A DNA stretch of 38,166 nt from an uncultured Clostridia bacterium (lineage in GTDB: Bacteria > Bacillota > Clostridia > Christensenellales > Borkfalkiaceae): contig CANQTD010000019.1 in assembly GCA_947626685.1 (NCBI GenBank), positions 1-38,166 on the forward strand. The letters run 5' to 3'. The notes under the pieces were generated by a model. It saw nothing but the letters and a program-made list of their open reading frames with translations. It made no database searches and was not told where the DNA came from. Of this stretch, positions 1 through 38,166 are shown one piece after another; the stretch's first letter is position 1, and each line of letters starts with the position of its first letter. Position numbers and translations under genes: made by a program.

Positions 1-10
1 GATTTATGAA

Positions 11-62
11 ACACCCCTTCCGTCACCTTCGGTGACACCCACCCCTCGAGGGGTGGGCAAGG
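11..62 (+). repeat. 52-bp palindromic intergenic repeat, copy 1
   Basis: This 52-bp unit holds two adjacent hairpins. One is built on CCGTCACCTTCGGTGAC and the other on CCCACCCCTCGAGGGGTGGG. An exact copy in inverted orientation lies at 29883-29934. The hairpin-plus-C-rich-palindrome layout resembles the REP-like intergenic repeats common in gut Clostridia. No coding capacity is apparent. Confidence 0.85.
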
Positions 63-92
63 GAGCCTCCCCTTGTGCCTTAGCCCGAATTT

Positions 93-157
93 ATTTCGGG
101 CGCGGGCGACGGGGCTTTGAGATGCACTTTCCTAACCCCTCACGAAATTTTGTTTTG
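93..157 (+). repeat. About 65-bp intergenic repeat, copy A, downstream of infA
   Basis: This stretch shares a long, slightly diverged match with 2098-2163, including GGGCGCGGGCGACGGGGC and CTAACCCCTCACGA. Both copies sit just past a stop codon of the ribosomal operon, infA here and secY there. Both end in TTTTGTTTTG, the left arm of an inverted repeat. Confidence 0.8.
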
Positions 158-241
158 GGAGATTGTTGACGCACCCCCTACCCTACCCTCCCCCCTCTGG
201 TAAAAGGGGGGAGGCGAGTAGATAGCCCCAAAACAAAATTT
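145..241. repeat. 15-bp inverted repeat enclosing a G/C hairpin
   Basis: Perfect 15-bp arms, AAATTTTGTTTTGGG at 145-159 and its complement at 227-241, enclose 67 bp. The enclosed segment has its own strong hairpin, CCTCCCCCC...GGGGGGAGG near 187-214. The right arm ends six bases from the infA stop codon. On the minus strand the structure could slow or end transcription after infA, but no clear U-tract follows. Confidence 0.7.
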
Positions 242-247
242 GTGAAC

Positions 248-469
248 TCAGTTCTTGCTTCTCCAAGTGATCCTGCCCTTCGTGAGGTCGTACGGGCTCA
301 TTTCGAGTTTGACCGCGTCCCCCTCGATGATGCGGATATAATTCATGCGGAGCTTCCCCGAGATGTACGCTGTGATCACATGCCCGTTGGAGAGCCGCAC
401 TTTGAATGTCGCGTTCGGGAGAGCCTCGATCACCCTGCCCTCCGCTTCTATCACGTCGTCCTTCGACAT
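248..469 (-). CDS. infA: Translation initiation factor IF-1
   Basis: This encodes the 73-residue cytosolic factor IF-1, which binds the 30S A site and assists IF-2 and IF-3 during initiation. The single S1-like OB fold is evident from the start [11 protein letters not shown], the central [16 protein letters not shown] and the [11 protein letters not shown] ending, and the length is typical. The ATG follows a good AGGAGTG ribosome binding site in the 10-bp gap after map. It is the last gene of the secY-adk-map-infA segment. The next expected genes (rpmJ, rpsM) are not in the window; a repeat cluster follows instead. Confidence 0.97.
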
Positions 470-479
470 ACCTACACTC

Positions 480-1223
480 CTACAAAGTTAAGATTTCTAC
501 GCCGTCCTCGCGGACAACGACGGTGTTCTCGTAGTGCGCGGCGGGCTTCCCGTCTAAGGTGACGGCCGTCCAGCCGTCGGGAAGCACCCGTACCCGCCAA
601 TGCCCCGCTGCGATCATCGGCTCGATGCACAAAACCGTCCCCGCTTGCAGGCGGACGCCCGTTCCCCTTCTGCCCACGTTGGGCACCGAAGGGTCCTCGT
701 GCATTTCTCTTCCGATACCGTGTCCCGTGTACGCGCGGATGACGGAGAATCCGTTCTCCTCTGCGTGCCGCTGGACGCGGTAGCCGATATCGTAGAGCGG
801 CGTGCCCGCCCTGAGACCTTCGATCCCCTTGAAGAAGCACTCCTCGGTGACGCGGACGAGACGGTCCTTTTCGGCGCTCACCTCCCCGATGCGGAAGGTG
901 CGCGCGCCGTCGCCGTGGTAGCCGTTCTTGTAGGCGCAAAGGTCCACGCTCACGATGTCGCCCTCGCGGATCACCCTGTCATCGGGGATGCCGTGGACAA
1001 CGACCTCGTTGACGGAGACGCAGGCGGAAGCGGGATAGCCGCAATATCCGAGACAGCTCGGCTCTGCGCCGCTCGCCTTGATGAAATCGTAGACGAGACG
1101 GTCCACTTCCTTCGTCGTCATGCCCGCCCCTATCCGTTCGCCCACGAAACTGAGACAGTCGCGGACGATCGCGTTGGGTTCGCGCATGAGCGCAATCTCT
1201 TGTTCGCTCTTGACAAAGATCAT
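480..1223 (-). CDS. map: Type I methionine aminopeptidase
   Basis: This enzyme removes the initiator methionine from new proteins in the cytosol. The 247-residue protein has the pita-bread metallohydrolase fold. The metal ligands are visible as D94 and D105 (VDL... and HGDGA), H168 (GHGIG), E201 (IEPM) and E232 (YENTV), with catalytic H77 in VVVHGIP. A longer open frame runs upstream, but the family start [10 protein letters not shown] lies two bases after the adk stop, so I use that ATG. The order adk-map-infA behind secY is standard for Bacillota and implies cotranscription with the ribosomal genes. Confidence 0.97.
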
Positions 1224-1225
1224 CG

Positions 1226-1861
1226 TTACTTCAAGAGCTTGTCGAGCTCCGCTTTCACTTCCTCGAACAGCACCTCGGCGGGAGCCTCCGTGCCCGTGAA
1301 GTTGAAAATGATGCCCTTTTTCGTGTAGTAGTCGATGAGGGGCGCCGTCTGCTCGTTGTACACGCTCAGACGGGAAGCCACCGTCTCGGGATTGTCGTCC
1401 TTGCGCTGGTACAGCTCGCCGCCGCAGCGGGCGCAAGTCGTGACGCCGTTCAATGTGGAGACGTGGTAGCTCTCGCCGCACTCTTTGCAAACTCTTCTGC
1501 CGCAGAGACGGTCGAGAAGAAGTTTATGGTCGATATTGATGTTGACCACGCCGTCGATCTTGGCGAACTTGTCGAGCTCCGCCGCCTGATAGAGGTTGCG
1601 GGGGAATCCGTCGAGAAGGTAGCCCTTCTTGCAGTCCTCCCACGTCAGACGGTCCTTGACGATCTCGCAGGTCACTTCGTCGGGAACGAGCTCGCCCCTG
1701 TCCATATAAGATTTGGCGATGAGCCCGATCTTGGTGCCGTTTTTCAGGTTCGCACGGAAAATATCGCCCGTGGAAATGTGGACGAGACCGTAACGGTCGG
1801 AGATCTTGGTCGCCTGCGTGCCCTTGCCTGCTCCGGGCGCGCCGAGAAGAATCAAATTCAT
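1226..1861 (-). CDS. adk: Adenylate kinase, zinc-type
   Basis: This enzyme catalyses ATP + AMP = 2 ADP in the cytosol. The 211-residue long-form protein has the P-loop GAPGAGKGT at residues 7-15, the AMP-site DGFPRN motif near 84-89, and a LID with four cysteines (C125, C128, C143, C146) that should hold a structural zinc, as in many Gram-positive enzymes. The start follows AAGGAG. It is separated from secY by 329 bp of repeats, an unusually large gap inside this operon, and it abuts map. Confidence 0.97.
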   Translation of the reverse strand: MNLILLGAPGAGKGTQATKISDRYGLVHISTGDIFRANLKNGTKIGLIAKSYMDRGELVPDEVTCEIVKDRLTWEDCKKGYLLDGFPRNLYQAAELDKFAKIDGVVNINIDHKLLLDRLCGRRVCKECGESYHVSTLNGVTTCARCGGELYQRKDDNPETVASRLSVYNEQTAPLIDYYTKKGIIFNFTGTEAPAEVLFEEVKAELDKLLK

Positions 1862-1884
1862 AATTTACTCCTTAAAGGGGCCGT

Positions 1885-2060
1885 CTCATACCCCCTCCGC
1901 AGAGGGGTCGGTTACGGGCTTCGCACTTCGCATCGGGGTTTCGCCTCGGCTCCCCCTTTGGGGTCCCCGCAAAAAACCGCAGGGTTTTTGTGGGGTGATT
2001 TTTGGGGGAAATACCCTCATACCGAGCGTAGCGAGTGTATCTTTAAGATTCACTCACCCC
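1885..2060. repeat. Palindrome-rich intergenic repeat cluster between secY and adk
   Basis: The adk-secY gap of 329 bp carries several hairpin-forming G/C blocks. Examples are CCCCCTCCGCAGAGGGG near 1891, CCCCGCAAAAAACC paired with GGGTTTTTGTGGGG (about 1966-1997), and CCCCCTTTGGGGG near 2057. The string AAGATTCACTCA near 2045 reappears in inverted form at about 30064-30075. I see no gene in it. The hairpins could reduce transcription from secY into adk. Confidence 0.65.
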
Positions 2061-2097
2061 CTTTGGGGGTTCGGAATGAGGAGAATCGGATTAGGAC

Positions 2098-2163
2098 AAT
2101 TCGGGGCGCGGGCGACGGGGCGTAGAGATGCACTTCCCTAACCCCTCACGACTTTTTGTTTTG
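2098..2163 (+). repeat. About 65-bp intergenic repeat, copy B, downstream of secY
   Basis: This is a diverged copy of 93-157, with shared blocks such as GGCGCGGGCGACGGGGC, AGAGATGCACTT and CCTAACCCCTCACGA. As in copy A it ends in a TTTTGTTTTG arm placed immediately beyond a gene end. Confidence 0.8.
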
Positions 2164-2184
2164 CGCCCTTGCAAAACAAAAAGT
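2151..2184. repeat. 14-bp stem, 6-nt loop hairpin after secY
   Basis: ACTTTTTGTTTTGC at 2151-2164 is perfectly complementary to 2171-2184, with loop GCCCTT. It is the counterpart of the longer inverted repeat at 145-241, with the internal 67 bp missing. It begins seven bases past the secY stop codon. It may act as a weak terminator or an mRNA 3' stabiliser; no U-tract follows on the minus strand. Confidence 0.65.
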
Positions 2185-2190
2185 GTGAAC

Positions 2191-3540
2191 TTACTTCAAG
2201 AACCCTTTATAGTTCTTCATCATGATCTGCGATTGCAGCTGCTTATCGAATTCGAGCGCGACCGAGACAACGATGAGGATACCCGTCGTAGAGAACACGT
2301 TGACGAGATTCGCCGTGCCGCTCACGACCGTCGTCCAGCTGAACAGGACGGACGGGATGAACGCGACGAGGGTGAGGAAGATCGCTCCGAACAGCGTGAT
2401 GCGGTTGTTGATCTTCTTGAGGTATGCAGCCGTGGGCTTCCCGGGGCGGATACCCTGTATGAAGCCGCCGTTGCTCTGGATCTGCTTCGCGACGTCGTCG
2501 GGGTTGAACTCGATCTGCGCATAGAAGAATGCGAACGCGAAGATGAGCACGGCGAGCGCGACCGAGTAGATCACGCGCCCGTACCACTGCGGCGAGGACC
2601 CGGAGAACCAGATCGCGAGGTTGGTAGCCGCAGACGTGTTGGGCCAGAACAAGCTGATGATCATGGACGGGAAGGACAGGATCGCAAACGCGAAGATGAG
2701 AGGCATGACGCCGCTTCCCGTGATCTTCATGGGGATGATGGAGCTCTGCCCGCCGTACATTCTCGTGCCGCGCACCTGCTTCGCGTACTGCACGGGGATC
2801 TTGCGTTCCGCAAGGTCGACGTAGACGATCGCGAAGAAGATGATGACCGTGAGCACAAGGAAGATGCCGATGGCGAGGAGGTGCATGGGGCTGTCGGTGA
2901 AGATCGCCTTGATCTCCTCGAAGATCTGGAGACCGCCCGTCGAGATGATACCGACGAAGATGATCATCGAGATACCGTTGCCGATCCCGTAGTCGGTGAT
3001 GCGCTCGCCCAGCCACATGACGAGGCAGGAGCCCGCCGTGTAGACGATGGTCATGTAGATGCCCGCGATCCATAGCGCGCCGGTAGTGCCGATCTGGTTG
3101 CCGAAGAACAGGCTCGTGTCGATCGCGCCCTCATTCTGCACCGCAAAGTTGACGATGATGCCGACGGATTGGATGATGGCGAGGATGATGGTCAGGATAC
3201 GCGTATACAGCGTGATCTTCTTTCTACCCTCTTCGCCCTGTTTCGAAAGATTTTCGAGATACGGGATACCGACCGTGAGCAGCTGGATGATAATGGACGC
3301 GTTGATGTAAGGGCCGATCCCGAGCGCGAAGAGCGTGCCGTTCGCGAGCGCGTTACCCGTGATGCCGCTCATCAGCGTGAGGAAATCGTTGCTCAAAATC
3401 GCCGTTTCGAACGTACTTCTCGCAAGGCCGGGTACGGGGATGTAGCACCCGAGACGGAAGATGAAGAGGATGAGAAGCGTCATGAGGAGCTTCTTTCTGA
3501 TATCCTTGTTCCGAAAGGCGTTTTTCAATGTTTCAATCAT
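2191..3540 (-). CDS. secY: Preprotein translocase subunit SecY
   Basis: SecY is the channel-forming core of the Sec translocon, working with SecE/SecG and SecA at the cytoplasmic membrane. The 449-residue product has the expected ten hydrophobic segments. It also has family landmarks such as the N-terminal RLGCYIPVPG and GIGPYINASIIIQLL, and the GFIQGIRPGKPTA region of the C5 cytoplasmic loop. The ATG follows AAAGGAG. It closes the spc part of the operon, 41 bp after rplO, and is followed by the repeat cluster before adk. Confidence 0.98.
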   Translation of the reverse strand: MIETLKNAFRNKDIRKKLLMTLLILFIFRLGCYIPVPGLARSTFETAILSNDFLTLMSGITGNALANGTLFALGIGPYINASIIIQLLTVGIPYLENLSKQGEEGRKKITLYTRILTIILAIIQSVGIIVNFAVQNEGAIDTSLFFGNQIGTTGALWIAGIYMTIVYTAGSCLVMWLGERITDYGIGNGISMIIFVGIISTGGLQIFEEIKAIFTDSPMHLLAIGIFLVLTVIIFFAIVYVDLAERKIPVQYAKQVRGTRMYGGQSSIIPMKITGSGVMPLIFAFAILSFPSMIISLFWPNTSAATNLAIWFSGSSPQWYGRVIYSVALAVLIFAFAFFYAQIEFNPDDVAKQIQSNGGFIQGIRPGKPTAAYLKKINNRITLFGAIFLTLVAFIPSVLFSWTTVVSGTANLVNVFSTTGILIVVSVALEFDKQLQSQIMMKNYKGFLK

Positions 3541-3581
3541 GGTTTACTCCTTTCATGCGGCGAAAGCACGAATGACGGGAG

Positions 3582-4031
3582 TCACTGAATGACTTCCGCC
3601 GTTCCGCCTGCCGCCTCGATCGCAGACTTGGCCGAGCCGGAGAACTTCGCCGCCTTAACGGTAAGCGCGACTTTGAGTTCGCCGTTGCCGAGGACCTTGA
3701 GGCCCACGTTGTTCTTGACTTCCTTCGCAAGGCCGTTGTCGAGGACGAAGCCGTAGTCGACCACGGTGCCCGCGGGGAGGTCGTTGAGTCTGGAGACATT
3801 GACAATGACGTACTCCTTCGCCCACTTATTGTGGAAACCGCGCTTCGGGATCCTGCGGGCAAGCGGCATCTGGCCGCCCTCGAAGCCGGGTCTCACCCCG
3901 CCGCCCGAACGCGCCCACTGCCCTTTGTGGCCCTTGCCGCTCGTCTTGCCGAGACCGGAACCGATCCCTCTCCCCAAGCGTTTTTGCGATGTTCTTGCTC
4001 CCTCTGCGGGAGATATCGTATCAATTCTCAT
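3582..4031 (-). CDS. rplO: 50S ribosomal protein L15
   Basis: L15 binds 23S rRNA late in 50S assembly. The 149-residue protein has the glycine-rich, basic N-terminal extension ([21 protein letters not shown]) and the [14 protein letters not shown] motif, followed by the globular C-terminal domain. The length is normal. It lies between rpmD (15 bp) and secY (41 bp), the universal spc order. Confidence 0.97.
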
Positions 4032-4046
4032 GATTTGTGCTCCTCC

Positions 4047-4220
4047 TTATACGGTCTCGACCTTCACGAGGTGCGCGACCTTTCTGAGCTGTCCTTGCAG
4101 CGTTGCGCTGTCCTCAAAGGTCTTGGCGGAGCGGATCTTTTTGAGACCGAGCGCGGCGACCGTGTCCTTCACGGACTTCACTTCGCCGATCGGGCTCTTT
4201 ACAAGCGTGACTTTGACCAT
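4047..4220 (-). CDS. rpmD: 50S ribosomal protein L30
   Basis: A 57-codon gene fills the gap between rpsE and rplO. Its product begins MVKVTLVKSPIG and continues through LGLKKIRSAKTF to HLVKVETV, the compact L30 fold on 23S rRNA. Start ATG is at 4218-4220 and stop TAA at 4047-4049. Spacing to both neighbours (13 and 15 bp) matches the rest of the operon, and an AGGAGGGGT site precedes the start. Confidence 0.96.
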   Translation of the reverse strand: MVKVTLVKSPIGEVKSVKDTVAALGLKKIRSAKTFEDSATLQGQLRKVAHLVKVETV

Positions 4221-4233
4221 GCTCTACCCCTCC

Positions 4234-4752
4234 TTAGCCCACGATCTCTTCGACGGACTTGCCGCGAAGGCCCGCGATCTCTTCGGCCGTCTTGAGCTCC
4301 GCGAGACCCGCGATCGTTGCCTTGATGCAGTTGATCGGGTTCTGCGTGCCGTGCGACTTCGTTCTGATGTTCTTGATGCCCGCGCACTCCATGACGGCAC
4401 GCACGGGGCCGCCCGCGATGACGCCGGTACCTTCGGCGGCGGGGAGCATGAGCACCGCACCCTTGCCGAACTTGCCGAGCACTTCGTGGGGGATCGTCGT
4501 ATCGACGACGGAGACCTTGAACATGGCCTTCTTCGCCGCCTGCGTCGCCTTTTCGATCGCTTCGGGAACTTCCTTCGACTTGCCCGTGCCGTAGCCCACT
4601 CTGCCCGCACCGTCGCCGACGACGACAAGCGCCGCAAAGCGCATGTTCTTGCCGCCCTTGACCGTCTTGCTCACGCGGTTGATCTGAATGGTCTTCTTGA
4701 TGAGGCCGTCGTTTTCTTCCTGTCTTCTCTGAGGTCTGTTTTCTCTTGCCAT
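4234..4752 (-). CDS. rpsE: 30S ribosomal protein S5
   Basis: S5 lies at the mRNA entrance of the 30S subunit and affects decoding fidelity and unwinding. The 172-residue protein shows the N-terminal double-stranded RNA-binding-like domain ([25 protein letters not shown]) and the C-terminal domain ([21 protein letters not shown]). Length is typical. It sits between rplR and rpmD with 13-14 bp gaps. Confidence 0.97.
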
Positions 4753-4766
4753 AACCCTCTCTCCTA

Positions 4767-5135
4767 TCAGAATTCAAGTCCGGCTTCGCGGGCTCCGTCT
4801 GCGATCGCCTGCACGCGGCCCGTGTAGTTGTAGCCGCCGCGGTCGAACACGACCGAGGAGATCCCTTTCTCCTTCGCGCGTTCGCCTGCGATCTTGCCGA
4901 CGATCTTCGCCGCTTCCGTCTTCTTCTTGCCTGCGACTTCCCCTTTCACGCTCTTTTCGAGGGTGGAAGCGGAGGCAAGGGTGACGCCGTTGACGTCGTC
5001 GATGAACTGAACGTAGATATTCTTCGAGCTTCTGTAAACGGAGAGACGGGGACGCTCGGGCGTGCCGGAAACGAGCTTCCGTACGCGCGCATGGCGGCGT
5101 TGTCTGACCGCATTTTTATCAATTCTTGTTATCAT
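4767..5135 (-). CDS. rplR: 50S ribosomal protein L18
   Basis: L18 binds 5S rRNA and helps mount it on the central protuberance with L5. The 122-residue product has the [21 protein letters not shown] start region and the C-terminal [24 protein letters not shown] motif that defines the family. It lies between rplF and rpsE with short gaps. Confidence 0.97.
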
Positions 5136-5148
5136 GATTTACGCTCCT

Positions 5149-5697
5149 TTACTTCTTGCCCTTGCCGGACGTCTTGCCTTCCTTATGCTCGACATGCTCG
5201 CCCTTGTAGCGGATGCCGTAGCCGTGGTAGGGCTCGGGCGTTCTGTACGCACGAAGGTCCGCCGCGACCTGCCCGACGAGGACCTTGTCGATCCCGCTGA
5301 CGGTGATCTCCGTCGCCGAGGGGCACGCGAGCGTGATCCCTTCGGGTGCGGTGTGTTCGACGGGGTGCGAAAAGCCGATGTTCATCACGAGCTTGTTGCC
5401 CTGCATCTGTGCCTTCCAGCCGACGCCCTTGATCTCGAGCGAGCGGACGAAACCCTCGGAAACGCCCTTGACCATGTCCGCGATGAGAGCGCGGTAGAGG
5501 CCGTGGCGGGCATTCGTCTCCTTGAGGTCGTCGAGCGCGACAACGTGCACTTCCGCGCCCTCGTTCTTCACGCCGATGTTGCCCTTGATCTCACGCGTAA
5601 GGGTGCCTTTCGGACCCTTGACGGTGACGACGCCGTCCTCGAAAGAGACGGTGACGCCTGCGGGAACTGCGATTACCTTTTTACCGATTCTCGACAT
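5149..5697 (-). CDS. rplF: 50S ribosomal protein L6
   Basis: L6 binds 23S rRNA near the sarcin-ricin loop and factor-binding site. The 182-residue product has the duplicated L6 fold. It begins MSRIGKKVIAVPAGV, and the C-terminal half carries YRTPEPYHGYGIRYKGEHV. The final basic EGKTSGKGKK tail is normal. Gaps of 10-13 bp on each side fit the operon. Confidence 0.97.
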   Translation of the reverse strand: MSRIGKKVIAVPAGVTVSFEDGVVTVKGPKGTLTREIKGNIGVKNEGAEVHVVALDDLKETNARHGLYRALIADMVKGVSEGFVRSLEIKGVGWKAQMQGNKLVMNIGFSHPVEHTAPEGITLACPSATEITVSGIDKVLVGQVAADLRAYRTPEPYHGYGIRYKGEHVEHKEGKTSGKGKK

Positions 5698-5707
5698 ATT
5701 TCCCTCC

Positions 5708-6097
5708 TTACCAGACGAAGCAGAGCACTTCGCCGCCGACGTTCTGCGCCTTCGCCTGCTTATCCGTCATGACGCCCTTGTTCGTGGAGACGATGGCAGT
5801 GCCGTAGCCGCCGAGGACTTTGGGCATCTTCTGTGCGCCGCTGTATGTGCGGAGACCGGGCTTCGAGACGCGTTGAAGGCCGCCGATGACCGATTTCCCG
5901 TTGTTGTATTTGAGCGTGACGACGATCGCGCCCTCGTGCTCGTTTTCCTTGAATTCCACGCCCGAGACATACCCCTCGTCGAGGAGAATGTTCGCGATGG
6001 CCTTCTTCATGTTGGAAGCGGGGATCTCCACCGTCTCCTTCTTGACCATGAGCGCGTTTCTGATTCTTGTGAGCATATCTGCGATAGGATCTGTCAT
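5708..6097 (-). CDS. rpsH: 30S ribosomal protein S8
   Basis: S8 is a primary binder of the 16S rRNA central domain. The 129-residue protein starts [15 protein letters not shown] and ends with the conserved [26 protein letters not shown]. In enterobacteria S8 also represses the spc operon by binding mRNA near rplE; I see no evidence for or against that here. It follows rpsN by 11 bp. Confidence 0.97.
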
Positions 6098-6108
6098 TTC
6101 TTGCCTCC

Positions 6109-6294
6109 TTACCAGCTCGACTTCTTCACGCCGGGGATCTGCCCCTTGTAGGCAAGCTCTCTGAAGCAGATACGGCAGACGCCGTATTTTCTGAGCACCG
6201 CGTGAGGTCTGCCGCAGATCGAGCAGCGCGTGTAGGCGCGCGTCGAAAACTTCGGCGTTCTTTGCTGTTTATTGATCATTGATTTCTTAGCCAT
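6109..6294 (-). CDS. rpsN: 30S ribosomal protein S14, zinc-binding type
   Basis: This is the short, zinc-binding form of S14 (61 residues; type Z). Four cysteines, C24, C27, C40 and C43, form the CSIC...CRIC zinc ribbon. It packs in the head of the 30S subunit. Zinc-limited bacteria often keep a second, cysteine-free copy elsewhere; none is in this window. It lies between rplE and rpsH, as in Bacillota. Confidence 0.97.
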
Positions 6295-6306
6295 AACCCG
6301 TTCTCC

Positions 6307-6903
6307 TTACTTCTTGAAAGGCATGCCGAGTGCCTTCAAAAGCTCTCTCGCTTCCTCATCGGTGTTGGCGGTCGTGACGATCACGACGTCCATGCCGCGG
6401 ATCTTCTCCACCTGATCGTAGGTGATCTCGGGGAAGATCAGCTGTTCCTTGAGGCCGAGCGCGTAGTTGCCCCTGCCGTCGAACGCCTTGTCCGACACGC
6501 CGCGGAAGTCGCGCACGCGGGGAAGTGCGATGGAGACGAGCTTATCGTAGAAATCGTACATCCTTCTGCCGCGGAGCGTCACCTTGAGGCCGATATTCAT
6601 GCCCTCGCGGAGCTTGAAGTTTGCGACCGACTTGGTTGCCTTGCGGTAGATGGGCTTCTGCCCGGTGATGAGCGCGAGCTCTTTTTCCACCGTCTGCATC
6701 GATTTCTGGTTGTCCTTGATGTCGCCGAGGCCCGTGTTGATCACGATCTTTTCGATCTTGGGGACCTGCATCACCGTGGTGTAGCCGAACTTCTTCATGA
6801 GGTACGGCACGACTTCGGTCTCGTACTGTACCCTCACTCTGCTCGGCCCTGCGGGGGCCGCGGGCGTCGCAGTTGCTTTCTTTGCCGTTTTCTTATCTGC
6901 CAT
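6307..6903 (-). CDS. rplE: 50S ribosomal protein L5, with N-terminal extension
   Basis: L5 binds 5S rRNA and contacts the P-site tRNA. The product has 198 residues against about 180 for most bacterial L5. The core begins near [18 protein letters not shown] and ends [14 protein letters not shown]. The first 20 or so residues form a Lys/Ala/Thr/Pro-rich, low-complexity extension ([18 protein letters not shown]). The extension is in frame behind a proper start, so it looks genuine. Gaps are 12 bp to rpsN and 15 bp to rplX. Confidence 0.96.
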
Positions 6904-6918
6904 GACCTGACCTCCCGA

Positions 6919-7338
6919 TTATTCCTCAGCCTTCTGGCTGCGCTTTCTCGTGCGCTTCTTGGGCGCTTCTTCAGCTGCGGGCGCTTCGCTCTTCGCGTTT
7001 TTCACCTTCTTTGCGAACGCCTTGTCGAGGGACGCGCCGCACCCCTTCACGCCGCCGTGGATGCGCACCTTCTTGCCGTCGACCACCGTGTGGTAGACGC
7101 GGGTGGGCTTCCCGCAGGAAGGGCACACGATCTCCACGTTGGAGACGTCGATGGGAGCCTCTTCGGTGACGATGCGGCTCGTCTCGTTCGCCTTCCTTGC
7201 CTTTTCGTGCTTGTGGACGATATTCACGCCCTCGACGATGACCTTGCCTTCCTTCGGCTGGGTCTTGAGGACCTTGCCCTGCTTGCCCTTGTATTTGCCC
7301 GTAATGACGAGTACGTTATCGTTGACTTTGATATCCAT
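6919..7338 (-). CDS. rplX: 50S ribosomal protein L24, with C-terminal tail
   Basis: L24 starts 50S assembly and lies near the exit tunnel. The KOW domain is clear (NVLVITGKYKGKQGKVL near the start), followed by a CPSC pair and GGVKGCGASLDKAF. The protein has 139 residues, about 30 more than usual. The extra part is a charged tail rich in Lys, Ala and Glu (from about residue 110, ending RTRKRSQKAEE). It lies between rplN and rplE. Confidence 0.96.
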   Translation of the reverse strand: MDIKVNDNVLVITGKYKGKQGKVLKTQPKEGKVIVEGVNIVHKHEKARKANETSRIVTEEAPIDVSNVEIVCPSCGKPTRVYHTVVDGKKVRIHGGVKGCGASLDKAFAKKVKNAKSEAPAAEEAPKKRTRKRSQKAEE

Positions 7339-7350
7339 GTGCGGGCCTCC

Positions 7351-7719
7351 TTACAATACCTCGGGAGCGAGGGAGATGATACGCATGTAATCCTTCTCTC
7401 TGAGCTCTCTCGCGATCGGCCCAAAGATACGCGTACCTTTGGGTTGTTTCTGCGCGTCGATGATGACCGCCGCATTGTCGTCGAAGCGGATATAGGTGCC
7501 GTCGGGACGGCGGATGCCCTTCGCGCTGCGCACGATGACGGCCTTTACGACGTCCCCTTTCTTCACGGACCCGCCGGGGTTCGCGGTCTTGACGGAGGCG
7601 ACGATGACGTCGCCGATGTTGCCGCTCCTTCTGAAACTGCCGCCGAGCACGCGGATGCACATGATCTCCTTCGCACCCGAATTGTCGGCAACTTTGAGTC
7701 TGGTCTGAGGTTGAATCAT
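7351..7719 (-). CDS. rplN: 50S ribosomal protein L14
   Basis: L14 sits at the subunit interface and forms bridge contacts with 16S rRNA. The 122-residue product is fully typical: [27 protein letters not shown] at the start and [24 protein letters not shown] at the end. It follows rpsQ by 18 bp and precedes rplX by 12 bp. Confidence 0.98.
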
Positions 7720-7737
7720 AATCTCTTCTGCCTCCTC

Positions 7738-7992
7738 TTACTTCGCCTTCTCGACAATGTCGGCGACCCGCCAATTCTTGTCCTTCGAAAGCTTCCTCGT
7801 CTCGACGATGCGCACCTTGTCGCCCACGCCGCACTCGTTGAGTTCGTCGTGCGCCTTGAATTTCTTCGTGCGCGTGATCGTCTTTTTATACACAGGGTGC
7901 TTTGCCTTGTCCGTGACGGCGACGACCACCGTCTTATCCATCTTGTCGGAGACAACGACCCCGACTCTCTCTTTTCTAAGATTTCTTTCCAT
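7738..7992 (-). CDS. rpsQ: 30S ribosomal protein S17
   Basis: S17 is a primary 16S rRNA binder with an OB fold. The 84-residue product has the motif [16 protein letters not shown] near the start and a conserved [18 protein letters not shown] ending. It lies between rpmC and rplN. Confidence 0.97.
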
Positions 7993-8004
7993 GATGCTGC
8001 CTCC

Positions 8005-8199
8005 TTACGCCTTCGCCTTGCGCGCGCGGATCTCGGTGTTGACTCTCGCGATGTCCCGCTTGCACGTTCTGATCGAAACGGGATTCTCGAGCTGCCCGCT
8101 CGCGTGGCGGAAACGGAGATTGAAAAGTTCGCTCTTGAGATCTTTGAGCTTCTTCTCAAGCTCGACGTCGGTCATGCTCTTGACTTCATTCCCTTTCAT
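8005..8199 (-). CDS. rpmC: 50S ribosomal protein L29
   Basis: L29 lies near the polypeptide exit tunnel and takes part in docking factors such as trigger factor and SRP. The short helical-hairpin protein carries LRFRHASGQLENPVSIRTCKRDIARV. The start can be GTG at 8202 or the next codon, ATG at 8197-8199. I use the ATG, which shares one base with the rplP stop (TGATG), implying translational coupling. Confidence 0.95.
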   Translation of the reverse strand: MKGNEVKSMTDVELEKKLKDLKSELFNLRFRHASGQLENPVSIRTCKRDIARVNTEIRARKAKA

Positions 8200-8651
8200 C
8201 ACGCTTCACCGCCTTCTACCGGATTCTCGGCGGCGGGTGCCGCCCCTTCTTTCTTGATAAACTTGCACTTGATGGGGAGCTTGTGGGAGGCGAGACGCAT
8301 TGCCTCGCGCGCCACGTCCTCGGGCACGCCCGCCATTTCGAACATCACTCTGCCCGGCTTGACCACCGCGACCCAGAACTCGACCGCGCCTTTACCGGAA
8401 CCCATACGGGCTTCTGCGGGGTGACGGGTGATGGGCTTGTGGGGGAAAATATCAATCCATACTTTGCCGCCGCGCTTGATGAAACGGGTCATTGCGATAC
8501 GGGCGGCTTCGATCTGGTTGGACTTGATCCAGCCCGCCTCTTCGGCGACGAGGCCGTAATCGCCGTACGCGATCTTGTTGCCCTTATGCGCGGCCCCTTT
8601 CAGGCTGCCGCGGTGCTGTTTTCTTCTCTTCACTCTCTTCGGGATTAACAT
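8199..8651 (-). CDS. rplP: 50S ribosomal protein L16, with acidic C-terminal tail
   Basis: L16 helps shape the A-site and peptidyl-transferase region. The start [19 protein letters not shown] is the family's usual beginning. A longer in-frame extension upstream belongs to the end of rpsC and is rejected. The protein has 150 residues, slightly long. The extra residues form a small Ala/Pro/Glu tail ending NPVEGGEA. The start overlaps the rpsC stop by one base (TAATG). Confidence 0.97.
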
Positions 8652-9310
8652 TATCTGCCTCCTTCCGGCTTCTTCGGGGCTTTGAGAACGTCGCCCTTGT
8701 AGACCCAGCACTTCACGCCGATCATGCCGAACGTGGTGTGCGCTTCCGCGAAACCGTACTCGATGTCCGCGCGGAGCGTTTGAAGAGGGATAGACCCCTC
8801 GCTGTAATGCTCCGTGCCCGCGATCTCACGGCCGTCGAGACGGCCCGAGACCTGCATCTTGACGCCCTTGACGCCTGCGCGCATCGTCTTGCCGATCGCC
8901 TGCTTCATCGCCCTCCTGAAAGAGGTGCGCTTCTCGAGCTGGGCGGCAACGCCCTCCGCTACGAGCTGCGCGTCCGCGTCGGGCTTGCGCACTTCGGTCA
9001 CGTTGATGCTCACCTGCTTGCCCTTCGTGAGCTTCGCAAGGTCCTTTTTGATGACTTCGATCTCCGAGCCCGCCTTGCCGATGAGAACGCCGGGGCGGCC
9101 CGTGTGGATGGTGACGACGATCTTGCCCGCCGCCCTCTCGATGGTGATGCGGGAGATCGCTGCCGCGTAATATTTCTTTTTGAGGAAGGTGCGGATGGCG
9201 TGGTCTTCCTTGAGATACACGCTGAACTCCTTCTTATCGGCGTACCATTGCGTATCCCAACCCTTATTGATCCCGACTCTGAGGCCGTGAGGATTTACTT
9301 TCTGTCCCAT
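8651..9310 (-). CDS. rpsC: 30S ribosomal protein S3
   Basis: S3 lines the mRNA entry channel with S4 and S5. The 219-residue product has the start [20 protein letters not shown], a KH type-2 domain ([20 protein letters not shown]) and the C-terminal domain with [12 protein letters not shown]. Its start overlaps the rplV stop by one base and its stop overlaps the rplP start by one base, so rplV-rpsC-rplP are probably translationally coupled. Confidence 0.98.
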
Positions 9311-9711
9311 TACAGTTCTCCCTCCGCTTTGTTCACGTCAAGAATGACGGTGATGTGGCTCGTTCTCTTGAGGATCGCGTGCCCTCTGCCCTTGCTGACG
9401 GGCTGCATGCGTTTGAGGCTCGTGCCGCCGTTCGCATAGCACTCCGCGACGAACAGATCTCCTCTGTCCATCCCGCGGTTGTGCTCCGCGTTCGCGACCG
9501 CGCTCATGAGCACCTTTCTCGTGGGCGCCGCGCCGCCGTTCGGGAGGTTCGCGAGGATCGCGTCTGCCTCCGCCACCGACTTCCCGCGGATGAGGGCGAG
9601 CACCGTTCTCACCTTGTAGGGAGAAACTCTGATATATTTTGCGACCGCGTAAGGACGTTTTTCTCTCTTTTCCTCAACTCTTGCGGCCTTTTTCTTCATA
9701 TTACCTGCCAT
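9310..9711 (-). CDS. rplV: 50S ribosomal protein L22, with N-terminal extension
   Basis: L22 reaches into the exit tunnel with a long beta-hairpin. The core runs from [22 protein letters not shown] to the hairpin tip [25 protein letters not shown]. About 20 residues, rich in Lys, Glu and Arg, precede the usual start. The annotated ATG has a good upstream ribosome binding site, so the extension is probably real. Confidence 0.96.
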
Positions 9712-9722
9712 TTCTCTCCTCC

Positions 9723-10001
9723 TTACTTCCCGGGCGAAGTGCTCTTTGCCGTGTGGCCTCTGAACGTTCTCGTGGGAGCGAACTCACCGAGCTTGCAGCC
9801 CACCATATCCTCGGTAATATAGACGGGAACATGCTTCCTCCCGTCGTACACGGCGATCGTATGACCGACCATCTGAGGGAAGATCGTCGACGCTCTCGAC
9901 CAAGTCTTGAGCACCTTCTTTTCGTTTGCCTCGTTCATCGCCTCGATCCTCGCAAGGAGCTTCGCTTCGACGTAAGGCCCTTTCTTGATACTTCTCGACA
10001 T
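9723..10001 (-). CDS. rpsS: 30S ribosomal protein S19
   Basis: S19 lies in the head of the 30S subunit and contacts the 50S central protuberance. The 92-residue product begins [16 protein letters not shown] and contains [30 protein letters not shown], the family signature. It lies between rplB and rplV. Confidence 0.98.
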
Positions 10002-10017
10002 CTTTCAATTCCCTCCT

Positions 10018-10845
10018 TTAATTGATCCTCTTAAGGATGAACTTGCTCGTGGGATTCTTCTTCTTTCTCGTCTTGTAGCCGAGCGCGGGCTTGCCCCACG
10101 GCGTCTCGGGCCCTGCATGGCCGACGGGAGATTTGCCTTCGCCGCCGCCGTGAGGGTGGTCGTTCGGGTTCATGACGGAACCGCGGACGGTGGGACGGGT
10201 GCCGAGGTGGCGGGTCTTGCCGGCCTTGCCGATGCGGATGATCTCATGCTCGACGTTGCCGACCTGACCGATGGTCGCACGGCAGGTGACGGGGATGAGG
10301 CGCATTTCGCCCGAGGGCATGCGGATGGTCGCATACTGCCCCTCGCGCGCCATGATCTGCGCGGCGATGCCCGCCGCTCTCGCGATCTGTCCGCCGCGGC
10401 CCGGCTTCATCTCGATGTTGTGCACCATCGTGCCGACGGGAATGTCCGAAAGAGGGAGCGCGTTGCCGACCTTGATGTCTGCGCCCGCGCCGCTCACGAC
10501 CTTGTCGCCCACGTTCAGTCCGATGGGAGCGAGAATGTATCTCTTCTCGCCGTCGGCGTACACGAGGAGCGCGATGTTCGCGCTGCGGTTGGGATCGTAT
10601 TGGATGGATTTGACCGTCGCGGGGATCCCGTCCTTATTGCGCTTGTAGTCGATGATGCGGTATTTGCGCTTGTTGCCGCCGCCGATGTGACGCACGGTGA
10701 TGCGGCCCGCGCTGTTTCTGCCGCCCGACTTTCTCTGGTCCTCGAGGAGGGAACGCTCGGGTTTCGCTTTGGAAATCTCGCCGTACTGCGGGACCGTCAT
10801 CAGGCGGCGCGCAGGCGAGGTCGGTTTATATCTCTTGACTGCCAT
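10018..10845 (-). CDS. rplB: 50S ribosomal protein L2
   Basis: L2 is required for subunit association and peptidyl-transferase activity. The 275-residue protein has the N-terminal OB domain, the SH3-like middle, and the conserved C-terminal loop [15 protein letters not shown] that holds the functionally important histidine. Length is normal. It lies 15 bp after rplW. Confidence 0.98.
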
Positions 10846-10860
10846 TTCTCTTTCCCTCCA

Positions 10861-11193
10861 TTATTGAAGCGCATCGAAGAACGCGATCGGCTTGGATTTC
10901 TCCGTGAGCTGGACGATCGCCTTTTTCGTGGTGGGCGTGTACCCTTCGTTGCGGCCCATTCTCTTGAGCTTGCCGCGGCGGGTGGACGTGTTGACGCTCT
11001 GGACCTGCACGCCGAACATCTTTTCGACGGCGATCTTGATCTGCGTCTTGTTTGCCGACTTCGGCACGACGAACGTGTACTTCTTGCCGTACGACGTTCT
11101 GTCCGACTTGCCCGTTTCATCGGGCTGCAAGCCGTCCGTCGCCTTCTCGGTGAGGACGGGCTTCAAAATGATATCTTCGGGCGTCATTAGCAA
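10861..11193 (-). CDS. rplW: 50S ribosomal protein L23
   Basis: L23 sits at the exit tunnel and is a docking site for trigger factor and SRP. The product has 110 residues: MTPEDIILKPVLTEKAT near the start, KTQIKIAVEKMFGVQVQSVNT in the middle and KKAIVQLTEKSKPI late. It overlaps the end of rplD by seven bases. Confidence 0.96.
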   Translation of the reverse strand: MLMTPEDIILKPVLTEKATDGLQPDETGKSDRTSYGKKYTFVVPKSANKTQIKIAVEKMFGVQVQSVNTSTRRGKLKRMGRNEGYTPTTKKAIVQLTEKSKPIAFFDALQ

Positions 11194-11810
11194 TAGACCT
11201 CCTCAAGCTTTTTGACCGAGCCCTTCGTCAGCACAACGACGGCGTTTGCGACGATCTCGTAGGTGTTGATCTCTTCGACGGAGATCGTGGAGAGGGTGGG
11301 AAGGTTGCGCGCCGCGAGGACGACGTCGCTGTCCGCTTCGTCCATGACGACCACGGTGCGCTTCTCGAGTTTGAGAGCCTTTCTGAATGCCTCCATCTCC
11401 TTCGTCTTGGGCGCGTTCACTTTGAGCTCGTCCACGACGATGAGCTCGCCGTCCGCGACCTTCTTGGAGAGGGCGGAAAGCAGCGCGCCCCGCCTTGCGG
11501 CCACGTTCATCTTCTTGGAGAAGTCGCGGCTCTTGGGTGCGAACACGACGCCGCCCTTCGTCCACTGGGGAGCCCTGATGGAACCCTGCCGCGCACGGCC
11601 CGTGCCCTTCTGGCGCCACGGCTTCACGCCGCCGCCCCGCACTTCCGTTCTGGTGAGCGTGGACTTCGTCCCCTGACGCTGGTTGGCAAGGTAGGTGACG
11701 ACCGCCTGATGGATGAGCGGTTCGTTGTATTCGACGCCGAAGAGCCCGTCGTCCACTTCGAGCGTACCGACCTCCGCGCCTTTCATGTTATATACTTTTA
11801 CGTTGACCAT
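11187..11810 (-). CDS. rplD: 50S ribosomal protein L4
   Basis: L4 reaches into the exit tunnel. In enterobacteria it also represses the S10 operon by acting on its leader. The 207-residue product has the basic loop VRGGGVKPWRQKGTGRARQGSIRAPQW, described in the family as contacting tunnel rRNA, between N- and C-terminal globular parts. Start ATG is 12 bp after the rplC stop. Confidence 0.97.
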   Translation of the reverse strand: MVNVKVYNMKGAEVGTLEVDDGLFGVEYNEPLIHQAVVTYLANQRQGTKSTLTRTEVRGGGVKPWRQKGTGRARQGSIRAPQWTKGGVVFAPKSRDFSKKMNVAARRGALLSALSKKVADGELIVVDELKVNAPKTKEMEAFRKALKLEKRTVVVMDEADSDVVLAARNLPTLSTISVEEINTYEIVANAVVVLTKGSVKKLEEVYC

Positions 11811-11822
11811 TTCTGCGCCTCC

Positions 11823-12461
11823 TTACTTCGCGTGTTTGACGCTCGACTTGAGCGTTACGACGCTGCCCCTCGGCCCGGGGATCGACCCCTTGAGGAGAAT
11901 GGCGTTTCTCGCCACGTCTACGCGCACGACCTCGAGGTTCTGCACGGTGACGTTCTCAACGCCGTATTGGCCTGCGAGATGCTTGTGCTTGAACACGCGG
12001 GAGGGATCGGAGATCGACCCCATAGAGCCGGGCTCCCTGTGTACGGGGCCGACGCCGTGCGTCTCTTTGAGGCGGTGCTGGTTCCAGCGCTTGATGACGC
12101 CGGTGTAACCGTGACCCTTCGTGAGGCCGCTCACGTCGACGCGGTCGCCCTCCGCAAAGATGTCTGCCTTCACAAGGTCGCCGACCTTGAAGTTGTAGCC
12201 TTCGAGCCCCTTCACCTCTTTCAGCACCTTGCAGGGCTTGACCCCCGCCTTTTTGAACTGTCCGAGTTCGGGCTTCGTGAGCGCTTTTTCCTTCGCCTCG
12301 ATGAATCCGAGCTTGAGAGCCGAATAGCCGTCCGTCTCCTCCGTCTTGACCTGCACGACGGGGCAAGGACCCGCTTCGACGACTGTGACGGGGATCACTT
12401 TCCCGTCCTCCGCAAAGATCTGCGTCATGCCGATCTTGCGTGCGATGATTGCTTTACTCAT
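11823..12461 (-). CDS. rplC: 50S ribosomal protein L3
   Basis: L3 is one of the first proteins to bind 23S rRNA, near the peptidyl-transferase centre. The 212-residue protein starts MSKAIIARKIGMTQIFAEDG. It carries the conserved stretch GHGYTGVIKRWNQHRLKETHG, which lies close to the tip that reaches the active site. It follows rpsJ after 77 bp, an unusually long gap that contains a hairpin. Confidence 0.97.
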   Translation of the reverse strand: MSKAIIARKIGMTQIFAEDGKVIPVTVVEAGPCPVVQVKTEETDGYSALKLGFIEAKEKALTKPELGQFKKAGVKPCKVLKEVKGLEGYNFKVGDLVKADIFAEGDRVDVSGLTKGHGYTGVIKRWNQHRLKETHGVGPVHREPGSMGSISDPSRVFKHKHLAGQYGVENVTVQNLEVVRVDVARNAILLKGSIPGPRGSVVTLKSSVKHAK

Positions 12462-12498
12462 AACAGATTAAAGTTCACTCCTTCTACTTTTATTTGTG

Positions 12499-12520
12499 AA
12501 TACCGTGGGACCACAGTATT
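12499..12520 (-). other. Hairpin between rpsJ and rplC
   Basis: On the minus strand AATACTGTG pairs with CACGGTATT (nine pairs, one of them a G-U) around a four-base loop GTCC. It sits in the 77-bp rpsJ-rplC gap, the longest gap inside the ribosomal-protein part of the operon. No U-tract follows, so it is not a classical terminator. It could be a processing or protein-binding site. Confidence 0.5.
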
Positions 12521-12538
12521 GCAACGGCTTTTTGACCC

Positions 12539-12838
12539 TTACAGCTTGACCTTGATGTCGACGCCTGCGGGGAGGTGGATGCTGTCGAGAAGTTTCGCGT
12601 TGGGGGAGTAGATGTCGATGATGCGCTTGTAGGTGCGCAGCTCGAACTGCTCGCGCGAATCCTTGTCTTTGTGCGGGCTGCGGAGAATGGTCACGATCTC
12701 GCGCTCCGTGGGAAGCGGGATGGGACCGGAGATCTTCGCGCCGCCCTTTTGCATCGTCTCAACGATGCGGCTCGCGGCCTGATCGACGAGCTCGTGGTCA
12801 TACGCGCTCAGTTTGATCCTGATTTTCTGACTTGCCAT
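12539..12838 (-). CDS. rpsJ: 30S ribosomal protein S10
   Basis: S10 (NusE) works in the 30S head and as a partner of NusB/NusG in antitermination. The 99-residue product is typical: [23 protein letters not shown] at the start, [10 protein letters not shown] in the middle and [14 protein letters not shown] at the end. It is the first gene of the long ribosomal operon. Its ATG follows AAGGAGTG, and a leader of about 250 nt precedes it. Confidence 0.98.
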
Positions 12839-12851
12839 TGTGTTTCACTCC

Positions 12852-13094
12852 TTATACGAACTTTGTTACTTGTGTCAACGCATCCGTGCGTGTCGAGGTC
12901 TGCCCATCAAAAAAACACTCGTTTTGCGGTGTTTTCTCGCAAAAGCCTCGGTTCGTCGCAGGGATCGATGCCCCGCATTTGTCCACGGAAATTATCTGCC
13001 GAGGGGCTTTCTCGCCTCGATTTTTCAGTAACTTCCCGCTTCAACCCTACACGCGCCATGATGACAGCGCAAAAGACGCCGCAATGACACAGCT
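12852..13094 (-). promoter_or_regulatory. Leader of the S10 operon
   Basis: About 250 nt separate the likely transcription start from rpsJ. Inside, TTTTGCG (12938-12944) pairs with CGCAAAA (12922-12928), and AAAACAC (12929-12935) pairs with GTGTTTT (12912-12918), which runs into a stretch of seven U. The two stems interleave, so they form either an H-type pseudoknot or alternative attenuator states. Two overlapping open frames without good ribosome binding sites also cross this region: 50 codons at 12907-13059, and 44 codons at 12852-12986 ending at the rpsJ ribosome binding site. Role inferred. Confidence 0.5.
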
Positions 13095-13099
13095 TAGTT

Positions 13100-13129
13100 A
13101 TGGTACCATAAAGTCAACCGGCTTGTCAA
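13100..13129 (-). promoter_or_regulatory. Promoter of the S10-spc operon
   Basis: On the minus strand, TTGACA (13124-13129) is followed after 18 bp by TACCAT (13100-13105). A perfect 14-bp palindrome TTATGGTACCATAA (13098-13111) overlaps the -10 element and could be an operator. No second promoter of comparable quality is seen before rpsJ. Confidence 0.6.
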
Positions 13130-13143
13130 CCGTTTGGCGAACC

Positions 13144-13180
13144 TTTTTTGAATTTTTTTTCGCGTTTTTCGGTTTTTTTT
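13144..13180 (-). promoter_or_regulatory. Phased A-tracts upstream of the S10 promoter
   Basis: Read on the minus strand, four A-tracts of 8, 5, 8 and 6 bases have centres about 10 bp apart (near 13176, 13167, 13156 and 13146). They end about 15 bp upstream of the -35 box. Helically phased A-tracts bend DNA, and A-rich upstream DNA can act as an UP element for RNA polymerase. Confidence 0.6.
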
Positions 13181-13500
13181 GTCGGAGGGCGGCGAATGCT
13201 GTCCGTCCGTTCCCCGCGCACCCTAACGCGCGCGTACATATAAATATATCATAGCACGCGCAAGCCGCTCTGTGGGCAACATTCAATATCTTGTAGAAAG
13301 GGCTCCTTCCGCGGGCGGGAGCGGAAGAAGCTTTTCCGCCGCGCGCAGAAGGCGTTCTTGCGGGGCCTTTCGGGGCGTCCGTGAGGGCAGACCGCGGACA
13401 TGGGTATGCCGTTTTCGGTCAAATGGCGCTTTCGGGCGGGTCTATTTTGAGCCTTCCGCCGTTTTTTGCGCAAAAATTTCGCGCGGGGGCTTCGAAGCGT
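13181..13500. other. Non-coding region between divergent transcripts
   Basis: About 320 bp separate the S10 upstream region from the transporter promoter. Open frames here have no ribosome binding site or recognisable product. One short hairpin (CTTCCGC/GCGGAAG near 13308-13329) is visible. I see no RNA gene. Confidence 0.5.
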
Positions 13501-13529
13501 TTGACAAACGCGGGCGCGCGTGATAGAAT
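13501..13529 (+). promoter_or_regulatory. Promoter of the ArsB/NhaD-type transporter
   Basis: A consensus TTGACA (13501-13506) is separated by exactly 17 bp from TAGAAT (13524-13529). The gene starts about 35-45 bp further on. Confidence 0.8.
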
Positions 13530-13562
13530 AACAGCCGTTGTAAACACGACAGACAAAAAGAA

Positions 13563-14885
13563 GTGCGCTTTATGATTGTTTCCGTCTCCGTTTTTGCGGT
13601 CACATGCCTTTTGATGATCCTCTCCGTGCTCTTCTTCCCCGCGATCAGGCTCGGAAAGGTGCGCGTCTCCACCTATTGGGTGATCACCCTGCTCGGCGCG
13701 GCCGTCATGCTCCTCACGGGGCCCGTTCCGTTCTCCGCGGTGTGGAAGGACCTCGTCGCCGACACGGCCGTCAACCCGCTCAAGATCCTCGCGCTCTTCC
13801 TTTCGATGACGGTGCTCTCCGTCTTTCTCGACGAACTCGGCTTTTTCCGTTTTCTCGCGAGTTTTGCCCTCCGCCATGCGCACAAGGGGCAAGCGGTCCT
13901 CTTCTTTTCGCTGTACGCCGTGGTGTCGGTGCTCACCGTTTTCACCTCGAACGACATCATCATCCTCTCGTTCACCCCCTTCCTCTGCTATTTCGCGAAG
14001 AACGCGGAGATCGACCCCGTCCCCTACCTCGCGGCGGAATTTGTGGCGGCGAACACATGGAGCATGGCGCTCCTCATCGGCAACCCGACGAATATTTATC
14101 TCGCGACGGCGCTCGGGATCGACTTCTTCTCCTATCTGAAAGTCAGTATTTTGCCCACGTTCGCGGCGGGGCTCGTCTCCCTTCCCCTGCTCTATCTCCT
14201 CTTCCGAAAACAGCTCAAAAAGCCGCTCGGAGGGCACACCGAACGGGTACGGGTGGAGGATAAACTGCAACTTGCGGTCGGGATCGTCCACCTCGCCGTC
14301 TGTACCGTGCTCCTTGCGGCGGGGTCGTACATCGGGCTCGAAATGTGGCTCGTCGCGGTGGTCTGCGCGGGCTCCCTCTTCGTATGCACCCTCGTCATCT
14401 CCGCCGTCCGCCGCAAAAAGCCGAGAGAATTGCTCGGCTGTCTCAGACGCGCGCCCTATCCCCTCGTCCCGTTCGTCCTCTCCATGTTCGCCATGATCTC
14501 CGTCCTCACCGAGGAGGGCGCGACGGCATATATCGCGACTGCGCTGGGCGATTCCCTCGGGATCCTCAAATACGGGACCCTCTCTTTCCTCGCCTCGAAC
14601 GTGATCAACAACATCCCCATGAGCGTGCTGTTTTCTTCGATCTTGACCGCGGGCGGGCATACCATGTCCGTGGGTGCGGTGTTCGCGACCGTGATCGGCT
14701 CCAATCTCGGCGCGCTGTTTACGCCCATCGGCGCGCTCGCCGGGATCATGTGGAGCACGATGCTCAAAGAAAACGGGGTGAAGTTCGGCTATCTGCAATT
14801 TCTCAAACTCGGCGCGGCGGTCGCTGTCCCCGCCCTTGCCGCTTCCCTCCTCGCCCTATGGGCGGTGACCGCTTGGATACTTTGA
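13563..14885 (+). CDS. ArsB/NhaD-type (ion transporter superfamily) membrane transporter
   Basis: The 440-residue product is very hydrophobic, with about 10-12 membrane segments. It resembles the ArsB/CitMHS/NhaD branch of the ion transporter superfamily. Matching landmarks are the repeated TSNDIIILSFTPF and ASNVINNIPMSVLFSS hairpin-like segments and the paired LIGNPTNIYLATAL and IGSNLGALFTPIGALAG motifs, one set per inverted half. The substrate cannot be read from sequence; arsenite, carboxylates or Na+/H+ exchange are all possible. The start may be GTG at 13563 or ATG at 13572. It stands alone between its own promoter and a strong terminator, divergent from the S10 operon. Confidence 0.85.
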   Translation: MRFMIVSVSVFAVTCLLMILSVLFFPAIRLGKVRVSTYWVITLLGAAVMLLTGPVPFSAVWKDLVADTAVNPLKILALFLSMTVLSVFLDELGFFRFLASFALRHAHKGQAVLFFSLYAVVSVLTVFTSNDIIILSFTPFLCYFAKNAEIDPVPYLAAEFVAANTWSMALLIGNPTNIYLATALGIDFFSYLKVSILPTFAAGLVSLPLLYLLFRKQLKKPLGGHTERVRVEDKLQLAVGIVHLAVCTVLLAAGSYIGLEMWLVAVVCAGSLFVCTLVISAVRRKKPRELLGCLRRAPYPLVPFVLSMFAMISVLTEEGATAYIATALGDSLGILKYGTLSFLASNVINNIPMSVLFSSILTAGGHTMSVGAVFATVIGSNLGALFTPIGALAGIMWSTMLKENGVKFGYLQFLKLGAAVAVPALAASLLALWAVTAWIL

Positions 14886-14898
14886 TTCGGAAATAGAA

Positions 14899-14939
14899 AG
14901 ACGCCGACGGCGAAATCGCCGTCGGCGTCTTATTTTTTT
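14899..14939 (+). terminator. Intrinsic terminator, probably bidirectional
   Basis: A perfect 14-bp stem (AGACGCCGACGGCG with its complement) and a four-base AAAT loop are followed by TATTTTTTT on the plus strand. It ends the transporter transcript. On the minus strand a weaker T-rich stretch follows, so it may also end the GGGtGRT transcript. Confidence 0.9.
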
Positions 14940-14945
14940 GTCCGC

Positions 14946-15947
14946 TTATTTGCTCATGCCTTCCTGCACGGCGACTGCAACGGCGACGGTCGCGCCGACC
15001 ATCGGGTTGTTCCCCATGCCGATGAGCCCCATCATCTCGACGTGCGCGGGAACGGAGGAAGAACCTGCGAACTGCGCGTCGGAGTGCATCCTGCCCATCG
15101 TATCCGTCATGCCGTAGCTCGAAGGGCCCGCGGCCATGTTGTCGGGGTGGAGCGTTCTGCCCGTGCCGCCGCCCGACGCCACGGAGAAATACGCGACGCC
15201 GTTTTCGACGCACCACTTCTTATAGGTGCCCGCAACGGGGTGCTGGAAGCGCGTGGGATTGGTGGAGTTGCCCGTGATGGAAACGCCGACCTTCTCGAGC
15301 TTCATGATGGCGACGCCCTCGGGAACGTTGTCCGCGCCGTAGCAGTTGACTTTGGCGCGCGGGCCGTCCGAATAGGCGATGCGGTTCGTGACCTTCACCG
15401 TCTCCGTGTAGGGGTCGAACTCCGTCTCGCAATAGGTGAAGCCGTTGATGCGGGAGATGATCATCGCCGCGTCCTTGCCGAGCCCGTTGAGAATGACGCG
15501 GAGTTGGTTGGTCCTGACCTTGTTCGCGTTCATCGCGATGGAGATCGCGCCCTCCGCCGCCGCGAAGGACTCGTGCCCCGCGAGGAAGCAGAAGCACTCG
15601 GTCTCCTCGGAGAGGAGCATCTTGCCGAGGTTGCCGTGCCCGAGGCCGACTTTGCGGTTCTCCGCGACGGACCCGGGGATGCAGAAGGCCTGCAAGCCGA
15701 TCCCGATGGCGGCAGCCGCGTCCGCAGCCTTCACGCACCCTTTCTTGATGGCGATCGCCGCGCCCACCGTGTACGCCCAGACGGCGTTCTCGAAGCAGAT
15801 GGGCTGGGTGCCGCGCACGAGCTTGTCGCAGTCGACACCCTTCGCAAGGCAAATGTCGCGGCATTCCTCAACCGAGCCGATGCCGTACTCCGCGAGAACT
15901 TTGGAAATTTTTTCGATCCTTCTTTCATAACCTTCAAACAGAGCCAT
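14946..15947 (-). CDS. GGGtGRT family protein
   Basis: The 333-residue protein carries the family-naming GGGTGRT motif at residues 259-265 (ASGGGTGRTLHPDN). It is a conserved Bacillota family with no established function. The sequence is rich in glycine and alanine, has scattered cysteines (for example C29, C40, C51, C89, C118, C120), and has no signal peptide or clear membrane segment, so it is probably cytosolic. It lies 11 bp after a NifU-like scaffold gene. That pairing recurs in Clostridia and hints at an iron-sulfur or redox role. Function is inferred only from that context. Confidence 0.85.
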   Translation of the reverse strand: MALFEGYERRIEKISKVLAEYGIGSVEECRDICLAKGVDCDKLVRGTQPICFENAVWAYTVGAAIAIKKGCVKAADAAAAIGIGLQAFCIPGSVAENRKVGLGHGNLGKMLLSEETECFCFLAGHESFAAAEGAISIAMNANKVRTNQLRVILNGLGKDAAMIISRINGFTYCETEFDPYTETVKVTNRIAYSDGPRAKVNCYGADNVPEGVAIMKLEKVGVSITGNSTNPTRFQHPVAGTYKKWCVENGVAYFSVASGGGTGRTLHPDNMAAGPSSYGMTDTMGRMHSDAQFAGSSSVPAHVEMMGLIGMGNNPMVGATVAVAVAVQEGMSK

Positions 15948-15958
15948 GTTGCACCTCC

Positions 15959-16660
15959 TTATTCCTTACGAGGGTCGATGTACTTCACCGCGCCCTGTTC
16001 TTTGGCGAATCTGCCGTAGTGGCCGAGAGCCTTCTCCCACGCCTCGTTGGGGGTGAGACCCTTCTTGACGAAGTCGGTCATCTTGCCGAGGGAGACGAAT
16101 TCGTAGCCGATCACCTGATCGTCTTTATCGAGCGCGAGACGGGTGACGTAGCCCTCCGCCATCTCGAGATAGCGGACTCCCTTCGCCGCAGTCCCGTACA
16201 TGGTACCCACCTGCGACCTCAATCCCTTGCCGAGATCTTCGAGCCCCGCACCGACGACGAGCCCGTCGTCCGAGAACGCGGACTGCGTTCTGCCGTACAC
16301 GATCTGCAGGAACAGCTCGCGCATCGCGGTGTTGATCGCGTCGCACACGAGGTCGGTGTTGAGCGCTTCGAGAATGGTCTTGTGGGGAAGGATCTCCGCC
16401 GCCATCGCAGCGGAATGGGTCATGCCCGAACAGCCGATCGTCTCGATGAGAGCCTCCTGTATGACGCCGCCCTTGACGTTGAGGGTGAGCTTGCATGCGC
16501 CCTGCTGCGGCGCGCACCAGCCGATGCCGTGCGTGAAGCCGCTGATGTCCGTGATCTGCTTGGCGCAGACCCACTTCCCCTCCTCGGGAATGGGTGCGGG
16601 ATCGTGCTTCGGTCCCTTCGCCACGCAAATCATCTCTTCCACTTCGCGTGAATATTGCAT
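15959..16660 (-). CDS. NifU-like iron-sulfur cluster scaffold-related protein
   Basis: The 233-residue product resembles IscU/NifU N-terminal scaffolds. Cysteines lie at C32, C49, C56, C77 and C106; C77 sits in IGCSGMTHSAAMAAEIL, equivalent to the central scaffold cysteine region. The C-terminal 100 residues extend beyond a normal IscU. The start ATG (16658-16660) follows GGAGGAATTGAT; a longer upstream frame through a hairpin is rejected. It heads a two-gene unit with the GGGtGRT gene. Assembly or delivery of a cluster to the partner is inference. Confidence 0.8.
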   Translation of the reverse strand: MQYSREVEEMICVAKGPKHDPAPIPEEGKWVCAKQITDISGFTHGIGWCAPQQGACKLTLNVKGGVIQEALIETIGCSGMTHSAAMAAEILPHKTILEALNTDLVCDAINTAMRELFLQIVYGRTQSAFSDDGLVVGAGLEDLGKGLRSQVGTMYGTAAKGVRYLEMAEGYVTRLALDKDDQVIGYEFVSLGKMTDFVKKGLTPNEAWEKALGHYGRFAKEQGAVKYIDPRKE

Positions 16661-16677
16661 ATCAATTCCTCCATGAT

Positions 16678-16733
16678 CCCCCTTCGGGGGTGATCCCAAA
16701 CGTTATTTTACCATATTTTCCATCGGATGACAA
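16678..16733 (-). promoter_or_regulatory. Promoter and 5' hairpin of the NifU-like/GGGtGRT operon
   Basis: On the minus strand TTGTCA (16728-16733) and TAAAAT (16705-16710) are 17 bp apart. Between the start site and the ribosome binding site lies a compact hairpin, GATCACCCCC-GAA-GGGGGATC (about 16678-16696), which could stabilise the mRNA or modulate ribosome access. Confidence 0.75.
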
Positions 16734-16808
16734 GAGTTTTGGGCATACGAACCGAACTTTTCCGCTGCGGAAAAGCCGCGCGGCGAGAGCCGCCGTTTTG
16801 CGGAAAAC

Positions 16809-17102
16809 TCAAAATTCGATGTGTTCGACGTCTTTTCTCGAAGATCTTCTGTAGAAGATCGCCTTTCTGCCGATCACGGCGACGAGTTCGGCGCGCAGAA
16901 GATCGGCAAGATTTTCGGCGAGATTGCCTGCGTCCTCCCCCGCCGCGGGGAGAAGGGTGACTTTGACGAGTTCGCGGGCTTCGAGCGCGTCCGAAAGGAA
17001 CGCCACAAGGTTTTCGCTCACGCCCTCCTTGCCGACCTGTCCGACGGGTCTCATCGTCGACGCTTTCGAGCGCAGCGCCGCGCGCTGTTTGGATGTAAAC
17101 AT
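16809..17102 (-). CDS. yhbY: YhbY/CRS1-type RNA-binding protein
   Basis: The 97-residue protein is a single CRM domain (MFTSKQRAALRSKA start, GQVGKEGVSENLVAFLSDALEARELVKV in the middle, VAVIGRKAIFYR near the end). YhbY proteins associate with pre-50S particles. The start is taken at the ATG after AAGGAGAATTGAT; the longer frame runs through repeat DNA. In many Bacillota yhbY directly follows obgE, but here a DUF559 gene and two repeat blocks have been inserted between them. Confidence 0.92.
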   Translation of the reverse strand: MFTSKQRAALRSKASTMRPVGQVGKEGVSENLVAFLSDALEARELVKVTLLPAAGEDAGNLAENLADLLRAELVAVIGRKAIFYRRSSRKDVEHIEF

Positions 17103-17117
17103 ATCAATTCTCCTTTT

Positions 17118-17210
17118 AGGCTTCCCTCTCGGGGAGCTATACTTTGCAATATATGAGGGCATCCACCGTTTAGGCTTCCCCCCTCGGGGGGAAGCTCCGC
17201 TTCGCGGTGA
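17118..17210. repeat. Partial palindromic repeat units upstream of yhbY
   Basis: Two degenerate units begin with TAGGCTTCCC (about 17117 and 17171), each followed by a C-rich/G-rich hairpin such as CTTCCCCCCTCGGGGGGAAG. They continue into the 150-bp repeat block at 17211 and share its GGCTT and TGAGGG borders. Confidence 0.75.
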
Positions 17211-17363
17211 TGAGGGGCACTTTTTATTTCCCCTCATTCGTCACGGCTGCGCCGCGACACCTTCCCCCCACGGGGGGAAGGCTTGGTTGTATGAGGACTT
17301 TTTATTTCCCCTCATCCGTCACGGCTACGCCGCGACACCTTCCCCCCTCGGGGGGAAGGCTTA
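17211..17363. repeat. 150-bp direct repeat, left copy, beside the DUF559 gene
   Basis: The block is made of two tandem units of about 75-80 bp. Each has the order CTTTTTATTTCCCCTCAT, a CGTCACGGCT..GCCG hairpin, and a CTTCCCCCC..GGGGGGAAGG hairpin. The first 70 bp are identical to 17771-17840. The remainder differs from the right copy by only a few bases. The right end lies eight bases from the DUF559 stop codon. Confidence 0.9.
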
Positions 17364-17370
17364 ATGGGCT

Positions 17371-17724
17371 TTATTGCTCTATCCCTAAATAATTCAAAAT
17401 ATCTTGGCAGACGCCTTGAAAATTCCGTTTGAGTTCCAAATTGCTGTATCGTTTGACGGTAAATCCCAATGACGAAAAAAACTCGTCGCGCTCTTTATCG
17501 TACTTTTCTTGTCGCTCTTCGTAGTGTTGCGAACCGTCTAATTCGACCACCAACCGCGCAGATGGACAGTAAAAGTCGACGACATATCTACCGATCGGTT
17601 TTTGTCTGTAAAACTGTACGGACAAATGCTTCAGAAAATCATACCACAGCTTCTTCTCTTCTTGCGTCATATTGGTGCGGAGAGAACGGGACAAATTTCG
17701 ATTGTCGGGATTATAGTATTTCAC
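17371..17724 (-). CDS. DUF559 (Vsr/MutH-like nuclease fold) protein
   Basis: The 117-residue protein matches the DUF559 family, small relatives of very-short-patch-repair endonucleases. Visible landmarks are R16 and E22/E23-LW near the start, RQKPIGRYVVDFYC with D50, VVELDGSQH with E61, D63 and H67, and a D76..R79 helix. The D50 and E61-x-D63 set fits a PD-(D/E)XK active site. No targeting signal is seen. The gene is bracketed by near-identical 150-bp repeats and lies between obgE and yhbY, genes normally adjacent, so it looks like cargo of an insertion. Whether the nuclease is active or moves the repeats is unknown. Confidence 0.85.
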   Translation of the reverse strand: MKYYNPDNRNLSRSLRTNMTQEEKKLWYDFLKHLSVQFYRQKPIGRYVVDFYCPSARLVVELDGSQHYEERQEKYDKERDEFFSSLGFTVKRYSNLELKRNFQGVCQDILNYLGIEQ

Positions 17725-17737
17725 CCTTTCTCCTTTC

Positions 17738-17770
17738 CGGCTTACTCCCTCGGAGCTTGCCCGCGATGTA
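17738..17770. repeat. Degenerate repeat unit upstream of the DUF559 gene
   Basis: CGGCTTACTCCCTCGGAGCTTG followed by TGTATGAGGG is a partial version of the unit seen at 17118-17156. It borders the right-hand 150-bp repeat block and lies just upstream of the DUF559 start, so it could contain that gene's promoter or leader. Confidence 0.6.
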
Positions 17771-17922
17771 TGAGGGGCACTTTTTATTTCCCCTCATTCG
17801 TCACGGCTGCGCCGCGACACCTTCCCCCCACGGGGGGAAGGCTTGGTTGTATGAGAACTTTTTATTTCCCCTCATCCGTCACGGCTGCGCCGTGCCACCT
17901 TCCCCCACGGGGGGAAGGCTTA
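17771..17922. repeat. 150-bp direct repeat, right copy, abutting obgE
   Basis: This is a near-identical copy of 17211-17363 in the same orientation, again two tandem palindromic units. Its right end overlaps the TAA stop codon of obgE at 17920-17922. Together the two copies bracket the DUF559 gene. Confidence 0.9.
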
Positions 17923-19197
17923 AATGACGTATTCAAATTCGACGTCGCCGACGACGACGGTGTCGCCCGCCTTGCAGCCCATCTTTTCGAGCTCCTTGAA
18001 TACCCCGCGCAGTTTCAAAACGCGCTGGAAGTAATTCATCGAATCGGGGTTGTTCAAGACCACGTTGCGGCATAGCATGTCCACGAGCCCCCCCACGACG
18101 ACGTATGCGCCGTTCTCGTCGGCGAAGATCTCGAACTGCGTGTTGTCCTCCGTCTCGAAGGCAAATTCGTCGGACGGGATGCGTTCGGCGGGAGGCAGCT
18201 CCCGCAGTTTTTCCGCGAGCCGCATGACGAGCTCCTCCTTGCCCGTGCCCTTGACGGCGCACAGTTCGAAGATCTCGAACTTTTTGCCGTATTTCCTTTT
18301 GAACTTCTTGATATTCTCCTCCGCGCCCGCAATGTCGCACTTGTTGAGCGCGACGAACATGGGCAGCGAAGCGAGTTTTTCCGAATACGCTTTCAGTTCC
18401 GCGTTGATCGTCTCGAAGTCTTTCAAAGGGTCCCTTCCCTCCACGCCCGAGACGTCGACGACGTGGCACAGAAGCCTCGTCCTCTCGATATGGCGGAGGA
18501 AGTCGTGCCCGAGCCCCGCGCCCTCCGCCGCGCCCTCGATGAGCCCGGGGATGTCCGCCGCGATAAAGCTCTCGTCGTAATACTTCACCACGCCGAGATT
18601 GGGGGACAGGGTGGTGAAATGGTAGTCGGCGATCTTCGGCTTCGCCGCCGAGATCTTGGAGAGAAGAGTGCTCTTGCCCACGTTGGGGAACCCGACGAGC
18701 CCGACGTCTGCGATCACCTTCATCTCGAGAATGACGGCATGGGGTTTCGTCGCCTGCCCCTTTTGGGCGAAGTTGGGGGCATGGCGGCGCGCCGTGGTAA
18801 AGCGGACATTCCCCTTTCCGCCCCTTCCGCCCGTGAGGACGGTGTGCCGCTCGCCGTGCTCGTACACGTCGCAGATGATCTTGCCCGTCTCCATGTCGCG
18901 CAGAAGGGTGCCGCAGGGAACTTTGACGACGATGTCCGCCCCCCGCTTCCCGAAGCATTGGTTGGTGCCGCCGCGCTCGCCGTTTCCCGCAAAATATTTC
19001 GCCGTATAGCGGAAGGACAAGAGGTCGTGCATGTTCTTATCGCCGACGAAGATCACATCTCCGCCGTTGCCGCCGTCCCCCCCGTCGGGACCGCACGCGG
19101 GCTTGCCCTTGTACGCCTTGAAGGAGTTCATGCCGTCGCCGCCGTCCCCCGCCTTGATCGTGATCTTGACCCGATCGGTAAAACCGTTTGTACTCAT
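17920..19197 (-). CDS. obgE: GTPase Obg
   Basis: Obg is a ribosome-associated GTPase needed for 50S maturation. The 425-residue product has the glycine-rich Obg domain (KAGDGGDGMNSFKAYKG and GPDGGDGGNGGDVIFV). The G domain follows, with P-loop GFPNVGKST, ADIPGLIEGA and NKCD. A C-terminal OCT domain follows (FADENGAYVVVGG...). The family start fits ATG at 19195-19197. No ribosome binding site precedes it: a -10 box, TATACT, lies six bases upstream, implying a leaderless mRNA. An in-frame ATG at 19248 lies upstream of the promoter and is rejected. Confidence 0.95.
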   Translation of the reverse strand: MSTNGFTDRVKITIKAGDGGDGMNSFKAYKGKPACGPDGGDGGNGGDVIFVGDKNMHDLLSFRYTAKYFAGNGERGGTNQCFGKRGADIVVKVPCGTLLRDMETGKIICDVYEHGERHTVLTGGRGGKGNVRFTTARRHAPNFAQKGQATKPHAVILEMKVIADVGLVGFPNVGKSTLLSKISAAKPKIADYHFTTLSPNLGVVKYYDESFIAADIPGLIEGAAEGAGLGHDFLRHIERTRLLCHVVDVSGVEGRDPLKDFETINAELKAYSEKLASLPMFVALNKCDIAGAEENIKKFKRKYGKKFEIFELCAVKGTGKEELVMRLAEKLRELPPAERIPSDEFAFETEDNTQFEIFADENGAYVVVGGLVDMLCRNVVLNNPDSMNYFQRVLKLRGVFKELEKMGCKAGDTVVVGDVEFEYVI

Positions 19198-19203
19198 GCG
19201 TTC

Positions 19204-19232
19204 AGTATAGCAGATTTTTGCACGCTTGGCAA
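19204..19232 (-). promoter_or_regulatory. Promoter of obgE, predicted leaderless
   Basis: On the minus strand TTGCCA (19227-19232) and TATACT (19204-19209) are 17 bp apart. Only six bases (GAACGC) separate the -10 box from the obgE ATG, so transcription should begin at or within a base or two of the start codon. Confidence 0.75.
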
Positions 19233-19246
19233 GAAGTTTTGGATAC

Positions 19247-19277
19247 AAAAAGCCGCGGCCGATTTCTCGGCCGCGGC
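19247..19277 (-). terminator. Terminator of the InlB-repeat lipoprotein gene
   Basis: On the minus strand an 11-bp perfect stem (GCCGCGGCCGA and complement) with a four-base loop is followed by TTTTT. It ends the upstream lipoprotein transcript about 15 bp before the obgE -35 box, insulating obgE. Confidence 0.88.
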
Positions 19278-19305
19278 AAAACCATTTTAATGCTCCACCA
19301 AAATT

Positions 19306-20991
19306 TTACAGATAGAGATGCGACAGATCGGGATAGATGATCTCCGCCCAAAAATTTCTCATACGCCAGCCGACATGCCACGTATCCGCATTTACACTGG
19401 GCTTGATCGCCCCCTCCTTATCCGTTCCCAAAGCAGTATACAGCATCCCGTTCTGAACGGTGAGCGTGATCCCGAAGTCACACGCCGTGTAATTGGTATT
19501 GACCCCGCCCTTTCCGTGGTCTGCAAGACACTTCCCGAGGAAGTAAGCGTCACTGACGACTTCTTGTGAGTAAAAATAGAAATGCTCCTTTGTGTTATAG
19601 ATCGGAGCGATAGAGTTTCTCTCCGTCTCATGGCGAAACTCGGCGTGGAACTTGAGTTCCACCGTGACGGGCTTCGTCCAATTCAACTCCGGAACGATCT
19701 CGGGGAAGTTGATATAATAACTGGATTTCAACTGCGGAGCTTTACTGTAAATGAGGCTACTTGTATCCTCGCCGTCCAAAAACACCGTCTTGGTTGTTTT
19801 CGCGGCATACCATCCTGCCTTCAACGATGTCCCAACCGCAGGCATCGTTGCCTTTTCGAATTTCTCTTTCCCTTCGGTATACCAACCGCCAAAGATGTAA
19901 CCCTCGCGTGAAGGAATAGGGAGCGAGATCGTCGTACCCGCGGCCTCAGAGAGCTCGTCGACCGTTTCTCCGCCATTGCTGTCAAACACGATCTTTGCCT
20001 GCCATTTTGCGCGGAGCGATGCTCCTTCCTCGGGCATGGTATCTATGTTTGCCGTCTTTCCATCGGAATATTCCCATCCCATGAACCGATAGAGCGGACG
20101 AATCGGAGTAGGCAACTCCACAGGATCACCCGCCCGTGCTACAACGGGAGCAAGTGCTTCCCCGCCGTTACTATCCAACTGAATGACGGGTGCCCATTCG
20201 AGTGCATAGAGCGTAGTGTCCTCTTCGATCTTTCCCGTAAAGGGTGTTCCGTTCTCTTGCTTGGACCACGTCAAGACGGCGCATCCCTGCGCATCCCGCG
20301 TTTGATAGACAAGATCTCGGACGTCGGTCCCATATTCTGCCGTAATCGTCTCATCGGTTTTTCCTTCCCCGAATTTTAATGTGATCTGATAGGTATCCCA
20401 CGAAAATCCCGCATACAGGTACACAAATTCCGTGTTTGCCGTGATGGGAAGGTTTGTTTCATTTACTTTTGCACGCGCGGGCAAGACGCCGCGTTTGTCT
20501 GCAATTTGGATTCCCTCTCTCTCCTCCTCTGTATACCACCCAGAAAAGGTGCGATGAGGTGCCGTCAATTGCGTGGGAAGTGCGGGTAATTCCTCGTCAT
20601 AGCTAATCTTTTGAGAACGCAGGAACTCCCCCGTGACATCTTCATCTGCTTCGAGAATCAAAGTGTATTGCTTGGGTGTAAACTGCGGATAAAGGACAAG
20701 GCTTTCTTTCCCCGTGAAGGGAGCAAGTGATGCACCGCTCTTATTTACATACTGCACTCCCCCGCTCTCCGCGTCAAAAAGCCCTTCAAATACATAGCCA
20801 AACCGCTCGGGAACATTTTCGAGCGTATACGGCATGCCCTCTGTCACTTGTAATTGATGCGTTCCCGCGCCGTCTGTATATTGAATGACAAAAGTTTTCG
20901 GCGTGTGTCCGCCAAACGAACCGCACCCAGAGAGAGCCAACATTGCCGCGAATGTAAACGCGAAGGCCGATACCCACATTTTTTTCTTCAT
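19306..20991 (-). CDS. Surface lipoprotein with InlB-type B repeats
   Basis: The 561-residue protein has a lipoprotein signal (MKKKMWVSAFAF..., lipobox ALSGC with C23). It then has four to five units of the Listeria-Bacteroides (InlB B-repeat) type. These are recognisable as FDSNGGE..., hydrophobic strands and GWYTE/GWEYSDG turns (near residues 150, 270-310 and 335-385). The C-terminal 160 residues have no recognisable domain and carry many aromatic residues. Such repeats occur in cell-surface proteins, often as stalks. It is divergent from an XRE regulator, which may control it. Binding partner unknown. Confidence 0.8.
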   Translation of the reverse strand: MKKKMWVSAFAFTFAAMLALSGCGSFGGHTPKTFVIQYTDGAGTHQLQVTEGMPYTLENVPERFGYVFEGLFDAESGGVQYVNKSGASLAPFTGKESLVLYPQFTPKQYTLILEADEDVTGEFLRSQKISYDEELPALPTQLTAPHRTFSGWYTEEEREGIQIADKRGVLPARAKVNETNLPITANTEFVYLYAGFSWDTYQITLKFGEGKTDETITAEYGTDVRDLVYQTRDAQGCAVLTWSKQENGTPFTGKIEEDTTLYALEWAPVIQLDSNGGEALAPVVARAGDPVELPTPIRPLYRFMGWEYSDGKTANIDTMPEEGASLRAKWQAKIVFDSNGGETVDELSEAAGTTISLPIPSREGYIFGGWYTEGKEKFEKATMPAVGTSLKAGWYAAKTTKTVFLDGEDTSSLIYSKAPQLKSSYYINFPEIVPELNWTKPVTVELKFHAEFRHETERNSIAPIYNTKEHFYFYSQEVVSDAYFLGKCLADHGKGGVNTNYTACDFGITLTVQNGMLYTALGTDKEGAIKPSVNADTWHVGWRMRNFWAEIIYPDLSHLYL

Positions 20992-21023
20992 TGTTTTCTC
21001 CTTTAATAGCTTGCTGCTATATT

Positions 21024-21060
21024 TTGATTAAAGTTTATAACGATTTGCTATAATTGTCAA
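21024..21060. promoter_or_regulatory. Overlapping divergent promoters of lipoprotein and XRE genes
   Basis: On the plus strand TTGATT (21024-21029) and an extended -10 TGCTATAAT (TATAAT at 21049-21054), 19 bp apart, point to the XRE gene. On the minus strand TTGACA (21055-21060) and TAAACT (21032-21037), exactly 17 bp apart, point to the lipoprotein. The -10 of one lies between the boxes of the other, so polymerase binding is mutually exclusive. Confidence 0.7.
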
Positions 21061-21077
21061 GAGATTTCGGAGGGAAT

Positions 21078-21284
21078 ATGCAAATTTTCTGTCAACGATT
21101 GAAGGAATCACGCCTAAGCGTCGGAATGACGCAACGGCAAATCGCTGACGCACTCTCCATTGCCCAACCCTCCTATATCCGTTATGAAAACGGTTCTTCA
21201 GAACCGACGCTTGAAAACCTTGTAAAAATCGCCGACATTTTGGACGTCTCCGTTGATTTCTTGCTTGGCCGCAAAGAATATTGA
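21078..21284 (+). CDS. XRE-family transcriptional regulator
   Basis: The 68-residue protein is a lone Cro/CI-type helix-turn-helix domain: LKESRLSVGMTQRQIADALSIAQPSYIRYENGSSEPTLENLVKIADILDVSVDFLLG. The ATG at 21078 follows GGAGGG; the slightly longer frame from 21054 is rejected because it begins inside the -10 box. It probably binds the shared divergent promoter and represses itself and the lipoprotein. That target is inferred from position. Confidence 0.88.
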   Translation: MQIFCQRLKESRLSVGMTQRQIADALSIAQPSYIRYENGSSEPTLENLVKIADILDVSVDFLLGRKEY

Positions 21285-21356
21285 CGATCTTATGCGCGCT
21301 TGCAAATATTTCTTCAGATGCGCATCTCCATATAACATTTTTCGTCTGACAAGAAA

Positions 21357-21384
21357 GCAGGGAAATAATTTCCCCGCTTTTTTT
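21357..21384 (+). terminator. Terminator after the XRE gene
   Basis: GCAGGGAAA (21357-21365) pairs with TTTCCCCGC (21369-21377), with one A-C mismatch and a three-base loop, followed by seven T. Confidence 0.8.
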
Positions 21385-21393
21385 CAAAAACAC

Positions 21394-21445
21394 TTGACAA
21401 GGATACTTGGCAGTGGTACAGTATATCTGCCAAGCGTACTTGGCA
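21394..21445 (+). promoter_or_regulatory. Promoter with palindromic operator for the DUF6442-like/XRE pair
   Basis: TTGACA (21394-21399) and TACAGT (21417-21422) are 17 bp apart. CTTGGCA occurs at 21406-21412 and 21439-21445, and its complement TGCCAAG at 21428-21434. The last two form a perfect 7-4-7 inverted repeat just past the start site, and the first lies between the promoter boxes. This is the layout of a repressor-bound promoter, most simply for the XRE protein encoded second in the unit. Confidence 0.75.
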
Positions 21446-21458
21446 AAGGAGGCCTTCT

Positions 21459-21899
21459 ATGGAAGAGGACGAAAGGACCGCGCAGGAAGCGGGCGACAAG
21501 ACCCCGCAAGAGAGCGTGCAGGAAGCGGGCGAAGAAGCGCGGCAAGACGGACGGGAGCTCTCGCGGGAGGAGATCCTCTCGCGGGCGAAGAGGGAGAACG
21601 CGAACGGCGACGAGCGGCAGCGGTCGCAGATGCAGTGGGCGAACTATGCGGGATTCATCGCCACGGAGCTCGCCTGCATTATCGTCATGTTCTCAAAAAT
21701 TTTCATGAGCGACGAATTTACGCCCGAGTTCTTCTGCATTATGTTTACGGGAGTGGCGGCGCAGAACATCGTGCAGGCGTGCGTCACGAAGAAGAGAACG
21801 ATAAAGATCGTCTTTACCGTCTGCGCCGCTCTCATTACGGCGGCTACGGCCATCTATTGGGTCTTTTGGATCCTCGGGCTGTGCGGCATCCATCCTTGA
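21459..21899 (+). CDS. DUF6442-like small membrane protein
   Basis: The 146-residue protein begins with about 55 acidic, Glu/Gln/Arg-rich residues. It then has the LSREEILSRAKRENANGDE segment typical of the DUF6442 type, followed by three or four hydrophobic helices (YAGFIATELACIIVMF, FFCIMFTGVAAQNIV, IVFTVCAALITAATAIYWVFWIL). The function of this family is unknown. It is followed nine bases later by an XRE gene, a pairing common in Clostridia. The acidic N-terminal extension is longer than I would expect for the family. Confidence 0.7.
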   Translation: MEEDERTAQEAGDKTPQESVQEAGEEARQDGRELSREEILSRAKRENANGDERQRSQMQWANYAGFIATELACIIVMFSKIFMSDEFTPEFFCIMFTGVAAQNIVQACVTKKRTIKIVFTVCAALITAATAIYWVFWILGLCGIHP

Positions 21900-21907
21900 G
21901 GCGGAAT

Positions 21908-22114
21908 ATGGACGACAAACTCATTTTACACAACCGTCTCAAAGAGATACGGGCGGAAAAGGGCATCTCGCAGGGCGGGCTCGCCGCGATGGTGGGCGTC
22001 TCGCGCAACACGATCAGCTCGATCGAGACGGGGCAGTACTGCCCCACCGCCAAGCTCGCGCTCATTTTGTGCGTCGCGCTCGGCAAGTCCTTCGAGGAGA
22101 TCTTCTATTTTTGA
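21908..22114 (+). CDS. XRE-family transcriptional regulator
   Basis: The 68-residue protein is a compact helix-turn-helix: MDDKLILHNRLKEIRAEK, ISQGGLAAMVGVSRNTISSIETGQ, then CVALGKSFEEIFYF. It is the second gene of a two-gene unit after the DUF6442-like protein. The upstream CTTGGCA palindrome is its likely binding site, giving autorepression. The start follows GAGGCGGAAT. Confidence 0.88.
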   Translation: MDDKLILHNRLKEIRAEKGISQGGLAAMVGVSRNTISSIETGQYCPTAKLALILCVALGKSFEEIFYF

Positions 22115-22154
22115 CCCTTCCGCACGCCCCACGGTGAAAAATTCATGAAAGCCG

Positions 22155-22182
22155 TTGTAACGGCGTAAAAATGTGGTACAAT
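22155..22182 (+). promoter_or_regulatory. Promoter of the zinc metallopeptidase gene
   Basis: TTGTAA (22155-22160) and TACAAT (22177-22182) are 16 bp apart, 18 bp upstream of the ATG. GAGG lies between them and the start. Confidence 0.6.
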
Positions 22183-22200
22183 AAGAAATGAGGTACATTC

Positions 22201-22920
22201 ATGGATTATTTGCTCTTTCTGCTTGTGCTCATTCCCCTGCTCGCGCTTTCGGCGTGGGCGAGCGCGAAGGTGCGCTCCACATATAACGCCTTCGACGCGG
22301 TGCCCAATTCCTCCCGCATGACGGGGTACGACACCGCCGTCCGTCTCTTGCAGAGGAACGGGGTCCGCGACGTCTCCGTCCACCGCGTTGCGGGCAAGCT
22401 CTCCGACCATTTCGACCCCATGAGGAAGAAAGTCAATCTCTCGGCGGCGACTTACGGTTCCCCGTCCGTGGCGGCGGTCGCCGTGGCGGCGCACGAGATC
22501 GGGCACGTCATGCAGAAAAAGACGGGGTATCTTCCCTACAAGATCCGCGCCGTGCTCGTGCCCGTTGCGAACGTCGGGTCGCGGCTCGCCCTCCCCGTCA
22601 TCCTCCTCGGCATCCTGCTCGACGTGTTCCTCTTCTCCTCGTCGGGACTTCCGTGGGGACAGATCGTCATGTACGTCGGCATCGCGCTGTACGGCACATC
22701 CGCCCTCTTCATGCTCGTGACCCTGCCCGTCGAGCTCAACGCCTCCTCCCGCGCGCGCAAAATGCTCGTGGAAGAGGGCATCGTCTCGGAGGAAGAGCTG
22801 CCCGCGGTGAAGAAGGTGCTCTCCGCCGCCGCCATGACCTACGTCGCTTCCCTGCTCATCTCCCTCGTCTATTTCCTGCGGTTTTTCACCGTCATCTTCT
22901 CGCTCACGAGGCGGCGTTGA
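22201..22920 (+). CDS. YugP-type membrane zinc metallopeptidase
   Basis: The 239-residue protein has an N-terminal membrane helix, the zinc motif AAHEIGHVMQ (HEIGH) near residues 98-103, and three more hydrophobic segments (AVLVPVANVGSRLALPVILLG, IVMYVGIALYGTSALFML, and one near the C-terminus). It belongs to the YugP/zinc metallopeptidase family of Bacillota, integral membrane proteins whose substrates are not established. Length is typical. It has its own promoter and a strong shared terminator with ddl. Confidence 0.9.
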   Translation: MDYLLFLLVLIPLLALSAWASAKVRSTYNAFDAVPNSSRMTGYDTAVRLLQRNGVRDVSVHRVAGKLSDHFDPMRKKVNLSAATYGSPSVAAVAVAAHEIGHVMQKKTGYLPYKIRAVLVPVANVGSRLALPVILLGILLDVFLFSSSGLPWGQIVMYVGIALYGTSALFMLVTLPVELNASSRARKMLVEEGIVSEEELPAVKKVLSAAAMTYVASLLISLVYFLRFFTVIFSLTRRR

Positions 22921-22930
22921 CGGATCGGAA

Positions 22931-22969
22931 AACGCGCGCCCGAGCCGCTTGGCTCGGGCGCGCGTTTTT
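22931..22969. terminator. Bidirectional terminator between metallopeptidase and ddl
   Basis: A 16-bp perfect stem (AACGCGCGCCCGAGCC and complement) with loop GCTT is followed by T-runs on both strands. It ends converging transcripts, and its 3' end overlaps the last bases of ddl. Confidence 0.9.
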
Positions 22970-24071
22970 ATCTTCTCAGCTTGCCCTTCCCCCTGAAGAG
23001 ATCCCCGTCGAGAATGCCCGTCGGAAGCACTTCCTTCGACATGGGTGGCGCGTTTAACGCCTCGGACACGAGGGAGACGAGGAAGTTCCTGCTCTCGGAG
23101 AGGCTCCCCGCGAACAGGTAGCAGGCGAGCGAACCGGGCACGGTGTTGAGCTCGTTGAAATACACGCCGTCCCCCGCGACGAGGTAGTCCGCCCGCACGA
23201 CCCCTCTCCCGCCGAACGCGTTGTAGATGAGGCGCGTGTATGTACGGATCTTTTCCGCGATCTCCGCGGGGAGACGGGCGGGCTTCTCCGATCTCCTCGC
23301 CCCCGCGCTCTCGTACTTCTCCGAAAAGGTGAGGATCGCGTCCTGCGAAAAGACCTCTTCGAGCGGGGAGAGAATGATCTCGCCCTCCTTCGCATAGGCG
23401 GCGCAGTTGACGTCCCGCCTGTCTGCAAAGTACTCCTCGACGAGGGCGCGGTCGTCGAGACGGAAGGCAAGGGTGAGCGCGTCCGAAAGCTCCGAAGCGC
23501 GCCCCGCGACCTTGATCCCGATGCTCGACCCGAGCTTTGCGGGCTTGACGATGACGGGATAGCCGAACGCCTCCGCCTTCGCATACACCGCGTCGCGGTT
23601 TTCCCAATCCCGTTCGGTGACCGTGAAGCTCCGCGCCGTGGGGATCCCGAGCCCGCGCACGGCGAGCTTCGTGAGCGTTTTATCCATAAAGACCGCGGAC
23701 ATGGGTACGTCGGGCGACGCCGACGGGACGCCGTGGAACTTCAATAAAGCTGCGAGCGTGCCGTCCTCCCCCATGCCGCCGTGGCAGCAGTTGAGGGCGC
23801 AATCGAGGCGGAAGAGCGTCTTGGGTCTCTTCGCGCGCACGAGGTCCCTGCCCTCGAGACGGACGGGAACGAGCTTGGGCGCGCCCTTCTTCCCGAACTC
23901 GCCCGGGCTGCGGAAATCGCCCGTCGCCATCCCGCCCGACGGCGGAAGATAGACGGGGACGACGCGGTACTGCGACCTGCGCAGAAGATTGACGGCGAGC
24001 ATGCCCGTGATGACCGAGATCTCCCGTTCGTTGGAATTTCCGCCGAAAAATACGGCGACCGTTTGCGGCAT
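22968..24071 (-). CDS. ddl: D-alanine--D-alanine ligase
   Basis: This ATP-grasp enzyme makes D-Ala-D-Ala for peptidoglycan in the cytosol. The 367-residue product shows the N-terminal VAVFFGGNSNEREIS, the NCCHGGMGEDGTLAALL motif, the ATP-grasp segment PVIVKPAKLGSSIGI, and the metal-binding C-terminal FNELNTVPGS. The ATG follows GGAGGTG. It is last in the tsaE-tsaB-rimI-hydrolase-murF-ddl operon, 65 bp after murF, whose product adds its dipeptide to UDP-MurNAc-tripeptide. Confidence 0.95.
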   Translation of the reverse strand: MPQTVAVFFGGNSNEREISVITGMLAVNLLRRSQYRVVPVYLPPSGGMATGDFRSPGEFGKKGAPKLVPVRLEGRDLVRAKRPKTLFRLDCALNCCHGGMGEDGTLAALLKFHGVPSASPDVPMSAVFMDKTLTKLAVRGLGIPTARSFTVTERDWENRDAVYAKAEAFGYPVIVKPAKLGSSIGIKVAGRASELSDALTLAFRLDDRALVEEYFADRRDVNCAAYAKEGEIILSPLEEVFSQDAILTFSEKYESAGARRSEKPARLPAEIAEKIRTYTRLIYNAFGGRGVVRADYLVAGDGVYFNELNTVPGSLACYLFAGSLSESRNFLVSLVSEALNAPPMSKEVLPTGILDGDLFRGKGKLRR

Positions 24072-24136
24072 AAAAAAACACCTCCGAAGAAATTTTTTCT
24101 TCTTTGGCGTCTTCGTGTTTCCCGCTGGTGAAGCGA

Positions 24137-25726
24137 TCAGAAGTACTTATCGGGAAGGTCGTTCAAAAAGAGCACGGCGTCGCCCGCAGAGAGCTCCTCG
24201 GCGAGGATGTTCTGCGCGTCGGCGAGCGTGGGCACGATCGTGAGGTTTTCCTCGCTCCCCCCCGCCGCAAGATAGCCGTTCCGCACGGAGAGAATGAGGG
24301 TCTCCCCCACGAGAATGACCCTGTCGAGCCCGACAAAACCCGCACCCAGATCGGCATTTGCGCGCTCTTCGAGCTCGCCGAGCTCCACGAGGCCGGGCGT
24401 GACGACGAACTTTTTCCCGCCGAACAGGAAGAGCGTTTCCACGGCGTCCTTCGCGCCCTCGACGTTGGAATTATAGGAATCGTCGAGAATGACCGCGCCG
24501 TTTTGCCCTTCGATCCGCTCGAGGCGGTGGGGTACGGGCTTAAGCGCGCGCGCCCCTTCCGCAATCTCCTCCAAAGTCATGCCGAAAAGATGGCAGAGCG
24601 CGCCCGCGAGGGCGACGTCCTCCGCGCTGTGGCGGCCGAGCAAGGGCGTCTTGACGCGGACGCTTTCCCCGCCGAGCGTAAGGTCGAACTCCGTCCCGTC
24701 CGCTTTGAGCACGACGTTTTTCGCGAAGAAGTCCCTCCCCTCCACGAGGGCGGGCACGCTTTCGAGGTCCGCCGCGGTGCGCCCGAGCACGACGTGGGCG
24801 GCGCGGCGTGCGAGGACCCCTTTCTCCTCCCTGATGGCGTCGACGGAGCCGAACGTTTCGAGATGCTGGGGGCAAATCCCCGTGATGATGGCGTAAGACG
24901 GGCATACCATGTCCGCAAGCTCGGCGATGTCGCCCCGTTTTCTCGCGCCCATTTCGGCGAGGAACACGTCGCAGCCGAGCCCCCCTTCGTTCACGCATTT
25001 CGCAATGCCTGCGGGGGTGTTGTAGGAGGCGGGCGTCGCGATCACCCGATACTTTTTCGAGAGCATCGCCGCGGCGAAATGCTTCACGCTCGTCTTTCCG
25101 AAGGAGCCCGTGATGCCCACCTTCACGCAGTCCGACGAGGCGAGCTTTGCCTTCGCCGCCCGTATGAACCTCCGCGTGTGGGGGATCTCGTAGCACTTCA
25201 TGACAAGGTTTGCGCCCGCGAGCAGGACGGGGAGGACGAGGGGCAGCGCGGAGAGCGGCACCGTGCGCAGGAGCACCCGCGCAAGATCGCTTCCCGTAAG
25301 CTCCGCAAGAGCGGCCATGCCCGCGGCGAGCCCGAAACAGACTGCGGCGAGCAGGAGCGCGTAACAGACGGAGAGACGGATGAGGCGCGCCGTCTGCTTG
25401 CAGGGAACTTTGAGGGCGCGGCGGAAGGCGAAGAGGAAGAGCGCGATCGCCCCCTCGTAGCCGATCATGGCGACGACGACGGAGACCTCCACGCCGCCGA
25501 AGGAAAAGCAGAGCGCGAAGAGAGCGGTGATGAGCGCGGCGCACAGCGCGAGCAGCCAATACCTGCGCAAGACCTCGTTCTTCTTCCGGTAGAACCATCT
25601 GATGAGCGCGCGGCCGCCGTACCCCTCCTGCTGCAACACGCCCAAGAGCGGTTGCGAAGCGGGAACGAACAGCGCGCCGAGCACGGCTGCATAGAGCGCG
25701 GAAAGGATGAGTATTTCATTCTCCAT
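24137..25726 (-). CDS. murF: MurF-type Mur ligase with N-terminal membrane domain
   Basis: The C-terminal 330 residues of this 529-residue protein are a Mur ligase: P-loop GITGSFGKTS at 204-213, NTPAG near 236, AEMGARKRGDI near 258, and DDSYNSN, a MurF hallmark. The expected role is joining D-Ala-D-Ala to UDP-MurNAc-tripeptide. The first 200 residues are unusual. Instead of the soluble UDP-binding domain they form about five hydrophobic segments (roughly 4-21, 57-76, 81-101, 115-140, 155-176). The start at 25726 has the hydrolase gene running into it by 11 bp. Adjacent ddl supports MurF; a different amide ligase is possible. Confidence 0.82.
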   Translation of the reverse strand: MENEILILSALYAAVLGALFVPASQPLLGVLQQEGYGGRALIRWFYRKKNEVLRRYWLLALCAALITALFALCFSFGGVEVSVVVAMIGYEGAIALFLFAFRRALKVPCKQTARLIRLSVCYALLLAAVCFGLAAGMAALAELTGSDLARVLLRTVPLSALPLVLPVLLAGANLVMKCYEIPHTRRFIRAAKAKLASSDCVKVGITGSFGKTSVKHFAAAMLSKKYRVIATPASYNTPAGIAKCVNEGGLGCDVFLAEMGARKRGDIAELADMVCPSYAIITGICPQHLETFGSVDAIREEKGVLARRAAHVVLGRTAADLESVPALVEGRDFFAKNVVLKADGTEFDLTLGGESVRVKTPLLGRHSAEDVALAGALCHLFGMTLEEIAEGARALKPVPHRLERIEGQNGAVILDDSYNSNVEGAKDAVETLFLFGGKKFVVTPGLVELGELEERANADLGAGFVGLDRVILVGETLILSVRNGYLAAGGSEENLTIVPTLADAQNILAEELSAGDAVLFLNDLPDKYF

Positions 25727-26417
25727 GTCGATAAAACTCCTCTGCCGCAAGCTGGAACGCAAGCGGATCGTCGAGGTGCGCGAAGTGCCCGCAGCCCGGA
25801 AGGACGAGAAGGCCCGAACCCCGCACGCACGCGTGTAAAATTTTTGCGGACGACACGGGGGTCTCCCTGTCGTTCCCGCCGTTTATGAACAGGACGGGGC
25901 GGGAGATGCGCTTCGCCTCTTCCCGCAAGTCCTCATTCACGATCTTTTTGAAGCTCTCCCGCATGACGGGGGAAAGTTTCCGGTAATCCTCGCTCCCGAA
26001 ATGCGATTCCGCATAGGCGGGGGCGATCTTCTTCACGAATTTGTAGACGCCGACGCGCAGACGGTATGCCGCGCCGCGCTTGGGGACGATACCCGCGCAC
26101 CCGCACAAGACCGCCTTCTCCGCGAGGCCGCGCGCGAGCAGTTTGATGGAGACGCGCCCCCCGAACGAGTGCGCCATGAGATAGGGATCTTTGACGCCGA
26201 GCTCACGGAGAGCGGACGCCGTCCAGTCGGCGTAGTCGGAGACGGAAAACGGCTCTTCGAGCGCGTCCGCCCCACCCATGCCCGGGAAGTCGAGCGCGGT
26301 GACGCGGTAAAAGTTGGAAAAATAAGCGATCTGCGGGTAGAAACTCTCCTTCGAGGCAAGGTAGCCGTGCAGCATGACAAGGTCCTTTCCTTCCCCCTTT
26401 TGCAGACAGGAGATCAT
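25716..26417 (-). CDS. Alpha/beta hydrolase
   Basis: The 233-residue protein has a classical alpha/beta-hydrolase core: VMLHGYLASKESF (oxyanion region), nucleophile elbow AHSFGG with S84, INGGND with acid D183, and CGHFAHLD with base H211. No signal peptide is seen, so it is probably cytosolic. The substrate cannot be read from the sequence. The start is taken at ATG 26415-26417, which overlaps the rimI stop (ATGA). The gene overlaps murF at its end, so it is firmly in the operon. Confidence 0.88.
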   Translation of the reverse strand: MISCLQKGEGKDLVMLHGYLASKESFYPQIAYFSNFYRVTALDFPGMGGADALEEPFSVSDYADWTASALRELGVKDPYLMAHSFGGRVSIKLLARGLAEKAVLCGCAGIVPKRGAAYRLRVGVYKFVKKIAPAYAESHFGSEDYRKLSPVMRESFKKIVNEDLREEAKRISRPVLFINGGNDRETPVSSAKILHACVRGSGLLVLPGCGHFAHLDDPLAFQLAAEEFYRHGE

Positions 26418-26848
26418 CCGAGCTCCCTCTTCATCACGATCGCGTCCTCCCCGTCGAAATAGTAGCGGGTACGGCAGTACAGCCCCGTAAAGCCGCATTT
26501 GAGGTAGAGCATCTGCGCGCTCGCGTTGGAGACGCGCACCTCCAAAAACGCCCTCTTCGCGCCCCTCTTCTTTGCCTCCGCGAGCAGGTTTTCGAGGATC
26601 ATCCTCCCCCTGCCGCAGCGGCGGTACATCTCACTCACCGCGATAAGCTGGATCTCCGCGTCCTCAAAGACGACGCCGACCCCGCCGTAGGCGACGATCG
26701 CGCCGTCCTCCTCGAGAAGAACGCCGTAGAACTGCCCAGAAAGAAAGGAATCGGCGAGCATCCTGCGCGACCACGGATCGGAGAAACACTCCGCTTCGAG
26801 GGCGGCGATCCCGTCGAGATCTTCCATTGTCCACTCCCTCAGCATCAT
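26414..26848 (-). CDS. rimI: Ribosomal protein S18-alanine N-acetyltransferase-like GNAT protein
   Basis: The GNAT domain of about 145 residues matches RimI: REWTMEDLDGIAALEAECFSDPWSRRML at the start, IQLIAVSEMYRRCGRGRMILENLL as the acetyl-CoA motif, and FLEVRVSNASAQMLYLKCGF near the end. RimI acetylates the N-terminus of S18 and sometimes other proteins. Two in-frame ATG codons are possible (26848 and 26845), and the tsaB stop overlaps them. In Bacillota rimI is commonly placed between tsaB and tsaD. Confidence 0.93.
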   Translation of the reverse strand: MMLREWTMEDLDGIAALEAECFSDPWSRRMLADSFLSGQFYGVLLEEDGAIVAYGGVGVVFEDAEIQLIAVSEMYRRCGRGRMILENLLAEAKKRGAKRAFLEVRVSNASAQMLYLKCGFTGLYCRTRYYFDGEDAIVMKRELG

Positions 26849-27447
26849 CTTCCCTCCTCCGCGTTGGATTTCCTCAGATAGACCGCCGCGAGCGAGGAAG
26901 AAGGGCCGGCGCATCCCGCCGACCGCTCCGCCGCACGGAGAAGCCCCTTCGCGATATCCACCCGCACGGTCTCCGCACCCGCGACCCCCTCCGAGGAGAG
27001 CAGCGCGGCATGCGTCCTCTCCCGCACGGCGAGCACTTCGCCGAGGGGATAGAAGCCCGCGTCAAGGCGTACCCCGCCGAATCCCTGCGCATAGACATGG
27101 CCGTGACCCGCGTCGATGACGGCGATCTTATCGCCGCTCTCTTCAGCGTATGCGATCGCCTCGAGAGAGGTGACGGCGACCGCGGGAAGATCGGCCGCAA
27201 AACACAGCCCCTTCGCCGTGGCGACGCCGATGCGGATGCCCGTGAACGAGCCCGGCCCCACCGCGCATGCGATAAAATCGCACTCTTTTACGGTGAGCCC
27301 CACCGCTCCGAGCGCGCCGCCGACGCCGTCCATGAGGCGGACGGAGTGCTGCATGGCGCAGTCCTCCGCGGAGAGATAGACCCGCTCCCCGTTCTCCGCC
27401 GCGAGCACGAGCCTCTTTGCGCTTGTATCCATTGCGAGAAATTTCAA
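26845..27447 (-). CDS. tsaB: tRNA t6A modification protein TsaB
   Basis: TsaB partners TsaD and TsaE in making N6-threonylcarbamoyladenosine at tRNA position 37. The 200-residue product has KFLAMDTSAKRLVLA at the start and the signature AVGPGSFTGIRIGVATAKGL. The start is a TTG at 27445-27447: it aligns with the family start, follows GGGAG by eight bases and overlaps the tsaE stop (TTGA). The next ATG would cut into the first strand. tsaD is not in the window. Confidence 0.93.
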   Translation of the reverse strand: MKFLAMDTSAKRLVLAAENGERVYLSAEDCAMQHSVRLMDGVGGALGAVGLTVKECDFIACAVGPGSFTGIRIGVATAKGLCFAADLPAVAVTSLEAIAYAEESGDKIAVIDAGHGHVYAQGFGGVRLDAGFYPLGEVLAVRERTHAALLSSEGVAGAETVRVDIAKGLLRAAERSAGCAGPSSSLAAVYLRKSNAEEGR

Positions 27448-27845
27448 AATACGATCTCCCGTACGCCCTCGCCTTCCCCCGAGATTGCGATCTTCTTCGC
27501 GTCCGCGGGAAGGAGGCCCTTGATGTTTTCGCTCCACTCGACGAGGCAGACCCCGCCGCGGTCGAAGTAGTCGCAAAGGCCGAGCCCGTATGCCTGCGCC
27601 TCGCTCTCGACGCGATAGCAATCGAAGTGGAAGAGCCTTCCGCCGTACTCGTTCACATAGGCATACGTGGGGCTCGTGACCTCATCGGTGATACCCATGC
27701 CCGCGGCGATGCCCTTCGCGACCATCGTTTTGCCCGCGCCCATGCCGCCGATCAAGAGCACCGTGTCGCCCGGTTTGAGCGTCTTTGCATAGTCCTTCGC
27801 CCACGCGATCGTCTCCTCCGCCGAGCGGGAATAAAAAACAGCCAT
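27444..27845 (-). CDS. tsaE: tRNA t6A modification ATPase TsaE
   Basis: TsaE is the ATPase that resets the TsaB-TsaD complex. The 133-residue product has P-loop IGGMGAGKT near residues 32-40, SPTYAYVNEY, HFDCYRV and the late VEWSENI. The start is taken at ATG 27843-27845. An ATG 12 bases upstream overlaps the -10 box and would lie outside the transcript. The mRNA is predicted to have a 5' end only about three bases from the start codon, with no ribosome binding site. It heads the six-gene operon. Confidence 0.92.
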   Translation of the reverse strand: MAVFYSRSAEETIAWAKDYAKTLKPGDTVLLIGGMGAGKTMVAKGIAAGMGITDEVTSPTYAYVNEYGGRLFHFDCYRVESEAQAYGLGLCDYFDRGGVCLVEWSENIKGLLPADAKKIAISGEGEGVREIVF

Positions 27846-27855
27846 ATACGGCTTC

Positions 27856-27884
27856 ATTATACCGCATACGGCTGATTTTGGCAA
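27856..27884 (-). promoter_or_regulatory. Promoter of the tsaE-ddl operon, predicted near-leaderless
   Basis: On the minus strand TTGCCA (27879-27884) and a consensus TATAAT (27856-27861) are 17 bp apart. Ten bases separate the -10 box from the tsaE ATG at 27845. This is the same -35 hexamer and spacing as for obgE. Confidence 0.78.
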
Positions 27885-27912
27885 CAATATTTCTTCAACT
27901 TCACAAATTTAT

Positions 27913-29586
27913 TTATACGGGAAGAAAGAGCTCGGCGAGCGCGGCAAATCCGCAGAAGATCAGGAGGGACACGGCGTCGACGATCGTGGTGATGAACGGC
28001 GACGCGACGGCGGCGGGGTCGAGCTTGCACTTTTTGACGAGCAGCGGGAGCATGCAGCCGACGAACTTCGCGACGACGATCGTACAGAACATGGAGAGGG
28101 CGACGACGGCGCAGAGTACGGGCGTGTATCCCTTGTTCTGGAAGATGAGGTTGTCGATGAGCATGAGCTTCGCGAAACAAGCCACGGCGAGGGTGAGGGC
28201 GAGAAGCAGGGAGGCGCGGAACTCCTTCCAGAGCACCCGTCCCGCGTCCTTTGTCGTGAGTTCTCCGAGCGCGAGGGCGCGGATCACGGTGACGGACGCC
28301 TGCGAGCCCGAATTTCCGCCCGTATCCATCAGCATGGGGATACACGCGACGAGCACGCCCGTGAGCATGGCTTCGAACTTGTTGAGGATGAGCCCCGTGA
28401 ACGTCGCCGAGGCCATGAGCACGAGCAGCCACGGCACGCGGTTCTTCCAGATCGAAAAGACGCTCGTTTTGAGGTACGGCGTGTCCTCGTGGACGATACC
28501 TGCCATCTTCTCGATATCTTCGGTGGTCTCTTCCTCGATGACGTCCATTGCGTCGTCGACGGTGACGATGCCGACGAGCCGCCTCTCGACGTCCACGACG
28601 GGGATGGCGAGAAAGCCGTAGTCGGAGATCTTGTGGGCGACGGCCTCCTTGTCCTCCAATGTGCCGACGTAGATCACGTTGTCCTCCATGATATCGGAGA
28701 TGAGCGCGCCCTGCGGGGCAAGCATGAGGTCTTTCGCCGTGACGAGACCGATGAGTTTGTTGGAGGGATCCGTCACATAACACGTGTAGATCGTCTCCTT
28801 GTCGATCGCCTGCTCACGGATACGCGCGAACGCCTCCTCCACGGACATGGTAGGCAGGAAACGCACGAACTCGATCGTCATGATGGAGCCCGCGCTGTCC
28901 TTCGGGTACTTCAGGATCTCGTTGATGTAAGCCCGCGTCTCGCTGTCGCTCAGGGCGAGGAGCCGCTTGACGACGGTCGAGGGCATCTCCTCCACGAGGT
29001 CGACGGTATCGTCGAGGAAGAGCTCTTCCATGACGTCTTTGATCTCGCGGTCGGTCAGCTTTTTGAGGAGGGCGGCCTGCTTGTCGGGATCGAGCTCGAC
29101 GAACACCTGCGCCGCCAAATCTTTGGGCAGGATGCGGAAGAGCACGGGCAGGTCCCCCTCTTTCGCGCTCTCGAACACCTCCGCAAGGTCGATCTCGTTC
29201 ATCGAGGAGAGCAGCGGTTTCAGGACGGCGAAATTCTTCTCTTTGAGAAGGGCGAGGATCTCGTCCTCCTCCGCAATGCGGCGGGCGACCCCCTCGGGAA
29301 GTTCCTCGATGATGTCGACGGTGTCGTCCACCGAGACGTCCTCCATGACTTCCTGCAATTCGTCGTCATGCAATCCCTCGACGACGGTCGCCTTCAACGG
29401 CGCGTCCAAAAGGACGAGCACATCGGCAAGAAAATCGTTGTCGAGGGCATGGCAGAAGGGAACGACGTCCTCTTCCGCAAGTTCGGATAAAAGAGACGCC
29501 GCCTCGTTGGGATCCTTCACCAACGCGGCAGCGCGCCCGTAGTCTTTGCTCTCTCCCGTAAGGAAAGGCTTCAATTCATCTCTCAT
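27913..29586 (-). CDS. mgtE: Magnesium transporter MgtE with duplicated N domain
   Basis: MgtE is a Mg2+ channel gated by cytosolic Mg2+. The 557-residue product exceeds the usual 450 or so by about 100. The extra length is a second copy of the helical N domain: VVEGLHDDELQEVMEDVSVDDTVDIIEELP early, and LLKKLTDREIKDVMEELFLDDTVDLVEEMP later. Then come KYPKDSAGSIMT, two CBS domains (about 245-365), and five membrane helices with LMDTGGNSGSQAS at the pore. The start ATG 29584-29586 follows GGAGGTAGAGTCT. The leader contains an upstream ORF and a stem over the ribosome binding site. Confidence 0.93.
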   Translation of the reverse strand: MRDELKPFLTGESKDYGRAAALVKDPNEAASLLSELAEEDVVPFCHALDNDFLADVLVLLDAPLKATVVEGLHDDELQEVMEDVSVDDTVDIIEELPEGVARRIAEEDEILALLKEKNFAVLKPLLSSMNEIDLAEVFESAKEGDLPVLFRILPKDLAAQVFVELDPDKQAALLKKLTDREIKDVMEELFLDDTVDLVEEMPSTVVKRLLALSDSETRAYINEILKYPKDSAGSIMTIEFVRFLPTMSVEEAFARIREQAIDKETIYTCYVTDPSNKLIGLVTAKDLMLAPQGALISDIMEDNVIYVGTLEDKEAVAHKISDYGFLAIPVVDVERRLVGIVTVDDAMDVIEEETTEDIEKMAGIVHEDTPYLKTSVFSIWKNRVPWLLVLMASATFTGLILNKFEAMLTGVLVACIPMLMDTGGNSGSQASVTVIRALALGELTTKDAGRVLWKEFRASLLLALTLAVACFAKLMLIDNLIFQNKGYTPVLCAVVALSMFCTIVVAKFVGCMLPLLVKKCKLDPAAVASPFITTIVDAVSLLIFCGFAALAELFLPV

Positions 29587-29589
29587 AGA

Positions 29590-29637
29590 CTCTACCTCCG
29601 AGACGCGTATCTGAAAAATGGACAAGCGGAGACAGAG
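29590..29637 (-). promoter_or_regulatory. Stem sequestering the mgtE ribosome binding site
   Basis: CTCTGTCTCC (29628-29637 on the minus strand) is complementary over ten bases, two of them central G-U pairs, to GGAGGTAGAG (29590-29599), which includes the mgtE ribosome binding site. The loop is 28 nt. An upstream GCGGGG inside the leader ORF (29662-29667) could pair with CTCCGC (29626-29631) and compete. Regulatory role inferred. Confidence 0.55.
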
Positions 29638-29646
29638 CTGCGGAAA

Positions 29647-29715
29647 CTAAGCGGGAACATGCCCCGCAAAAGCGCGCAGCCTGCATGGATCTTCGCCACT
29701 ACTTCGTCCTTTCAC
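29647..29715 (-). CDS. Leader ORF (22 codons) upstream of mgtE
   Basis: A GTG start at 29713-29715 is preceded by a perfect AGGAGG at 7-nt spacing, and the frame runs 22 codons to TAG at 29647-29649. The peptide contains SGEDPCRLRAF and ends GHVPA. Its stop is 60 bp from the mgtE start and nine bases from the anti-ribosome-binding-site strand. An acidic-proline Glu-Asp-Pro run at codons 8-10 is the kind of sequence that destabilises ribosomes. It is likely a regulatory leader peptide, not a protein with its own function. An overlapping ATG frame of seven codons starts too close to the AGGAGG and is rejected. Confidence 0.7.
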   Translation of the reverse strand: MKGRSSGEDPCRLRAFAGHVPA

Positions 29716-29746
29716 GGGTCATCCTCCTTTTTTTGAGTTCCCTATC

Positions 29747-29775
29747 AGTGTATTCCCTTTTGCAAAAAAAGTCAA
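29747..29775 (-). promoter_or_regulatory. Promoter of mgtE
   Basis: On the minus strand TTGACT (29770-29775) and TACACT (29747-29752) are 17 bp apart, giving a leader of about 155 nt before mgtE that contains the leader ORF. I find no M-box riboswitch landmarks in it. Confidence 0.75.
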
Positions 29776-29817
29776 CCGTTTGACGGCGTTTTACGAAAAA
29801 TCCCCCCGCACGAAGAT

Positions 29818-29880
29818 TCGCCTCGGTATGAGGGGACGGGGGCCTTCACCCCTTCGGGGGAAAGCCGAGAGTTTTGATAC
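29818..29880. repeat. Degenerate palindromic repeat unit
   Basis: TATGAGGGGACGGGGGCC followed by CTTCACCCCTTCGGGGGAAAGC resembles the hairpin halves of the other intergenic repeats. It lies between the mgtE promoter and the 52-bp repeat. No gene is visible. Confidence 0.5.
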
Positions 29881-29882
29881 GT

Positions 29883-29934
29883 CCTTGCCCACCCCTCGAG
29901 GGGTGGGTGTCACCGAAGGTGACGGAAGGGGTGT
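29883..29934 (-). repeat. 52-bp palindromic intergenic repeat, copy 2
   Basis: This is an exact inverted copy of positions 11-62, two adjacent hairpins. Identity over all 52 bp across nearly 30 kb suggests recent spread or gene conversion. Confidence 0.9.
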
Positions 29935-29948
29935 TGCGTAATCAGAAT

Positions 29949-30075
29949 GACACCCCCTCCGTCTCGCTTACGCTCGACAGCTCCCCCTCAAGGGGGCGCC
30001 GAGATCTTACCTTCCGCATCTCGCCCCACCCCCGTATCCCCCTCCCACGGAGGGGGCATTTCAGAAGGAGTGAGT
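29949..30075. repeat. Further palindromic repeat units downstream of ribU
   Basis: ACACCCCCTCCGTCTCGC, a GCTTACGCTCGACAGC hairpin and CCCCCTCAAGGGGG repeat the same layout with a different sequence. A second half-unit, CCCCCTCCCACGGAGGGGG, follows near 30050. The right end AGTGAGTGAATCTT matches the inverse of AAGATTCACTCA near 2045. Together with the preceding units this fills the stretch of about 300 bp between the mgtE promoter and the end of ribU; I see no gene in it. Confidence 0.7.
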
Positions 30076-30080
30076 GAATC

Positions 30081-30833
30081 TTACCAAACGAAGTAATTGA
30101 GCAGGGCGAACAGGACGAGGAGGAGCACGGCCACCGCGAACACGATGAAAAGGGCGAGGTCGCGTCCCGCCGCCGCGCGTTCCTTCCCCTCCTTCGGCGC
30201 GAGCTTGCGGCTCATGCGTTCGATCGCGCGGGAGATGTACTTATAGATAAAGATGCTCACGAGGCTCGCCACGAGACAGCGCAAAAGATTGAATGGCAGC
30301 ACGGAGACCAGCAGGTAGTAGAGGAAAAACGTATCGCGGGTGATGCCGGGGAAGAGCGGCGTCATCATGCCGAGGAGGGGTTCCCAGCTTCCGTGGAACA
30401 TGACTTGCACATAGAACGGGATGAGAATGAGCCAATTCGTGAAGATCGCGACGGTGATGGAGCTGAGGGAGCCTACCGTGAGGGCCAGCGCCGCTCCCTT
30501 GCGCGTCCGCATCTTCTTATAGATGAGCCCCGCGGGAATGACGAAGGCGATCCCCACGAAGAGATTCGCGAGATCCCCCACAAACATGCTCCCCGTCCCC
30601 GCGAAGGCGAGCTTGATGAGCAGCTTCACGACGACGATGATACACCCCGAGAGCGGCCCGAGCGCGAACGTGCCGATGAAGAGCGGGATATCCGAAAAAT
30701 CAAATTCGAGAAACTCCGGAAACGCAAACGGGAGCCGGAATTTCGCATACGCGTGCAAGATCCCCGCAAGCGCGGAAAAGACCGCGATCATGGCGATGCG
30801 CGTAGAGTTGAAGTATCTGCCCTGAGATGTCAT
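30081..30833 (-). CDS. ribU: ECF transporter substrate-binding subunit, riboflavin type (RibU-like)
   Basis: The 250-residue membrane protein has the RibU/ECF S-component layout of about six hydrophobic segments. It starts with IAMIAVFSALAGILHAYAKFRLPF, the helix-1 region used to bind the shared T component, followed by DFSDIPLFIGTFALGPLSGCIIVVVK. It should take up riboflavin with a common EcfA/A'/T module encoded elsewhere. The start ATG 30831-30833 follows GGAGG; the longer frame runs through the terminator. An FMN riboswitch just upstream supports the riboflavin assignment. Confidence 0.92.
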   Translation of the reverse strand: MTSQGRYFNSTRIAMIAVFSALAGILHAYAKFRLPFAFPEFLEFDFSDIPLFIGTFALGPLSGCIIVVVKLLIKLAFAGTGSMFVGDLANLFVGIAFVIPAGLIYKKMRTRKGAALALTVGSLSSITVAIFTNWLILIPFYVQVMFHGSWEPLLGMMTPLFPGITRDTFFLYYLLVSVLPFNLLRCLVASLVSIFIYKYISRAIERMSRKLAPKEGKERAAAGRDLALFIVFAVAVLLLVLFALLNYFVW

Positions 30834-30847
30834 AACCAAACCTCCGT

Positions 30848-30880
30848 AAATAAAAACCGCCCCGAAAAAGGGCGGCGGTA
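30848..30880 (-). terminator. Riboswitch-controlled terminator upstream of ribU
   Basis: On the minus strand ACCGCCGCCC and GGGGCGGT form a stem with one bulged base, followed by TTTTTATTT, between the riboswitch and the ribU ribosome binding site. This suits transcription termination when FMN is bound. Confidence 0.85.
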
Positions 30881-30896
30881 TGCCAAAGCATGTCTC

Positions 30897-31003
30897 TTTT
30901 CTCATCCGGACTATACCGTCGGTACGGGAATTGCACCCGTTCGGGCCGAAAGGCTTCGCAGACTATACTGCCGGTGGAGAATTTCACTCCGCCCCAAAGA
31001 TCA
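30897..31003 (-). promoter_or_regulatory. FMN riboswitch (RFN element)
   Basis: On the minus strand the aptamer landmarks appear in order: TTTGGGGCGGAGTGAAATTC, CCACCGGCAGTATAGTC, a variable arm with GCCTTTCGGCCC, GGGTGCAATTCCCGTACC, and GACGGTATAGTCCGGATGAG. It should reduce ribU expression when FMN is plentiful, through the terminator that follows. Confidence 0.95.
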
Positions 31004-31092
31004 AGTTGTATGCAAAGGTTGCCTTATTCGATAGGGATTATTCGATAAGGATTAGCTTTGCTGGGGAGTTGTATCCCCCTTTCCTCCTTCTT

Positions 31093-32151
31093 TCAGATAT
31101 TTTCGGCGAACAAGTCCGAAAAATCATCGCTGCCCGTGATCTGATAGACGACCGTGTTGTCGTCGCCTTCGATGAGGAACAGATCGGGGGACAAGATCAA
31201 AAGGTTGACCCCACCTGCACTTTTGAGGACAAAACGGGGCGCGTTTTCCTGTAAGCCGTCGTACACCCGGAACTCGAATTTCCCAAGCCCGTAAAAGTCT
31301 CCGATCTTCTCGCTCTCTTTCGCATAGGTGTAGATCTCATAGGGATCGTCGGTCGCGTAGGTGATGAACGCGTGGCACTCCGTATCGGGCGCGGCAAGTT
31401 CGGGGAGTTCTCCGTCGAACCGATAATACTGCCCGCCGATCAGAACGGTGCGGTTGGAAATGGTAACGGAGTACGTTTCCTCCGCCGTCACAAAATCGTA
31501 TTCGACGTACCCGCCGCCGTCGATCTGCCCCTCGTCCTGCGAAATGGCATGGAGCGGCGCATCGAAGAGACGGCAGGCGCACGCAATGTCCGCTTTATCC
31601 GTTGAATAGGCAATGTCTCTCCAATGGTCGTAAGGCGCAACGCCGATGAAGGCCTTCTCGCGACGGATGCGAACGATATCCCCCTCGTCTATGTCGCCCA
31701 TCCACGGATAGAGCTCGCTCAAAGCAATCTGCTGCGGGAAGTAGCGATCGGGAATGGCCGTGCCGAAGCCGCCTTCCTCGACGACGAGGCTGTCGTAGTC
31801 CGAAAGCGTTCCCGACGCGTCCTTTCTGAACCTCACCGTGAACACGGAGCCGTCCGCAACGTCGAACTGGTAGAGGACCGCGCCATAGCCGATGTCCCTC
31901 TGCGGCTTGCCGAGCTTCTTGATGACCTCGTTCAAGCGCATATCGGGGACGATCTCTTCGCATTGTTCGCGGGTGGGCAGGACGTCTTTTGCGGGGTCGA
32001 ACCAAGTGTAGGGGTCGTTCTTGTCGATCCCCTCCGCCGTGCTGTCCGAAAGGTTGCTGTTTCGATCGGAAGGGCCGCCGCACGCCGCCACAGGCAGGAC
32101 GAGCAGTCCGCCGAGCAAGAGAGAAAGCAGCGCCGAAATCGCCTTTTTCAT
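31093..32151 (-). CDS. Lipoprotein with BamE/SmpA-like domain
   Basis: The 352-residue product has a lipoprotein signal (MKKAISALLSLLLGG..., lipobox VAAC, C24). It is followed by a short linker and DMRLNEVIKKLGKPQRDIGYGAVLYQFDVADGSVFTVRF (about 70-108), the pattern of small BamE/SmpA-like domains found in many Bacillota surface proteins. The rest shows no domain I recognise. It has its own promoter and lies just downstream of the VWA operon in the same direction. Function unknown. Confidence 0.7.
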   Translation of the reverse strand: MKKAISALLSLLLGGLLVLPVAACGGPSDRNSNLSDSTAEGIDKNDPYTWFDPAKDVLPTREQCEEIVPDMRLNEVIKKLGKPQRDIGYGAVLYQFDVADGSVFTVRFRKDASGTLSDYDSLVVEEGGFGTAIPDRYFPQQIALSELYPWMGDIDEGDIVRIRREKAFIGVAPYDHWRDIAYSTDKADIACACRLFDAPLHAISQDEGQIDGGGYVEYDFVTAEETYSVTISNRTVLIGGQYYRFDGELPELAAPDTECHAFITYATDDPYEIYTYAKESEKIGDFYGLGKFEFRVYDGLQENAPRFVLKSAGGVNLLILSPDLFLIEGDDNTVVYQITGSDDFSDLFAENI

Positions 32152-32168
32152 CGTTCGCCTCCATTTGT

Positions 32169-32197
32169 ATTATAGCACGCGCTCCGTGGCGGTGCAA
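32169..32197 (-). promoter_or_regulatory. Promoter of the BamE-like lipoprotein gene
   Basis: On the minus strand TTGCAC (32192-32197) and an extended TGCTATAAT (TATAAT at 32169-32174) are 17 bp apart. The transcript has a short leader with a GGAGG site. Confidence 0.8.
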
Positions 32198-32264
32198 GCA
32201 ATTCGGAGAATTTTCGGAAAAATTTCAGCCCCATATGTATCATGGGGAGGAATTTGGGGGCCGC

Positions 32265-33803
32265 TTATTCGTACGATTCGCTCGAGGCGGCCTTTTCGAC
32301 AAGGGTCTCGAACTCCGACTTGTACGCGTCGCGCGCGAGATAGTCCCGCAGCGTTCCGAGGCGGTCGAGCACGGAGGCGAGGGAAGCCGAGCCGCGATGC
32401 TCCGATTGGCGCAGGATGAGCCCGAACTCGGCGACGCACCCCGCAAAGATCTGATCCTCGCCGTATCCGCTCCCCAAACAGATCTCCGCGGTCACCGATC
32501 TGTTCGCCTCTTCCCCCACCGTCTTATAGCGCACTTCTGCCGTTGCGAGAAGGGCATTCGCGGACATGGTATCGGCGTTTTCGGTCAACTCCAACTCATA
32601 GAGCACGGTGACGGCAAGGTTGCTGCCGAGCTCGCCCGCGTCCTTCGAGGGATCGTCGAACTCCTCGCCCGTCATCGTTTTCATGTCGTAGCCGATGATG
32701 CGGTAGCGCGAGACGGTTTCGGCATGGAACGTCACGCCCGCCTTCGCGTCCTTCGCGACGGTGAACAGCGTGCCCCCGAGTTCCTCGCCGAGGACCTTTT
32801 CCGCTTCGAGCGTGCTGTCCATGTACGCATAGTTGCCGTTCCCCGCAAGGGCGAGGGTCTCCATGAGATCGTCGCGCGTGTTGCCGAGGCCGACGCCGAT
32901 CACGGAGAGGTAGACGCCCGAGCCCGCCTTTTCGGAGATGAACGTTTTGAGCTCTTCCGTATCGTAGATCCCCACGTTGAAATCGCCGTCGGTGAGCAGA
33001 ATGACGCGGTTGTTCCCCTCCGCGGTCTTGTATTTTTCCGCCTGTTCATAGGCGAGTTTGAGCCCGCCCGAGCCGTTCGTGGAACCGTTCGCGCGCAGCC
33101 CGTCCACCTTCTTCATGATCGCCTTCTTCCCCTCTTCCGTCGCAAGGGTGGGTTCGAGGGAGACGCCCGTGCCGCTCGCATAGGTCACGATAGCGACGCG
33201 GTCGTTTTCTCCGAGCCCCTCCACGAGCTTTCCGATGCCGTATTTGACGAGGCCGAGGCAGGTCGTGTCCGTACCGTAGACGTGCGCGCTCATGGAACCC
33301 GAGACGTCGATGAGGAAGGTGTAGTTGTTGCAGTCCGCGTCCGTCGCCGCCTCCTGCGTGCGGATGCCAAAGCTCGCGAGCTTGTGCGCCTCATTCCACG
33401 GGCAGTCCATGAGGTACCCCGTCACGGCGAGCTGTTCGCCTTCCGCGGGGGCGGGATAGCCGTAAGAGAAGTAATTGACGAGCTCTTCGATGCGCACCGA
33501 GTCGTTCGCGACGGTCATGCCGTTGTTCAGCTGGGCGCGGACATACGCGTAATTCGCCGTATTGCGGTCGAGGGAGAAGTAGCTCGAGGGCTCCTCCGCC
33601 GCGTCTTTGAATCCCTGTTCGACGATGCTGTTGTATTGGTAGTTGGGCGCGTCGCCCTCCGTGGGTTCGTCGTCAGACGGGGGAATAGATCCGCTCGGTT
33701 TGTCGTACCAACCGTCGCCGATCATCCCGCCCGCGCCGCAACCGCATAGGGTGAACATAGCGCCGAGCGCGAGGGCTGCAAGACCGAAAATTTTCCTGTT
33801 CAT
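32265..33803 (-). CDS. VWA-domain lipoprotein, YfbK type
   Basis: The 512-residue protein has a lipoprotein signal (lipobox near LCGC, C22). It then has the YfbK-type N-terminal segment DRNTANYAYVRAQLNNGMTVANDSVRIEELVNYF. A von Willebrand A domain follows, with a full MIDAS: DVSGS at 166-170, and ILLTDGDFNVG later. A C-terminal domain matches the family. MIDAS metal sites usually bind protein ligands. It is third in a sigma/anti-sigma-like operon, so it may be an envelope sensor or target of that system. Ligand unknown. Confidence 0.85.
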   Translation of the reverse strand: MNRKIFGLAALALGAMFTLCGCGAGGMIGDGWYDKPSGSIPPSDDEPTEGDAPNYQYNSIVEQGFKDAAEEPSSYFSLDRNTANYAYVRAQLNNGMTVANDSVRIEELVNYFSYGYPAPAEGEQLAVTGYLMDCPWNEAHKLASFGIRTQEAATDADCNNYTFLIDVSGSMSAHVYGTDTTCLGLVKYGIGKLVEGLGENDRVAIVTYASGTGVSLEPTLATEEGKKAIMKKVDGLRANGSTNGSGGLKLAYEQAEKYKTAEGNNRVILLTDGDFNVGIYDTEELKTFISEKAGSGVYLSVIGVGLGNTRDDLMETLALAGNGNYAYMDSTLEAEKVLGEELGGTLFTVAKDAKAGVTFHAETVSRYRIIGYDMKTMTGEEFDDPSKDAGELGSNLAVTVLYELELTENADTMSANALLATAEVRYKTVGEEANRSVTAEICLGSGYGEDQIFAGCVAEFGLILRQSEHRGSASLASVLDRLGTLRDYLARDAYKSEFETLVEKAASSESYE

Positions 33804-33891
33804 GTTTTTACCTCCGGAAATGGTTTCCGATATTACAACGGGCGGGAGAGGGATTTTGTCCCGCGAGGCTTGAAAATTTTTTCCGATTTTT

Positions 33892-34560
33892 TTATTTGCG
33901 GATGAGGTCGAGCAGCGCGGAGAGGGAAGAATCGTCGTTTGAGGTCATGTCGATATAGCAGTCGCTACCGTCCGCAAGGGTGCAGTAGGCGCGGGAGACG
34001 TACTCCCCGTTTTCATACTTCGTTTCGCTGCGGACCGCACCGCCCGCGGCAAGCTCTTTGTACTCTTCGAGCTCCTGCGGCTGCTTTTCGCCGTCCGTAA
34101 GGTCGATGTACACGCGCGCCCGCATCTGCCTGCCACCGCCCACGGAGGAGAGCTCGATCTCCATGAGCACCTCCTCGCCGCCGAGCGAAATGAGCGCGTA
34201 TTCCGAGCTCGCGTTGGAGGCGAAGAAGAAGGACGCAAACGGCGCGGTCTTTTCGGGATATTTTTCGCTCAGTGAGGTATAGGTCGCGGACATGGGTGCC
34301 GCGTCTGCGATCAAATATGTCTCGGGAGGCGTGTACGAAGGCATCAATCCGATCGCGAGCGTGACGGCAAGGACAACGACGGCGGCAGCGGACAAGACGG
34401 ACGAAAGGATCGCGGCGATCCTCTTTCCCCGCCTTTGCGACTTGCTCCGTTTAACTTCCCGCTTGGCGGCGGAAAGGTCGACGGCGGGCAGCTCGGCCCC
34501 GTCGATATACGTCTTGAATTGCCGTTCGAGATAAGCGCTCTTCATATCTTCTTCCTTCAT
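33892..34560 (-). CDS. Predicted membrane anti-sigma-like protein
   Basis: The 222-residue protein has an N-terminal cytosolic part of about 48 residues, one membrane helix (IAAILSSVLSAAAVVVLAVTLAIGLM), and an extracellular C-terminal domain. It follows an ECF sigma gene by 13 bp, so the simplest reading is its membrane-bound regulator, although I see no HXXXCXXC zinc motif. The start could be 34560 or ATG 34545, since the ribosome binding site position is unclear. The C-terminal half has no domain I recognise. Confidence 0.65.
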   Translation of the reverse strand: MKEEDMKSAYLERQFKTYIDGAELPAVDLSAAKREVKRSKSQRRGKRIAAILSSVLSAAAVVVLAVTLAIGLMPSYTPPETYLIADAAPMSATYTSLSEKYPEKTAPFASFFFASNASSEYALISLGGEEVLMEIELSSVGGGRQMRARVYIDLTDGEKQPQELEEYKELAAGGAVRSETKYENGEYVSRAYCTLADGSDCYIDMTSNDDSSLSALLDLIRK

Positions 34561-34573
34561 TACAACGTTTCAG

Positions 34574-35119
34574 CTACCTCCTTTGTCCCGCGAGGAGCGC
34601 AAGCAATTTTTGCTCCACTGCAGACATTTTCCGCTCGGCCGCGGATTTGGAGAGCCCCGCCTCCTCCGCGACCTCCCTGATCGTGAGATCGAGATAGTAC
34701 CGGTAGTAGATGAGCCGCTTCTCCTCCGCAGACAGCTTTTCCATTGCCGCTTCGAGGGCGATCGCGTCCTCCCGCCGCTCGGGGGAATACCGTTCGTCGG
34801 TGAGATGGAAGAAGGCGTCGAGGTCCTCCTCTGCGCGGACTTTGCGCTTGCGCAGCAGATCGAACGCCGTGTTCCGCACCACGCGCATGACGAAGGCGTA
34901 GCCGTTCGTCCCCTCTCTGAACGAGCGCGCGCCGCGGGCGAGTTTCAAAAAGGAGTCACTGAGCACGTCCTCCGCGTCCGCCTCGTTTCTCACGATGCCG
35001 CGCGCGAGCACAAACATGCGCTTGCCGACGAGCAGATAGATCCCGTCGAGCGCGTCTGCGTCCCCGTCCGCGAGCCGTCTGAGGAGACGGTTGAGTTGTT
35101 CGAGATCGAGAGGCGGCAC
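34574..35119 (-). CDS. ECF-type RNA polymerase sigma factor
   Basis: The 181-residue protein has sigma region 2 (DALDGIYLLVGKRMFVLARGIVRNEADAEDVLSDSFLKL) and region 4 (LSAEEKRLIYYRYYLDLTIREVAEEAGLSKSAAERKMSAVEQKL), linked by a short spacer; no region 1 or 3. The start is GTG at 35117-35119 after GGAGGG. It heads the sigma / membrane protein / VWA operon. Upstream it abuts a dead recombinase gene; its -10 region (TACAAT) lies at the junction, with no good -35 box. Confidence 0.9.
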   Translation of the reverse strand: MPPLDLEQLNRLLRRLADGDADALDGIYLLVGKRMFVLARGIVRNEADAEDVLSDSFLKLARGARSFREGTNGYAFVMRVVRNTAFDLLRKRKVRAEEDLDAFFHLTDERYSPERREDAIALEAAMEKLSAEEKRLIYYRYYLDLTIREVAEEAGLSKSAAERKMSAVEQKLLALLAGQRR

Positions 35120-35140
35120 CCTGTTCCCTCCTTCGTTTTT

Positions 35141-35684
35141 TCATTGTATCACAGTTTCCTTGACGAGCGGTGCGGTCGTTTCATCGATTTGATAATGGTC
35201 GGTGTCGTCCACATAATAGCCGAACGGCGGATGTACGCCGTTGCTCTTTGCTTTTAAGGCGTTTTCGGTCATTCCGCGCTTGACCTTTTCCGAAAGTTCG
35301 GCTGAATAGTATTCAGCATAGCCTTCCAAGATCGCCTCAAACAAGATACCGTCTGCGCCCTGCGAGATACTCTCTTTGATTGAGATAACGCACAAGCCGT
35401 TCTTTTTGAGGATATTTTTGTAATACGCGCTGTCATACGATTGCGAGCGAAACGATCCAACTCCCACACAAGGACGGTGTTGAACATATTCTTATAACTG
35501 TCCTTGATCATGTGCTGAAATTCGGGGCGGTGGTCTGTCTTTGCAGACTGCGCCCTGTCTATGTAATCTCCCGATGACCTCAATTCCGTTTCTTTGGGCG
35601 TATTCCTCGCACACGCGAAGCTGACCATCAATGCTCGCCTCATTCTGTTTTTCCGATGAAAATCTCGCGTATAACTGCTTTCAT
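35141..35684 (-). pseudogene. Serine recombinase/resolvase, frameshifted and truncated
   Basis: Three reading frames together spell a site-specific serine recombinase: MKAVI then YARFSSEKQNEASIDGQL, then GDYIDRAQSAKTDHRPEF to VWELDRFARN, then YDSAYYKNILKKNGLCVISIKE and EILEGYAEYYSAELSEKVKRG. Breaks occur near 35668, 35565 and 35445. Each is a one- or two-base indel. The catalytic serine stretch and arginine motif are present but out of frame, and the C-terminal DNA-binding part is missing after LVKETVIQ. The ATG at 35682-35684 still has a good ribosome binding site. It probably integrated the neighbouring AT-rich genes. Confidence 0.85.
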
Positions 35685-35704
35685 GTTACACCTCCCTTTG
35701 CGAA

Positions 35705-37030
35705 TCAACATAATCTTAACTTGAACCGATCATTATCAATTGTAAATTGCGCGGATTCTATTTCTTTTCGGCTAACAATTACATCAAGTCGTTCTTTATT
35801 TTCCGGACTAATATTTGCGCCATAATACACTTTAACGGCAATATCTTCTTTGTATTTTTGTCCTTGTAACATGGATTGAAATCCAATAATGCGCCATTCT
35901 TTTTCATAGCCCCAAATATTACTTTTTGTGAGTAATGATACTATCAAATCGGAAATCCCGCTACTACCGTTTGAGAGTTTAATATTGTCCAAATCATTAA
36001 AATCAAACATAGAAAGCGGGATGATTGGTTTTTCGTTGGAGTATAACGCTGGGAACAACATCAAAAGTAGATTCTGCGATGTCATTTTTGTAAAATCATA
36101 TTCAACGCAAAACCCAGAATGCTTATCCGCGTAATGTGACCACATCAAAATGTTATCAGGCGTCTCCGAAAAACAGGTGATTGCAAAATTTTCGTTGATG
36201 ATTTCTTTGATCCGCGGCAAAATGGGCTTCAATGTATTTCTGACTTTCGTGACTTCCGTTTTAATATCTATGCCGTGGAAGTTTGTCACTTCAGCTATTC
36301 TTTCAATTCTATCAACAATTGACTCCTCGGTAGAAATGGATTGAACAACAGAAATTATATCCCTCGATTTATCATCAAGTTGAATTCCACTCGATAACAA
36401 TATTCCCGGATCTTGTTGTATTAGCGATAGAACTGCTTTCATGGCATCACTTTTCGTGAATGACGAACTATCTATTTTTGAAGGATCGGTGACAAGCGAA
36501 AAGAATTGACCCGCAAAATCTTTATCGGTTAGTGCTTCAAGGATTTTGGCCTGTAATTCATCATTTTGTATCGATTCACCACGGGACATCCTTTGAATTA
36601 TGTCTTTCGTTTTCGGATTAGAATTTAATAGACCGATAATCTTGATAGTAGGGTTGTCATATTCCGGTTCTGATGTTGTCCCGCACAATAATTTTTCAAT
36701 AAATTCTTTTATGATTCCTGCATTTTCTCCTTCAATGCTTATCTTATCATTGATTAAATGGGGTAACATTTCCCTGAGCGCACTCTCAATAGAAAAACCT
36801 AATGCACAATCAAACGGATCATTAAAATGTTCAGGCTTTGAAAAATATAAAATACCGTTCTCTAAATTTTCCAAAGAGTGATTTGCATCATCTTTACTGA
36901 ACGAGAAATATTTATAGAGTTTTCCGTTGAAATGGCTTATTTTTTCTTGGATGAAGTCTTTAATTCCTTGATTTGTCGGATTTATACCGAACATTTTTGT
37001 TAATTGCGGTTTTACCCATGAAACGTCCAT
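35705..37030 (-). CDS. DUF2971 family protein
   Basis: The 441-residue protein matches DUF2971: LYKYFSF at 38-44, LYFSKPEHFNDPFDC at 61-75, ITCFSE at 284-289, MWSHYADKHSGFCVEYD at 296-312 and WGYEKEWRI near 373-381. The biochemical function of the family is unknown; it turns up on phages and in defence-like neighbourhoods. The middle section (about 90-280) is helical and longer than the shortest members. The start ATG 37028-37030 follows GGAGGTAGAT. Base composition is far more AT-rich than the genes before it, pointing to transfer. Confidence 0.8.
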   Translation of the reverse strand: MDVSWVKPQLTKMFGINPTNQGIKDFIQEKISHFNGKLYKYFSFSKDDANHSLENLENGILYFSKPEHFNDPFDCALGFSIESALREMLPHLINDKISIEGENAGIIKEFIEKLLCGTTSEPEYDNPTIKIIGLLNSNPKTKDIIQRMSRGESIQNDELQAKILEALTDKDFAGQFFSLVTDPSKIDSSSFTKSDAMKAVLSLIQQDPGILLSSGIQLDDKSRDIISVVQSISTEESIVDRIERIAEVTNFHGIDIKTEVTKVRNTLKPILPRIKEIINENFAITCFSETPDNILMWSHYADKHSGFCVEYDFTKMTSQNLLLMLFPALYSNEKPIIPLSMFDFNDLDNIKLSNGSSGISDLIVSLLTKSNIWGYEKEWRIIGFQSMLQGQKYKEDIAVKVYYGANISPENKERLDVIVSRKEIESAQFTIDNDRFKLRLC

Positions 37031-37052
37031 ATCTACCTCCGTATTTATAACT

Positions 37053-37345
37053 CTACACCTTGCCATCTTCGATTGCCTTTCTTTCGGCTTGGATCTCGCG
37101 CTTCAATTCTTCCTCGGAGGGGATATAGAGCATATACTTCGAGGCAAAGATTTGGCTGTTGTCCTCGGGAAGCGTGTATTTGACGATGGCGTCGTCTTGT
37201 CCGAACAGAGGATGATGCCGACGGGCGGGTTGTCTCCCCCGTCCCTCTTCTCGCGGGTATGTAGTTGACGTACATCTGCAAATATAATCGAATTTTTAAA
37301 TGCTGCAAATTGAAATATTGCATATAGAATGCAATCTCTTCCATA
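37053..37345 (-). pseudogene. C-terminal remnant of a DUF1016 (YhcG-type) PD-(D/E)XK nuclease
   Basis: Read across frames, the segment gives YLQMYVNYYDRE-like sequence, DNPPVGIILCSDK, then DDAIVKYTLPEDNSQIFASK and YMLYIPSEEELKREIQAE, ending at TAG 37053-37055. This is the C-terminal end of DUF1016/YhcG nucleases. At least two indels break the frame, and the N-terminal two thirds are missing. The remnant lies immediately upstream of the DUF2971 gene. GC content is higher than in its AT-rich neighbours. Confidence 0.75.
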
Positions 37346-37350
37346 TCACA

Positions 37351-37833
37351 TTATTTTTTCAATAAAACTATTGAATCATCGATCAATGCTTTGTTGATAA
37401 TCAAATTATAAGCCTTCATTCGAGAATGCCAATGCTTATGCTTAAAAAAGGCCTCCCAGGAAACTTGCAACATTAATAACGGCTGCAAAAATTCATCGAG
37501 CTGTAAAATTATAACATATTCAAAGAGGGGTTTGATATCGGTTATTTTAATGTCTTGTGACAGTCCCCAAAAGATTCCCGTGGTATGAGTAGTCGTACAC
37601 TTTATAGAATATCGTTCCCCATCTGTACTTATGGCATCTATGTTCTTTGTGGAAGGCGGTGCAGCCTGTAACTTGGGTAGATTTTTGGTTTTATTGAAAT
37701 ATTCTATTACAGAGTATTCGCCAATATCCCCGACTACGTTTTTTGAACGGATTAGCCCCTTATTCCTCATTTCTTGGAGCAAATCGCCATAAAGCTTTAT
37801 TAGTTCTGAATTATTGAACTTTGAGAAATCCAT
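37351..37833 (-). CDS. Small nuclease-like protein of an AT-rich island
   Basis: The 160-residue protein has a helical start (ELIKLYGDLLQEMRNKG), then VVGDIGEYSVIEYF (E39, E44), PKLQAAPPSTKNIDAIS (D66) and ERYSIKCTT (E73, S76, K78). The spacing of E39, D66 and K78 suggests a PD-(D/E)XK-like fold of the kind seen in restriction-related proteins, perhaps DUF6998-like; activity cannot be claimed. The start ATG 37831-37833 follows GAGG; a longer frame begins in the promoter. It lies between two truncated defence-type genes. Confidence 0.6.
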   Translation of the reverse strand: MDFSKFNNSELIKLYGDLLQEMRNKGLIRSKNVVGDIGEYSVIEYFNKTKNLPKLQAAPPSTKNIDAISTDGERYSIKCTTTHTTGIFWGLSQDIKITDIKPLFEYVIILQLDEFLQPLLMLQVSWEAFFKHKHWHSRMKAYNLIINKALIDDSIVLLKK

Positions 37834-37860
37834 AAGAAAAATCCTCATTTGTTTTCTATC

Positions 37861-37889
37861 ATTATAACACAAAGAATGAGTTACTTCAA
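37861..37889 (-). promoter_or_regulatory. Promoter of the small nuclease-like gene
   Basis: On the minus strand TTGAAG (37884-37889) and TATAAT (37861-37866) are 17 bp apart. The -35 box lies within the start of the opposing Z1 remnant. Confidence 0.75.
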
Positions 37890-38166
37890 GAAATTTTGGC
37901 GAACTGTACGAATTTATATGCCAAACTTTGCAGGATGATGACGGCGTGAACATTCTGACGATCAATTCCGACGTTCTGCTTGAAGAGAATACGCATTACG
38001 AGAACGGGATCAATATCATCGTCGGCGGGAATAGTTTGGGGCGCGGTGTTACGTTCCCTTGCTTGCAAACAATCTACTATTGCCGTGTCGTGAAAAGTCC
38101 GCAGGCGGATACAATGTGGCAGCACGCGAGAATGTTCGGCTATGACCGCGATCCGAAGCTGATGCG
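37880..38166 (+). pseudogene. Truncated Z1-domain protein, running off the window
   Basis: A plus-strand frame open from 37880 to the window end encodes ...GVNILTINSDVLLEE, then INIIVGGNSLGRGVTFPCL, then TMWQHARMFGYDRDP. This matches the helicase-like Z1 domain (GGNxLSRGxT and MxQxxRxFGYR patterns) found in restriction and defence loci. The 5' part is missing: a stop lies upstream and the divergent gene's promoter overlaps the break, so this is a 5'-truncated gene unless an unseen start exists. The 3' end is outside the window. Confidence 0.75.

Follow-up and report, generated by a model that had tools for sequence, protein, structure and literature searches.

Ribosome-based control of Mg2+ uptake through leader ORFs is already known from enterobacteria. 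In Salmonella, the 8-codon ORF mgtQ lies between mgtC and mgtB, and mutations described in PMC8092293 support a leader in which 3:4 pairing hides the mgtB ribosome site, 2:3 pairing frees it and 1:2 pairing favours 3:4. In that source, a ribosome on strand 1, or one slowed early by Asp2/Glu5, favours 2:3 and raises translation of the transporter, and changing the mgtQ start codon to a stop codon cut mgtB translation. For the leader ORFs mgtL and corL of E. coli and Salmonella, PMC11552253, which cites Gall 2016 and Chadani 2017, links poor translation at acidic and proline codons in low Mg2+ with high expression.

We analysed a 38,166-nt stretch of DNA (here called the window), contig CANQTD010000019.1 of assembly GCA_947626685.1, from an uncultured Clostridia bacterium of the Borkfalkiaceae, in which the leader of the Mg2+ transporter gene mgtE lies on the minus strand. 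This leader and that of mgtQ share a strong ribosome site and a short ORF, and the logic of 1:2 plus 3:4 against 2:3 is predicted for the window; the Asp2 of MgtQ also matches types B, D and E of the Clostridia upstream ORFs (uORFs) presented below. Unlike the leader in the window, mgtQ controls mgtB, sits inside an operon and belongs to enterobacteria, while the window peptide has Lys2 and its acidic residues at codons 8-9. Strand 2 falls largely within the uORF in the Clostridia, where the typed uORFs are mostly longer than mgtQ. By analogy, the type of leader found in the window (type A) may work like mgtQ, yet because of Lys2 and the acidic residues further in we did not file it as a member. 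Salmonella had already been invoked in an earlier note on this DNA, which took the mgtA leader ORF as a precedent for translation-based Mg2+ sensing; the analogy with enterobacterial Mg2+ leader ORFs holds, but the closest worked-out precedent is mgtQ, not mgtL. The mgtL and corL ORFs (PMC11552253) likewise lie 5' of a Mg2+ transporter gene, but their output is Rho-dependent transcription termination, whereas here it is the predicted access to the mgtE ribosome site.

Two riboswitch systems also invite comparison. The M-box (RF00380), which precedes mgtE in sister genera, binds Mg2+ directly, in contrast to the uORF of the window. The M. tuberculosis pe20 M-box with uORFs (PMC12810186) similarly alternates SD, anti-SD and anti-anti-SD pairings that overlap a uORF in a Mg2+-related leader; it is riboswitch-driven and mycobacterial, and the likeness is one of description, not of sequence. 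Among the matches listed by our literature search, which included few subscription papers or preprints, we found no description of an ORF in the mgtE leader of any Clostridia or of the wider uORF family.

The mgtE leader of the window

The earlier note had placed a short GTG ORF with an AGGAGG ribosome site between a promoter and mgtE, and both ORF and site are present (table 1). Here, a short ORF with a strong ribosome site lies directly 5' of a Mg2+ transporter gene, as in mgtQ-type attenuators. It lacks an acidic residue at codon 2, which is Lys; its acids are Glu8 and Asp9, part of a Glu-Asp-Pro run at codons 8-10. The anti-site that the note had seen nine bases past the uORF stop was also borne out, with ten-base complementarity to the mgtE ribosome site made of 8 Watson-Crick and 2 G-U pairs (CUCUGUCUCC:GGAGGUAGAG). 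The predicted layout has four strands, in which 1:2 joins the start of the uORF to its end, 2:3 joins the uORF body to the anti-site and 3:4 joins the anti-site to the mgtE site. A GCGGGG within the uORF had been proposed as the competitor for the anti-site. As the main competitor it did not survive: GCGGGG finds its partner mostly at the start of the uORF itself (CCCGUGAAAG:CUUUUGCGGG, 1:2) or in P3, and it is GCAGGCUGCG that competes.

Table 1. Positions of leader features and of mgtE in the window.
Feature	Position	Strand	Basis or remark
mgtE, Mg2+ transporter, 557 aa	27913..29586 (ATG 29586)	-	Pfam MgtE_N, CBS, MgtE
Strand 4, GGAGGUAGAG, ribosome binding site of mgtE	29590..29599	-	partner of the anti-site
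Strand 3, CGCAGCUCUGUCUCC, includes anti-site CUCUGUCUCC (29637-29628)	29628..29642	-	partner 29675-29684 or 29590-29599
uORF, 22 codons, VKGRSSGEDPCRLRAFAGHVPA; GTG 29715-29713, TAG stop 29649-29647	29647..29715	-	translation; start regex in relatives
P3 hairpin GCGGG-CCCGC, just 5' of the uORF stop	29651..29667	-	folds; P3 and P1 counted in the alignment
Strand 2 distal, CUUUUGCGGG, close to the end of the uORF	29663..29672	-	pairing statistics, alignment
Strand 2 proximal, GCAGGCUGCG, anti-site competitor	29675..29684	-	folds, including with a ribosome modelled at codon 4
Most conserved uORF stretch GGACGAAGUAG, codons 3-6	29699..29709	-	36-leader alignment
Strand 1, CCCGUGAAAG, around the start of the uORF	29709..29718	-	pairs with 29663-29672; both-side changes at alignment columns 12:76
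uORF ribosome binding site AGGAGG	29723..29728	-	7 nt before GTG; similar sites in relatives
Predicted promoter TTGACT-17-TACACT	29747..29775	-	pattern match; chance-level alone

Folded without a ribosome, the window leader formed 1:2 and 3:4; when a ribosome was modelled at codon 4 it formed 2:3, although in the latter fold another hairpin still takes part of the mgtE site. With the ribosome represented as an unpaired footprint, access to the mgtE site was 0.12 without a ribosome, 0.55-0.57 with one at codons 1-6 and 0.05 with one in mid-uORF; a late ribosome gave 37% and one at the stop 50%. Compared with shuffled sequences, 1:2 was significant (p 0.005), while 2:3 (p 0.25) and 3:4 (p 0.11) were not; the hairpin that reaches from codon 6 of the uORF to the anti-site was marginal (z -2.2, p 0.0495). 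The whole leader was no more stable than its shuffles (z -0.25), and a leader-wide stable fold was discarded as evidence on that value. By itself, the window sequence is hardly above chance; it is the comparison with relatives that lifts the leader above it.

At gathering thresholds, the sole Rfam match in the window was an FMN riboswitch elsewhere; no M-box (RF00380) was found in the leader, in agreement with the earlier note. Below threshold, the leader gave one match only, on the opposite strand (15.7 of 55 bits, E 4.3), and the Mg_sensor / mgtA leader model was unmatched at the gathering threshold in the window and, in the leader, at E values of up to 5.

The genome of the window has a single mgtE match at E <= 0.001. 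The encoded protein has a seemingly duplicated N-terminal domain: Pfam finds MgtE_N twice, and residues 12-104 align to the same segment of relatives as the residues from ~104 on. As for the promoter, which the note had called good, the pattern in the window is at chance level when taken alone (1 found versus 1.0 expected), but 34 of the 48 type A leaders, that of the window among them, have TTGACN-15..19-TANNNT 5' of the uORF. The pattern is missing just 5' of the uORF in the other 14 (L017-L023, L030, L034, L041, L044, L054, L057 and L063), which may have their promoter elsewhere. Further upstream, the FMN riboswitch (30890-31005, minus strand, 99.9 bits) lies immediately 5' of a gene for an ECF transporter substrate-binding component (30081-30833), presumably of a riboflavin transporter; an FMN riboswitch also occurs 5' of mgtE on L002 and L025. 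At ~29840-30070 the window has a GC-rich intergenic stretch with units like CCACCCCT..AGGGGTGGG and GACGGAAGGGGTGT. Similar sequence is found in L018 and L023, likewise 5' of mgtE, and the stretch may be an interspersed repeat; no internal repeat was found inside it.

Type A leaders in close relatives

The earlier note had asked for the leaders of relatives to be aligned. We took the best 80 of 124 related loci which, with the window, make 81 leaders. The regex for the uORF start matches 55 of the 81, window included, with peptides that begin KGRS or near it (KVRS in L014, EGPS in L055, DDRS in L059 and L060). Among the remaining 26, 13 have a uORF of the wider family and 13 have none that we could see. 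The type A peptide starts VKGRSS or MKGRSS, continues with a variable body and often ends FAA..SA.

The Glu-Asp-Pro run had been put forward as the sensing element. It is present at codons 8-10 in the window and in 0 of the 47 other non-redundant type A members, and the nearest relative, L002, whose MgtE is 90% identical, has Gly-Asp-Pro. As a conserved sensor it was therefore rejected, occurring in 1 of 48 type A leaders. Of the features that an intrinsic ribosome destabilisation peptide would show near its N-terminus, an acidic residue at codons 6-11 is found in 37 of the 47 others, and DP, EP, PD or PE at codons 6-12 in 7; type A has Lys2 (or Glu2), and 10 of the 48 have no D/E at codons 6-11.

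Across an alignment of 36 leaders, 82.9% of the cells of P1 and P3 can pair, versus 25-53% in slid controls, and both sides have changed in 24 cells, versus 8.1 in shuffles (0/500). In relatives, the uORF start pairs with the uORF end as GCCGUGAAA:UUUGCGGC, the basal pair of which varies between G-C (25), A-U (4), C-G (2) and G-U (2), with 3 misses. Base-pairing thus accounts for much of the FAA/FAV peptide ending. Taken jointly, 1:2 and 3:4 are paired in 76.6% of cells versus 49-58% in slid controls; column shuffles come close at 74.5%, none of 500 reaching 76.6%, and further pair types were not unusual (31 versus 29.4 in shuffles, 148/500). The duplex between anti-site and mgtE site is stronger with its own partner than with a swapped one in 42 of 53 leaders (p 1.4e-4, uncorrected for relatedness); L059 and L060 were excluded from this test and from the leader folds. 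Both shuffle and swap tests ignore kinship among leaders. Alignment A1 misplaces the P1 partner in the window row, and just 53.7% of its cells pair in the outer helix of the anti-site.

RNAalifold returned only 9 pairs on the 36-row alignment, and model R1 thus contains, besides P1, no more than a 2-pair helix. R1 was dropped for detecting distant types: across 391 class genomes its strong matches stayed within the window's own genus (4 genomes), and 8 weak matches in class genomes had no mgtE at their loci.

Relative to the earlier note, the outcome of the comparison is partly supportive overall. Sequence comparison favours the conserved uORF, the anti-site, a competing pairing between uORF and anti-site, and selection on the peptide; conservation of the Glu-Asp-Pro codons was not found.

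A wider family of uORFs ahead of mgtE

With a cut-off of E <= 1e-40, 260 of the 391 class genomes and 92 of the 121 family genomes have an mgtE match. We assembled leaders from the 80 close loci, from a class draw (29 new loci and 80 hand-picked among the matches listed, chosen roughly by score with second copies and others skipped) and from a family draw (25 new and 20 more). Leaders were placed by tblastn, with mgtE starts assigned by script and some of them possibly wrong. This gave 230 leaders with a length of 150 bases or more, of which 207 were left after filtering by similarity, or 208 with the window.

By fixed criteria (14-60 codons, good ribosome site), 132 of the 207 leaders contain a uORF, versus 24.4 in dinucleotide shuffles. 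Residue 2 of these uORFs is Asp in 57 cases versus 0.3 expected, 5 of the 57 being internal in-frame starts within type A uORFs, and Lys in 52 versus 2.4. Inspecting the peptides, we set five types by eye and found a typed uORF in 123 of the 208 non-redundant Clostridia mgtE leaders: type A (VKGRSS, 48 leaders including the window), type B (MDAG.S..GR, 44), type C (MSDYHPSVDPLS, 8), type D (MDSGPLP/VDPVPLP, 16) and type E (MDAHPGRS, 7). Four typed members are doubtful (L064, L165, L181 and L207); all were kept in the typing, pairing and hairpin-stability counts, L165 was left out of the modelled-access counts and L064 out of the codon counts. There are also untyped look-alikes (L069 METAGRSS; L193 MDSGPVP; L185, L188 and L201 APGRS), so that the count of 123 may err in either direction. 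In 69 of the 208 leaders we saw no typed uORF and no M-box. Most typed uORFs have 20-40 codons, and lengths and C-termini differ widely among types. Type D peptides (MDSGPLP, VDPVPLP) resemble MgtL.

Asp2 occurs in 67 of the 74 typed non-A uORFs, largely by construction of the types; it is encoded by GAC in 40 and GAT in 27, and the codons of Ala3 and Gly4 vary freely at the third base. The codon patterns point to selection on the uORF peptide. AGT makes up 56/101 of the Ser codons at uORF codons 2-14 in type A, 66/89 in type B and 34/62 in types C-E, versus 0/56, 8/67 and 3/37 later in the uORF and 0/26 in the window mgtE. For Arg, the share of CGA is 59/90, 40/53 and 10/20 at codons 2-14 and 1/14, 3/49 and 2/53 later. 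This early preference for CGA and AGT is perhaps explained in part by pairing with the anti-site.

Searching the 391 whole genomes with the type B and type D uORF patterns matched 11 and 14 genomes, versus 0 for control patterns, and all 25 places lie just upstream of mgtE (11 by tblastn on loci, G019 on one stretch, 13 by position). Since the patterns were derived from mgtE leaders, the informative part is that there were no matches elsewhere.

Pairing was then compared with shuffles in the 123 typed leaders. At p<=0.05, 1:2 is significant in 94, 2:3 in 48 and 3:4 in 34, with ~6 expected for each. By type (A/B/C/D/E, 48/44/8/16/7 leaders), the counts are 37/35/6/9/7 for 1:2, 23/16/3/5/1 for 2:3 and 16/4/2/7/5 for 3:4, so that 1:2 is supported in all five types and 3:4 hardly in type B. 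The RNA that begins at codon 6 and ends 20 bases short of mgtE is stabler than shuffles (p<=0.05) in 42 of 48 type A leaders, with a mean z of -3.4, and in 31/43, 6/8, 7/16 and 4/7 leaders of types B-E. We modelled mgtE-site access in 119 leaders, omitting 4 of the 123 whose uORF reaches the mgtE site. The effect of the ribosome on mean access is small in type A (none 0.32, codon 1 0.39, codon 4 0.32, mid 0.27), and in type B codon 4 equals no ribosome (0.29 versus 0.29). It is clearer in type D (none 0.37, codon 1 0.54, codon 4 0.56, mid 0.34) and type E (none 0.13, codon 1 0.29, codon 4 0.21, mid 0.13). Access is higher with the ribosome at codon 4 than in mid-uORF in 83 of 119 leaders (p 2e-5) and higher than without a ribosome in 68 of 119; shuffles gave 33-53%.

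Three other Borkfalkiaceae genera have an M-box 5' of an mgtE gene (L097, L143, L231, L232, L235-L240, L242 and L245). The MgtE proteins concerned are only 52-62% identical to that of the window, of which they may or may not be orthologues. Scanning 100 loci in five sets of 20 with cmscan gave an M-box in 18, 2, 0, 0 and 1, 21 in total; beyond these loci M-box status comes from a text pattern, which missed 3 of the 21 confirmed cases. No M-box was found by cmscan in 40 scanned leaders of types A, B, C and E. Both an M-box and a type D uORF are present in L203, L210, L220, L221 and L222, where stacked control of mgtE by a riboswitch and a PLP-type uORF is possible. L218, outside the typed set, has an M-box and an MDSSPLP uORF. 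At the level of sequence, the comparison argues for a conserved uORF, for two uORF patterns confined to mgtE, for statistically supported pairings and for an M-box where the uORF would be in sister genera.

Proposed mechanism and alternatives

We propose that the leader is probably a translational attenuator of mgtE, switched on by early loss of the ribosome from the uORF. In the OFF state, 1:2 and 3:4 would form and mask the mgtE ribosome site; in the ON state, 2:3 would leave it freer. A ribosome that pauses or drops off in the first uORF codons would keep strand 1 open and leave strand 2 undisturbed, allowing 2:3 to form and mgtE to be made. Full translation of the uORF, or a uORF without a ribosome, would lead to 3:4 and the OFF state. 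Removing the uORF start codon would be expected to bring expression down, not up, because strand 1 would then pair with strand 2. The signal would be low Mg2+, by analogy with the poor elongation through acidic and proline leader peptides in enterobacteria. We infer the switching itself, early ribosome loss as its trigger and Mg2+ as its signal; the last is likely, because the product of the gene transports Mg2+ and sister genera have an M-box 5' of mgtE. The earlier note had also proposed that early ribosome loss exposes mgtE and full translation masks it. That idea fits the four-strand folds, but its strands and its Glu-Asp-Pro sensor were wrong. Our confidence in the attenuator goes no further than probable, given the weakness of 3:4 in type B and, in types A and B, a modelled access that is about the same with a ribosome at codon 4 as without one.

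The same attenuator could respond to general translation capacity or to the supply of aminoacyl-tRNA (CGA Arg, AGU Ser), and not directly to Mg2+. The enrichment of CGA and AGT at uORF codons 2-14, and not later, is what such a signal would have in its favour. These codons occur singly, however, without runs, and several type B leaders have their AGU/GAAG stretches within the predicted 2:3 stem, which would explain the codon choice. Given also that the gene is a Mg2+ transporter with an M-box ahead of mgtE in sister genera, we consider another signal unlikely. If Mg2+ is the signal, it might bind the RNA directly, in an undescribed structure to which the uORF contributes only strand 2 and in which translation is incidental. 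The long hairpins of the 48 type A leaders (mean z -3.4) would suit this, as would the start:end pairing, the best supported feature of all. It is nevertheless distinctly unlikely, since Asp2 is retained despite a varying third base, the third bases of residues 3-4 are free, and the uORFs have a good ribosome site and an open frame. No aptamer-like core shared across types was seen either, and no Rfam family was found in the window leader or in 40 further uORF leaders, tRNA and FMN matches lying elsewhere on the loci.

That N-terminal residues of the uORF are conserved at the amino-acid level would also be expected of a small regulatory protein with its target in MgtE or elsewhere. The distal part of type A uORFs, however, tracks pairing with the start (GCC..GGC, ACC..GGU, CCC..GGG), and uORF lengths and C-termini are highly variable between types, which leaves a protein function most improbable. 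An ordinary upstream ORF with chance complementarity would account for most pairings in the window alone, which are not significant, but not for the comparative results on uORF conservation, pattern specificity and pairing, and we regard it as very unlikely.

Beyond the attenuator itself, we tentatively suggest that Clostridia mgtE might be ruled by a large undescribed family of leader ORFs in which the ribosome serves as the Mg2+ sensor, interchangeable with an M-box and sometimes with one stacked ahead, and convergent with mgtQ in Asp2 and the four strands. If true, early abortion of leader-peptide synthesis would be a widespread Mg2+ sensor in Firmicutes, at another transporter than in enterobacteria. 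Within one family, the uORF may then swap or combine with a riboswitch ahead of mgtE, and the many natural variants would serve for testing which feature of a nascent peptide makes its translation Mg2+-dependent.
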